Source: Thermovirga sp. | Lineage (GTDB): Bacteria; Synergistota; Synergistia; Synergistales; Thermovirgaceae | DNA length: 42,608 bases | Direction: 5' to 3' | NCBI RefSeq assembly: GCF_017656375.1 | Contig: NZ_JACDOB010000014.1 | Span: 1-42,608, forward strand | Part shown: positions 1 to 42,608 of the stretch, one piece after another | Position numbering within the stretch: the first letter of the stretch is position 1 | Layout of the letters: every line of letters begins with the position of its first letter | Notes under the pieces: generated by a model | Databases searched by the model: none | Seen by the model: the letters and a program-made list of their open reading frames with translations, nothing else | What the model was told of the DNA's origin: nothing | Program-made: the position numbers and the translations under genes

Positions 1-15
1 TAAAGGAGGATATTG

Positions 16-1404
16 ATGATGCAAAGGCGAGATAAGTGGCGGCTAATGCTTGTGGCTTTAGTTATTTTAGCTGCTGCTGTTACCATTTATCCCATAGAGG
101 GGAAAATAAAGCTAGGGTTGGATTTGAAAGGAGGAGCCCATATACTCCTTAAAGCCAAGGGGACACCAGAAAATCCGCTTACGGACGATAGTATAGAACG
201 CTTGATTGCAGTTTTAAGGAATAGAGTTGACCAGTATGGTGTTTCAGAGCCGGTCATTCAAAGGGAAGGGAAGGATAGGGTTATTGTGGACCTTCCTGGA
301 GTCTCTGATCCTGAGGCTGCATTGGAACTCATAGGTAAAACTGCTCAGCTTGAGTTCCGAGAGGTTCTTAGCTCCCAACCTCCTATGCCTCCAGGGCCCC
401 AAAGGCAAAATTATGATAGCCAGGAAGAATATGAGGAGGCCCTTTCCCGGTGGAACTCATTGAAAGAGGAGCGTGATGCTCTTGCTGCCCAACTTAAGGA
501 AGAAGTAGGAAAGAAAGCTGGCTTGACTTTGTCCACAGATGACGAAGGGGCTGTTTACTTGCTTGGCAAGGTGTATGTCACTGGTAAATCGCTGGTGGAT
601 GCTAAGGCTACCTACGATAATCTTGGCAGACCTGTTGTTTCTTTGGAGTTTGATAAAGAGGGCAGCAAGCTTTTTGAGGATGCCACAGCGTCCAATGTTG
701 GAAGGCAGATAGCCATAGTGTTGGACGGTAAAGTTATTTCGGCTCCCGTTGTTCAGGAAAGGATAAGTGGTGGAAGGGCTCAAATTTCTGGCAGATTTTC
801 GGCGTCTTCAGCTCAGAGGCTGGCTATAATGCTTAGAGCTGGAGCTTTACCTGTGCCAGTAGAGATATTGGAGAATCGTTCGGTAGGCCCCACGTTGGGC
901 GCGGATTCCATACGTTCTGGTTTAAAAGCAGGAATTATAGGTGCTATTTTGGTTTTGGTTTTCATGTTTATTTATTATCGTTGGCTTGGAGTCGTGGCGA
1001 ACATCGCCCTTCTGACAGCCTTGCTTCTTCTTTTTGCTGGTTTAGTGAGCCTTAAAGCCACTCTAACTTTGCCTGGTATAGCGGGTATAATTTTGAGCAT
1101 AGGCATGGCCGTGGATGGCAATATTTTGATTTATGAGCGGATAAAAGAGGAGCTTCGCTCTGGAAAGACATATTATGCATCCGTGGATGCCGGATTCCGC
1201 AAAGCCTTTACGACTATAGTGGACGCAAATTTGACGACGCTAATAGCTGCTGGAGTTTTGTTTTATTTTGGTAGTGGCCCTATAAAGGGTTTTGCCGTCA
1301 CTTTGAGTATAGGTATTTTTGCCAGTGTCTTTAGTGCGGTAGTGGTAACAAGAGCGCTTTTGCAGACCTTTTATAGACTATATCGGGCTAGGTCCGTAAA
1401 GTAG
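16..1404 (+). CDS. secD: Protein translocase subunit SecD
   Basis: SecD works with SecF beside SecYEG, using the ion gradient to pull exported proteins out of the channel. An N-terminal membrane helix (about residues 8-28) is followed by a large extracytoplasmic P1 region and five C-terminal membrane helices. The family signatures GMAVDGN (with the membrane Asp needed for ion coupling) and DANLTTLI are present, as is the LDLKGG motif after the first helix. P1 contains a charged, helical-looking stretch rich in Glu, Lys and Arg around residues 125-170. Two ATGs (16 and 19) follow the AGGAGG at 5-10; a TTG at 13 is too close to it. TAA at bases 1-3 may be the stop of an upstream gene such as yajC, but this cannot be shown. 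SecF follows after 15 bases or so. Confidence 0.97.
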   Translation: MMQRRDKWRLMLVALVILAAAVTIYPIEGKIKLGLDLKGGAHILLKAKGTPENPLTDDSIERLIAVLRNRVDQYGVSEPVIQREGKDRVIVDLPGVSDPEAALELIGKTAQLEFREVLSSQPPMPPGPQRQNYDSQEEYEEALSRWNSLKEERDALAAQLKEEVGKKAGLTLSTDDEGAVYLLGKVYVTGKSLVDAKATYDNLGRPVVSLEFDKEGSKLFEDATASNVGRQIAIVLDGKVISAPVVQERISGGRAQISGRFSASSAQRLAIMLRAGALPVPVEILENRSVGPTLGADSIRSGLKAGIIGAILVLVFMFIYYRWLGVVANIALLTALLLLFAGLVSLKATLTLPGIAGIILSIGMAVDGNILIYERIKEELRSGKTYYASVDAGFRKAFTTIVDANLTTLIAAGVLFYFGSGPIKGFAVTLSIGIFASVFSAVVVTRALLQTFYRLYRARSVK

Positions 1405-1425
1405 GAGCGGGGGAGGAAAATGGTT

Positions 1426-2301
1426 ATGTTTGGAAAGAATTTTTCGATAGATTTTATGAACGTTAGGAGAATAGCCCTGCTTCTGAGCATAATTCTAGTC
1501 TTAGGAAGCATATCTTTGTTAGTGTTTAGGGGCTTGAACTTGGGCATAGATTTTAGAGGAGGGAATCTCCTTCAAATTCAGTTGCCAGCACCAACAGATG
1601 TTTCCGAGGTAAGAAGCGTGATGAGTGAAGCTGGAGCGGAGCAGGCCATAATACAGGCTTATAGCGATCGTGGGTTCATAATACGACTGAAGACCGACAG
1701 TGATGAAGCTGTAAGCAGCATTCTTTCTGTTCTAAAAGTTAAATATCCTGGCATGGAGCTTTTACGCCTGGAAAAAGTAGGCCCTGTAGTGGGAAAGGCT
1801 TTGCGGAAACAGGCGATAGTTGCTGTCTGCATAGCCTTAGTTGGCATACTGATATACATAACCCTTCGATTTAGATTCCGCTTTGCCGTTGTGAGCGTAA
1901 TAGCCCTAGTGCATGATTCTTTGATAACTTTAGGGGTATTCAGCCTGACGGGCAGAGAGATATCTCTTCCCTTTATAGCGGCAATACTTACCATTGTGGG
2001 TTATTCGCTAAATGATACTATAGTTGTATTGGACAGGATAAGGGAAAATTGGAAGTCTTTGGGTAAAGAGGGAATAATCAATGTGCTTAACATGTCCATT
2101 AATCAGACCCTATCTAGGACCATAAATACTTCGTTGACCACGTTCTTGCCCGTAGCAGCCTTGTTCTTGTGGGGAGGGCCGGTTATTGCCAATTTCGCGT
2201 TCGCTATAATGGTAGGAATAATAGTTGGAACTTATAGTTCTATTTATGTAGCTAGTGCCTTGTTGGCAGAGTGGTATTTGGCTTCTCCGGAGAAAAAATA
2301 G
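1426..2301 (+). CDS. secF: Protein translocase subunit SecF
   Basis: Partner of SecD in the SecDF translocation motor of the inner membrane. The protein has an N-terminal helix, the LGIDFRGG motif, a short extracytoplasmic domain and five membrane helices. The signatures VGPVVGKAL and GYSLNDTIVVLDRIREN are intact, including the conserved Asp of the fourth helix. Length (about 290 residues) is normal. ATG 1420 lies only 3 bases from the GGAGG at 1412-1416, while ATG 1426 lies 9 bases away, so I prefer 1426; starting at 1420 would add two residues. SecD and SecF are separate chains here, unlike the fused SecDF of Bacillus. Confidence 0.97.
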   Translation: MFGKNFSIDFMNVRRIALLLSIILVLGSISLLVFRGLNLGIDFRGGNLLQIQLPAPTDVSEVRSVMSEAGAEQAIIQAYSDRGFIIRLKTDSDEAVSSILSVLKVKYPGMELLRLEKVGPVVGKALRKQAIVAVCIALVGILIYITLRFRFRFAVVSVIALVHDSLITLGVFSLTGREISLPFIAAILTIVGYSLNDTIVVLDRIRENWKSLGKEGIINVLNMSINQTLSRTINTSLTTFLPVAALFLWGGPVIANFAFAIMVGIIVGTYSSIYVASALLAEWYLASPEKK

Positions 2302-2343
2302 ATAATTTAGGTAGGAGTTATAAACCGAAAGGAGTGTGCCGCA

Positions 2344-3777
2344 ATGTCTATTTCAGCTTTTGAAAGGTTGAAAGGGGTGATATCGGCCACTCTCATAGAG
2401 AGAATAGTGAAGGTAGTTGAGAGTGGGGATGAAAAAAAACTGGCTGGTTTGTTTGACCTTCTGTCCAAGCTTGCTCCGGCAAAATATTTCAGGGAAAGTT
2501 TTGCTCAGCTGGCAGAAATGGCCAGAACGAACCATCCGTTCGTTGGGGTATTTCGCCGAGTATTTACTGAGCTCAACGAAAACTGCAGAAAGAAAGCAAT
2601 TTTAAATTTTTTGGTCAATTTTATAATTTTGGGGAGAGCTATCCGAGACCGTAAGGAAAAGGAGTTAGGAGTACACATCCCCAATTTTATGGTTATAAGC
2701 CCCACAATGCGCTGCAATCTCAATTGTAAAGGATGCTATGCGTCGGCGTATTCCAAGGAAGGCGACCTTCCCATAGAGGTTGTGGACAGGGTTATCAGTG
2801 AGGCAAAAGAGTTGGGAATGTACTTTTTTACTTTTTCTGGAGGCGAATGCTTTATTAGGGAGGATCTTCTTGACTTTTGGGAGAAGCATGATGATTGCTA
2901 TTTTCAGGTTTACACGAATGGCACACTGCTGGATGATAAGATGACCGATAGGCTAGCCGAGATGGGCAATGTAGCCCCTATGCTCTCGGTGGAAGGGTCG
3001 AAGGAAGAAACAGATTACAGGCGAGGGCCTGGTGTATACGAAAAGGTTATGAACTCTTTTGAACTTTTGAGGCGAAAAGGGATATTGTATGGGTTCAGTG
3101 CTACCTTTACTCGAAGTAGTGCGGAGTATCTTCTAAAAGATGAATTTATCGAAAAGATGCTGGATAAAGGTTGTAAGGTCGGATGGTTTTTCCAGTATAT
3201 TCCCACGGGTGGCGCGCCTGATTTGAATTATATGGCGACTCCACAGCAGAGGGCCGCGCTTCACGAAAAAGTGGAAGAATGGCGAAGCAAATATCCCATA
3301 TTTTTGGGGGATTTTTGGAACGACGGTCCTTATGTAGATGGATGTATGGCTGGAGGGCAGAGATATCTTCACATTATTTCGAGCGGAGATGTTGAGCCGT
3401 GTGTGTTCGTTCACTTCGCGGTGGATAATATAAAGGAGAAGTCCCTCTTGGAGGTGCTCCAGAGCGACTTTTTTAAGGCTATAAGAGAAGCTCAGCCTTA
3501 TGATGACGATAATCTCCTTTGTCCTTGTTTGATAATAGATCACCCCCACGTACTGAGAGAGTTGGTTAAAAAATATAGGGCAAAACCTACCCATCCAGGG
3601 GCAGAGGCGCTCTTAAAAGATCTTGTGCTTGGGTTGGACAAATATAGTGAAGAAATAAGATCAATTTTTGGGCCTGAGTGGGAAGAAAGAGGTCGCAGCA
3701 AGTATCTTAAAAGCTTGGAAAAGGAAGACAAAAAGGAGCCTTTGGAGAGAATAAAGAAAAGGATAGAGGTCAAATAA
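2344..3777 (+). CDS. Radical SAM protein with C-terminal cysteine cluster, function unknown
   Basis: A radical SAM enzyme of COG0535 type. Cys124, Cys128 and Cys131 form the CxxxCxxC that binds the 4Fe-4S cluster and S-adenosylmethionine, followed by the SAM-binding GGE at 166-168. About 115 mostly helical residues precede the core. The C-terminal part holds Cys334, Cys353, Cys393 and Cys395 (ending in a CPC), a spacing reminiscent of SPASM or twitch domains that bind extra Fe-S clusters in peptide-modifying enzymes. The start is secure: AAAGGAG at 2328-2334, 9 bases before ATG. It sits between secF and a LapA-like gene with no peptide substrate gene visible, so I cannot name a substrate. The run of eight adenines near 2432 is read in frame. 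Confidence 0.85.
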   Translation: MSISAFERLKGVISATLIERIVKVVESGDEKKLAGLFDLLSKLAPAKYFRESFAQLAEMARTNHPFVGVFRRVFTELNENCRKKAILNFLVNFIILGRAIRDRKEKELGVHIPNFMVISPTMRCNLNCKGCYASAYSKEGDLPIEVVDRVISEAKELGMYFFTFSGGECFIREDLLDFWEKHDDCYFQVYTNGTLLDDKMTDRLAEMGNVAPMLSVEGSKEETDYRRGPGVYEKVMNSFELLRRKGILYGFSATFTRSSAEYLLKDEFIEKMLDKGCKVGWFFQYIPTGGAPDLNYMATPQQRAALHEKVEEWRSKYPIFLGDFWNDGPYVDGCMAGGQRYLHIISSGDVEPCVFVHFAVDNIKEKSLLEVLQSDFFKAIREAQPYDDDNLLCPCLIIDHPHVLRELVKKYRAKPTHPGAEALLKDLVLGLDKYSEEIRSIFGPEWEERGRSKYLKSLEKEDKKEPLERIKKRIEVK

Positions 3778-3811
3778 AAGTTTTTAGGCTCAAGGGGGAA
3801 GGTGGTAAAGG

Positions 3812-4204
3812 GTGAGAAGTTATGCTTTGGCAATAGCGGTGGCTATGTTGGTTGCGGCTCTTTATGCATTTCAGAATCCTCAGGAAGTAGTCGTTAAATT
3901 TTTCAGTTGGGAAAGAGAGCTACCTCAAGGTATATGGGAGGTTCTGCTTTTTGCGGCCGGAGGAGTGTTAATGTGGCTGGTTTCTTTGTTTGCTCTTGTG
4001 GAAAGTCGAGCTAAATTAATAAAGCAAATTAAAGAAAAAGATAAGAAAATCAAAGACCTAGAAGCAGAAAAAAATTCACTGATCAAAGCGATAGGCGAAA
4101 AGAATGAGAAGGTGGAATCTGAGACCACCTATCCTTCGGCTGCTGAAGAAGTCAAAGAAATAAAGACTCAGCCAACTGAAAAAACAGAGAAAGAGGGGGA
4201 CTAG
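3812..4204 (+). CDS. LapA/DUF1049-like small membrane protein
   Basis: This 130-residue protein has two membrane helices (about residues 4-20 and 40-62) joined by a short loop with QNPQEVVVKFF, which matches the LapA domain pattern (helix, QN.., V.. F, helix). The rest is a charged coiled coil (about 65-100) and a Glu/Lys/Thr-rich tail. In enterobacteria the LapA-family proteins LapA/LapB act in envelope assembly at the lipopolysaccharide level; LapB is not in this window. GTG is the start, with AAGGTGG at 3799-3805 six bases upstream. The role here is inferred only from the domain. Confidence 0.75.
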   Translation: MRSYALAIAVAMLVAALYAFQNPQEVVVKFFSWERELPQGIWEVLLFAAGGVLMWLVSLFALVESRAKLIKQIKEKDKKIKDLEAEKNSLIKAIGEKNEKVESETTYPSAAEEVKEIKTQPTEKTEKEGD

Positions 4205-4213
4205 TAAGACGTT

Positions 4214-5872
4214 TTGAACATATGGCCATTAGAAAGGGTTTCCCTCAAGACCCTAAAATCGGAAGATGACGAACTGGCAGCCAAGTGCGGCTGTTCACCT
4301 ATAGTGGCTGCCCTTTTAAGGATTAAATATGGTTTTGGCAGAGGTGACATTCTAAGGGCTCGGGAGTGGCTTAACCCGAGCCTAAAAAGCGCCTTGCTAT
4401 CGCTAGAGTATACCGAAGAAGAGAAAGAAGCTGCAAATGTGTGGCAGAGGAACAAAGGTGCCGCAAGAGTAGCAGTTTACGGAGACTACGATGTGGATGG
4501 CGTTTGTGCCACCACTCTAGCTGTGGAGATGGCACTGAAAAGTTTTTTAAGCGTGCGGTATTTTATTCCTCACAGGCATGAACAAGGATACGGAGTTCAT
4601 AAGAGTATCATCAGAGATTTGGCTCGCGATCGATGTAACCTCTTGATAGTGGTTGACTGTGGCACCAGAGATATAGAAGCTTTATCTGAAGCTGCAAAAG
4701 CAGGTATTGATGTTTTGGTATTTGATCATCACGCGCCTGGAGATGCCCTTCCGGAAGGGGTAGTAGTCGTCAATCCCTATGTAACCGGAAGCCCAGAGAG
4801 CAAAACTCTTTGTGCCACTGGGGTTTTGTGGAAGTGGGCCGTAAAGAGCCGTATTTTTGATCCCAAGTGGCTGATTTCTAAACTTGACCTTGTTGCCCTC
4901 GCAACTATAGCAGATTCAATGCCGTTAGGGCTTCTGAATAGGGCGCTTGTCAAGGCAGGTATAAATGTATTGCGCAAGCAAACCAGAGGTGGTCTTGCTG
5001 CTTTGGCTGGTGAAATGAGGCTTAACGTCAACGTTATTGATGAGGAAGACCTTTCCATGAGAGTTATTCCTGCGCTGAACGCAGCAGGTAGGCTTGACTT
5101 AGCAGAACTTTCCGTGAAAGTCCTTTTGGGGCATGATAATGTGAAAACCTATGTGCAAAAGCTTATAGCGTTGAACAGAAGACGGCAATGTCTATCAAGT
5201 AACTTGTTAGAAGAACTTTGGCCATTAATTGAAAGAGGAGAACATGTAGTATGCGATGAAAAATGGCCTGCTGGCGTCTTGAGCGGTGTAGCTAGCCGCT
5301 TGTGCAGTGAAACGGGGAAGGCCATAGCTTTGGCTGCACCAGTTGGGAAGGTTATAAGAGGCACCCTGAGGGTGCCGAAAGGATCAGATGCCCTTCAGGT
5401 TTTAACGGAGGTGGCACCATATCTTGAGGCATGGGGAGGGCATAAGTTTGCTGCAGGTTTTTCTGTGGATGCTAAAAAGTGGGATGAGCTGAAAGAACGC
5501 ATGGACAACATACTTAAAGGCATAGAACCTTCCTTTGAAGAACTGGAAGTATTGGATATTTCTCCTTCTTGTTTGTCTTTGAACGAAGTGTTACAAATAA
5601 AGCAATTGGGTCCCTTTGGGGTGGGCAACCCCGCTCCTTTGTTTTTTGCCAAAAGAGAAAGTCCTTTGGAATTACTCCCCCTAGGTAAGGATGGAAGGCA
5701 TTTCAGGGTAAAATCGGGAGAAAACAGCTACATAGCCTTCAATGGGGCGTCAAGTAAGGATATAATAATAGATTCATATGGCTGGATTTATAGGCCCAAA
5801 ATAAATTATTGGCGAGGAAACGTCAAGGTTGATATGTTGTTAGATCGAGTAGTAGTGAATCGGTGTGAATAA
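4214..5872 (+). CDS. recJ: Single-stranded-DNA-specific exonuclease RecJ
   Basis: RecJ degrades single-stranded DNA 5' to 3' in recombination and repair. The DHH-family motifs are in order: GDYDVDG (residues 90-96), VVDCG with Asp148, DHH at 171-173, and the ATIADSMPL segment carrying the fourth metal ligand. The DHHA1 domain has GGHKFAAG, and a C-terminal OB-like domain contains QLGPFGVGNPAP. Length (552) is typical of compact RecJ. The start is TTG; no in-frame ATG lies near, and the only purine-rich signal (GAGGGGG at about 4193-4199) is somewhat far, so translation may be coupled to the preceding gene, which ends 9 bases before. recJ next to rel and dtd is a common arrangement. Confidence 0.95.
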   Translation: MNIWPLERVSLKTLKSEDDELAAKCGCSPIVAALLRIKYGFGRGDILRAREWLNPSLKSALLSLEYTEEEKEAANVWQRNKGAARVAVYGDYDVDGVCATTLAVEMALKSFLSVRYFIPHRHEQGYGVHKSIIRDLARDRCNLLIVVDCGTRDIEALSEAAKAGIDVLVFDHHAPGDALPEGVVVVNPYVTGSPESKTLCATGVLWKWAVKSRIFDPKWLISKLDLVALATIADSMPLGLLNRALVKAGINVLRKQTRGGLAALAGEMRLNVNVIDEEDLSMRVIPALNAAGRLDLAELSVKVLLGHDNVKTYVQKLIALNRRRQCLSSNLLEELWPLIERGEHVVCDEKWPAGVLSGVASRLCSETGKAIALAAPVGKVIRGTLRVPKGSDALQVLTEVAPYLEAWGGHKFAAGFSVDAKKWDELKERMDNILKGIEPSFEELEVLDISPSCLSLNEVLQIKQLGPFGVGNPAPLFFAKRESPLELLPLGKDGRHFRVKSGENSYIAFNGASSKDIIIDSYGWIYRPKINYWRGNVKVDMLLDRVVVNRCE

Positions 5873-5883
5873 AGGGATTGACC

Positions 5884-8205
5884 ATGACGGGTGATGTAAA
5901 TAGGCCGAAAGATGATGAGAATATGAAAATGAAGAAAGCCACGGAGATGCAGGCAACCCAGAAGAAAAAATCCATGCGTCTTCTAAGGGATAGCTTTGTC
6001 GGGCGTTTGCCCAAAGACCAAAGAGATATGTCCGTAAAAATGGCCTGGCAAGAATTTTGGGCTAAAGCGTCCAGCTATTTGCCAAAGGAAGATCTTATCA
6101 GATGTGGAGAAGCGTTTGTATTTGCCGCCACGGCCCATGATGGCCAGTTCAGGCTTTCCAAGGAACCCTATGTGGTTCACCCTGTGCGCGTGGCTGCTAT
6201 CCTTGCTGATATGGAACTAGATGTAAGTACATTGAAAGCTGCCTTTTTGCACGACGTGTTGGAGGATACTTCCGTGCCCCCTGAGGAGATTGCAACTCTG
6301 TTTGGGGAAGACGTTTTTTTGTTGGTTGACGGAGTTACCAAGCTTGGGAAAATCACTTTTAAGTCCTTCGAGGATTATCAGGCAGAGAACCTCAGGAAGA
6401 TGTTCCTCGTTATGGCAAAAGATATTAGAGTAGTTCTTATAAAGTTGGCGGATAGGCTCCATAACATTAAGACCATACAGTATCTGAGGACGGATAAACA
6501 GGTCAGAATAGCAAAGGAAACCTTGGAGATTTATGCCCCTCTGGCACATAGGTTGGGTATATACCAAATAAAGAGAGAATTGGAGGACGCAGCTTTCAAA
6601 GTGGCCGATCCGGAGGCCTATTATGATATAAGGCGGAGGGTTAAAAAGAAGCTTCCGGAAAGGGAAAGTATCATAAAACAGGCCATGACTATATTGGAAG
6701 GGAAGCTTAATGAGATGGGCGTAAAGGCCCATATAACTGGTAGGGCCAAGCACTTCTACAGCATATATGAGAAGATGCGCAGGAAAAACGTCTCTTTAGA
6801 GGAACTTTTCGACCTATTGGCCCTTAGAGTTATAGTTGATGATGTGGCAACTTGTTATACGGTATTAGGTGTAGTGCATACTATTTGGAAACCTCTTCCA
6901 GGTCAGTTTGACGATTATATAGCTAATCCCAAGAGCAATATGTACCAATCTTTACATACAGCAGTTATAGGCCCTAGTGGTGAGCCTTTGGAGGTTCAGA
7001 TAAGAACCTGGGATATGCATTGGCTGGCGGAGTACGGTGTCGCTTCCCACTGGAGGTACAAGGAGGGCAAGCAAAAGCTTGACGAGCTAGATCAGAAACT
7101 ATCATGGATAAGACAAGCTTTGGAGGCGCAAGCAGAAACATCTGAACCCTCTGAATTCTTGGAGCATGTGAAAGCTGATGTACTCTCCTCTGAGGTCTTT
7201 GTGTTCACTCCGAAAGGAGATGTAATTTCCCTTCCTTTAGGTTCTACACCGCTGGACTTTGCCTATACAATTCACACAGAGGTGGGCAATAAATTCATTG
7301 GGGCCATGGTAAATAACCGGATCGTGCCTATGGACTACGAGCTCCAAAATGGCGATATAGTAAAGATTCTTACCTCTCCTCATGGAAAGCCGTCAAGGGA
7401 CTGGCTAAATATAGCGAAAAGCAATAGGGCAAAAAGTAAGATAAGGTCTTATTTTAGGCAACAAGAGAAGAACGAAAGAGAAGAAAAGATTACAAAAGGG
7501 AAAGAATACCTTACAAGAGAAATAAAAAAGAGATTGCACAAGGAAAAAGAGGAAGACAAAGGCGTAGCTTTATCAACGTCTCTATTAAACAAGGTGGCTA
7601 AAGATATAGGGTACTCCAATTTTGAGGAGTTACTAATGGCCATAGGGACAGGCGAAGTTGGGGCATCCCAGGTTGCCTCTAAGTATCTGGGATTGGAAAC
7701 TTCAAAGGCGGCAAAAGAAGAGGTGGTTCTAGAGGCAGTAAAAGAAGAAAAGGAAGAAGCTAAGACATATGATGCAGAGATAGTAGTACAAGGCATTCAA
7801 GGCCTTCTTGTGGGCAGGGCAAATTGTTGCAAGCCTCTTCCAGGGGATCGCATAGTGGGAGTAGTTACAAAGCGAAGAGGCGTAATTGTGCATAAGGACG
7901 ACTGTCCTAACATTAGTAAGATTCCCAGGGACAGATTGGTAGAAGTTGAGTGGGGTAGTAGAAGATCAGAACGCTACAGTACGAGACTCAGAATTGATGG
8001 GACAGACAGGCCTGGGCTATTTGCAGATGTTGCTCATACCATAAATACATGTGATGGGACTATCCTTCAGGTAAGAGCTTCCGTCACAGGTACAGGGAGA
8101 GCCAGGATGGTTGTGGATCTGAAGGTGAAGGATATAGAACATCTTTATCAAATAATAGCTAAAATCAATGTGGTAAAGGGTGTAATAGAAGTAATACGGG
8201 GGTGA
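5884..8205 (+). CDS. rel: Bifunctional (p)ppGpp synthetase/hydrolase (RelA/SpoT family)
   Basis: Makes and breaks the stringent-response alarmone. Numbering from the upstream TTG at 5878, the HD hydrolase domain is complete (His101, HD at 125-126 in FLHDVLEDT, ADRLHN at 191-196), so hydrolysis should be active. The synthetase domain (about 285-395) has YSIYEKM, CYTVLG, DYIANPKSNMYQSLHT and EVQIRT. Then come TGS (about 440-500), the CCKPLPGD...HKDDC zinc-finger-type region (about 650-677) and a C-terminal ACT domain (about 700-775). About 50 charged, low-complexity residues precede the HD domain, so a later start is possible. ATG 5884 sits 6 bases after AAAGGGA; TTG 5878 would abut it. Confidence 0.97.
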   Translation: MTGDVNRPKDDENMKMKKATEMQATQKKKSMRLLRDSFVGRLPKDQRDMSVKMAWQEFWAKASSYLPKEDLIRCGEAFVFAATAHDGQFRLSKEPYVVHPVRVAAILADMELDVSTLKAAFLHDVLEDTSVPPEEIATLFGEDVFLLVDGVTKLGKITFKSFEDYQAENLRKMFLVMAKDIRVVLIKLADRLHNIKTIQYLRTDKQVRIAKETLEIYAPLAHRLGIYQIKRELEDAAFKVADPEAYYDIRRRVKKKLPERESIIKQAMTILEGKLNEMGVKAHITGRAKHFYSIYEKMRRKNVSLEELFDLLALRVIVDDVATCYTVLGVVHTIWKPLPGQFDDYIANPKSNMYQSLHTAVIGPSGEPLEVQIRTWDMHWLAEYGVASHWRYKEGKQKLDELDQKLSWIRQALEAQAETSEPSEFLEHVKADVLSSEVFVFTPKGDVISLPLGSTPLDFAYTIHTEVGNKFIGAMVNNRIVPMDYELQNGDIVKILTSPHGKPSRDWLNIAKSNRAKSKIRSYFRQQEKNEREEKITKGKEYLTREIKKRLHKEKEEDKGVALSTSLLNKVAKDIGYSNFEELLMAIGTGEVGASQVASKYLGLETSKAAKEEVVLEAVKEEKEEAKTYDAEIVVQGIQGLLVGRANCCKPLPGDRIVGVVTKRRGVIVHKDDCPNISKIPRDRLVEVEWGSRRSERYSTRLRIDGTDRPGLFADVAHTINTCDGTILQVRASVTGTGRARMVVDLKVKDIEHLYQIIAKINVVKGVIEVIRG

Positions 8206-8211
8206 ATGCCT

Positions 8212-8664
8212 GTGCGGGCTGTGATACAGAGGGTAAATTGGGCAGAAGTGACAGTCGAAGGTGAAACTATAGGAGCAATAGATAAGGGGCTTTTAGTCCT
8301 TTTAGGTGTCACTGAGAGCGATACAGATAAAGATGTCAGTTGGATGGTGGAGAAGATTGTAAATTTAAGGATTTTTGAGGATCAAATGGGCAAGATGAAC
8401 CTTTCCCTGAAGGATTTAGGAGGCCAAATGTTGGTGGTTTCCCAATTTACCTTATACGGAGACTGTCGTAAAGGCAGAAGGCCTTCTTTTGTGAAGGCTG
8501 CTGAGCCTTCAAAGGCTAAAAAATTATATGAAGCATTTATAGACTCCGTAAGGTCCCTTGGTACACAGGTAGAGGAGGGCAAGTTCCAAGCCCACATGGA
8601 GGTAAAGTTGTGTAATGATGGGCCGGTTACACTTATAGTGGATAGTAAGGAGGTCTTAGGTTAA
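8212..8664 (+). CDS. dtd: D-aminoacyl-tRNA deacylase
   Basis: Removes D-amino acids (and glycine from tRNA-Ala) mischarged on tRNA. The two active-site signatures of DTD are present: SQFTLYGD and NDGPVTLI. The family usually begins MRAVxQRV, which is exactly what starting at GTG 8212 gives. ATG 8206, directly after the rel stop, would add two residues and lies too near the G-run at 8198-8202. The gene is therefore translationally coupled to rel, with 6 bases between them. Length (150) is normal. Confidence 0.95.
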
Positions 8665-9299
8665 TGAACATAAAAAGGTTTCCTTTAGGTCCCTTATGGA
8701 CTAACGGCTATTTAGTTTGGGATTCAGATGGCAGAGGATTTTTCGTTGACCCTGGCGGTCCTATGGGAGAAGTTATAGAATTTATAAAGAATGCCAATAT
8801 AGGATTGGAAATGGTGTTACTTACCCATGGCCACTCTGATCACATTTTCGGCCTAGAGGAGATAAGACCTTTGGCGAAAAAAGGAGTAGGAATTCATGAG
8901 TTAGATGCTCCGTTATTGGAAAAGCCTGAGCTCAACCTTTCTGCATTTCTTAGCAAGCCGTGTGCTGCTAAGCCTGCGGAACAGAAATTGCAAGATGGTC
9001 AAGTTTTAGAGATAGGCTCTATGAAAGTAGAAGTTATTCATACGCCGGGACACACTAGAGGAAGCTGCTGCTTGATGGCCAATGACGAAGACGAAGCTAT
9101 ACTTTTATCAGGTGATACCCTTTTTGCCCAAAGTATAGGAAGGACAGACCTGCCTGGAGGAGATCAGAGGGAACTAGAGTGTTCTTTAAAAAAACTTGCT
9201 CGGCTTAAGGATGACATGCAAGTTTTTCCCGGTCATGGTCCAGATACCACTATAGGGGCAGAGAGGAGAAATAATCCTTTTTGGCCTATGGAAGAGTAA
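8664..9299 (+). CDS. Metallo-beta-lactamase-fold hydrolase (glyoxalase II-like)
   Basis: A 211-residue single-domain hydrolase. The zinc-binding THGHSDH (His55, His57, Asp59, His60) is followed by HTPGHTRGS, SGDTLF and FPGHG, the full ligand set of the glyoxalase II/YcbL-like branch. It lacks the extra C-terminal substrate domain of true glyoxalase II, so the substrate is uncertain; a thioester is a guess from the family. The start overlaps the dtd stop (TAATG), with AAGGAGGT at 8647-8654 nine bases upstream. Confidence 0.88.
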   Translation: MNIKRFPLGPLWTNGYLVWDSDGRGFFVDPGGPMGEVIEFIKNANIGLEMVLLTHGHSDHIFGLEEIRPLAKKGVGIHELDAPLLEKPELNLSAFLSKPCAAKPAEQKLQDGQVLEIGSMKVEVIHTPGHTRGSCCLMANDEDEAILLSGDTLFAQSIGRTDLPGGDQRELECSLKKLARLKDDMQVFPGHGPDTTIGAERRNNPFWPMEE

Positions 9300-9324
9300 A
9301 GGCCTTAATAGATTTTATTGAAAG

Positions 9325-10392
9325 ATGGTGAAAGGAATGTTTGGTTCACTTGCTGGGGTTTTTGGTAAGGATATAGGCATAGATTTGGGAACCTCTAACA
9401 TTGTAGTGTATGTGAAGGGTAAGGGAATTGTCATAGATGAGCCTTCTGTCATAGCTTATAGGCGCCCGACCAGGAAGAGCGCTAAAGAGATTATTGCTTT
9501 CGGTAGAGAAGCAAAAGCTATGGAAGGCAAGACCCCTAAAGGGGTGGAAGCCGTAAGACCCCTCCAAAATGGTGTCATAGCTGATTTTGAAATGACAGGA
9601 GCGCTGATCAGTCACGTCCTAAACGAGGTCAGTGGAGGTGTAGGTTTTTTTAGTCACCCAAAGGTTGTTATATGTGCACCTGTATACGTAACCGAAGTGG
9701 AGAGAAAAGCTTTTATCGATGTCACTTTGGATGGCGGAGCGAGGGAGGCATATGTAATAGAAGAACCGTTGGCTGCAGCATTGGGAGTTGGTTTGCCTAT
9801 AAATGAACCAAGGGGAAACATGATCCTCGACATAGGAGGTGGGACCAGCGAAATAGCGGTCCTTTCTCTGGGTGGAGTAGTAGTTAGCAACTCTTTGAGA
9901 ATGGCTGGGAACGATATGGATGAGAACATAATGAATATGATAAGACAAAAATACACCTTGGTCATAGGTCCTTCTACAGCTGAGGAGATAAAAAACACCC
10001 TGGGTTCGGCATTGCCCTTGGAAAATGAGAAGATAATGGAAATAAGGGGTAGGAATCTCAAAGATGGCCTTCCTAAAGCTATTTGTATTTCAAGCTCTGA
10101 GGTCAGGGAGGCGATCGACCCTGTAATAGTCAAAATAATAGAGATGGTGAGAGAAACTTTGGAAGAAACGCCTCCTGAGCTGGCCAGAGATATAGCAGAT
10201 CAAGGGTTGGTGCTAACAGGAGGTGTGGCAATGCTAGAAGGACTTGACCATAGGTTATCACAGGAACTGAATGCCCCTGTTGTTATGGCGGAAGAACCAA
10301 AATATTCTGTAGCTAAAGGACTAGGCAAACTTTTGGATAATTTAGGCTCAATGAAAAAGGTGGTAATTTCCGTGGACCATGGTACGCGGTAA
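9325..10392 (+). CDS. mreB: Rod shape-determining protein MreB
   Basis: Bacterial actin that organises lateral cell-wall synthesis under the membrane. Actin-fold signatures are present: GIDLGTSNIVVY (phosphate 1), LDIGGGTSEIAV (phosphate 2) and LTGGVAMLEGL (adenosine). The short N-terminal segment before the fold (MFGSLAGVFG) is amphipathic, consistent with membrane binding. ATG 9325 has no clear ribosome binding site; ATG 9337 has AAAGGA directly abutting it, too close to work normally, so the start is uncertain by four residues. It opens the mreBCD-mrdA-minCDE-rodA block. Confidence 0.95.
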   Translation: MVKGMFGSLAGVFGKDIGIDLGTSNIVVYVKGKGIVIDEPSVIAYRRPTRKSAKEIIAFGREAKAMEGKTPKGVEAVRPLQNGVIADFEMTGALISHVLNEVSGGVGFFSHPKVVICAPVYVTEVERKAFIDVTLDGGAREAYVIEEPLAAALGVGLPINEPRGNMILDIGGGTSEIAVLSLGGVVVSNSLRMAGNDMDENIMNMIRQKYTLVIGPSTAEEIKNTLGSALPLENEKIMEIRGRNLKDGLPKAICISSSEVREAIDPVIVKIIEMVRETLEETPPELARDIADQGLVLTGGVAMLEGLDHRLSQELNAPVVMAEEPKYSVAKGLGKLLDNLGSMKKVVISVDHGTR

Positions 10393-10434
10393 TGGAGATG
10401 AAGGAAGATGCTGTTTTGAAACAGGTGAGGCTCC

Positions 10435-11211
10435 TTGTTTAGACAGCTAAATTTTGCAATTGTACATGGAACTATAGCTTTGTTGTTAGGGGTTACCTTG
10501 CTTTTGTCCTCTGCTAACACTAACCTTACTCAGAGGCTTTCCGATTTCTCAGAGAGGGCCTTGCGCTTACCGGAGTTTCCTGCTTTTACTGCGAGAAGGA
10601 TTGTGGCTAAGGCCGTATTTTGGTTTGATCAAGGCTTGAACCTTAAAGAAGAGCTCGAGGTACTGAGGGACGAAAATGTGAAGCTTAAAGTGTTGCTGGC
10701 AGCTAGGCAAGGCGATGTAAAACTTGGTGAATCTGACATGTTGACGGCGGAAATAACTCTGCGCAGACCTGAAGATTGGTGGGAAAAGTTCAGGATAAAC
10801 AAAGGCAGTAAAGAGGGGATAAGACCAGGCTTTGCTGTCTTAAACAACGGATTTTTGGTAGGAAGGGTCTATAAGGTTAGTGCCCATCAGGCCTGGGTGA
10901 GGCTTCTAACAGGCTTGGAAATGATGGTCCCTGCAGTTGTTTCGGAAACAAGGGATTTAGGTGTTGTTGCAGGAGATGGCAAAGGCTCCCTGCGCCTCCT
11001 TTATATTCCTTCAGAAAGCCCTGTAGCTAGTGGCATGAACATTGAGACAGCTTTAGTTAATGAATATTTACCGGCAGGTCTACCTATTGGTACTGTGGGA
11101 GGCGTATTGGAGGAAAAAGACGGTTATAGTGTTTTCGTTGTAAAAAGTAAGGCTCAGCTTTCTCGTATGTATCAGGTTCAGATATATATCCCTAGTGGTG
11201 GCGAAAAATGA
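10435..11211 (+). CDS. mreC: Rod shape-determining protein MreC
   Basis: MreC links MreB to the periplasmic part of the elongation machine and activates PBP2. It has one N-terminal membrane helix (about residues 8-25), a coiled coil (about 60-90, LKEELEVLRDENVKLK) and the double beta-barrel domain (about 100-255). The start is TTG with AGGTGAGG at 10423-10430 just upstream; an in-frame stop at 10426 excludes earlier starts. A 16-codon open frame (10392-10442) lies between mreB and mreC and ends inside the mreC start region. mreD overlaps the stop (ATGA). Confidence 0.92.
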   Translation: MFRQLNFAIVHGTIALLLGVTLLLSSANTNLTQRLSDFSERALRLPEFPAFTARRIVAKAVFWFDQGLNLKEELEVLRDENVKLKVLLAARQGDVKLGESDMLTAEITLRRPEDWWEKFRINKGSKEGIRPGFAVLNNGFLVGRVYKVSAHQAWVRLLTGLEMMVPAVVSETRDLGVVAGDGKGSLRLLYIPSESPVASGMNIETALVNEYLPAGLPIGTVGGVLEEKDGYSVFVVKSKAQLSRMYQVQIYIPSGGEK

Positions 11212-11681
11212 TAATAAATTCCCTTTTGATGTGGTTTTTGCAGGATCTACTTCAGGTGTTTTTAAGGGGATGGATGTTGATCCCTGATTTTATGTTGATG
11301 TTTGTGTGCTATAAATCTATCACATCAAATTATGGACTATCAAGGATGATATGGATTGCTTTTGTGGGTGGTTTGTGTTGGGATCTCAGGTGGGCAGGAA
11401 TATTGGGACTCAACGCTTTGGCTTATACTGTAGCTTTAATATTATCATTTTGGTTTTGGAATTTAATGCCCAAAAACGGCCGCACACCTGTGATCTTAGC
11501 TGCTGTGATGTTGATGGGTCATTTAACCGTGGCCGTTTTTAGGTTGATCATTTTAGGGATTCCTTCTCATTATTTATTATACCAGGTGGCCCTCCAGCAG
11601 TCATATGCTGTTGTGCTATCTATCATCTTTGGCTTTGTCTTTTATAAGCGAGGGAATAAGAGCAATGCCCCACAAGCTTGA
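11208..11681 (+). CDS. mreD: Rod shape-determining protein MreD
   Basis: A 157-residue, very hydrophobic protein with about five membrane helices, in the size range and at the place expected for MreD, the integral membrane member of the elongasome. Motifs are weak in this family, so the call rests on hydrophobicity and on the position between mreC and mrdA. Its ATG overlaps the mreC stop by four bases and its 3' end overlaps the mrdA start by 17 bases, so translation of all three is coupled. Confidence 0.85.
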   Translation: MIINSLLMWFLQDLLQVFLRGWMLIPDFMLMFVCYKSITSNYGLSRMIWIAFVGGLCWDLRWAGILGLNALAYTVALILSFWFWNLMPKNGRTPVILAAVMLMGHLTVAVFRLIILGIPSHYLLYQVALQQSYAVVLSIIFGFVFYKRGNKSNAPQA

Positions 11682-13395
11682 TCCTAACAAGAATAGGATT
11701 CAAATACTCAGATTGTTAGTTGTTTTTTCCCTGTTGCTGCTAATCGTAGCCCTTTTCAGATTCCAGATTATTCAAGCGGATAAATATATTAGTTTGGCTG
11801 CGCAAAACAGGTTGAGGTTTATAAGGCTTTCACCATCGCGAGGGGATATCGTAGATGCTAATGGGGCTATTTTGGCCACCAGCATGAAGGTTTTCAATCT
11901 CATGGGATATCCCCAGGATTTAATGAAAAAAGGAAGGCTACAGCTCCTGGAGAGAATATTTTTAAGACACGGTATCCCCATTTCGAAAAAAAAGATAAAA
12001 GACATTATCAAAAAACAGTATACTGTTCCTTATAATGCAGTTACTGTGCTTCTCAATCTTACCCTTGCACAGGTTTCCGATTTGATCAGCGATCCAGAAT
12101 TTCCTGAGTTTCTTTTTCCTCTGCCTGTGATGCGGAGAGTTTACCCAACAGGTAATTTATTGCCCCACGTTTTAGGCTACGTAGGAGAAATTACAAAGGA
12201 AGAGCTTGAGAATTTAGGTGAAAAAGGGTACAGAGGTGGGGACGTAATAGGTAAAGCTGGTGTGGAGCTGGTCTACGAGGACAAGCTAAGAGGAGAATAT
12301 GGTGAGGAAGCAATAGAAGTGGATGCCAAGGGCAGAAGGGTAAGAGTGGTGAATAGAAAAGAACCTATGCCTGGGGAAAAGGTGGTCCTAACAATAGATC
12401 TGAATGCTCAAAGTTATGCAGCATCTCTACTTGGTGGCAGAAAAGGTGCTGTTTTTGCTATGGACGTAAAAAATGGTGATGTGAAAGTTTTATACAGTTT
12501 TCCAGGTTACGATCCAAACTCCCTCGCTTGGGGGCTCTCAAGCAAGGAGTGGAAACTTATCCTGAAAAATAGAGATAAGCCAATGATGAATAGGGTAATA
12601 AGTGGCACATATCCGCCGGGATCGACGTATAAAGTCGTAACGGCCTATGCCGCCTTAGCTGAAAAAAAGATATCTCCGAATACGACGTATTATTGTGGAG
12701 GTGCATTCAGATTAGGTAACAGAACTTTTCGGTGCTGGAAAAAGACAGGTCATGGAACTGAAAATTTAGAGAGAGCAATCAGGGATTCCTGTGACGTTTA
12801 CTTTTATCAGGTTGGGTTAGAGGCAGGGATAAACGCACTAGCCTTTTGGAGCAGGAAGTTAGGGTTAGGAGAAATAACAGGTATAGATTTACCGGGAGAG
12901 GCAGATGGCCTTGTAGCTGATCCGACATGGAAGAAACGTACCTTTGGGGAGAGTTGGTACCTTGGGGATACGGTTAATTATTCTATAGGCCAAGGTTTTT
13001 TGCTAACTACTCCGATCCAGATGGCAAGAGTATTTGCGGCCATAGCAAATGGAGGCAAATTAGTTCGTCCGAGACTTTACATGGGCAGAGCCGTAGAGGT
13101 TCAAGATTTGGGCCTTTCAAATAAGACTTTAAGCTTTATAAGGAAAGCTTTATATCAGGTCGTAAAATCGGGTACTGGAAGGCCAGCAGGAAGGTATGGG
13201 GTGGAGGTTTCAGGCAAGACGGGAACGGCTCAGAACCCCCACGGTGAAGACCATGCATGGTTTGTTGGTTATGCTCCTTCTAAAGATCCTAAGTATGTGG
13301 CTGTAGCTCTGGTAGAAGGAGGAGGACATGGAAGCAGTGCTGCTGCACCCATAGTGGGTCAACTTTTGAGTTTCCTCTGTAATGGTTCCCGATGA
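11665..13395 (+). CDS. mrdA: Penicillin-binding protein 2 (elongation transpeptidase)
   Basis: The D,D-transpeptidase that cross-links lateral wall peptidoglycan with RodA. It has one N-terminal membrane helix (about residues 15-35), a pedestal region with SPSRGDIVDANG, and a transpeptidase domain with STYK (the Ser nucleophile), SCD (the SxD variant of the second motif usual in PBP2) and KTGTAQ. I start at ATG 11665, nine bases after GAGGGA at 11650-11655, although the frame is open further upstream inside mreD; from here the protein is 576 residues and begins MPHKLDPNKNR, a normal cytoplasmic tail. Confidence 0.95.
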   Translation: MPHKLDPNKNRIQILRLLVVFSLLLLIVALFRFQIIQADKYISLAAQNRLRFIRLSPSRGDIVDANGAILATSMKVFNLMGYPQDLMKKGRLQLLERIFLRHGIPISKKKIKDIIKKQYTVPYNAVTVLLNLTLAQVSDLISDPEFPEFLFPLPVMRRVYPTGNLLPHVLGYVGEITKEELENLGEKGYRGGDVIGKAGVELVYEDKLRGEYGEEAIEVDAKGRRVRVVNRKEPMPGEKVVLTIDLNAQSYAASLLGGRKGAVFAMDVKNGDVKVLYSFPGYDPNSLAWGLSSKEWKLILKNRDKPMMNRVISGTYPPGSTYKVVTAYAALAEKKISPNTTYYCGGAFRLGNRTFRCWKKTGHGTENLERAIRDSCDVYFYQVGLEAGINALAFWSRKLGLGEITGIDLPGEADGLVADPTWKKRTFGESWYLGDTVNYSIGQGFLLTTPIQMARVFAAIANGGKLVRPRLYMGRAVEVQDLGLSNKTLSFIRKALYQVVKSGTGRPAGRYGVEVSGKTGTAQNPHGEDHAWFVGYAPSKDPKYVAVALVEGGGHGSSAAAPIVGQLLSFLCNGSR

Positions 13396-13420
13396 TGTGG
13401 CATATGTAAATATGTGGCAT
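13395..13420. repeat. 9-bp direct repeat in the mrdA-minC spacer
   Basis: ATGTGGCAT occurs at 13395-13403 and again at 13412-13420, 17 bases apart start to start, in an AT-rich spacer. A TATAAT lies just downstream (13427-13432) but I see no convincing -35 at the right distance. It could be an operator or a chance duplication. Confidence 0.35.
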
Positions 13421-13471
13421 TATATTTATAATAATATAAGATTGGTAAATTATTTGAGAAAGGTGAAGTCC

Positions 13472-14122
13472 ATGGATTACTCAGGAAAAATACAGTTTAA
13501 AGGTGAAGGCGAGCACATACGCTTGATAGTCTCAGAAAGCATTCCTGCAGAATTTTTGCACGAAGCTATCAATTTGGCTATAGACAAAGCGAGGAAGCTT
13601 GTTGGAGGGGTTCCTTTAATATTGGATTTCAAGAGTAGGCAATTGGTACAGGACGACATTTTCGGTCTTTTATCCAATGTTGTATGCAAGAGGCACTTAA
13701 AGATAAAAGAGTGGAGATCCTCTAATGAGGGGAGCAGGGAGCTTTTTAGTAGCATGGGATTTAAAACTCAGGAAAGGGGCAGGTTGTATCAGGGACGAGG
13801 AACTCTTTTTGTCCATAGGTCCTTGAGATCGGGAAAAACAATTGAGCATGACGGCGATGTGATAGTGTTGGGTAACGTGAATGAAGGAGCGGAGATATAT
13901 GCCACAGGCTCCATTTGCGTATGGGGTAGGTTATGTGGCTTGGCTCATGCAGGATGTGAAGGAAAAGATGATGTTTTCATAGTTGCGGGTTGTTTTGATG
14001 CAAATCAAGTGAGGATAAGCGATAAGATATCTTATGTTGGACCTGATACTCACTGGATAGGAAAGTCTGTGAAGGTGTACGTTGCACAAGGAGTTATAGC
14101 TGTTTCGGAGCTTTCAGGATAG
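13472..14122 (+). CDS. minC: Septum site-determining protein MinC
   Basis: Inhibitor of FtsZ ring assembly, delivered to the membrane by MinD. The C-terminal half (about residues 115-216) is the MinC beta-helix domain, with the typical GDVIVLGNVNEGAEIYA, SICVWGRLCGLAHAG and a later VFIVAG strand. The N-terminal half matches the MinC_N fold in length only. ATG 13472 has AAAGGTGA at 13459-13466 upstream; the frame is open back into mrdA but has no good start there. That leaves a 76-base AT-rich spacer after mrdA. Confidence 0.92.
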   Translation: MDYSGKIQFKGEGEHIRLIVSESIPAEFLHEAINLAIDKARKLVGGVPLILDFKSRQLVQDDIFGLLSNVVCKRHLKIKEWRSSNEGSRELFSSMGFKTQERGRLYQGRGTLFVHRSLRSGKTIEHDGDVIVLGNVNEGAEIYATGSICVWGRLCGLAHAGCEGKDDVFIVAGCFDANQVRISDKISYVGPDTHWIGKSVKVYVAQGVIAVSELSG

Positions 14123-14144
14123 GATGAAGATTAGGAGAGATGTT

Positions 14145-14170
14145 AGAGCTCCTTGGGGCTTTAATATAAT
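14145..14170 (+). promoter_or_regulatory. Weak hairpin followed by a TATAAT, minC-minD spacer
   Basis: Bases 14145-14151 can pair with 14156-14162 (7 pairs, including two G-U, with a CTTG loop), directly followed by an AT-rich stretch with TATAAT at 14165-14170. No good -35 is present. It could be a weak terminator or pause, or a weak minDE promoter; the evidence is thin. Confidence 0.25.
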
Positions 14171-14213
14171 AGATGAGAGTTAAAATCACCTAAAGACGAT
14201 GGAGGGATATCCT

Positions 14214-15014
14214 TTGAATGCGCGGATAATTGTTGTTACATCCGGAAAGGGAGGCGTAGGGAAAACCACGGTTACAGCCAATATATCTGTGGCTTTAGCA
14301 AAAGAGGGCTATTCCGTGGTTGCTATTGACGCGGATATAGGACTTAGAAACCTGGATGTCGTTATGGGCTTGGAAAATCGAATCGTTTACAATTTAGTTG
14401 ACGTAGTTGAAGGAAGCTGCCGCTTGGAACAGGCCCTAGTAAGAGACAAAAGGGTAGACAATTTATATTTGTTGCCCGCTGCCCAAACTAGAACAAAGGA
14501 CGCAGTTTCCCCTGAACAGATGGTAGAGCTCTGTGAGGCTTTGAGAGATTCGTATGATTTTGTTTTGATCGATAGCCCAGCTGGAATAGAAGGTGGCTTC
14601 AAAAATGCAGCTGTAGCTGCCGACGAGGCGCTGGTAGTGGCTACTCCAGAGGTTTCTTCGGTAAGGGATGCTGACAGGATAATAGGGCTTTTGGAATCCG
14701 AGGGGAAAAAGAGCATAAGCCTTATAGTTAACAGATATCGTTCCAGTATGGTCAAAAAGGGCAACATGTTGGACGTAACCGATGTGAGCGAGATCTTAGC
14801 TGTCAAATTACTGGGAGTTGTCCCTGAAGACGAGGCAGTTGTAGTTTCCACCAATAAAGGTGAGCCTCTGTCTATGGGATATAGTTCTCCTGCTGCAAAA
14901 GCCTTCAGAGATATATGCCATAGAATTTTGGGGAAGGATATTCCCCTCAAGTATCCTGATGAAAATGAGGGCAAGGGGTTTTGGGAAGGAATTAAGAGTT
15001 TATTTAGGCTATAG
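14214..15014 (+). CDS. minD: Septum site-determining protein MinD
   Basis: Membrane-binding ParA-type ATPase that recruits MinC and oscillates with MinE. The deviant Walker A GKGGVGKTT is near the N-terminus, followed by the switch DADIGLRNLD and IDSPAGIEGG (Walker B). The last residues (about 255-267) form an amphipathic helix with WEGIKSLFRL, the membrane-targeting sequence. I chose TTG 14214 because GGAGGGA (14201-14207) lies 6 bases upstream and the protein then begins MNARIIVVTSGKGG as usual for MinD; the ATG at 14199 overlaps that binding site. Confidence 0.96.
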   Translation: MNARIIVVTSGKGGVGKTTVTANISVALAKEGYSVVAIDADIGLRNLDVVMGLENRIVYNLVDVVEGSCRLEQALVRDKRVDNLYLLPAAQTRTKDAVSPEQMVELCEALRDSYDFVLIDSPAGIEGGFKNAAVAADEALVVATPEVSSVRDADRIIGLLESEGKKSISLIVNRYRSSMVKKGNMLDVTDVSEILAVKLLGVVPEDEAVVVSTNKGEPLSMGYSSPAAKAFRDICHRILGKDIPLKYPDENEGKGFWEGIKSLFRL

Positions 15015-15032
15015 ATGAAAAGGAGTGAAGTC

Positions 15033-15323
15033 ATGGGTTTCCTTTCTCGTTTCTTTAAAGTAGGAGATTCTAAAAAGAAAGCAAAGGAGAGGCTTCAGCT
15101 TGTTCTCATACATGATAGGGCTGATATTTCTGCAGGAATGATGGAAATGCTGAGAAAAGACATTATAGAAGTTATAAGCCGCTATATGGAGATAGATGAG
15201 AGCCAAATAGAGTTGGAATTGGAAAAGGAAAACAAATCTGTGGCCTTGGTTGCCAATATACCCATAGTTAAGGTCAAAAGAAATTACCGCAACGTTAAGA
15301 CAAGTTCCAACAAGGGGGAGTAG
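15033..15323 (+). CDS. minE: Cell division topological specificity factor MinE
   Basis: Stimulates the MinD ATPase and confines MinCD to the poles. The protein has an N-terminal amphipathic membrane-binding segment (MGFLSRFFK), the anti-MinCD region with ERLQLVLIHDRA, and the beta-rich dimer domain. ATG 15033 lies 8 bases after AAAAGGAG (15017-15024); the ATG at 15015 precedes that site and is unlikely. Length is 96 residues, normal for the family. Presence of MinE implies an oscillating rather than DivIVA-anchored Min system. Confidence 0.94.
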   Translation: MGFLSRFFKVGDSKKKAKERLQLVLIHDRADISAGMMEMLRKDIIEVISRYMEIDESQIELELEKENKSVALVANIPIVKVKRNYRNVKTSSNKGE

Positions 15324-15337
15324 AAACCGGGAGGACG

Positions 15338-16486
15338 ATGAAAAAATTTTTAAGATCCCTTTTTGAAAGAGTTTATGCCCTCCGGGAGATGGATTTCCTC
15401 ACCCTTGTACTAGTCTTTTTGCTTTTTTTGGTGGGACTTGTGAGCATATATAGTGCTACGGCTGGGAGAGGGGATATCGTAAAGTACTTTGTCTACCGGC
15501 AGGCCATATGGGGAACAATAGCTTTCGGGGCATTTTTATTTGTGTTCTGTGTGGGGCACGAGAGGCTTTTAAAGTGGTCAGCCATTGTGTATGCGAGTGT
15601 CTTATTTTTGATGGCTCTGGTGCTAATAGCAGGGACAGTATCTAGGGGCTCTCAAAGTTGGATAGATATAGGAACTCTATTACACCTTGGGCAAGTTAGG
15701 ATTCAGCCCTCTGAATTAGGGAAGGTTGCCCTCTCTCTTGTTTTGGCATCCTGGCTTTCCCGGTTTCCTCCCAATAAATTGAAGAATTTCTTGGGTGCTT
15801 TGGCGATCGCTGGTTTAAGCGGTGCCTTGGTTTTATTGCAACCTGATTTGGGAACGGCAGCAGTATATGGATGTATAACTTTGGCTGCTTTGTTTGCTTC
15901 TGGAGCATTAGGAAAGTATCTTGCCATTTTGCTATCCATTGTTGTAGGATGCATGCCTTTGGGGTGGCATTTCCTGAAGGAGTATCAGAGGCTAAGGTTA
16001 CTGGTGTTCATAAACCCTTATCTGGATCCTCTTGGGGCAGGTTATAATGTCATTCAGTCTCGAATAGCGGTGGGAGCAGGAGGTTTGTGGGGTAAAGGCT
16101 TTTTGAAAGGTACCCAAAGCAAACTTTACTTTCTGCCTGAGCCACATACGGATTTTATATTTAGTGTTTTTGCGGAAGAGTTTGGATTTGTAGGATCCAC
16201 AATAATAATATTGTTGTTTGGTTTTTTGCTTTGGAGGCTCTTAGGTATAGCAAAGATTGTCAAAGATAAAAGAGCTAAAATTTTTATAGTAGGAATTTCT
16301 GCTTGGATATGGTTCCAGGTTATCGAATCTCTTGCTATGAGTATGGGGCTTGCGCCAGTAACAGGATTGCCGCTTCCCTTTTTATCCTATGGAGGTAGCT
16401 CTTTAGTCTCTGTCGGCATAGCTTTGGGTATAGTACAGAGCATATATGTTTCTACGAAAAAGCAGTATAGGTTGACGTTAGATTAA
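15338..16486 (+). CDS. rodA: Peptidoglycan glycosyltransferase RodA
   Basis: SEDS-family membrane glycosyltransferase that polymerises glycan strands with PBP2. About ten membrane helices are visible. SEDS signatures include RIQPSELGK, LLQPDLGTA (with the conserved Asp), FLPEPHTDFIFS and GLPLPFLSYGGSS. The length (382) is typical. GGGAGGA lies close (3-4 bases) upstream of ATG. FtsW has similar motifs; the position in the mre/mrdA/min block supports RodA. Confidence 0.93.
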   Translation: MKKFLRSLFERVYALREMDFLTLVLVFLLFLVGLVSIYSATAGRGDIVKYFVYRQAIWGTIAFGAFLFVFCVGHERLLKWSAIVYASVLFLMALVLIAGTVSRGSQSWIDIGTLLHLGQVRIQPSELGKVALSLVLASWLSRFPPNKLKNFLGALAIAGLSGALVLLQPDLGTAAVYGCITLAALFASGALGKYLAILLSIVVGCMPLGWHFLKEYQRLRLLVFINPYLDPLGAGYNVIQSRIAVGAGGLWGKGFLKGTQSKLYFLPEPHTDFIFSVFAEEFGFVGSTIIILLFGFLLWRLLGIAKIVKDKRAKIFIVGISAWIWFQVIESLAMSMGLAPVTGLPLPFLSYGGSSLVSVGIALGIVQSIYVSTKKQYRLTLD

Positions 16487-16505
16487 ACAGGAGGAATGTT
16501 AGTAG

Positions 16506-18320
16506 ATGGATTTTCCTGAAAGGTCAGATTACCGAAGAGCTATATTGAGCAAAGTAAAAAAGCCTTGCCGCTACATTGGTGGAGAATGGGGCACGAGTGA
16601 ATTAGAAAATTGCCAGGATCCAGGAAAAGTGAGGCTTTGTTTTGCCTTTCCTGATACATATGAGGTAGGGATGAGTTATCTTGGTTTTCAGATTTTGTTC
16701 GACTTGGCAAGACAAATGCCCTATGTATGTGTAGATAGATGTTACTGTCCATGGCTTGATATGGAAAAAGAATTACGAAAGAGAGATCTTCCGCTTACGG
16801 GCATAAATTCTGAGATTCCTCTTAGGAAATTTGATGTGGTGGGGTTTACCCTTCAATATGAACTTACGTATACCAACATATTGACTATGCTTGATCTGGG
16901 CGGTGTGCCGCTAAAAAGTTGCAATAGAGGCAAAGATGATCCTTTGATCGTGGCTGGTGGCCCAGGGGCCCTTTGCCCTGAGCCTCTGAGAGATTTTTTT
17001 GATGTGTTTTGTCTTGGCGATGGTGAAGTGCTTTTGCCTGAGATGCTCGAGGTTGTTAAGGAGCATAGAGGAAACAGGTTGGCAATTATGGAGGAACTGA
17101 GCAAGAGGGAGGGGTTTTATGTCCCTTTATTGGATGAAGGATCTCCCTCAACAGAGGGTCGTACATACAGAAAGAGAGTGGTCCTCAGTTTGGATGATGC
17201 TTTCACTCCCTCCTCAATGTTGGTCCCCCTTGCGGGGATAGTTCATGACAGGGCGGCCGTGGAAGTTTTCAGAGGATGCACCAGGGGGTGTCGTTTTTGT
17301 CAAGCTGGCATGATATACAGGCCTTTGCGAGAGAGATCCCCTGAATCTGTTATAGATATAGCTAAGAAGATTTTGGTTAAGACAGGTTGGGAGGAGTTAG
17401 GATTAGTTTCTTTGGCTTCTTGTGATTACACAGGGCTTAATAAGGTTATAGAGGGACTTACTCCATTCATGGAAGAAAAAAATATAGTATTAAGCCTGCC
17501 TAGCTTGAGGATGGATGCTTTCTCAATCCAATTGGCCCAGAATCTCAAATCTTTATCTAGGAGTAGCTTGACTTTTGCCCCTGAGGCGGGAACCCAGAGA
17601 TTAAGGGATGTAATTAACAAAGGTGTTACTGAAGAGGATATAGAACAGACTTTTGAGGAGGTAGCCAAAAGGGGTTGGGAAGGTATAAAGCTGTATTTTA
17701 TGATGGGTCTTCCTACAGAAGATTCGGAGGATTTAGAGGGGATAATAGACATAGCCAAGAGAGCCATTAAGAAGGGTAGACAATATAAGCATAGGTTGAG
17801 GGTAAATGTATCTGTTGCCGGTTTTGTCCCTAAACCTCACACTCCTTTCCAGTGGGAGGCTCAGGCATCTAGGGAATATTTGAGCTCTACAGGGAAATGG
17901 TTGAAAAACCAGGCCAAAAAGTCGAGATTTAATTTGAGCTATCATGACCCAGATCAGACATTTTTGGAAGGAGTGATAGCTAGAGGCGACAGGAAGTTAG
18001 GGGCTGTTATAGAGGAGGCCTGGAGAATGGGGGCCAGGTTTGATGGGTGGTCAGAGTGTTTTGACCTTAACTTATGGATGAAGGCTTTTGAAATTGTTGG
18101 TCTTGATCCTCATTGTTACGCAAATAGGGCAAGGGACAAAGAAGAAGTGCTGGCTTGGGATCATATTGACATCGGAATATCAAAGGACTTTTTGTGGAGA
18201 GAGAGAAGTAAGGCATTAAACGGAGAATTAACCGGGGACTGCAGGAGCGGTAAATGTAATGCCTGTGGGTGGGAGATGCGCGGCTGTCCCGTTATAGGAA
18301 AGGTAAGTGGCAGATCATGA
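16506..18320 (+). CDS. TIGR03960-type B12-binding-like radical SAM protein
   Basis: A 604-residue radical SAM protein. The N-terminal half has a B12-binding-like fold (about residues 90-190; VVGFTLQYELTYTNIL) and the core has CTRGCRFC, the CxxxCxxC cluster motif, followed by AGMIYRPLRERS. Later come FAPEAGTQRLRDVINKG and KLYFMMGLPTE, then a C-terminal Cys-containing tail (CNACGWEMRGC). This pattern matches the family TIGR03960, which is usually paired with the next gene. The biochemical role is not established as far as I know. The start codon overlaps no other gene; AGGAGGA lies at 16490-16496. Confidence 0.88.
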   Translation: MDFPERSDYRRAILSKVKKPCRYIGGEWGTSELENCQDPGKVRLCFAFPDTYEVGMSYLGFQILFDLARQMPYVCVDRCYCPWLDMEKELRKRDLPLTGINSEIPLRKFDVVGFTLQYELTYTNILTMLDLGGVPLKSCNRGKDDPLIVAGGPGALCPEPLRDFFDVFCLGDGEVLLPEMLEVVKEHRGNRLAIMEELSKREGFYVPLLDEGSPSTEGRTYRKRVVLSLDDAFTPSSMLVPLAGIVHDRAAVEVFRGCTRGCRFCQAGMIYRPLRERSPESVIDIAKKILVKTGWEELGLVSLASCDYTGLNKVIEGLTPFMEEKNIVLSLPSLRMDAFSIQLAQNLKSLSRSSLTFAPEAGTQRLRDVINKGVTEEDIEQTFEEVAKRGWEGIKLYFMMGLPTEDSEDLEGIIDIAKRAIKKGRQYKHRLRVNVSVAGFVPKPHTPFQWEAQASREYLSSTGKWLKNQAKKSRFNLSYHDPDQTFLEGVIARGDRKLGAVIEEAWRMGARFDGWSECFDLNLWMKAFEIVGLDPHCYANRARDKEEVLAWDHIDIGISKDFLWRERSKALNGELTGDCRSGKCNACGWEMRGCPVIGKVSGRS

Positions 18321-18940
18321 TAAGGGTTAGGTTCACTTATGAGAAAAGAGGCCTTTTGTGTTTTGTTCCTCATGTAGAGTTGCCTCCGCTTATATGTAGA
18401 GCGCTTCGGCGTGCTGGATGCAGCATATCGCGAACAAAGGGATTTTCACCAAAAGACAAGGTAAGTTTAGGCCCAGCCTTGCCGATTGGGGTGGTAGGGT
18501 TGGCAGAGCCTGCCGAGGTATGGCTTGAAAGGGGCGGGGTGCCTTCTGTTAAGGATGTTAATGAACATATGCCTCAGGGATTAAAGGTAACCCACATGGC
18601 TGAAGTAGAGGAATCTCCGAGCTTAAGTAAGCTTTGCACTGCCGCATGCTATAGAGTATACCCACAAGCTTTTGGTGTTATGGATAAACTGAAAGCTTTT
18701 TTTGAAGAAGATTGGACCACATTGGGAAAGATCGGGGATTTGCGCTTTGGTCCTGATTATGTTGAGTATATACAGCTTGATCCAGCTAAAGCTGGGCTTT
18801 CGAAGTTGGTTTCTCTGCTGAAGGAAAAAGAGATAATACATGGGTGGGAAGACCTTTTCATGGTTCGTCTTGCAGTTGGTACTTTGAAGGGAGGAAGGGT
18901 AAGTCCCTTATTAGGGGCTACAAACTTAAATGGTGAATGA
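18317..18940 (+). CDS. Radical SAM-linked DUF2344 protein (TIGR03936 type)
   Basis: About 207 residues starting MIRVRFTYEKRG, with LLCFVPHVELPPLICRALRR and RTKGFSPKDKVSLGPALPIG, the conserved start of the DUF2344 family. It overlaps the preceding radical SAM gene by ATGA, so the two products are probably made in step and may act together. In some bacteria these domains are fused. The frame is open further upstream (from 18269), but that start lies inside the neighbouring gene and would add unconserved residues. Function unknown; the link to RNase G downstream hints at RNA. Confidence 0.85.
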   Translation: MIRVRFTYEKRGLLCFVPHVELPPLICRALRRAGCSISRTKGFSPKDKVSLGPALPIGVVGLAEPAEVWLERGGVPSVKDVNEHMPQGLKVTHMAEVEESPSLSKLCTAACYRVYPQAFGVMDKLKAFFEEDWTTLGKIGDLRFGPDYVEYIQLDPAKAGLSKLVSLLKEKEIIHGWEDLFMVRLAVGTLKGGRVSPLLGATNLNGE

Positions 18941-20435
18941 GCCAGTAGAAAAAAAGATTTTTGCAAATTGCATAGATCCTGAGGAGATGAGAGTCGCTAT
19001 AGTAGAGAACGGTAGATTGGTGGAGTTATTTGTAGATCGTCTTTGGGATAGCCAGAGGACAGGGGATATATACAAAGCCAGAGTTGACAGTGTTTTGCCT
19101 GGGATGAATGCTGCTTTTGTGGATCTAGGTCAGGGCAGGAACGCTTTTTTATATCTTGCCGAAGTGAAGAGCATGAAGATAGAAAAGGGCCAGGAGATAG
19201 TGGTACAAATATCAAGAGCGGCCAGGAAAGGTAAAGGGGCGAGAGTGACAACAAGAATTTCGTTACCGGGGAGATACCTGGTTTTAGTGCCTGGAGGAAA
19301 CGATGTAGGGGTCTCAAGGAAGATTGCTTCAGAAGAAAGGGAACATTTGAGGGCGATAGGCAGGAAGATCCGTCCTGAAGGCTTTGGGCTAATTGTTCGA
19401 ACAGCAGCGGTTGGTACCGATGAAGAATTCTTATTAAAGGACGTTTCTGAATTGCTTTCAACTTGGAAAGAAATAGAGCACGAAGCATCCAGGCAGAATG
19501 CACCTTGCCTCTTATATCAGGATATGGGGCTTTTAGGGAAGGTCCTGAGGGATGAGCTCGATGAGTTTGTAACAGAGATAGTTACAGACTCGGAAGAAGA
19601 GTTCTATTTGGCCCAAAAGTATGTGGAGCGCTTTTGCAACAAAGAAAGCCTTCCACATGTTTCCTTGCACAGGGGCAAAATTCCTCTTTTTGAAATGTAT
19701 GGGATCGAAAATGAGCTTTCCACTGCCTTGGACCGAAAGGTGTGGCTAGGTTCCGGAGCGTATCTTGTTATAGATCAAACTGAGGCTTTGACCGTTATTG
19801 ATGTTAATACAGGTAAATATGTGGGGGATAAAGATCTCAGAAGAACTGTCCTAAAGACTAATATAGAAGCTGCAGAAGAGATAGCCAGGCAGCTTAGGCT
19901 CAGGGCTATAGGCGGAATAGTCGTGGTAGATTTTATAGATATGGGCAACGAAGAGGACCAGCATGCCTTGCTGGAACGCCTAGAAGAAGTGTTTAAAAAC
20001 GACCGTTGCAAAGCCAAAGTGTTTGGGCTTACTCAGTTGGGATTGGTGGAATTGACCCGCAAAAGAGCCAGATCGGACATGAGGGCTACCTTTACCAGGG
20101 GTTGTCCTTTTTGTGGGGGGACAGGCCAAGTATTGCGGGAAGAAGCCATATCGGCATCTATAAAACGTTTTTTAAGAAAGGTCGTAAAATCTAGTGCCCC
20201 TGAGGCGATATTGCTGGAAGCGAGCAGTGCCATAGCTGATTTCATACATGGTAGCATTCAAAAGCAGTGGGAAGAACAGATGGGAATAAAGCTTTTCATA
20301 ATGCCGAACAGCAAAATGGCGTGGGATAAATACAGGATAGAAGCTCAGGGCAATTTGCAGCAGGTACTTCACAGGGTGAACCTTTTGAAAGAAAGGGAGG
20401 CAGGATGCGTTGTTTATAGAACGGATCCTGCTTAA
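18930..20435 (+). CDS. rng: Ribonuclease E/G family endoribonuclease
   Basis: Endoribonuclease that processes rRNA and turns over mRNA. An S1-type RNA-binding domain (about residues 35-120, with VLPGMNAAFVDLG) precedes the catalytic domain, with VIDVNTGKYVG and VVVDFIDMGNEEDQ carrying the magnesium-binding Asp residues, and a CPFCGGTG zinc-link near residue 390 used for dimer formation. At 501 residues it matches RNase G; the long disordered scaffold of enterobacterial RNase E is absent. It overlaps the DUF2344 gene by 11 bases and smc by 26. It is not followed by rplU/rpmA as in many other genomes. Confidence 0.94.
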   Translation: MVNEPVEKKIFANCIDPEEMRVAIVENGRLVELFVDRLWDSQRTGDIYKARVDSVLPGMNAAFVDLGQGRNAFLYLAEVKSMKIEKGQEIVVQISRAARKGKGARVTTRISLPGRYLVLVPGGNDVGVSRKIASEEREHLRAIGRKIRPEGFGLIVRTAAVGTDEEFLLKDVSELLSTWKEIEHEASRQNAPCLLYQDMGLLGKVLRDELDEFVTEIVTDSEEEFYLAQKYVERFCNKESLPHVSLHRGKIPLFEMYGIENELSTALDRKVWLGSGAYLVIDQTEALTVIDVNTGKYVGDKDLRRTVLKTNIEAAEEIARQLRLRAIGGIVVVDFIDMGNEEDQHALLERLEEVFKNDRCKAKVFGLTQLGLVELTRKRARSDMRATFTRGCPFCGGTGQVLREEAISASIKRFLRKVVKSSAPEAILLEASSAIADFIHGSIQKQWEEQMGIKLFIMPNSKMAWDKYRIEAQGNLQQVLHRVNLLKEREAGCVVYRTDPA

Positions 20436-23400
20436 AGGTTTTAAAAGCTTCGGCGGAACTCATCATTTAGAGCTAGCGCCAGGCCTTACAGCTATAGTTG
20501 GGCCCAATGGGAGCGGTAAGAGTAATATACTTGATGCATTGAAATGGGTGTTGGGAGATTCCAATCCCGGGAGGTTGAGAATACAACGCCAACAGGATTT
20601 AATTTTTCAGGGAAGCTTGACAAAACCTCCAGCTAAGTTTGTAGAGGTCTCTTTGGTGCTTAAGGACAAAGAGGCATCTTGTGACATAAAAAGGAGATGG
20701 TCCCTTTCAGAGGGAGGATCTGTTTTTGTTGATGGAGAGAAAATTAGACTATCTGATTTAGATGAAGTTAAAAGAAGATGGAAACTTGGAATTGACCGTT
20801 TTGCCTTCATAGGGCAAGGAGAGATATCGGAAATTATACAGCAGAGGCCGTCTCAAAGAAGAGAACATTTTGAGGCCCTTTTTGGTATAGATGTGTACAG
20901 AAAGCAGCGAGAGGATGCCCTGGCAAGATTGGCCGAGGCGAAAAATGAGCTTGTGAGGCTTCAGACTTTAGCGGCCGAGCTAAGAGCCAGAAAGGAAACC
21001 ATTGCTCCTGAAGTGGAAAGGGCTCTTAAAGCTAAGGATATTATGACTCGCCTTGCTGAATTAAAGAGAAAATACTACTTCATAAAAAAAGCAAGGGCGG
21101 AGAGAGTTATATTTGAAGTTACAGAAAAGCTTAGGGCATTAGAGAGGACTAAGGGGGTTGTATCTTTATGGCCGAGCCTTTGGGCCAAAGCTCTAAACCA
21201 TTGTGATACTTTAATGGACCGACTTGAAGGGGAATTACGGCTTTTGGAAGAAGCCGTTAAAGAAAAACACAAGACCTTGGAAAAGATGAAAAAGGAAATG
21301 TTTGGATACGGTACAACCATAAAAGATTTTTTGGGTCACGAGGAGGATGTTTTAGGGGAGCTTGATAAAGAAAGGCACTTTTTGGAAAACCTGTTGAAGG
21401 AGAAAGAGAGGGCAGATAGAAACTTCATCCTTGCGCGAGAGCGCTTGTTGGATAAAGAAAAAGAGCTTAAAAAACTGGAGGAGAAAAAGCGGATTCTTAA
21501 AGATAAAATACGAGAACAAGAGAGAAAAAGAAGCGCTTTACTTAATAAGAAAGAGAATCTAGAAAAAAACTTGGAGTTGTTGCACTCTGAGTTATCGAAA
21601 ACGGGAAGTATTTATTGGGAGTTTGGGAAAGAGTACACAGAGACCCAAGGTGAAATAGCATCCCTTCAAAACAAAATAAAGGAGTTGGCTGACGAAGAAA
21701 AAAAAGCCCGGAGGAACTTGGATGAGGCCCTTAGCTGCCATAGTGAACTTTTCTCTAAGCTCCAAAGCGTTGCAACGCGAATTCAAGGGCTAAGAAAGGA
21801 AATAACCAGGACGGCCTCTCTTGTGGAAGAGATGGAAGACTCTATATATGCTGAGAACTACCCCAAGGCAGTTAGGCACCTGCTTTCGGCCTCTAGGTTA
21901 GGCAAGTTGAATGTGGAGTTAACGGTTGTGGCAGAAACTATGGAAGGGCCTACAGAGATCCTTTCGGCTATTGAAGCTTTTTTAGGAGGCCGTCAGTATT
22001 GGGTTTTAGTTGAAAATTTGGATGCTGCTGGGCAGTGCATTGATAGCTTGAAGGTCAGTTCTGCAGGAAGAGCCACATTTTTACCTTTAGAGAAAGTTAG
22101 GCCCCGCCGTCCCTCAGTGGGGGGAATTCCTGAAGGAATTGATGGAGTGGTCTCATGGGCGTGTGACCTTATAAGAGTTGACGAAAAATGGGATTTGGCT
22201 GTCAGGCATCTTATAGGTGACTTATTGATTGTCAGAGACTACAAAGTTGCAAAAGAACTTTCCAGACGGGGTTTCTCTTGTCCCATAGTGAGCTTGGAAG
22301 GGGATGTTATCAATCCATCAGGGACTGTTGTAGGTGGCGCCAAAAACAGGCGAACAGGAGCTATTACTTCAAGAGCTAATTTGTTGGAAAAGAAGCAGTT
22401 CCTTAACAAGCTGAAGGAAGAGAGAGAGAAGTTACAGAAGAAAATGGAAGCTTTGGAAAAGGAAGAACACACATGGTCCATGAAGAAACAAGATGCGCTT
22501 CGCAACGTGGATTTGATTAAGGGAGCTTTGGAGGAGCATCGGAAAAAACTGGCAAGAATTGCCAAAAGACAAGGAGACATTGATGATTTTAAGCAGAAGT
22601 CGCTGAAAAAACTTAAGGAATTGGGAGATAGATACCTTAAGGCTTTGCAGGAACTTGAGAAATTGAATGAAATTCTTTCCTCTGAGGAAGAGGAACATCT
22701 TTCTATAGAGAAATTGGCAAAAGAAGAAACTCAGGCCCGAGTGGCAGTGGAATTAGAGGCAGAAAAGTGCAAGGCAGCTCAGGATATCTTGAGGAGGATT
22801 GAACAAGAAGAAGAGCGATTGAGAAAAAATATTTTATCTAGAGAAGAGGCAGCCAGGTTAGCTGGCCAGAGGCGAAAGACGGCTTTTGATAAGTTGAAGG
22901 TCTTAGGAGAGCATTATTTATCGGAGTGGGGTTCTATTAATGAATTTAAGGCAAAAGCAGATAAGCTCCATAGAGAGGTAGCGTTATGGAGCAAGAGGGC
23001 GGAACGGATAAAAAACAAGAAGAACATGTCGGATGCAAGGTACAGGCAATGGGCGCTGACCACAGAAGAGCTGAGGGCTAAAAAGGCTTCCGCTGAGGCT
23101 GAATTAGCAGAACTTATGGATATGTGGGGAGATCTGGAGGAGGAGGAACACAGGCCAATTGAAGAGGCAACAGAGAATGTTGAGAATATAAGAAAAAAGA
23201 TCAGGAGCTTAGAAAAGTGCCTAAAAGATATAGGGGATGTCCAGATGGGAATTCTTTCAGAGAACGACTCATTGAAGGAACGGTTGGATTATTTGGGAGA
23301 TCAATTAAAGGATGTAAACGAAGGCATAGTGGAGCTTGAGAAACTTATTTCAAGAACTGACGAACACGCGGGCAGGGCTTTCAAGGAATCTTTAAGACAT

Positions 23401-23832
23401 ATAAATGGCCGTTTTAGCGACCTGTTTAAAAGGCTCTTTGGCGGAGGGGAGGCCCAATTGCGTTTGGAAGAGGGCGGTGGCCTTTGGGAGTCTGGAGTTG
23501 AGGTTATTGCTTGCCCCCCTGGCAAGAGGCCTCAGCATATCGGCCAACTTTCAGGAGGGGAGCAATCCCTTGCGGCCATTTCCTTGTTGTTTGCCGCTAT
23601 GGAGGTAGCTGAGGTCCCCATAGCGGTATTAGATGAAGTGGACGCCGCCTTGGATGAGTCTAACTTAAGGCGATTTGCAACTCTTGCTGAAGAATACGGG
23701 CAGAAAATTCAGCTGTTGTGTATGACTCACAGGCGTGTAACCATGGAGCATGCCGATGTAATGTACGGGGTTACTTTATCTGAGCCGGGATTATCTCAGA
23801 TAGTTGGAGTTCGCTTGGAGGACTGGGATTAA
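20410..23832 (+). CDS. smc: Chromosome segregation protein SMC
   Basis: Condensin ATPase that loops and individualises chromosomes. The head has Walker A GPNGSGKSN (residues 31-39) and a Q-loop FIGQGEISEII. Two long coiled-coil arms flank a hinge (about 480-650) with GRATFLPLEKV and GDVINPSGTVVGG. The C-terminal head has the signature LSGGEQSL and Walker B AVLDEVDAALD. Length (1140) is slightly below the usual. The start is TTG 20410, nine bases after GGGAGG (20395-20400), lying inside the end of rng. The first part of the hinge is more divergent than the second. scpA and scpB are not in the window. Confidence 0.97.
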   Translation: MFIERILLKGFKSFGGTHHLELAPGLTAIVGPNGSGKSNILDALKWVLGDSNPGRLRIQRQQDLIFQGSLTKPPAKFVEVSLVLKDKEASCDIKRRWSLSEGGSVFVDGEKIRLSDLDEVKRRWKLGIDRFAFIGQGEISEIIQQRPSQRREHFEALFGIDVYRKQREDALARLAEAKNELVRLQTLAAELRARKETIAPEVERALKAKDIMTRLAELKRKYYFIKKARAERVIFEVTEKLRALERTKGVVSLWPSLWAKALNHCDTLMDRLEGELRLLEEAVKEKHKTLEKMKKEMFGYGTTIKDFLGHEEDVLGELDKERHFLENLLKEKERADRNFILARERLLDKEKELKKLEEKKRILKDKIREQERKRSALLNKKENLEKNLELLHSELSKTGSIYWEFGKEYTETQGEIASLQNKIKELADEEKKARRNLDEALSCHSELFSKLQSVATRIQGLRKEITRTASLVEEMEDSIYAENYPKAVRHLLSASRLGKLNVELTVVAETMEGPTEILSAIEAFLGGRQYWVLVENLDAAGQCIDSLKVSSAGRATFLPLEKVRPRRPSVGGIPEGIDGVVSWACDLIRVDEKWDLAVRHLIGDLLIVRDYKVAKELSRRGFSCPIVSLEGDVINPSGTVVGGAKNRRTGAITSRANLLEKKQFLNKLKEEREKLQKKMEALEKEEHTWSMKKQDALRNVDLIKGALEEHRKKLARIAKRQGDIDDFKQKSLKKLKELGDRYLKALQELEKLNEILSSEEEEHLSIEKLAKEETQARVAVELEAEKCKAAQDILRRIEQEEERLRKNILSREEAARLAGQRRKTAFDKLKVLGEHYLSEWGSINEFKAKADKLHREVALWSKRAERIKNKKNMSDARYRQWALTTEELRAKKASAEAELAELMDMWGDLEEEEHRPIEEATENVENIRKKIRSLEKCLKDIGDVQMGILSENDSLKERLDYLGDQLKDVNEGIVELEKLISRTDEHAGRAFKESLRHINGRFSDLFKRLFGGGEAQLRLEEGGGLWESGVEVIACPPGKRPQHIGQLSGGEQSLAAISLLFAAMEVAEVPIAVLDEVDAALDESNLRRFATLAEEYGQKIQLLCMTHRRVTMEHADVMYGVTLSEPGLSQIVGVRLEDWD

Positions 23833-24575
23833 TGGAAACGACCTATGACGATATTTTGTATGGGGAACTGGTTCTGAGGCAGCCTGCAGATGGGCCACGG
23901 GTGAATGTAGATACCATAATTTTGGCGGCTTACTGTAAGATAAGGCGGGGAGAAAAGGTATTGGAATTAGGTTCTGCCCATGGAGCAGTGGCTTTGTTGT
24001 TAGGAAGGCGGTATCCTCATGCTTTGAGCATAGAGGGCCTTGAGGTTCAGAAAGAGCTGTGGGAATTATCAAAACAAAACGCCCTGGAAAACGACCTTGC
24101 AGATAAGGTTTCTTTTAGACAGGGAGACCTTAGGGATGTAAGGAAATTATATAGGAGCCAGTCCTTTGACGTCGTTGTGGTCAATCCTCCTTATGATGAA
24201 GTGGACAGGAGCAGGCCTAGCCCCAACCTTAGAGAGGCTACAGCCAGGCACGGAACGTTTTGTACCTTTGATGATGTGGCAAAAGCGGCCAAGTTTCTCT
24301 TAAGGAACAAGGGGAGGCTTTATTTGGTCATGAGGGCCAAAAGGCTAGCAGAGGTTTGCGGCAAGTTGATACAGAATGGGCTTCAACCTAGAAGCCTGAG
24401 GATTGTTCATCCAAAGCCAAGCAGCGATGCATCAGTTTTTCTTATGATGGCCACCAGATCTTGTGGGGTTGGTATGATGGTAGAGCCTCCCCTTTATATT
24501 CATAATTGTGATGGTTCGTATACGGAGGAGCTGCTCAAGGCTTACAGGATAGGTGATAGCCTTTGTCGTTATTGA
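23832..24575 (+). CDS. tRNA1(Val) adenine-N6-methyltransferase-like protein
   Basis: A class I methyltransferase of the COG4123 (TrmN6/YfiC) type. The SAM-binding motif I reads VLELGSAHGAVALLL, the acidic residue ending strand 2 is in EGLEVQ, and the N6-adenine catalytic motif is NPPY at about residue 118. YfiC modifies A37 of tRNA1(Val) in E. coli; whether the same tRNA is the target here is inferred. The start overlaps the smc stop (TAATG), and the 3' end overlaps rsmI. Confidence 0.85.
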   Translation: METTYDDILYGELVLRQPADGPRVNVDTIILAAYCKIRRGEKVLELGSAHGAVALLLGRRYPHALSIEGLEVQKELWELSKQNALENDLADKVSFRQGDLRDVRKLYRSQSFDVVVVNPPYDEVDRSRPSPNLREATARHGTFCTFDDVAKAAKFLLRNKGRLYLVMRAKRLAEVCGKLIQNGLQPRSLRIVHPKPSSDASVFLMMATRSCGVGMMVEPPLYIHNCDGSYTEELLKAYRIGDSLCRY

Positions 24576-25402
24576 TTGTTCCCACACCAATAGGCAATAT
24601 GGAAGATATAACATTACGTGCTTTGAGAACTTTGCGTGATGCAGACATAGTGGCTTGCGAGGATACGAGGAGAACGAGGAAGATACTTGAACGTTTTAAT
24701 ATAAAGGCAAAGCTTATTTCGTATCATGAGCATAACGAAAAGCAAAGAACCGGGCAGTTGATTGAGGCACTTAAAGAAGGAAAAGCAGTGGCCTTGGTAT
24801 CTGATGCGGGGACGCCAGGAATCTCTGACCCGGGATATGTGCTGATACAGCAGGCTATAAGAGAGGGAATAAAAGTAGAGGCTTTACCAGGGCCTACGGC
24901 TTTCGTGCCTGCTTTGCTCTTATCAGGGTTTCCATTGAAATGTTTTTCTTTTTTAGGTTTTTTGCCAAGAAAGGGAAAAGAAAGAAAGGCTTGTTTAAAG
25001 ATAATAGAGAAGGCCCCGGCTCCTGTAGTGTTATATGTGTCTCCCCACAGGGTTCAAGCTGATCTTTCTGATTTGCTGGAGGCTTTTGGTCCCATAGATG
25101 GAGTGATTGTAAGGGAATGTACCAAAATACACGAAGAAGTAGTGCGAGGCTCTTTAAGATCTTTGTTAGATTGGGTGGTAGAGAGCAAGCCTAAAGGGGA
25201 AATGGTGTTAGTTTTACACCCTTCTGAGCCAGATAAGGTGGAAGGACAAGAATGCAAACATGATTGGTTGAACAAAACTAAAGAGTTGATTGAGAAAGGC
25301 GAATCAGTGAAGGATGTTGCAAAAAGGATACAAGAGGAGTATGGTATACCGAAAAATACAGTTAAGAGAGAAATTTTAAAGGAAACTAATGAAAGGGGAT
25401 GA
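24563..25402 (+). CDS. rsmI: 16S rRNA 2'-O-ribose C1402 methyltransferase
   Basis: Methylates the ribose of C1402 at the decoding centre. It is a tetrapyrrole-methylase-fold (class III) enzyme: VPTPIGNMEDITLRA at the N-terminus, ACEDTRRTRK, SDAGTPGISDPG and LPGPTAFVPALLLSGFP are all diagnostic. The C-terminal part adds a helical DNA/RNA-binding-like tail (about residues 235-279). The start is TTG with AGGTGA at 24551-24556, 6 bases upstream, overlapping the methyltransferase gene by 13 bases. Confidence 0.95.
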   Translation: MSLLIVPTPIGNMEDITLRALRTLRDADIVACEDTRRTRKILERFNIKAKLISYHEHNEKQRTGQLIEALKEGKAVALVSDAGTPGISDPGYVLIQQAIREGIKVEALPGPTAFVPALLLSGFPLKCFSFLGFLPRKGKERKACLKIIEKAPAPVVLYVSPHRVQADLSDLLEAFGPIDGVIVRECTKIHEEVVRGSLRSLLDWVVESKPKGEMVLVLHPSEPDKVEGQECKHDWLNKTKELIEKGESVKDVAKRIQEEYGIPKNTVKREILKETNERG

Positions 25403-25407
25403 GTTTG

Positions 25408-27339
25408 TTGGAAAAGAAGGCTTTTTACATTACTACTCCTATATATTATGTCAATGATGTGCCTCACATAGGTCATGCCTATACGACGATAGCAGCTGAT
25501 ACTATGGCCCGTTATAAAAGGATGAGGGGTTATGACGTTATGTTTGCTACTGGAACGGATGAGCATGGCCAGAAAATACAGCAAGCTGCTGAGGCGAAGG
25601 GCCTTACTCCTCAGCAGTTGGTGGATCAGGTGGTGGTGAATTTTAAGAATTTATGGACTAAGCTTGATATAACCAACACGGATTTTATAAGAACGACGGA
25701 ACCGAGGCACCTTAAAGTGGTTAAATACATTTTTGAGAAATTGCTAAAGCAGGGTGATATATATAAAGGTACATACGAGGGGTGGTATTGTGTGCCCTGT
25801 GAGACTTATTTTACCGAGAGCCAACTTGGTGAAGAGAAGGTGTGTCCAGACTGTAAGCGACCTCTCCAGAGGATGACTGAGGAAAGCTACTTTTTCAGAA
25901 TGTCCAAGTATGAGAAACCGCTTTTGGAATATTACGAGAAAAACCCCGACGCCATTCTTCCTAGGACCAGGTATAACGAGACAGTAAGTTTTATAAAAGG
26001 TGGCTTGAAGGATCAGTCCATTTCTAGGACTAGCATATCCTGGGGAGTGCCTCTGCCAGGGGACGAAAAACATGTCATATACGTGTGGTTTGATGCTCTT
26101 ATAAACTATTTGACTGTATGTGGTTATCCTGACAATGAAGAGTTGGTAAGAAGGTTTTGGCCTACAGTGAACCACATAATGGCAAAGGATATAATAAGGT
26201 TTCACTGCGTAGTATGGCCGGCTATGTTGTTGGCTTTAGGGCTTGAACCGCCAGCAAGGGTTTTCTCCCATGGATGGTGGACTGTAGAGGGAGAGAAGAT
26301 GTCTAAATCGAAGGGTAACGTCGTTGATCCTTTTGAGATGGTGGACCTTTATGGGGTAGATCCATTCCGATATTTCTTGCTTAGGGAAGTGCCATTTGGC
26401 CTTGATGGAGATTTCTCTGAGAAAGCCCTTGTGGGCAGGATCAACTCCGATTTGGCTAACGATCTGGGGAACCTTCTCAATAGAACCATGCAGATGATCA
26501 ACAATTTTACTGAAGGCAAAATCCCAGAGCAGGGAGCTTTGGAAGATGTGGACTTGCAGGTGAAAAATTTAGCTGAGGAGACAATGCAGGCGTATCTTAA
26601 GCATATGGACGTGTATGCCTTCGATGAAGCTCTTAAGGCTTTGTGGACTCTGGTTAGAAGAGGCAACAAATATATCGACGAGACTATGCCGTGGAAGCTG
26701 GGCAAAGAAAAAAATATTACAAGGTTAGGTACGGTCTTGTACACATTAGAAGAAGTTTTAAGGTTAGTTGGCCTTCTTTTGTCCCCGTTTATGCCTGAAA
26801 CCAGTAGGAGGATATGGAGCCAGTTGGGAGTGGAAGGTGATCCAAGCAAATGCTCCATAGATGATTTTAATTGGGGGCAAAGGGAAAGTGGAACGGAAGT
26901 GGGCAAAAAAGAGGTCCTTTTCCCAAGAATAGATATGAAAAAGTGGGAAGAAGAAAAGGCGAAAAGGGATGCATCTAAAAACCTTGAGCCAGATCCAGGA
27001 GAGCACGAGGAACAGATAACGATCGACGATTTTAAGAAAGTGGAGCTCAGGGTGGCGAAGATAGTCTCGGTAGAGCCAGTTCCCAAGGCTGATAAACTTT
27101 ACAAGTTAGATTTAGATTTAGGTTACGAGCGCCGCACCATTGTATCTGGCATTCGGGAAGCATATACGGAGGAAGAGTTGAAGGGTAAGAAGATAATAGT
27201 GATATGCAACCTAAAGCCAGCTAAACTGAGAGGTGTAGTAAGTAACGGGATGTTATTGGCTGCTGAGACCCCTGATGGTAAAGGAATAGCTCTTTTGACA
27301 GTTGACAGCGACATAAAGTTGGGATCGAGGGTTCATTAG
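25408..27339 (+). CDS. metG: Methionyl-tRNA synthetase with C-terminal tRNA-binding domain
   Basis: Charges tRNA-Met. Numbering from ATG 25399: HIGH at 23-26, a zinc knuckle Cys131/134/149/152, KMSKS at 300-304, an anticodon-binding helical domain and an EMAPII/Trbp111-type OB domain at about 545-646 (KKVELRVAKI, VSGIREAY, NLKPAKLRG) that helps dimerise and bind tRNA. GAAAGGGG directly abuts ATG 25399, leaving no spacing, so TTG 25405 or 25408 is the more likely start; 25408 gives MEKKAFYITTPIYY, typical of the family. The ATG at 25399 overlaps the rsmI stop. Confidence 0.96.
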   Translation: MEKKAFYITTPIYYVNDVPHIGHAYTTIAADTMARYKRMRGYDVMFATGTDEHGQKIQQAAEAKGLTPQQLVDQVVVNFKNLWTKLDITNTDFIRTTEPRHLKVVKYIFEKLLKQGDIYKGTYEGWYCVPCETYFTESQLGEEKVCPDCKRPLQRMTEESYFFRMSKYEKPLLEYYEKNPDAILPRTRYNETVSFIKGGLKDQSISRTSISWGVPLPGDEKHVIYVWFDALINYLTVCGYPDNEELVRRFWPTVNHIMAKDIIRFHCVVWPAMLLALGLEPPARVFSHGWWTVEGEKMSKSKGNVVDPFEMVDLYGVDPFRYFLLREVPFGLDGDFSEKALVGRINSDLANDLGNLLNRTMQMINNFTEGKIPEQGALEDVDLQVKNLAEETMQAYLKHMDVYAFDEALKALWTLVRRGNKYIDETMPWKLGKEKNITRLGTVLYTLEEVLRLVGLLLSPFMPETSRRIWSQLGVEGDPSKCSIDDFNWGQRESGTEVGKKEVLFPRIDMKKWEEEKAKRDASKNLEPDPGEHEEQITIDDFKKVELRVAKIVSVEPVPKADKLYKLDLDLGYERRTIVSGIREAYTEEELKGKKIIVICNLKPAKLRGVVSNGMLLAAETPDGKGIALLTVDSDIKLGSRVH

Positions 27340-27340
27340 T

Positions 27341-28132
27341 ATGGGAATAGCACCGAAGTTGTTTGATACCCACTGCCACTTGGCTATGCCAGAACTAAGG
27401 GAAGATTTAGATAGCGTATTAGATAGAGCTTATCTTGAAGGGGTCAAAGGAGTTTTAGCAGTAGCCTCTAACGAAGAGGATAGCTTGATTTCTATAGATA
27501 TAGCAAAGAATTATTCAGAGGTGGTTTGGGGCGCTTCGGTAGGCATACATCCACACGAGGCAGAGCGGTATTCAGGCAAGATTCCTCTCGACTTGCAGGA
27601 TCAAGCCGAGAGGAATCCTGTTGTTGCTGTGGGTGAGACGGGATTAGATTATTATTACGATAATTCTCCTAGAGAGCTTCAAAGGGAGCTTTTTGTTGCC
27701 CACATAGGATTAGCAAAACAGGTTGAAAAACCCTTGATCATGCATATAAGAGATGCCTTTGGTGATGCCTACGCTATTTTGAGGGAGGAGGGGCTTCCTC
27801 AAAAAGGAGGTATTGTTCACTGTTTCTCGGGAACTTATGATGATGTCAAGAAGGCTTTGGATATGGGATTATATATTTCTTTCTCCGGCATCCTGACATT
27901 TCCTAAAGCCTCGGAGCTGAGGGAGGCGGCCAAGAAGATCCCCGTGGATCGTTTGCTGTGTGAGACTGATGCTCCGTATTTGGCGCCTGTCCCCAAAAGA
28001 GGCAAAAGGAATGAACCTTCATTCGTCAAATATGTGTATGAAGTTTTGGCATCCGTCAAAGGCGTGACAGTCGAGGGCATGGCGGAGCAAATTTACTTAA
28101 ATATAAAAACTTTGTTTGGTGGAGTAGTGTAA
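27341..28132 (+). CDS. tatD: TatD-family metal-dependent hydrolase (putative DNase)
   Basis: TIM-barrel hydrolase of the TatD/YcfH family. Metal ligands are in place: HCH (His11, His13), Glu99 in GETGLDYYYD, His135 in MHIRDA, His160 in HCFSGT and Asp210 in ETDAPYLAP. Family members show 3'-5' exonuclease or deoxyribonuclease activity; some may act as D-aminoacyl-tRNA deacylases, but that is uncertain. It often sits next to metG, as here, starting one base after the metG stop. Confidence 0.92.
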   Translation: MGIAPKLFDTHCHLAMPELREDLDSVLDRAYLEGVKGVLAVASNEEDSLISIDIAKNYSEVVWGASVGIHPHEAERYSGKIPLDLQDQAERNPVVAVGETGLDYYYDNSPRELQRELFVAHIGLAKQVEKPLIMHIRDAFGDAYAILREEGLPQKGGIVHCFSGTYDDVKKALDMGLYISFSGILTFPKASELREAAKKIPVDRLLCETDAPYLAPVPKRGKRNEPSFVKYVYEVLASVKGVTVEGMAEQIYLNIKTLFGGVV

Positions 28133-28134
28133 CC

Positions 28135-29256
28135 ATGTTGAATTTCAAGATAGAGGCCAAATGCAGAAAAACCAAGGCTCGAGTCGGTGTTATAGAGACA
28201 GCTCATGGCAAGATCAGAACTCCGGTTTTTATGCCGGTGGGAACCAGGGCTACAGTTAAGGCCATGGCGCCTTTTGAACTGAAGGCGATTGGGGCCCAGA
28301 TAATACTGAGCAACACTTACCATTTATATTTGAGGCCTGGGGCAGATATAGTTTCTGCAGCTGGAGGATTACATAAATTTATGGGGTGGGATAGGCCAAT
28401 CCTGACAGATAGTGGGGGGTTTCAGGTTTTTTCCTTGTCTACCCTCAGAGAGATAACAGATGATGGTGTTTTATTCCAGTCCCATTTAGATGGGACTCGC
28501 CATTTTATGACGCCTGAGAAGGCCACTTTTGTTCAGGAACAGCTTGGAAGCGACATAGCCATGTGTTTTGATGAGTGTGTCCCTTACCCTTGTACTCCTG
28601 AAGATTCGTATAAAGCAGTTGAACGTACTATATCGTGGGCTGAACGCTGTAAGAAAGCCCACAAGCGTTTTGATCAGTCTTTGTTTGGTATCGTTCAGGG
28701 TTCTGTATATTCGGATCAGAGGTTATACTGTGCCGCTGAGCTCAAGAAGATGGATTTTCCAGGATATGCAATAGGAGGCCTGTCAGTAGGTGAACCTCAC
28801 GAAAAAATGTACGCTATGTTGGACGTGTTGTCCGAAGAGCTTCCTATTGAAAAGCCCAGGTATTTGATGGGGGTTGGTTACCCCCTTAATCTTCTGGAGG
28901 GTATTGCTCGAGGCGTGGATATGTTCGACTGTGTTTTGCCAACTAGAAATGGAAGGAATGGGACTGTCTTTACCTACAGTGGCAGGATTAATCTCAAGAA
29001 CAAAGCTTACGAGAGAGATTTTACACCTATAGACCCTAATTGTAGCTGTTATGCTTGTAGGAACTTTTCTAAAGCTTATATTAGACATTTGTACAGGAGT
29101 GGGGAAATATTGGCTTCGCGGTTGTGCACCTGGCACAATCTCCATTTTTTGATTGACTTGATGACAAGGGCCCAAGCGGCAATATTAGAAGGCTCTTTCG
29201 AGGATTTCAAGAAGCGTTTTGAGGAAAACTTCAAAGACGAAGGCGGCAAGAGATGA
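28135..29256 (+). CDS. tgt: Queuine tRNA-ribosyltransferase
   Basis: Exchanges guanine 34 for a 7-deazaguanine precursor in tRNAs for Asp, Asn, His and Tyr. DSGGFQ (Asp92, base recognition), FDCVLPTRNGRNG (nucleophile Asp265) and the zinc site Cys303, Cys305, Cys308, His334 are all present. Length (373) is normal. ATG 28135 has GGTGGAG about 10 bases upstream; it follows tatD after two bases. queA is not in the window. Confidence 0.96.
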   Translation: MLNFKIEAKCRKTKARVGVIETAHGKIRTPVFMPVGTRATVKAMAPFELKAIGAQIILSNTYHLYLRPGADIVSAAGGLHKFMGWDRPILTDSGGFQVFSLSTLREITDDGVLFQSHLDGTRHFMTPEKATFVQEQLGSDIAMCFDECVPYPCTPEDSYKAVERTISWAERCKKAHKRFDQSLFGIVQGSVYSDQRLYCAAELKKMDFPGYAIGGLSVGEPHEKMYAMLDVLSEELPIEKPRYLMGVGYPLNLLEGIARGVDMFDCVLPTRNGRNGTVFTYSGRINLKNKAYERDFTPIDPNCSCYACRNFSKAYIRHLYRSGEILASRLCTWHNLHFLIDLMTRAQAAILEGSFEDFKKRFEENFKDEGGKR

Positions 29257-30242
29257 GAACCAGGCTTATAAAGGTTGATAAATGGAATCCAGAAGAGAAA
29301 CTGTTGGAAGAAGCAGCTAAAATTGTTAAGGGCGGCGGATTGGTGGCCTTTCCCACGGAAACTGTGTATGGGTTGGGAGCCAATGCATTGGACGAAAACG
29401 CTGTTTTATCCATATTTAGGGCTAAAAACCGTCCGGTAGATAATCCTTTAATAGTTCACGTTTCAAGGATGGAAGATGTTCATCAACTTGCCCATTTAAA
29501 CGAAATGGCGTTGAAATTTATGGAAAGATTTTGGCCTGGGCCGGTAACTTTAGTGTTGCCTGCAAAGGGCGTAGTGCCTAAAGTTACGACAGGGGGATTG
29601 GAGACTGTTGCCGTTAGGATGCCCAATCACCCAGTGGCTTTAGGTTTGATAGATAAAGCCCAGGTTCCTATCGCTGCTCCCAGTGCGAACAGAAGCGGAA
29701 GGCCAAGCCCAACAGATGCTGAAGCAGTTATGGAAGATATGAAGAATCGTGTGGACGTTATCTTGGACTCTGGGCCCACTGATGTGGGTGTAGAATCTAC
29801 GGTGTTGTACGTGAGAAATAAAGAGGTCGTCTTACTGCGACATGGGGGGTGTCCATTGGAGGTTCTAGAAGAGGTAGCTCCCGTTTTGGTTCCTACGAAG
29901 GATAATTCTTCTGCGAAACATTCACCTGGGACGAGATACAGGCATTATGCTCCCTCGGTGCCTGTAGTGATAATAGATGAAGTAGGAAGATGGAAGGAAC
30001 ATCCTGCGTACTTAAACAATATTTCAAATGTGGGTTTTGTTGGTCTAAGTGCTCCGCCTGTCGAGACAAAAGAAGAAATCAGATTTGATTCGGTTGTCCA
30101 TTATGGAAGGGGGCTTTTTGCGGCCCTCAGAGCCATGGAAAGGTGGAGTGTGGGGGTTATTTTGGTAGAGCTTCCTTCCGAAAGTGGGATAGGAGCAGCA
30201 GTTAGAGATAGGCTTATAAGGGCAGCTTCTGAATGGGAGTAG
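29253..30242 (+). CDS. sua5: Threonylcarbamoyl-AMP synthase, two-domain Sua5 type
   Basis: Makes the activated threonylcarbamoyl group for t6A37 of ANN-decoding tRNAs. The N-terminal YrdC domain (about residues 12-200) has VAFPTETVYGLGANA, IFRAKNRPVDNPL and the ATP-binding SANRSGRPSPTDA. A linker with KHSPGTRYRHYAPSVPV leads to the C-terminal Sua5 domain (about 235-329), absent from short TsaC. The start overlaps the tgt stop (ATGA). It is the last gene of this transcription block; a tRNA promoter follows. Confidence 0.94.
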   Translation: MRTRLIKVDKWNPEEKLLEEAAKIVKGGGLVAFPTETVYGLGANALDENAVLSIFRAKNRPVDNPLIVHVSRMEDVHQLAHLNEMALKFMERFWPGPVTLVLPAKGVVPKVTTGGLETVAVRMPNHPVALGLIDKAQVPIAAPSANRSGRPSPTDAEAVMEDMKNRVDVILDSGPTDVGVESTVLYVRNKEVVLLRHGGCPLEVLEEVAPVLVPTKDNSSAKHSPGTRYRHYAPSVPVVIIDEVGRWKEHPAYLNNISNVGFVGLSAPPVETKEEIRFDSVVHYGRGLFAALRAMERWSVGVILVELPSESGIGAAVRDRLIRAASEWE

Positions 30243-30255
30243 TATATAATAATAC

Positions 30256-30284
30256 TTGCCAAAAGGTCTTTACATTGTTACAAT
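30256..30284 (+). promoter_or_regulatory. Promoter of tRNA-Leu
   Basis: TTGCCA at 30256-30261 and TACAAT at 30279-30284 are exactly 17 bases apart, placing the start of transcription near 30291, some 8 bases before the mature tRNA. This is a good sigma-70-type match in an otherwise non-coding stretch. Confidence 0.7.
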
Positions 30285-30298
30285 CATCGCCGTTGGAA

Positions 30299-30385
30299 GG
30301 GGAAGTGGCGGAATGGTAGACGCGCTGGCCTCAGGAGCCAGTGTCCTTTACGGATGTGGGGGTTCGAATCCCCCCTTCCCCACCA
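30299..30385 (+). tRNA. tRNA-Leu(CAG)
   Basis: A class II tRNA of 87 bases. The acceptor stem GGGGAAG (30299-30305) pairs with CTTCCCC (30375-30381); the discriminator is A and CCA is encoded (30383-30385). The anticodon stem CTGGC/GCCAG encloses loop CTCAGGA with anticodon CAG at 30332-30334, reading CUG. A long variable arm follows, then a T arm with five G-C pairs and the loop TTCGAAT. Together the anticodon and long variable arm make Leu secure. Confidence 0.97.
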
Positions 30386-30461
30386 CTAAGTCAGGTGGTG
30401 TTCAACATAGAACGAAACGAGATTAGTAAAAAAAATATAGCCTGTTAGTAGATGAGCAGGA
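30386..30461. other. Spacer between tRNA-Leu and the rpoB control region
   Basis: This is the first part of the non-coding stretch before rpoB. It has an A-rich run (30427-30435) and no open frame of note. I see no T-run terminator for the tRNA here; the inverted repeat that follows is the only candidate. Confidence 0.6.
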
Positions 30462-30500
30462 AAAGGGTCATGTTGTGCTCTTGACACAACGTGACCCTTT
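30462..30500. repeat. 16-bp inverted repeat upstream of rpoB
   Basis: Bases 30462-30477 (AAAGGGTCATGTTGTG) pair with 30485-30500 across a 7-base loop; 15 pairs are Watson-Crick and one (T30471 with G30491) is a G-U pair in RNA. The stem is long and strong. No run of T follows, which argues against a simple intrinsic terminator for the tRNA transcript, although termination near TTATTTTG downstream is possible. The repeat overlaps the rpoB promoter's -35 box, so it could also be an operator. Confidence 0.85.
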
Positions 30501-30509
30501 CGCTATCCT
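30481..30509 (+). promoter_or_regulatory. Promoter of rpoBC
   Basis: A perfect TTGACA (30481-30486) is followed after exactly 17 bases by TATCCT (30504-30509, four of six matches). Transcription would start near 30516, leaving a leader of about 50 bases before rpoB. The -35 box spans the loop and right arm of the inverted repeat. Confidence 0.7.
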
Positions 30510-30548
30510 CTTATTTTGTCACATAAAGAATCCCCAAATTTTATGATA

Positions 30549-30567
30549 GGGAGGTCGTGTTTCTCCC
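30549..30567 (+). promoter_or_regulatory. Hairpin hiding the rpoB ribosome binding site
   Basis: The only good ribosome binding site for rpoB, GGGAGG at 30549-30554, can pair through GGGAG with CTCCC at 30563-30567, the five bases directly before the ATG (5 pairs, 9-base loop). When paired, the site is hidden. Its linear distance to the ATG (13 bases) is also longer than usual. Confidence 0.5.
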
Positions 30568-33500
30568 ATGGCTGAGTTTGTATCTGTTGGTAGAAATCGC
30601 AAGCGGTTAACTTTTGGTAGAGCGCGGGACTTGGTGGAGTTGCCTGATTTGGTGTCCATACAGCGTGACTCGTACAGATGGTTTTTCCAGTTTGACGAAG
30701 ATGGCAAGCTGGTGGAGCCAAGTAGCCGAGTTAGTCAAGGGCTGCAAGAGTTATTTGATGAGGTCTTCCCCATTGAAAGTTACGATGGATCTTTTTATTT
30801 GGAGTTTGTTTCCTATACTGTTGATCCTCCAACTATAACAGAGGAAGAAGCTCGTCAGAGAGATTTGACTTGGGCGTGTCCTGTGAAAGCCACAATAAGA
30901 TTAGTCAATAGAAAAGCCCAAGAGGTCAAAGAAGAAGAGATTTACCTCGGTGATTTTCCGGCGATGACGGCAAGAGGAACTTTCATAATTAACGGTACGG
31001 AGCGCGTGGTGGTAAACCAGCTTGCCCGTTCTGCTGGCGTTTATTTCAGCGCTGAAGAAAATGTTCCAGGACAGGAACGCTATGCTGCCAAGGTCATTCC
31101 GGATAGAGGTGTATGGTTGGAGTTTGACCTTACACCTGGAGAAGTTTTGTCGGTAAACGTAGATAACAAGAAGAAGCTTCCTTTGACTATGCTGCTTAAG
31201 GCTTATGGAGTGCGCAACAACGATGAAGTAATAAAGCTTTTTGGCGGCGAGGAAAAGCAAGTAGACATGGTTGAAGAGGAAGTCAGAGGGTGTTTGTTGG
31301 CAGAGAGCATAATGGATGAGTCTGGCCAGGTTATTATTCCGAGGAATAAGAGGATAACCAAAGAAGATATGGAGATCCTTTGGGATATTGCCAGGACAAA
31401 AATTTGGGTGTGGGACGTGGATTCTTCGTTAGCTGCTACTTTGGAGCGAGATCCTACATCAAACAGTGATGAAGCAACCTTGGAAATCTTTCGAAGGTTA
31501 AGGCCCAATGAGCCTGCTAGGATGGAGAATGCCAGAGAATATGTAAACGGGCTTTTCTTCGATTCTAGAAGGTATAACCTTGGTCGTGTCGGCCGTTACA
31601 AGCTTAACCGTCGTTTGGGCACCGATATCCCTGAATCCAATAGGCTTCTTACGGTAGAGGATATTGTCTTGATAGTTAGAGGCCTTTGGGATCTGAGAGA
31701 CGGCAAGGGCAAAACTGACGATATAGACCACCTTGGCAATAGGCGAGTTAGAGCAATTGGAGAACTCCTTCAAAACCAGGTTCGGATAGGCCTTCTTAGG
31801 ATGGAACGTATCGCGAAAGAGAGAATGACCACCATTCCTGATTTGAGCGCTGCTACAGCAAAGGATTTAATAAATGTAAGGCCTATATCTGCTGCGCTGA
31901 GAGAGTTCTTTGGATCAGGCCAGCTTTCCCAGTTCATGGATCAAACTAACCCTCTCGCCGAACTTACCCATAGGCGGCGCCTTTCTGCCTTGGGGCCTGG
32001 TGGTTTAAGCAGAGAGCGAGCAGGTTTCGAGGCTCGAGACGTTCATTACACGCATTATGGTAGGGTGTGCCCTATAGAGACTCCTGAAGGTCCTAATATA
32101 GGGCTTGTAACTTCTTTGGCTACGTATTCCAAGATAAATGAGTATGGTTTTTTGCAGACGCCAAAAAGAAGAGTAGTAGATGGGAAAGTGACCGACGAAG
32201 TCGTTTATCTTTCAGCTGACGAGGAAGATGAATTCTATGTGGGGCGGGCTAATACTCCATTGAAGGATGATGGCGTGACTCTGGCTGAAGATGTGGTTCA
32301 CGTAAGGCATAAAGGAGAGATATTGGAAGTTCCCCCTGAGAGGGTAGATTTTCTCGATATTTCTCCGAAACAGATAGTTTCTGCCTCGACGGCGCTTATT
32401 CCTTTCCTGGAGCATGATGACGCTAACAGGGCTTTGATGGGATCCAATATGCAGAGGCAAGCGGTTCCTCTCATAAAAACCGAGGCGCCTGTGATAGGGA
32501 CTGGTATAGAGGCTAAAATTGCTGCGGATTCTGGTTCGTGTGTTAAGGCTTTACGTTCTGGTCAAGTGATCTACGTTGATGCGGATAAAATAATGATTCA
32601 GCCAGCGGAAGGCGAGGGGCCTGACGTTTATAGGCTCATAAAATTCCGTCGTTCTAACCAAGGGACGGTGATTCACCAGAAACCGATAGTAGAGGTTGGA
32701 GATCAAGTTAGAAAAGGAGAGATAATAGCAGATGGGCAATCCATTGATAACGGAGAGCTAGCTTTGGGTAGAAACGTATTGGTTGCCTTTGTGGCCTGGG
32801 AAGGATACAACTTTGAGGACGCCATACTTCTTAGCGAGAGGCTAGTAAGGGAAGATGTTTATACGTCCATACATATAGAGGAGTATGAAGTAGAATCCAG
32901 AGACACAAAACTTGGTCCGGAGGAGATAACCAGGGATATCCCGAATGTTGGGGAAGATGCTCTCAAGAACTTGGATGAAGACGGGATAGTCCGGGTCGGA
33001 GCGGAGGTCTCTGCAGGCGATATCCTTGTAGGTAAGGTGACACCAAAGAGCGAAGCTGATCAATCGCCAGAAGAGAAATTGCTTAGAGCTATTTTTGGTG
33101 AGAAGGCAAGAGAAGTGAGAGATACTTCTCTCCGTGTTCCACATGGCGAGGGAGGTAAGGTTGTAGCCGTAAAGAGGCTTACTAGAGACAAGAATGGGGA
33201 AGATCTCAGTCCGGGCGTCAATGATGTAGTAAAGGTCTATATTGCTCAATTGAGGAAGATAACAGAAGGAGATAAGATGGCTGGACGCCATGGTAACAAG
33301 GGTGTTGTCTCTAAAATATTGCCAGAGGAGGATATGCCGTACTTGCCTGATGGCACTCCTGTAGATGTGGTGTTGAACCCCCTCGGTGTTCCTAGCCGTA
33401 TGAATTTGGGGCAGGTTCTAGAAACTATTATGGGATTTGTTGCGGTGCAGAATGGTTGGCATATAGCCACTCCTGTTTTTGAAGGGGCCAAGGAAGAAGA

Positions 33501-34143
33501 TATCATCAGGCTCATAAAAGATATAAAGAAGGGGGATCTTAAGGATCTCAGAGATGATGGGAGCATTGTGCTTTACGACGGTAGAACAGGAGAGCCTATG
33601 GAGTATCCTGTAACTATGGGTTACATGTACATGATGAAACTAATCCACCTAGTTGACGACAAAATACATGCGAGGTCTATAGGCCCATACAGTCTTATTA
33701 CGCAGCAACCTTTGGGCGGAAAAGCTCAATTTGGTGGGCAGAGGTTTGGAGAAATGGAGGTATGGGCCCTTGAGGGATATGGTGCGGCTCATGTGCTTCA
33801 GGAGATTCTTACTGTCAAGTCCGACGATATAAGGGGTAGGCTTAAGACTTATGAGAAAATTGTCAAAGGGCAGAATATAGGTGAATATGGAGTTCCTGAA
33901 AGCTTTAAGGTCTTGGTTAAGGAGCTTCAGGGCCTTGGCTTGGATGTGGAAGTGGAATATGAAGACGGTTCTATGGGTGAATTGAGGTCAGAAGAGGATA
34001 ATCTATCAGAGAACTCCGAAGCCCAGGAGGCGGAAGATGAAGTTTTGTTGGATGTGGATGCGCTGGCGGATGTTTTTGAAAAGCCCAGTTCTGACGAAGG
34101 CGATGCTGGTTCCGGGGAGTCAAATGGGGAGGCTGATGCGTAA
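30568..34143 (+). CDS. rpoB: DNA-directed RNA polymerase subunit beta
   Basis: Beta subunit of RNA polymerase, 1191 residues, of normal short bacterial type with no large insert. Landmarks include [12 protein letters not shown], the rifampicin region [18 protein letters not shown] followed by [24 protein letters not shown] and [20 protein letters not shown]. The rifampicin-contact residues look like the sensitive type, with Gly in place of the usual second Ser of FFGSSQL. The C-terminal 70 residues or so are an acidic Glu/Asp/Ser-rich tail that is probably disordered. rplK, rplA, rplJ and rplL are not upstream. The stop is followed at once by the rpoC ATG. Confidence 0.98.
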
Positions 34144-37100
34144 ATGAGCCAACATGAAATTGTAGGGGTAAAGATAAAGCTTGCGAGCCCGGAGAGGATA
34201 AGGGAGCTGTCAAGTGGAGAAGTAAAAAAGCCTGAGACCATAAATTATAGAACATTAAGGCCAGAAAAGGATGGATTGTTTTGTGAAAGAATTTTTGGCC
34301 CCACTAAGAGCTATGAGTGTGCCTGTGGCAAATATAAGCGAAGTGGCCCCAAATTTAAGGGGGTAATTTGCGACCGTTGTGGTGTTGAAATAACAGATAG
34401 TAGAGTAAGACGTGAAAGATTGGGTCATATAGAGCTAGCCGCTCCTGTAGTGCACATATGGTATTTGAAAGGAATACCCAGCAGATTGAGTCTTTTGCTG
34501 GGTACTTCCTCTAAGGACTTGGAGAAAGTAATTTATTTTGCCCCTATAAGGCGCAGAGAGCAAGTTTTCAAGGTGGTTATAGACGGCAAGAAAACCAATT
34601 TGGTCAAGAGGGGCGATTTGATTTCGGCAAGCGAGGATAGGATTCACAGGCATTACGATCATAAATTTAAGTCGGAAGAAGCTTATAGAGTTGTCCATGT
34701 AGAAGATGTTCCCCTCAACGAGGGGGATATAATCTCGGCACATCAATTGGGTGTGTACAAGCGGGATTATGGAGATAAGATCTTTCAGGCAGAACCTGCT
34801 TTTCGCGTTGTTAAGGACAGCGATGATGGCCGTTTCTCCGCAGGAGACGTTCTTTCCCAAGCTGAATTGAACAACCTCAGAAATGAGGGGATCTCACTCG
34901 AGGTGGAAAGAGCCCTTGCAGGGAGTGAGGAAGGTTTTGTCGTGACGGCAGTGTCGAAGTTGCCTTTTTCAAAGGGCGACGTTATTTCGGCTAGTGAGAA
35001 TCAGCTTTTTTCGCAAAAATATCCAGGAAGGTTTACTGTACAACATGAAACTGTGACGATAGAGGATCCATGTTACATAGTCATTAACGGAGGAAATTCT
35101 CCATTTGAGGTGGGAGATGTTATTCTGGAGAGAGAATATCACCTCTGTGCGAGTTACGATAAAAACTTCAAGGCTGGTATTGGCGCAGAAGGTGTTCTAT
35201 CATTGCTGAAAGAGCTAGATTTAGAGGAGCTTAGTGCTTCTTTGAGAGAGGAAATTGCCGAAAGTACGGGGCAAAAAAAGAGAAAACTGATTAAGCGCCT
35301 TCAGGTTGTGGAAGATTTCCGCAAGGGAAGCAGTAAGCCAGAATGGATGATCTTGGAAGTTTTACCGGTCATCCCGCCAGACCTGAGGCCAATGGTCCAG
35401 CTGGATGGTGGTCGTTTTGCCACTTCGGATTTGAACGACCTTTATCGCCGTGTAATCAATAGAAACAACAGGCTGAAAAAACTGCAGGAGTTGAGAGCTC
35501 CAGAAATAATAATAAGAAACGAAAAGCGTATGCTCCAAGAATCAGTGGATGCTCTTATTGATAATGGCAGAATGGGCAAGGCAGTTTTGGGAGCAGGTAA
35601 CAGGCCCTTGAAGAGCCTTACTGATCTTTTGAGAGGTAAAAAAGGCCGTTTCAGACAGAACCTCTTAGGTAAGAGGGTCGACTACTCTGGTCGTTCTGTT
35701 ATCGTTATAGGGCCTAGTTTGAAACTTAATCAGTGCGGCCTTCCGAAGGATATGGCTTTGGAGCTGTTTAAGCCATTTGTCATTCAGAGGCTGGTGCAAA
35801 AAGGCTTAGCCCCTAACGTTAAAAGTGCTAAGAGGGCTATAGAGAGGAGAAAAGAGGAGATATGGGAGGCCCTTGAGGAGGTTATTAAGGGACATTCAGT
35901 ATTGTTAAACAGAGCTCCCACGCTTCATAGATTGGGAATACAAGCTTTTGAGCCTGTGTTGATGGAAGGTAAGGCCATACGCCTGCATCCTTTGGTCTGT
36001 GCAGCTTTCAATGCCGATTTTGACGGAGACCAGATGGCTGTTCACGTGCCTCTGTCCATTGAAGCTCGAGTTGAAGCTCAAATGATAATGCTGTCCGCTA
36101 ATAATTTGTTGTCTCCAGCAAGCGGCAGGCCGGTGGTAACCCCAACGCAGGACATAGTTTTGGGTGTGTATTACCTTACAGGGATGAGAGATGGCCTCAA
36201 AGGGGAAGGCAGCTACTATAGAGATATCGATGATGTTCTTAGCGCGTTGGATCATGGCTTAGTACATGTCAATGCAAAAATAAAGGTGAAGTATAACGAA
36301 GAGTGGATTGAGACATCTCCAGGCAGGGTGCTCTTTAACAGCGTTATCCCAGAAAAGCTAAGGTTTATAAATATACAAATGAACAAGAAATCATTAGCTT
36401 CCCTTATAGATTCGGCGTACGATAAAGTTGACCATGAAGAATTGGTCAAGATGCTGGATGACATTAAAACCTTGGGTTACCATTGGGCGACAGTTAGTGG
36501 TTTGAGCCTATGTCTGAGCGATGTGGTTGTTCCGCCTCAAAAGCAGGATATTGTTAAAAAGGCCTTGGAGGAGGAGGAAGAGCTGAGTGCCCAGTACCAG
36601 ATGGGGATTTTGACCGAGGACGAGTATTTGAGACAGAAAGAGACGTTATGGTCAGAGGCCAGCAGGCAAGCTGCCGATTCCATACTGGCCAACATGAGCG
36701 ACACGAACTCACTTAAAATGATGGTGCAATCTGGAGCTAGAGGTAGCAAGAGCCAGCTTGCACAGATGGCTGGTATAAGGGGACTTATGGCCGATCCTTC
36801 AGGGCGCATAATAGATTATCCTATAGTGTCAAACTTTAGAGAAGGGCTTAACATGTTGGAATACTTCATTTCTACCCACGGAGCGAGAAAAGGTCTTGCA
36901 GATACTGCGTTGAGAACTGCTAAATCTGGTTACTTGACTAGAAGGCTAGTGGACGTTGCCCAGGATTTGATAATAACGGAAGAGGACTGTGGAACAGATA
37001 AGGGCATAGTTGTAAGACCTCTAGTAAGGGATGGTAAGGTGGTAATACCATTACATGAAAGAATTGCGGGAAGAACGGCTCTTGTAGATGTTGTTGATCC

Positions 37101-39132
37101 ATCAACAGGTGAAGTCGTAGTTAAATCTGGAGAAATAATTGACAATGACGCAGCGGAGCGTATAGAGAAGCTGGGGATAGAAGAAGTAATGGTCAGAAGC
37201 CCAATGACATGTGCGCTCCAAAACGGAATATGCAGAGCCTGCTATGGCACAGACTTGTCCCAGAGGAAAAAGGTCTCTATAGGTGAAGCTGTAGGGGTAG
37301 TGGCTGCCCAATCTATAGGGGAACCCGGGACTCAGCTTACGATGCGTACTTTCCATACTGGTGGAGTAAGAATAACCGGAGAAGATATAACTCAAGGTCT
37401 CCCAAGGATAGAGCAACTCTTCGAAGTGAGAAAGCCCAAAAAGATTGCCTATCTTGCTGATATGGATGGCGTTGTAAGCGAAATAAGGGAGATGGAAGGT
37501 AAAAGAAAGGTCTTCATAACATCAGAACAGGGTGGAGTCGAATATAAATCTTCGTTTACAATTCCGGCGTCTCAAAACTTATTAGTTGAAGAAGGTCAGA
37601 AAGTAAAGAAAGGGCAAGCCTTGACAGAAGGTTATGTAGATCCTTATCAACTGTTGGAGATTGAGGGTATAGAATCGGTACAAAACTACCTTGTGGACAA
37701 CATCCAGGATGTCTATCGCTCTCAAGGCGTTTCTATAAACAACAAGCATATTGAGGTCATATTGAGGAAAGTCGCTCCGGTTAACAGGGTAAGAATAGTA
37801 GATGAAGGCGATAGCTCCTTTGTGGCCAACGACTTGGTCTGGGTCAGAGACTTAGAAAAAGAAATAGAAGAGATTAGATCTGGAAATAATAAATTTATAG
37901 AAGAAGCTGTGGATGCTTTAGAGGGTAAAGTCTTTAAGGAGGCCAAAGGGCAAGGCAATCTGGAAAATGTTATGGCTTTCAGGGATGAAGTTTTGGACGA
38001 GAATAAAATAAGACGTATATTGATGCCTGGAACGCCTGTCAGCGAGTTGCTCTTAGAAGATGAAAAAGGAGCTTTGCGAATAATTGTCGGAGAAGCTTCC
38101 TTCAGGAGAGAAATGGAAGGTTTTGAGTTGGTGGAGCCTGCTTTGCTTGAAGAAGGCAAGAAAATTGAAGCAAATGTCCCATTGTCGGCGGGCCAACTTT
38201 CGCTCCTAACTAAGGGTAAGCCTGTAGAGTATTTAGCAAGAGATGTCCAGCTCCTTGAAGAGCTGGAAGATAAGGCATATTTGGCTGATGATTTGGTTTT
38301 AGATGGCGAAGTTGTAGCTTTCAAGGATAGAGTGCTTACTGGAGATGTTGTCAAAATAATTAGAGAACAAAACATAAAAGAGCTAAAAGTGTGGAAGAAT
38401 CCAGAAACGATTACTGTTGCTGATGCAATGCAGAAAAAGCTAATAGATGAATTGTGGGGTAAGTCTTTAACAAAGGCCGTTGACGAAGAAGGTAACGAAG
38501 TAAAAGATATTGCCCATATGGTGGATGGAAGAGTCGTAAGGGGCTTAATAGCCAAAGAATTGACGGCCATAGAGGTTGAAGGCCATATTCATACCAGGCA
38601 GTCCGTATTACGCCAGGCCCTCACCGAGGTGGCTTATGGCAAGGTGTTATTAGAAGACGTGGTGGATCTGAAAGGTAATCTTGTCGCTTCTGCGGGGATG
38701 GATGTAAATCACCGAGTGTTGGACTCTTTGGTAGAAGCTGACCCAGATGTGTTGGTTGTGAGGCCCATATACGCGCAGTCGGAGACCAAAAGCGTGATTC
38801 AGCGAGTTTCCTTTGTGCGCCGTCTTAGAAACGAACCGGTGTGGAAGCCTGTTATTCATGGTATAACCAAGGCCGCATTAAATACTGATAGCTTCCTGAG
38901 TGCCGCTTCGTTCCAGCAGACTGCCCAAGTTTTGGCGGGAGCAGCGGTCAGAGGTGATCATGACAACCTTAAGGGATTGAAAGAGAACGTGATAATAGGT
39001 CACCTGATACCGGCTGGTACTGGAAGAGATGAATATAGAAAAATACAAGTGACCTTGAAAAGAGATGAGCCTGAGTCTGAGGAAGGTAAAGAAAGAGAAG
39101 GAAGAGAAGGGATAGAAGATATTTTCGAATAA
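34144..39132 (+). CDS. rpoC: DNA-directed RNA polymerase subunit beta' with two large inserts
   Basis: Beta' subunit, 1662 residues, against roughly 1200 in Bacillus. The N-terminal zinc site is Cys59, Cys61, Cys76 and Cys79; the catalytic [12 protein letters not shown] is at 623-634; the second zinc site includes the [13 protein letters not shown] region; the trigger loop ([19 protein letters not shown]) is uninterrupted, so the enterobacterial trigger-loop insert is absent. Two expansions are present: about residues 138-308 and about 1235-1562 (listed separately). The C-terminus resumes canonical sequence with [19 protein letters not shown] and ends in an acidic tail. GGGGAGG at 34126-34132 lies 11 bases before the ATG. 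Confidence 0.97.
34555..35067 (+). other. RpoC insert 1: tandem sandwich-barrel-hybrid-like units
   Basis: Compared with E. coli beta', the distance from the N-terminal zinc site to the catalytic Asp triad is about 175 residues longer. The extra part consists of repeating units, each with a GD(L/I/V)(I/L) hallmark: GDLI at 157-160, GDII at 194-197, GDVL at 234-237, GDVI at 278-281 and GDVI at 324-327, spaced 37-46 residues apart. The last unit aligns with the single unit found at this place in E. coli, so the others look like duplications. Thermus beta' is known to carry a related, larger insert at this position. Confidence 0.75.
37845..38829 (+). other. RpoC insert 2: about 310 residues of beta-rich repeats near the C-terminus
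   Basis: From the GD of VDEGDSS (1222) to GITKAAL (1573) there are 351 residues; the same interval in Bacillus beta' is about 38. The extra sequence contains about five units of 40-60 residues with the pattern G.xVxxxxxxLxxxxVxxLxxxxIxxLxV, starting near 1262, 1322, 1377, 1440 and 1500. The unit at 1500-1543 ([17 protein letters not shown]) resembles the canonical segment at 978-1023 of the same protein ([18 protein letters not shown]), suggesting origin by internal duplication. Confidence 0.7.
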
Positions 39133-39166
39133 GCCGTAATCAGTTGTTTGAAAAGTATAGAAAATC

Positions 39167-39195
39167 TTGACATAAGGGGCCGACATTGATAACAT
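39167..39195 (+). promoter_or_regulatory. Promoter of the L7Ae-str operon
   Basis: TTGACA at 39167-39172 and TAACAT at 39190-39195 (four of six) are exactly 17 bases apart, 35 bases after the rpoC stop. Transcription should begin near 39202, about 23 bases before the L7Ae ATG. The -10 box lies in the loop of the hairpin described next. Confidence 0.6.
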
Positions 39196-39218
39196 GTGTC
39201 GGTCCCCTAGTAAGGGGG
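39176..39218 (+). promoter_or_regulatory. Two competing hairpins before the L7Ae-family gene
   Basis: Hairpin A pairs 39176-39185 (GGGGCCGACA) with 39197-39206 (10 pairs, one G-U, 11-base loop). Hairpin B pairs 39203-39208 (TCCCCT) with 39213-39218 across AGTA, covering the G-run (39214-39220) that serves as ribosome binding site for ATG 39225. Both need the C-run at 39204-39206, so only one can form. No T-run follows A, so it is not a standard terminator. Confidence 0.5.
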
Positions 39219-39224
39219 GGTGCT

Positions 39225-39464
39225 ATGCCCTTACATGAGTTGGCTGTGCCCTATAGGGTAGTGGGGACAAAAGCTGTCAGAAAGGCTCTAAGCAGAGGGA
39301 GCTTGAAGAAGGTTTTTATTGCGAAGGATGCAGAGCCGTCGATTGTGGATGGCTTGTGGGAACAGGCAGCCAGTTTAGGTGTGGAAGTTGAGTGGGCAGA
39401 TAGCAAGGTTGTTTTAGGTAGAGCTTGTGCTATAGATAGGCCTGCTTCTGCGGCTGGCATATAA
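39225..39464 (+). CDS. L7Ae/L30e-family K-turn RNA-binding protein
   Basis: A 79-residue protein with the L7Ae pattern: VVGTKAVRKALSRGSLKKVFIAKDAEP, a central helix, then VVLGRACAIDRPASAAGI, close to the family's LGxACGIDxxAA end. Homologues (YbxF/YlxQ in Bacillus) bind kink-turn RNA, and ybxF has the same place between rpoC and rpsL in Firmicutes. ATG 39225 follows a G-run; the frame is open back to a TTG at 39186, but that would be translated from within the promoter region. It opens the str operon. Confidence 0.88.
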   Translation: MPLHELAVPYRVVGTKAVRKALSRGSLKKVFIAKDAEPSIVDGLWEQAASLGVEVEWADSKVVLGRACAIDRPASAAGI

Positions 39465-39478
39465 AAGGAAAGCCTGAA

Positions 39479-39484
39479 TATAAT
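39479..39484 (+). promoter_or_regulatory. Isolated TATAAT before rpsL
   Basis: A perfect -10 hexamer sits in the AT-rich 63-base spacer between the L7Ae gene and rpsL. No acceptable -35 lies 16-18 bases upstream, so this may be chance in AT-rich DNA or a weak secondary promoter for rpsL. Confidence 0.25.
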
Positions 39485-39527
39485 AAATTTTAATATATAT
39501 GGAAGTTCTCATGAAGGAGGGAGCTTT

Positions 39528-39899
39528 GTGCCTACTATTAATCAACTTATAAGAAAAGGTAGAGAAGAAAAGAAAAAGCGTTCGGGAGCCCCGGCTCTAC
39601 AGGGTAATCCCATGCGCAGAGGGGTTTGTACCAGGGTTTATACCGTTACACCTAAGAAGCCTAACTCTGCTTTGCGTAAGGTTGCCAGGGTGAGGTTGAC
39701 TAATGGTTTTGAGGTTACGTCCTATATTCCTGGTGTGGGGCATAATTTGCAAGAGCACTCGGTTGTACTTGTGAGGGGTGGTCGTGTTAAGGACCTTCCA
39801 GGTGTTAGGTATCACATAGTCCGAGGCACTTTGGATTGTGGTGGTGTTGAAGGCAGAAAGCAGGGTCGTTCGAAGTATGGAGCGAGGCGGCCTAAATAG
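39528..39899 (+). CDS. rpsL: 30S ribosomal protein S12
   Basis: Decoding-centre protein S12. [12 protein letters not shown], the conserved [15 protein letters not shown] and [14 protein letters not shown] segments are intact; both lysines associated with streptomycin resistance when altered are the ordinary residues. Length (123) is normal. The start is GTG, 7 bases after AAGGAGG at 39514-39520. Confidence 0.98.
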
Positions 39900-39933
39900 C
39901 CTGAAAAGGGTTCCGAAGGAGGGCAATTAGAGG

Positions 39934-40404
39934 ATGCCAAGAAAAGGTCATGTTCGTAAAAGAAAGCCACAAGTAGATTCCAGGTTTGGTAGGACAGATA
40001 TAGCAAAATTTATCAATTGTATTATGTGGGATGGCAAGAAAAGTTTGGCGGAGAGGATAATGTACGGGGCTTTGGATATTGCTGCCAAGCGCTTGAATAC
40101 TGATCCCTTGGATGTTTTTGAGAAGGCTATGGAGAATGTCAAGCCTATAGTTGAGGTTAGGCCAAGGCGCGTGGGTGGAGCCACCTACCAGGTGCCTGTG
40201 GAGGTTCAGCCAGATAGAGCGCAGGCGCTTGCTACGAGATGGATAATTCAGTACGCGCGAGCGAAGAAGGGGATACCGATGGTCGAGAGGCTTGCTAGGG
40301 AGTTTGTGGATGCCTACAAGGGTGAGGGTAGTTCTGTTAAAAAGAGGGAAGATACCCATAAGATGGCAGAGGCTAACAGGGCTTTTGCGCATTATCGTTG
40401 GTAG
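39934..40404 (+). CDS. rpsG: 30S ribosomal protein S7
   Basis: Primary 16S rRNA-binding protein of the small-subunit head. MPRKGHVRKR, DSRFGRTDIAKFINCIMWDGKK, PIVEVRPRRVGGATYQVPVEV and RANRAFAHYRW-like C-terminal sequence (EANRAFAHYRW) are diagnostic. Length (156) is normal. GGAGGG at 39918-39923 lies 10 bases before ATG. In E. coli S7 represses translation of this operon by binding the S12-S7 spacer; the 34-base spacer here is short and I see no convincing equivalent structure. Confidence 0.98.
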   Translation: MPRKGHVRKRKPQVDSRFGRTDIAKFINCIMWDGKKSLAERIMYGALDIAAKRLNTDPLDVFEKAMENVKPIVEVRPRRVGGATYQVPVEVQPDRAQALATRWIIQYARAKKGIPMVERLAREFVDAYKGEGSSVKKREDTHKMAEANRAFAHYRW

Positions 40405-40408
40405 ATAT

Positions 40409-40433
40409 CGTCAGGTGCGATGTGGCCGTGACG
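40409..40433 (+). promoter_or_regulatory. Possible hairpin in the rpsG-fusA spacer
   Basis: CGTCA (40409-40413) pairs with TGACG (40429-40433), extended inward by GGT with GCC after one bulged G, with an 8-base loop. It lies just upstream of the weak fusA ribosome binding site and could affect fusA translation. Small and unproven. Confidence 0.3.
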
Positions 40434-40448
40434 GGATGGTGAAATGTT

Positions 40449-42521
40449 ATGGATAACGACAAAGTAAACAGGCTCAAGAAAATAAGAAATATAGGAATCG
40501 CGGCTCATATAGACGCAGGTAAAACTACTACGACGGAGAGGATTCTCTTTTACACAGGGCGTAAGCACCGTATAGGAGAGGTTCATGAGGGCGCTGCGAC
40601 GATGGATTGGATGGAGCAGGAGAAAGAAAGAGGTATCACTATTACCTCTGCGGCCACTACCTGCTTGTGGAAAGATCATCATATTAATATTATTGATACG
40701 CCCGGCCACGTGGATTTTACAGTAGAAGTCGAGCGTTCCATGAGGGTGCTTGATGGCGCTATAGCCGTCTTTTGTTCTGTTGGGGGTGTTGAGCCTCAGT
40801 CTGAGACTGTGTGGCGGCAGGCAGATAAATACAGAGTGCCAAGGATAGCTTTTGTAAATAAGATGGATAGGGTTGGGGCAGATTTTTACGCCGTGGTCTC
40901 TCAGATGAAGGAGAGGCTGGGGGCGAATGCTATACCCATTCAGATGCCCATAGGAAGCGAGGATACATTCTCTGGTGTTATTGACCTGGTTGGCTATAAA
41001 GCAGTTTTATATCAGGATGAATTGGGGGCTCAATATAAAGTAGTGGATGTGCCTCCCGAGCTTCAAGAAGAGGCTGCACTTGCAAGAGATGCCATGATTG
41101 AAGCGCTGGCAGATTGCGACGAAGAGATAATGGAGCTTTATCTCGAAGGCGAAGACGTACCTGAGGATCTCCTTAAGAAAGCAATAAGAGAGAACACTGT
41201 AAATCTTAAGATATTCCCTGTTCTTTGTGGTTCTGCTTTTAAAAATAAGGGAGTTCAGCCTTTATTGGATGCTGTTGTGGATTATCTTCCGAGTCCATTG
41301 GATTTGCCTCCTGTTCAGGGTGCGGATCCGAGTACTGGTGAAATTGTAGAAATAAGTCCGGATTCTGATGATGCTTTTGCCGCGTTGGCGTTCAAGATAG
41401 TGGTAGATCCTTTTGTGGGAAGGCTGGTTTATTGCCGTGTTTATTCTGGCACAGTGAATGCCGGGGAGACGCTCGTAAATACCACGTCTAGGGCAAAAGA
41501 GAGAGTTGGCAGGATCTTGCGCATGCATGCTAATAAAAGAGAAGAATTGGATCGTGCAGAGGCTGGAATGATCGTTGCTCTGCCGGGCCTCAAGGCGACA
41601 AAAACTGGTGACACCTTGTGTAGTGATAAACGTCCAGTGATATTGGAGAGCTTGGAATTCCCTGAGCCTGTTATTTCGCTGGCAGTAGAACCTCAGAGTA
41701 AGGCTGACCAGGTAAAGCTGTCAAAGGGATTGGTTGGCTTGGCGGAAGAAGACCCAACCTTCAAGGTTCGTACCGACGAGGAGACAGGGCAGACCATTAT
41801 ATCAGGTATGGGTGAACTTCATCTTGAGATAATTGTCGATAGATTGAAGAGGGAGTATGGAGTTTCTGTCCGGGTCGGCAAGCCGCAGGTTGCCTACCGT
41901 GAGACTATAAAGGCAAAAGCTTCTGCGGAAGGCAAGTTTATCAGGCAGTCTGGTGGTAGGGGGCAGTATGGTCACGTAGTTCTTGAAATTGAACCTCTTG
42001 AGGAAAGGTCTGGATTTGAGTTCGTCGATAAGATTGTAGGAGGGGCCATCCCCAAGGAGTATATTCCTGCTGTCCAGAAGGGCATAGAAGAGGCGATGGG
42101 ATCAGGAGTCATGGGTGGGTATCCAGTCATTGGTGTGCGAGCTACCCTTGTAGATGGCAGTTATCACGAGGTGGATAGCTCTGAGATGGCGTTTAAGATA
42201 GCTGCTTCTATGGGCTTTAAGGAGGCTATGAAGAAAGCTCAGCCAGTATTGCTGGAGCCAATAATGGAGGTAGAAGTTGTGACTCCTGAGGAGTACATGG
42301 GAGACGTTATGGGAGACCTTAACTCCAGAAGGGGCAGGGTAGAGGGTATGGATATGCGGGCTAATGCTCGTATAGTAAAAGCGTATGTGCCCCTTGCAGA
42401 AATGTTCGGCTACGCAACGGAGCTTAGGAGCAAAACTTCAGGTAGGGCTTCTTATTCCATGAAGTTTTCTCACTATGAAGAGGTTCCGCAATCTATAGCG
42501 GAAGGGCTTTTGAAGAAATAA
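40449..42521 (+). CDS. fusA: Elongation factor G
   Basis: Translocation GTPase. G1 [15 protein letters not shown] (residues 19-33), G2 [11 protein letters not shown]3 DTPGHVDF, G4 NKMD and G5 GSAF are all present, and domains II-V follow in full (690 residues). Domain IV has the [18 protein letters not shown] stretch and the C-terminus is canonical. It follows rpsG in the usual str order, which supports the main EF-G rather than an accessory paralogue. The ribosome binding site (GATGGTGA at about 40435-40442) is weaker than those of neighbours. Confidence 0.97.
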
Positions 42522-42557
42522 AAATGTTTAAGGAAAAATTATGAGGAGGGAATAGAA

Positions 42558-42608
42558 ATGGCGAAGGAGCATTTTGATAGGTCTAAGCCGCATTTGAACA
42601 TAGGTACG
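42558..42608 (+). CDS. tuf: Elongation factor Tu, 5' end only
   Basis: The first 17 codons read MAKEHFDRSKPHLNIGT, the well-known EF-Tu N-terminus leading into the GTPase domain; the gene runs off the window. GAGGAGGG at 42543-42550 precedes the ATG by about 7 bases. It completes the rpsL-rpsG-fusA-tuf order. Confidence 0.95.
   Translation, partial: MAKEHFDRSKPHLNIGT

Follow-up and report, generated by a model that had tools for sequence, protein, structure and literature searches.

Gene order and the str-operon promoter

The window, by which we mean the whole stretch of 42,608 nucleotides of Thermovirga sp. DNA that was analysed, carries in its right part a tRNA-Leu gene followed in order by rpoB, rpoC, an L7Ae/YbxF-like gene, rpsL, rpsG, and fusA; rpoB and rpoC are what we take these two genes to be from their sequences. 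All window coordinates given below refer to the plus strand. The rpoC open reading frame (34144-39132), whose translation served as the RpoC query for relatives, has its stop 92 nt 5' of the start of the L7Ae-like gene (39225-39464). The latter belongs to Pfam family PF01248, the solved structures closest to its product are those of YbxF (4lck and 3v7e), and it is the first gene of an operon that continues with rpsL (S12, 39528-39899), rpsG (S7, 39934-40404), and fusA (EF-G, 40449-42521). We place the L7Ae start at the ATG at 39225 because an MPL N-terminus was found in 21 of 21 compared sequences, the window among them; this holds for those 21, and some of the 89 loci introduced below differ. 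Two junctions between neighbouring operons, rpoC to L7Ae-rpsL-rpsG-fusA and tRNA-Leu to rpoB, therefore concern us here, the operons at each lying on one strand. A search of a plasmid collection with the locus returned no match.

Pattern matching identified a promoter for the str operon with a -35 element TTGACA (39167-39172), a 17-nt spacer, and an extended -10 element TGATAACAT (39187-39195) that includes the extended TG and the hexamer TAACAT (39190-39195). Its transcription start is predicted at the GG at 39201-39202, from spacing and from register with the GGTGC of most relatives. The raw match is not significant, as 8 promoter-like sites were seen in 9.6 kb against 13.2 expected; when sites had to carry a TTGAC core and match at 10 of 12 positions, the window had two of them, those of str and rpoB. 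What makes the promoter credible is its conservation in all 88 testable L7Ae loci. We detected L7Ae matches in 92 of the 185 genomes of the phylum and, omitting the distant G121, G122, and G124, compared 89 loci, one per genome, of which L011 is cut at a contig end. The -35 element reads TTGACA in 87 of the 88 and TTGACT in one, the spacer measures 17 nt in 52, 18 nt in 34, and 16 nt in 2, and the -10 hexamer is TATTAT in 52; the distance from the end of the -10 to the start codon is 29-38 nt in every one. Judged from this comparison, the str promoter is conserved across the order.

Terminator-like stems around the str promoter of relatives

In many relatives the promoter is embedded in a stem of recurrent layout. 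The left arm lies 5' of the -35, the -35 occupies the loop or the inner stem, the right arm coincides with the spacer, and the -10 (UUGUUAUUAUU) takes the place of the U-rich tail. The 12 nt that start 3 nt before the -10 contain 6.1 T on average over the 88 loci, and the U-tail UUGUUAUUAUU has an interrupting A. By a strict test, which asks for a z no higher than -3 and for the -35 to be enclosed by 6 or more pairs, the stem is present in 46 of the 70 loci adjacent to rpoC, the window included in the 70. It was found in 24/24 loci of family f5, 5/5 of f8, 5/6 of f4, 3/4 of f7, 8/13 of f3, and 1/2 of f9, and is missing in 24 of the 70, among them all those of f1 (0/8), f2 (0/2), and f10 (0/6). 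None of the 18 loci in which no RpoC was detected within the upstream DNA covered (198 to 1500 nt) has it; three of these (L007, L052, and L100) lie no more than 330 nt from a contig end.

The pairing is supported by covariation, to a degree that depends on the measure. In a set of 16 f5 sequences, which like the rpoB set below were picked from loci possessing the stem, 90% of the cells pair, 20 cells changed on both sides (6.2 in shuffles), and the covariation score of 0.253 was well above those of slid versions and above the 0.092 of shuffles, none of 500 of which reached it. Stricter counts were unremarkable: there were 5 pairs with double changes against 3.5 in shuffles (73 of 500 as high) and 11 further pair types against 8.6 (47 of 500 as high).

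In four f10 loci, a strong stem is present but reaches only as far as the -35. In these four genomes (L024-L027) and in one f9 genome (L028), the right arm of the stem holds the -35 itself, which is another geometry of overlap; the stems are TCAAGTGGG...CCCACTTGA and GATGTCAA...TTGACATC. The f9 locus with its -35 in the right arm is counted within the 46.

Given where the promoter lies, RNA that reads through from rpoBC would have to fold a hairpin over the promoter sequence. We infer that the stem with the -35 in its loop is the intrinsic terminator of rpoBC, in which case one DNA segment would end one operon and start the next, and the job of the stem would be at the level of transcription.

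The rpoB promoter and the genomic background

The same layout recurs in the window itself at the other junction. Behind tRNA-Leu(CAG), the putative rpoB promoter sits in a hairpin (30462-30509, z -4.9) whose stem pairs 30462-30477 with 30485-30500, with TTGACA at 30481-30486 and the -10 TATCCT at 30504-30509, just as at the str locus of relatives. The strict stem was found at 18 of 30 fetched rpoB loci, including all 9 readable loci of the window's family, and tRNA-Leu(CAG) at 15 of 16 that were scanned. Among the 29 uncut loci (L198 is cut at a contig end), 11 fail the strict test: 3 contain no promoter-like site, and 8 fall short of the cut-off, L206, L215, and L217 narrowly. Covariation here is strong by every measure. 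In an alignment of 15 of the 18 loci, 94.2% of the cells pair, 10 of 16 pairs are double-changed (6.1 in shuffles), 29 further pair types occur (23.5 in shuffles), and the covariation score reaches 0.617 where shuffles give 0.306, with 0 of 500 shuffles as high for each measure. In the window's family, then, the stem layout is kept at rpoB and missing at str.

To what extent is such embedding a property of promoters in these genomes at large? In a 400-kb sample of G022, 3 of the 15 promoter-like sites had a stem enclosing the -35. A sample of the same size from the sister species G001 had 27 promoter-like sites, none with a stem around the -35 and 3, the str site included, with one around the -10. 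From these background samples, the stem is present at some promoters and absent at others, and embedded promoters are neither universal in these genomes nor unique to rpoB and str. One of the three in G022 (L169, 3954-4006, minus strand) is a promoter in a 23-pair hairpin of -54 kcal/mol with TTGACA in the right arm; the genes behind it are presumably a ylxM-like gene and ffh, judging from their sequences.

Hairpin A over the promoter of the window

The window's own str locus departs from this layout, as no terminator-like form enclosing the -35 was found there (z +1.5). Instead, RNA reading through from rpoC, and only that RNA, is predicted to fold what we call hairpin A (39175-39208), with the -10 in its loop. 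The region 39175-39186 pairs with 39196-39208 in 12 pairs with one bulge around the loop UGAUAACAU; its predicted stability is -20.4 kcal/mol (z -4.7), which none of 200 shuffles equalled. By itself this stability is not unique, since 43-nt segments of -19 kcal/mol or lower form 17 clusters on the plus strand of the window and 9 on the minus strand. The distinguishing feature of hairpin A is its position over the promoter. It is followed by AGUAAGG, and without a U-tract there to serve as tail it is probably a poor terminator.

The distribution of hairpin A is narrow. Stems enclosing the -10 with at least 6 pairs and z at most -2 occur in 7 of the 88 loci; a form of about -20 kcal/mol is confined to the two species of the window's genus, and the other 5 loci pass the weak cut only. 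In L010, the family member that comes next, the form has 7 pairs and a stability of -9.1 kcal/mol. Between the window and its sister species (L003), 3 of the 17 spacer bases differ and every pair of hairpin A is retained, two of them as G-U, with z values of -4.5 to -4.9 across the two species. Support for hairpin A thus comes from two closely related species, and the spacer changes between them are too few to prove selection on it.

On the one hand, hairpin A might be a neutral or accidental inverted repeat of a single genus, in a family that has lost its rpoBC terminator, so that only the promoter matters. The restriction of the strong form to 2 of 88 loci, the -10-enclosing stems at other promoter-like sites of the sister species, and the 26 clusters of similar stability on both strands of the window all fit this explanation. 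On the other hand, the z values and the preservation of every pair through three spacer changes speak against an accident, and we regard this explanation as somewhat unlikely. The reading that we prefer, with moderate confidence, is that the segment comprises the promoter and short leader of L7Ae-rpsL-rpsG-fusA, that read-through RNA folds a hairpin over this promoter, and that the role of the arrangement is at the level of transcription. The conserved promoter would supply the operon's own mRNA. In the window's genus, hairpin A, whose centre is shifted by some 20 nt in the 3' direction so that it surrounds the -10 and the beginning of the leader, would replace the terminator form, and most likely it would fold away the leader part of the rpoBC read-through RNA.

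Predicted translation of the two RNAs

The earlier note on this DNA had put forward a different role, namely that translation differs between read-through RNA and RNA started at the promoter, as hairpin A excludes a second hairpin, B. The elements on which it built are indeed there: the promoter and the two overlapping hairpins are present in the sequence. Hairpin B (39204-39217) is predicted as the leader hairpin of promoter-started RNA and pairs CCCCU (39204-39208) with AGGGG (39213-39217), overlapping the purine run of the ribosome-binding site. Because A and B have the C-run 39204-39208 in common, they exclude each other. To compare the two RNAs, read-through RNA (from 39133) and promoter RNA (from 39201) were each folded to six 3' ends. 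All six read-through RNAs are predicted to fold hairpin A, which locks up the C-run, as the note had claimed, and an RNA that starts near 39201 cannot make it. In RNA from 39201, the pair probability of hairpin B is 0.82-0.94 with the 3' end at 39230 or 39240 and 0.70-0.77 at 39260, so that short transcripts do form it; with longer RNA it falls to 0.45-0.49 (39284), 0.04-0.05 (39330), and 0.36-0.40 (39464). The minimum free energy structures of all 8 family leaders likewise pair a 5' pyrimidine run with the Shine-Dalgarno (SD) purines, at weak z values of -0.2 to -2.5.

The other half of the claim, that hairpin A leaves the ribosome-binding site free, did not hold up. A third hairpin, C (39210-39234), which the note lacked, is a perfect 7-nt repeat (GTAAGGG/CCCTTAC, arms 39210-39216 and 39228-39234) that pairs the SD region with codons 2-4, and once read-through RNA extends to 39240 or further, its predicted pair probability is 0.80-0.98. 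Hairpin A therefore does not free the site. At the same position, six other family members have CAAGGG/CCCTTG by eye; between the UAAGGG/CCCUUA of the genus and the CAAGGG/CCCUUG of these six, one compensated pair differs (again by eye).

Differences in predicted accessibility were correspondingly uneven. The mean unpaired probability of 39212-39220 in read-through and promoter RNA, respectively, was 0.55 and 0.14 with the 3' end at 39230, 0.34 and 0.15 at 39240, 0.35 and 0.19 at 39260, 0.35 and 0.25 at 39284, 0.35 and 0.36 at 39330, and 0.38 and 0.30 at 39464. With 60 nt of coding sequence, SD accessibility was 0.35 and 0.18 in both species of the genus, and the average of the 8 family members was 0.28 and 0.27; with 36 nt, it was 0.35 and 0.06 in the window and 0.27 and 0.26 in the family mean. 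Of the 70 rpoC-adjacent loci (36 nt), 4 showed an excess of accessibility above 0.2 in read-through RNA and 9 a deficit above 0.2; f3 contributes six of the latter and f8 two.

A translational switch is thus favoured by the mutual exclusion of A and B, by the high probability of B over the purine run in the shorter promoter RNAs, and by the gap in predicted accessibility within the genus (0.35 in read-through RNA against 0.06-0.18 in promoter RNA), which is about twofold with 60 nt of coding sequence. However, hairpin C occupies the same site in read-through RNA, the gap shrinks or vanishes as more coding sequence is included, and the family means are practically equal. Conservation of both pairings among relatives, whose absence the note itself counted as a refutation, is also largely lacking, as strong hairpin A is limited to two species. 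Since short RNAs favour the switch and long ones do not, the effect would be at best a small one at the level of the genus; we consider the switch very unlikely and do not take it as the leading idea. Our models predict little difference in the translation of the two RNAs.

The codons that take part in hairpin C show a bias of their own. Codons 2-3 of the L7Ae gene (39228-39233 in the window) read CCY-TTR in 73 of 89 loci; CCY encodes 77 of the 78 prolines at position 2 and TTR 80 of the 82 leucines at position 3, and TTA accounts for 60 of these 82 leucines versus 52 of 708 elsewhere in the gene. We asked whether selection across the phylum keeps the SD and codons 2-3 able to pair, and rejected the idea: a synonymous rank test over 76 loci gave a mean of genus medians of 11.6 out of 24, which is about chance. 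The exception is rank 1 in six family members outside the genus.

The leader hairpin and possible autoregulation

In most families, the str promoter is followed by GGTGC and then, immediately 5' of the SD, by a small GUGC/GCAC hairpin. In 43 of 89 loci, the exact pattern GGTGC..GCAC.GGAGG stands directly before L7Ae; it occurs anywhere in 61 of the 185 genomes, 54 of which have a single match. Such a hairpin could be the site at which the L7Ae-like protein, S12, or S7 represses its own mRNA. This possibility draws on the placement of the pattern, which is rare elsewhere, on the resemblance of the L7Ae-like protein to the RNA-binding YbxF, and on the pairing itself: in 23 hand-picked leaders 82.6% of the cells are paired, and the score of 0.269 compares with 0.172 in shuffles (1 of 500 as high). 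Yet the stem has four pairs only, structures slid by 2 columns still score 0.21, and the other counts are close to those of shuffles, with 2 double-change pairs against 1.3 (177 of 500 as high) and 4 further pair types against 3.5 (237 of 500). Moreover, the window's family has a different pairing.

Searches for known regulatory elements gave nothing that would identify a protein-binding leader. At gathering level, the Rfam search of the whole window returned only a tRNA; the matches near the str locus (E 3.1-6.6) were far under gathering scores, so that the search recognised no ribosomal-protein leader. By eye, no kink-turn (two stems separated by a three-nucleotide bulge and tandem G.A pairs) was seen in hairpins A, B, and C. 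We thus found no evidence for the suggestion, also made in the earlier note, that the L7Ae-family protein acts at this leader.

Genomes that lack the L7Ae gene at this position bear on the same question. We collected 20 loci at rpsL from genomes in which str shows no L7Ae match; two of the loci come from G121 and G122, where a weak L7Ae-like match lies at another place. In L112-L114 and L116-L119, the promoter and a GGTG start are kept and are followed by a leader of about 100 to 300 nt to rpsL, whereas L105-L111, L115, and L120-L124 are without the exact GGTG start. A remnant of the L7Ae start region can be recognised by eye upstream of rpsL in L114-L117 and L121. Because several loci keep the promoter element without L7Ae, the element is independent of L7Ae in those genomes, and the persistence of the promoter and of a similar leader start there is a further point against self-repression, which we consider improbable. 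The long rpsL leaders (L112-L119 and L121) had no convincing Rfam match, and the idea that they form one RNA family was dropped, as L112-L113 and L114-L115 align unconvincingly by eye. Another rpsL leader was seen in genus g7 (L105-L110), where CTGCTGT pairs by eye with an ACAGCAG that carries or adjoins the SD.

A proposed overlap of terminators and promoters

The reading in which the segment acts at the level of transcription leads to a more general picture. Of greater value than the switch is the finding that the promoters of rpoB and str repeatedly lie nested within stems resembling terminators, with strong covariation of the aligned sequences at rpoB. As we picture it, the lineage would end the tRNA transcript and start rpoB, and end rpoBC and start str, on shared bases. 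The full version of this picture is that the rpoB and str promoters lie in the loop of the preceding terminator, that the finishing polymerase is released onto the next promoter and handed over to it, and that the genus of the window has rewired its str link into a hairpin around the -10. Termination and hand-over at these stems are what we infer from their sequences, and taken as a whole this version seems to us unlikely.

There is precedent for both parts. According to PMC7055797, which refers to Brandis, Cao and Hughes (2019), the terminator of one operon overlaps the promoter of the next in the same gene cluster of Salmonella, and interrupting the tufB-secE overlap lowered fitness. The likeness to what is described there lies in the gene cluster and in the placement of one operon's terminator over the next operon's promoter. 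Here, by contrast, the junctions lie between tRNA-Leu and rpoB and between rpoC and str, and the phylum is another one. The overlap predicted in Synergistota follows one recurrent geometry: the loop or inner part of the stem carries the -35, the spacer supplies the right arm, and the -10 serves as tail. The str copy in the window departs from this, its loop carrying the -10 and no U-tail following. As for hand-over, Kang et al. (2020; PMC6978380) reported that after intrinsic termination polymerases mostly stay on the DNA and are able to start again at a promoter close by; in our case the point of release would coincide with the promoter, a likeness that we offer as an analogy. The Synergistota pattern would be a variant of the Salmonella terminator-promoter overlap and could use polymerase recycling.

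An L7Ae-family gene with a structured leader also recalls translational regulation by archaeal L7Ae, the subject of PMC5539422, and the bacterial ribosomal-protein leaders treated in PMC7247131, but in the window's leader no kink-turn was seen by eye and no Rfam match was found. For uS12, rpsL, eL8, uS7, the str operon, and Synergist, the main text of PMC7247131 contains only a table entry 'rpsl' beside rplM. The same gene cluster is treated for Gammaproteobacteria and Bacilli in PMC8046335, in whose main text the words terminator and Synergist are absent. Among the literature matches listed, none dealt with a terminator-promoter layout in Synergistota.

If termination and initiation do share bases at these junctions, the order as a whole would present a compact case of chaining the RNA polymerase genes to the str operon, one that can be tested by evolutionary comparison. 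The polymerase and the ribosomal operon would then be expressed as links of one chain, which would help explain why the gene order persists, and the order would offer many natural variants for testing the recycling of polymerase from a terminator to the next promoter.
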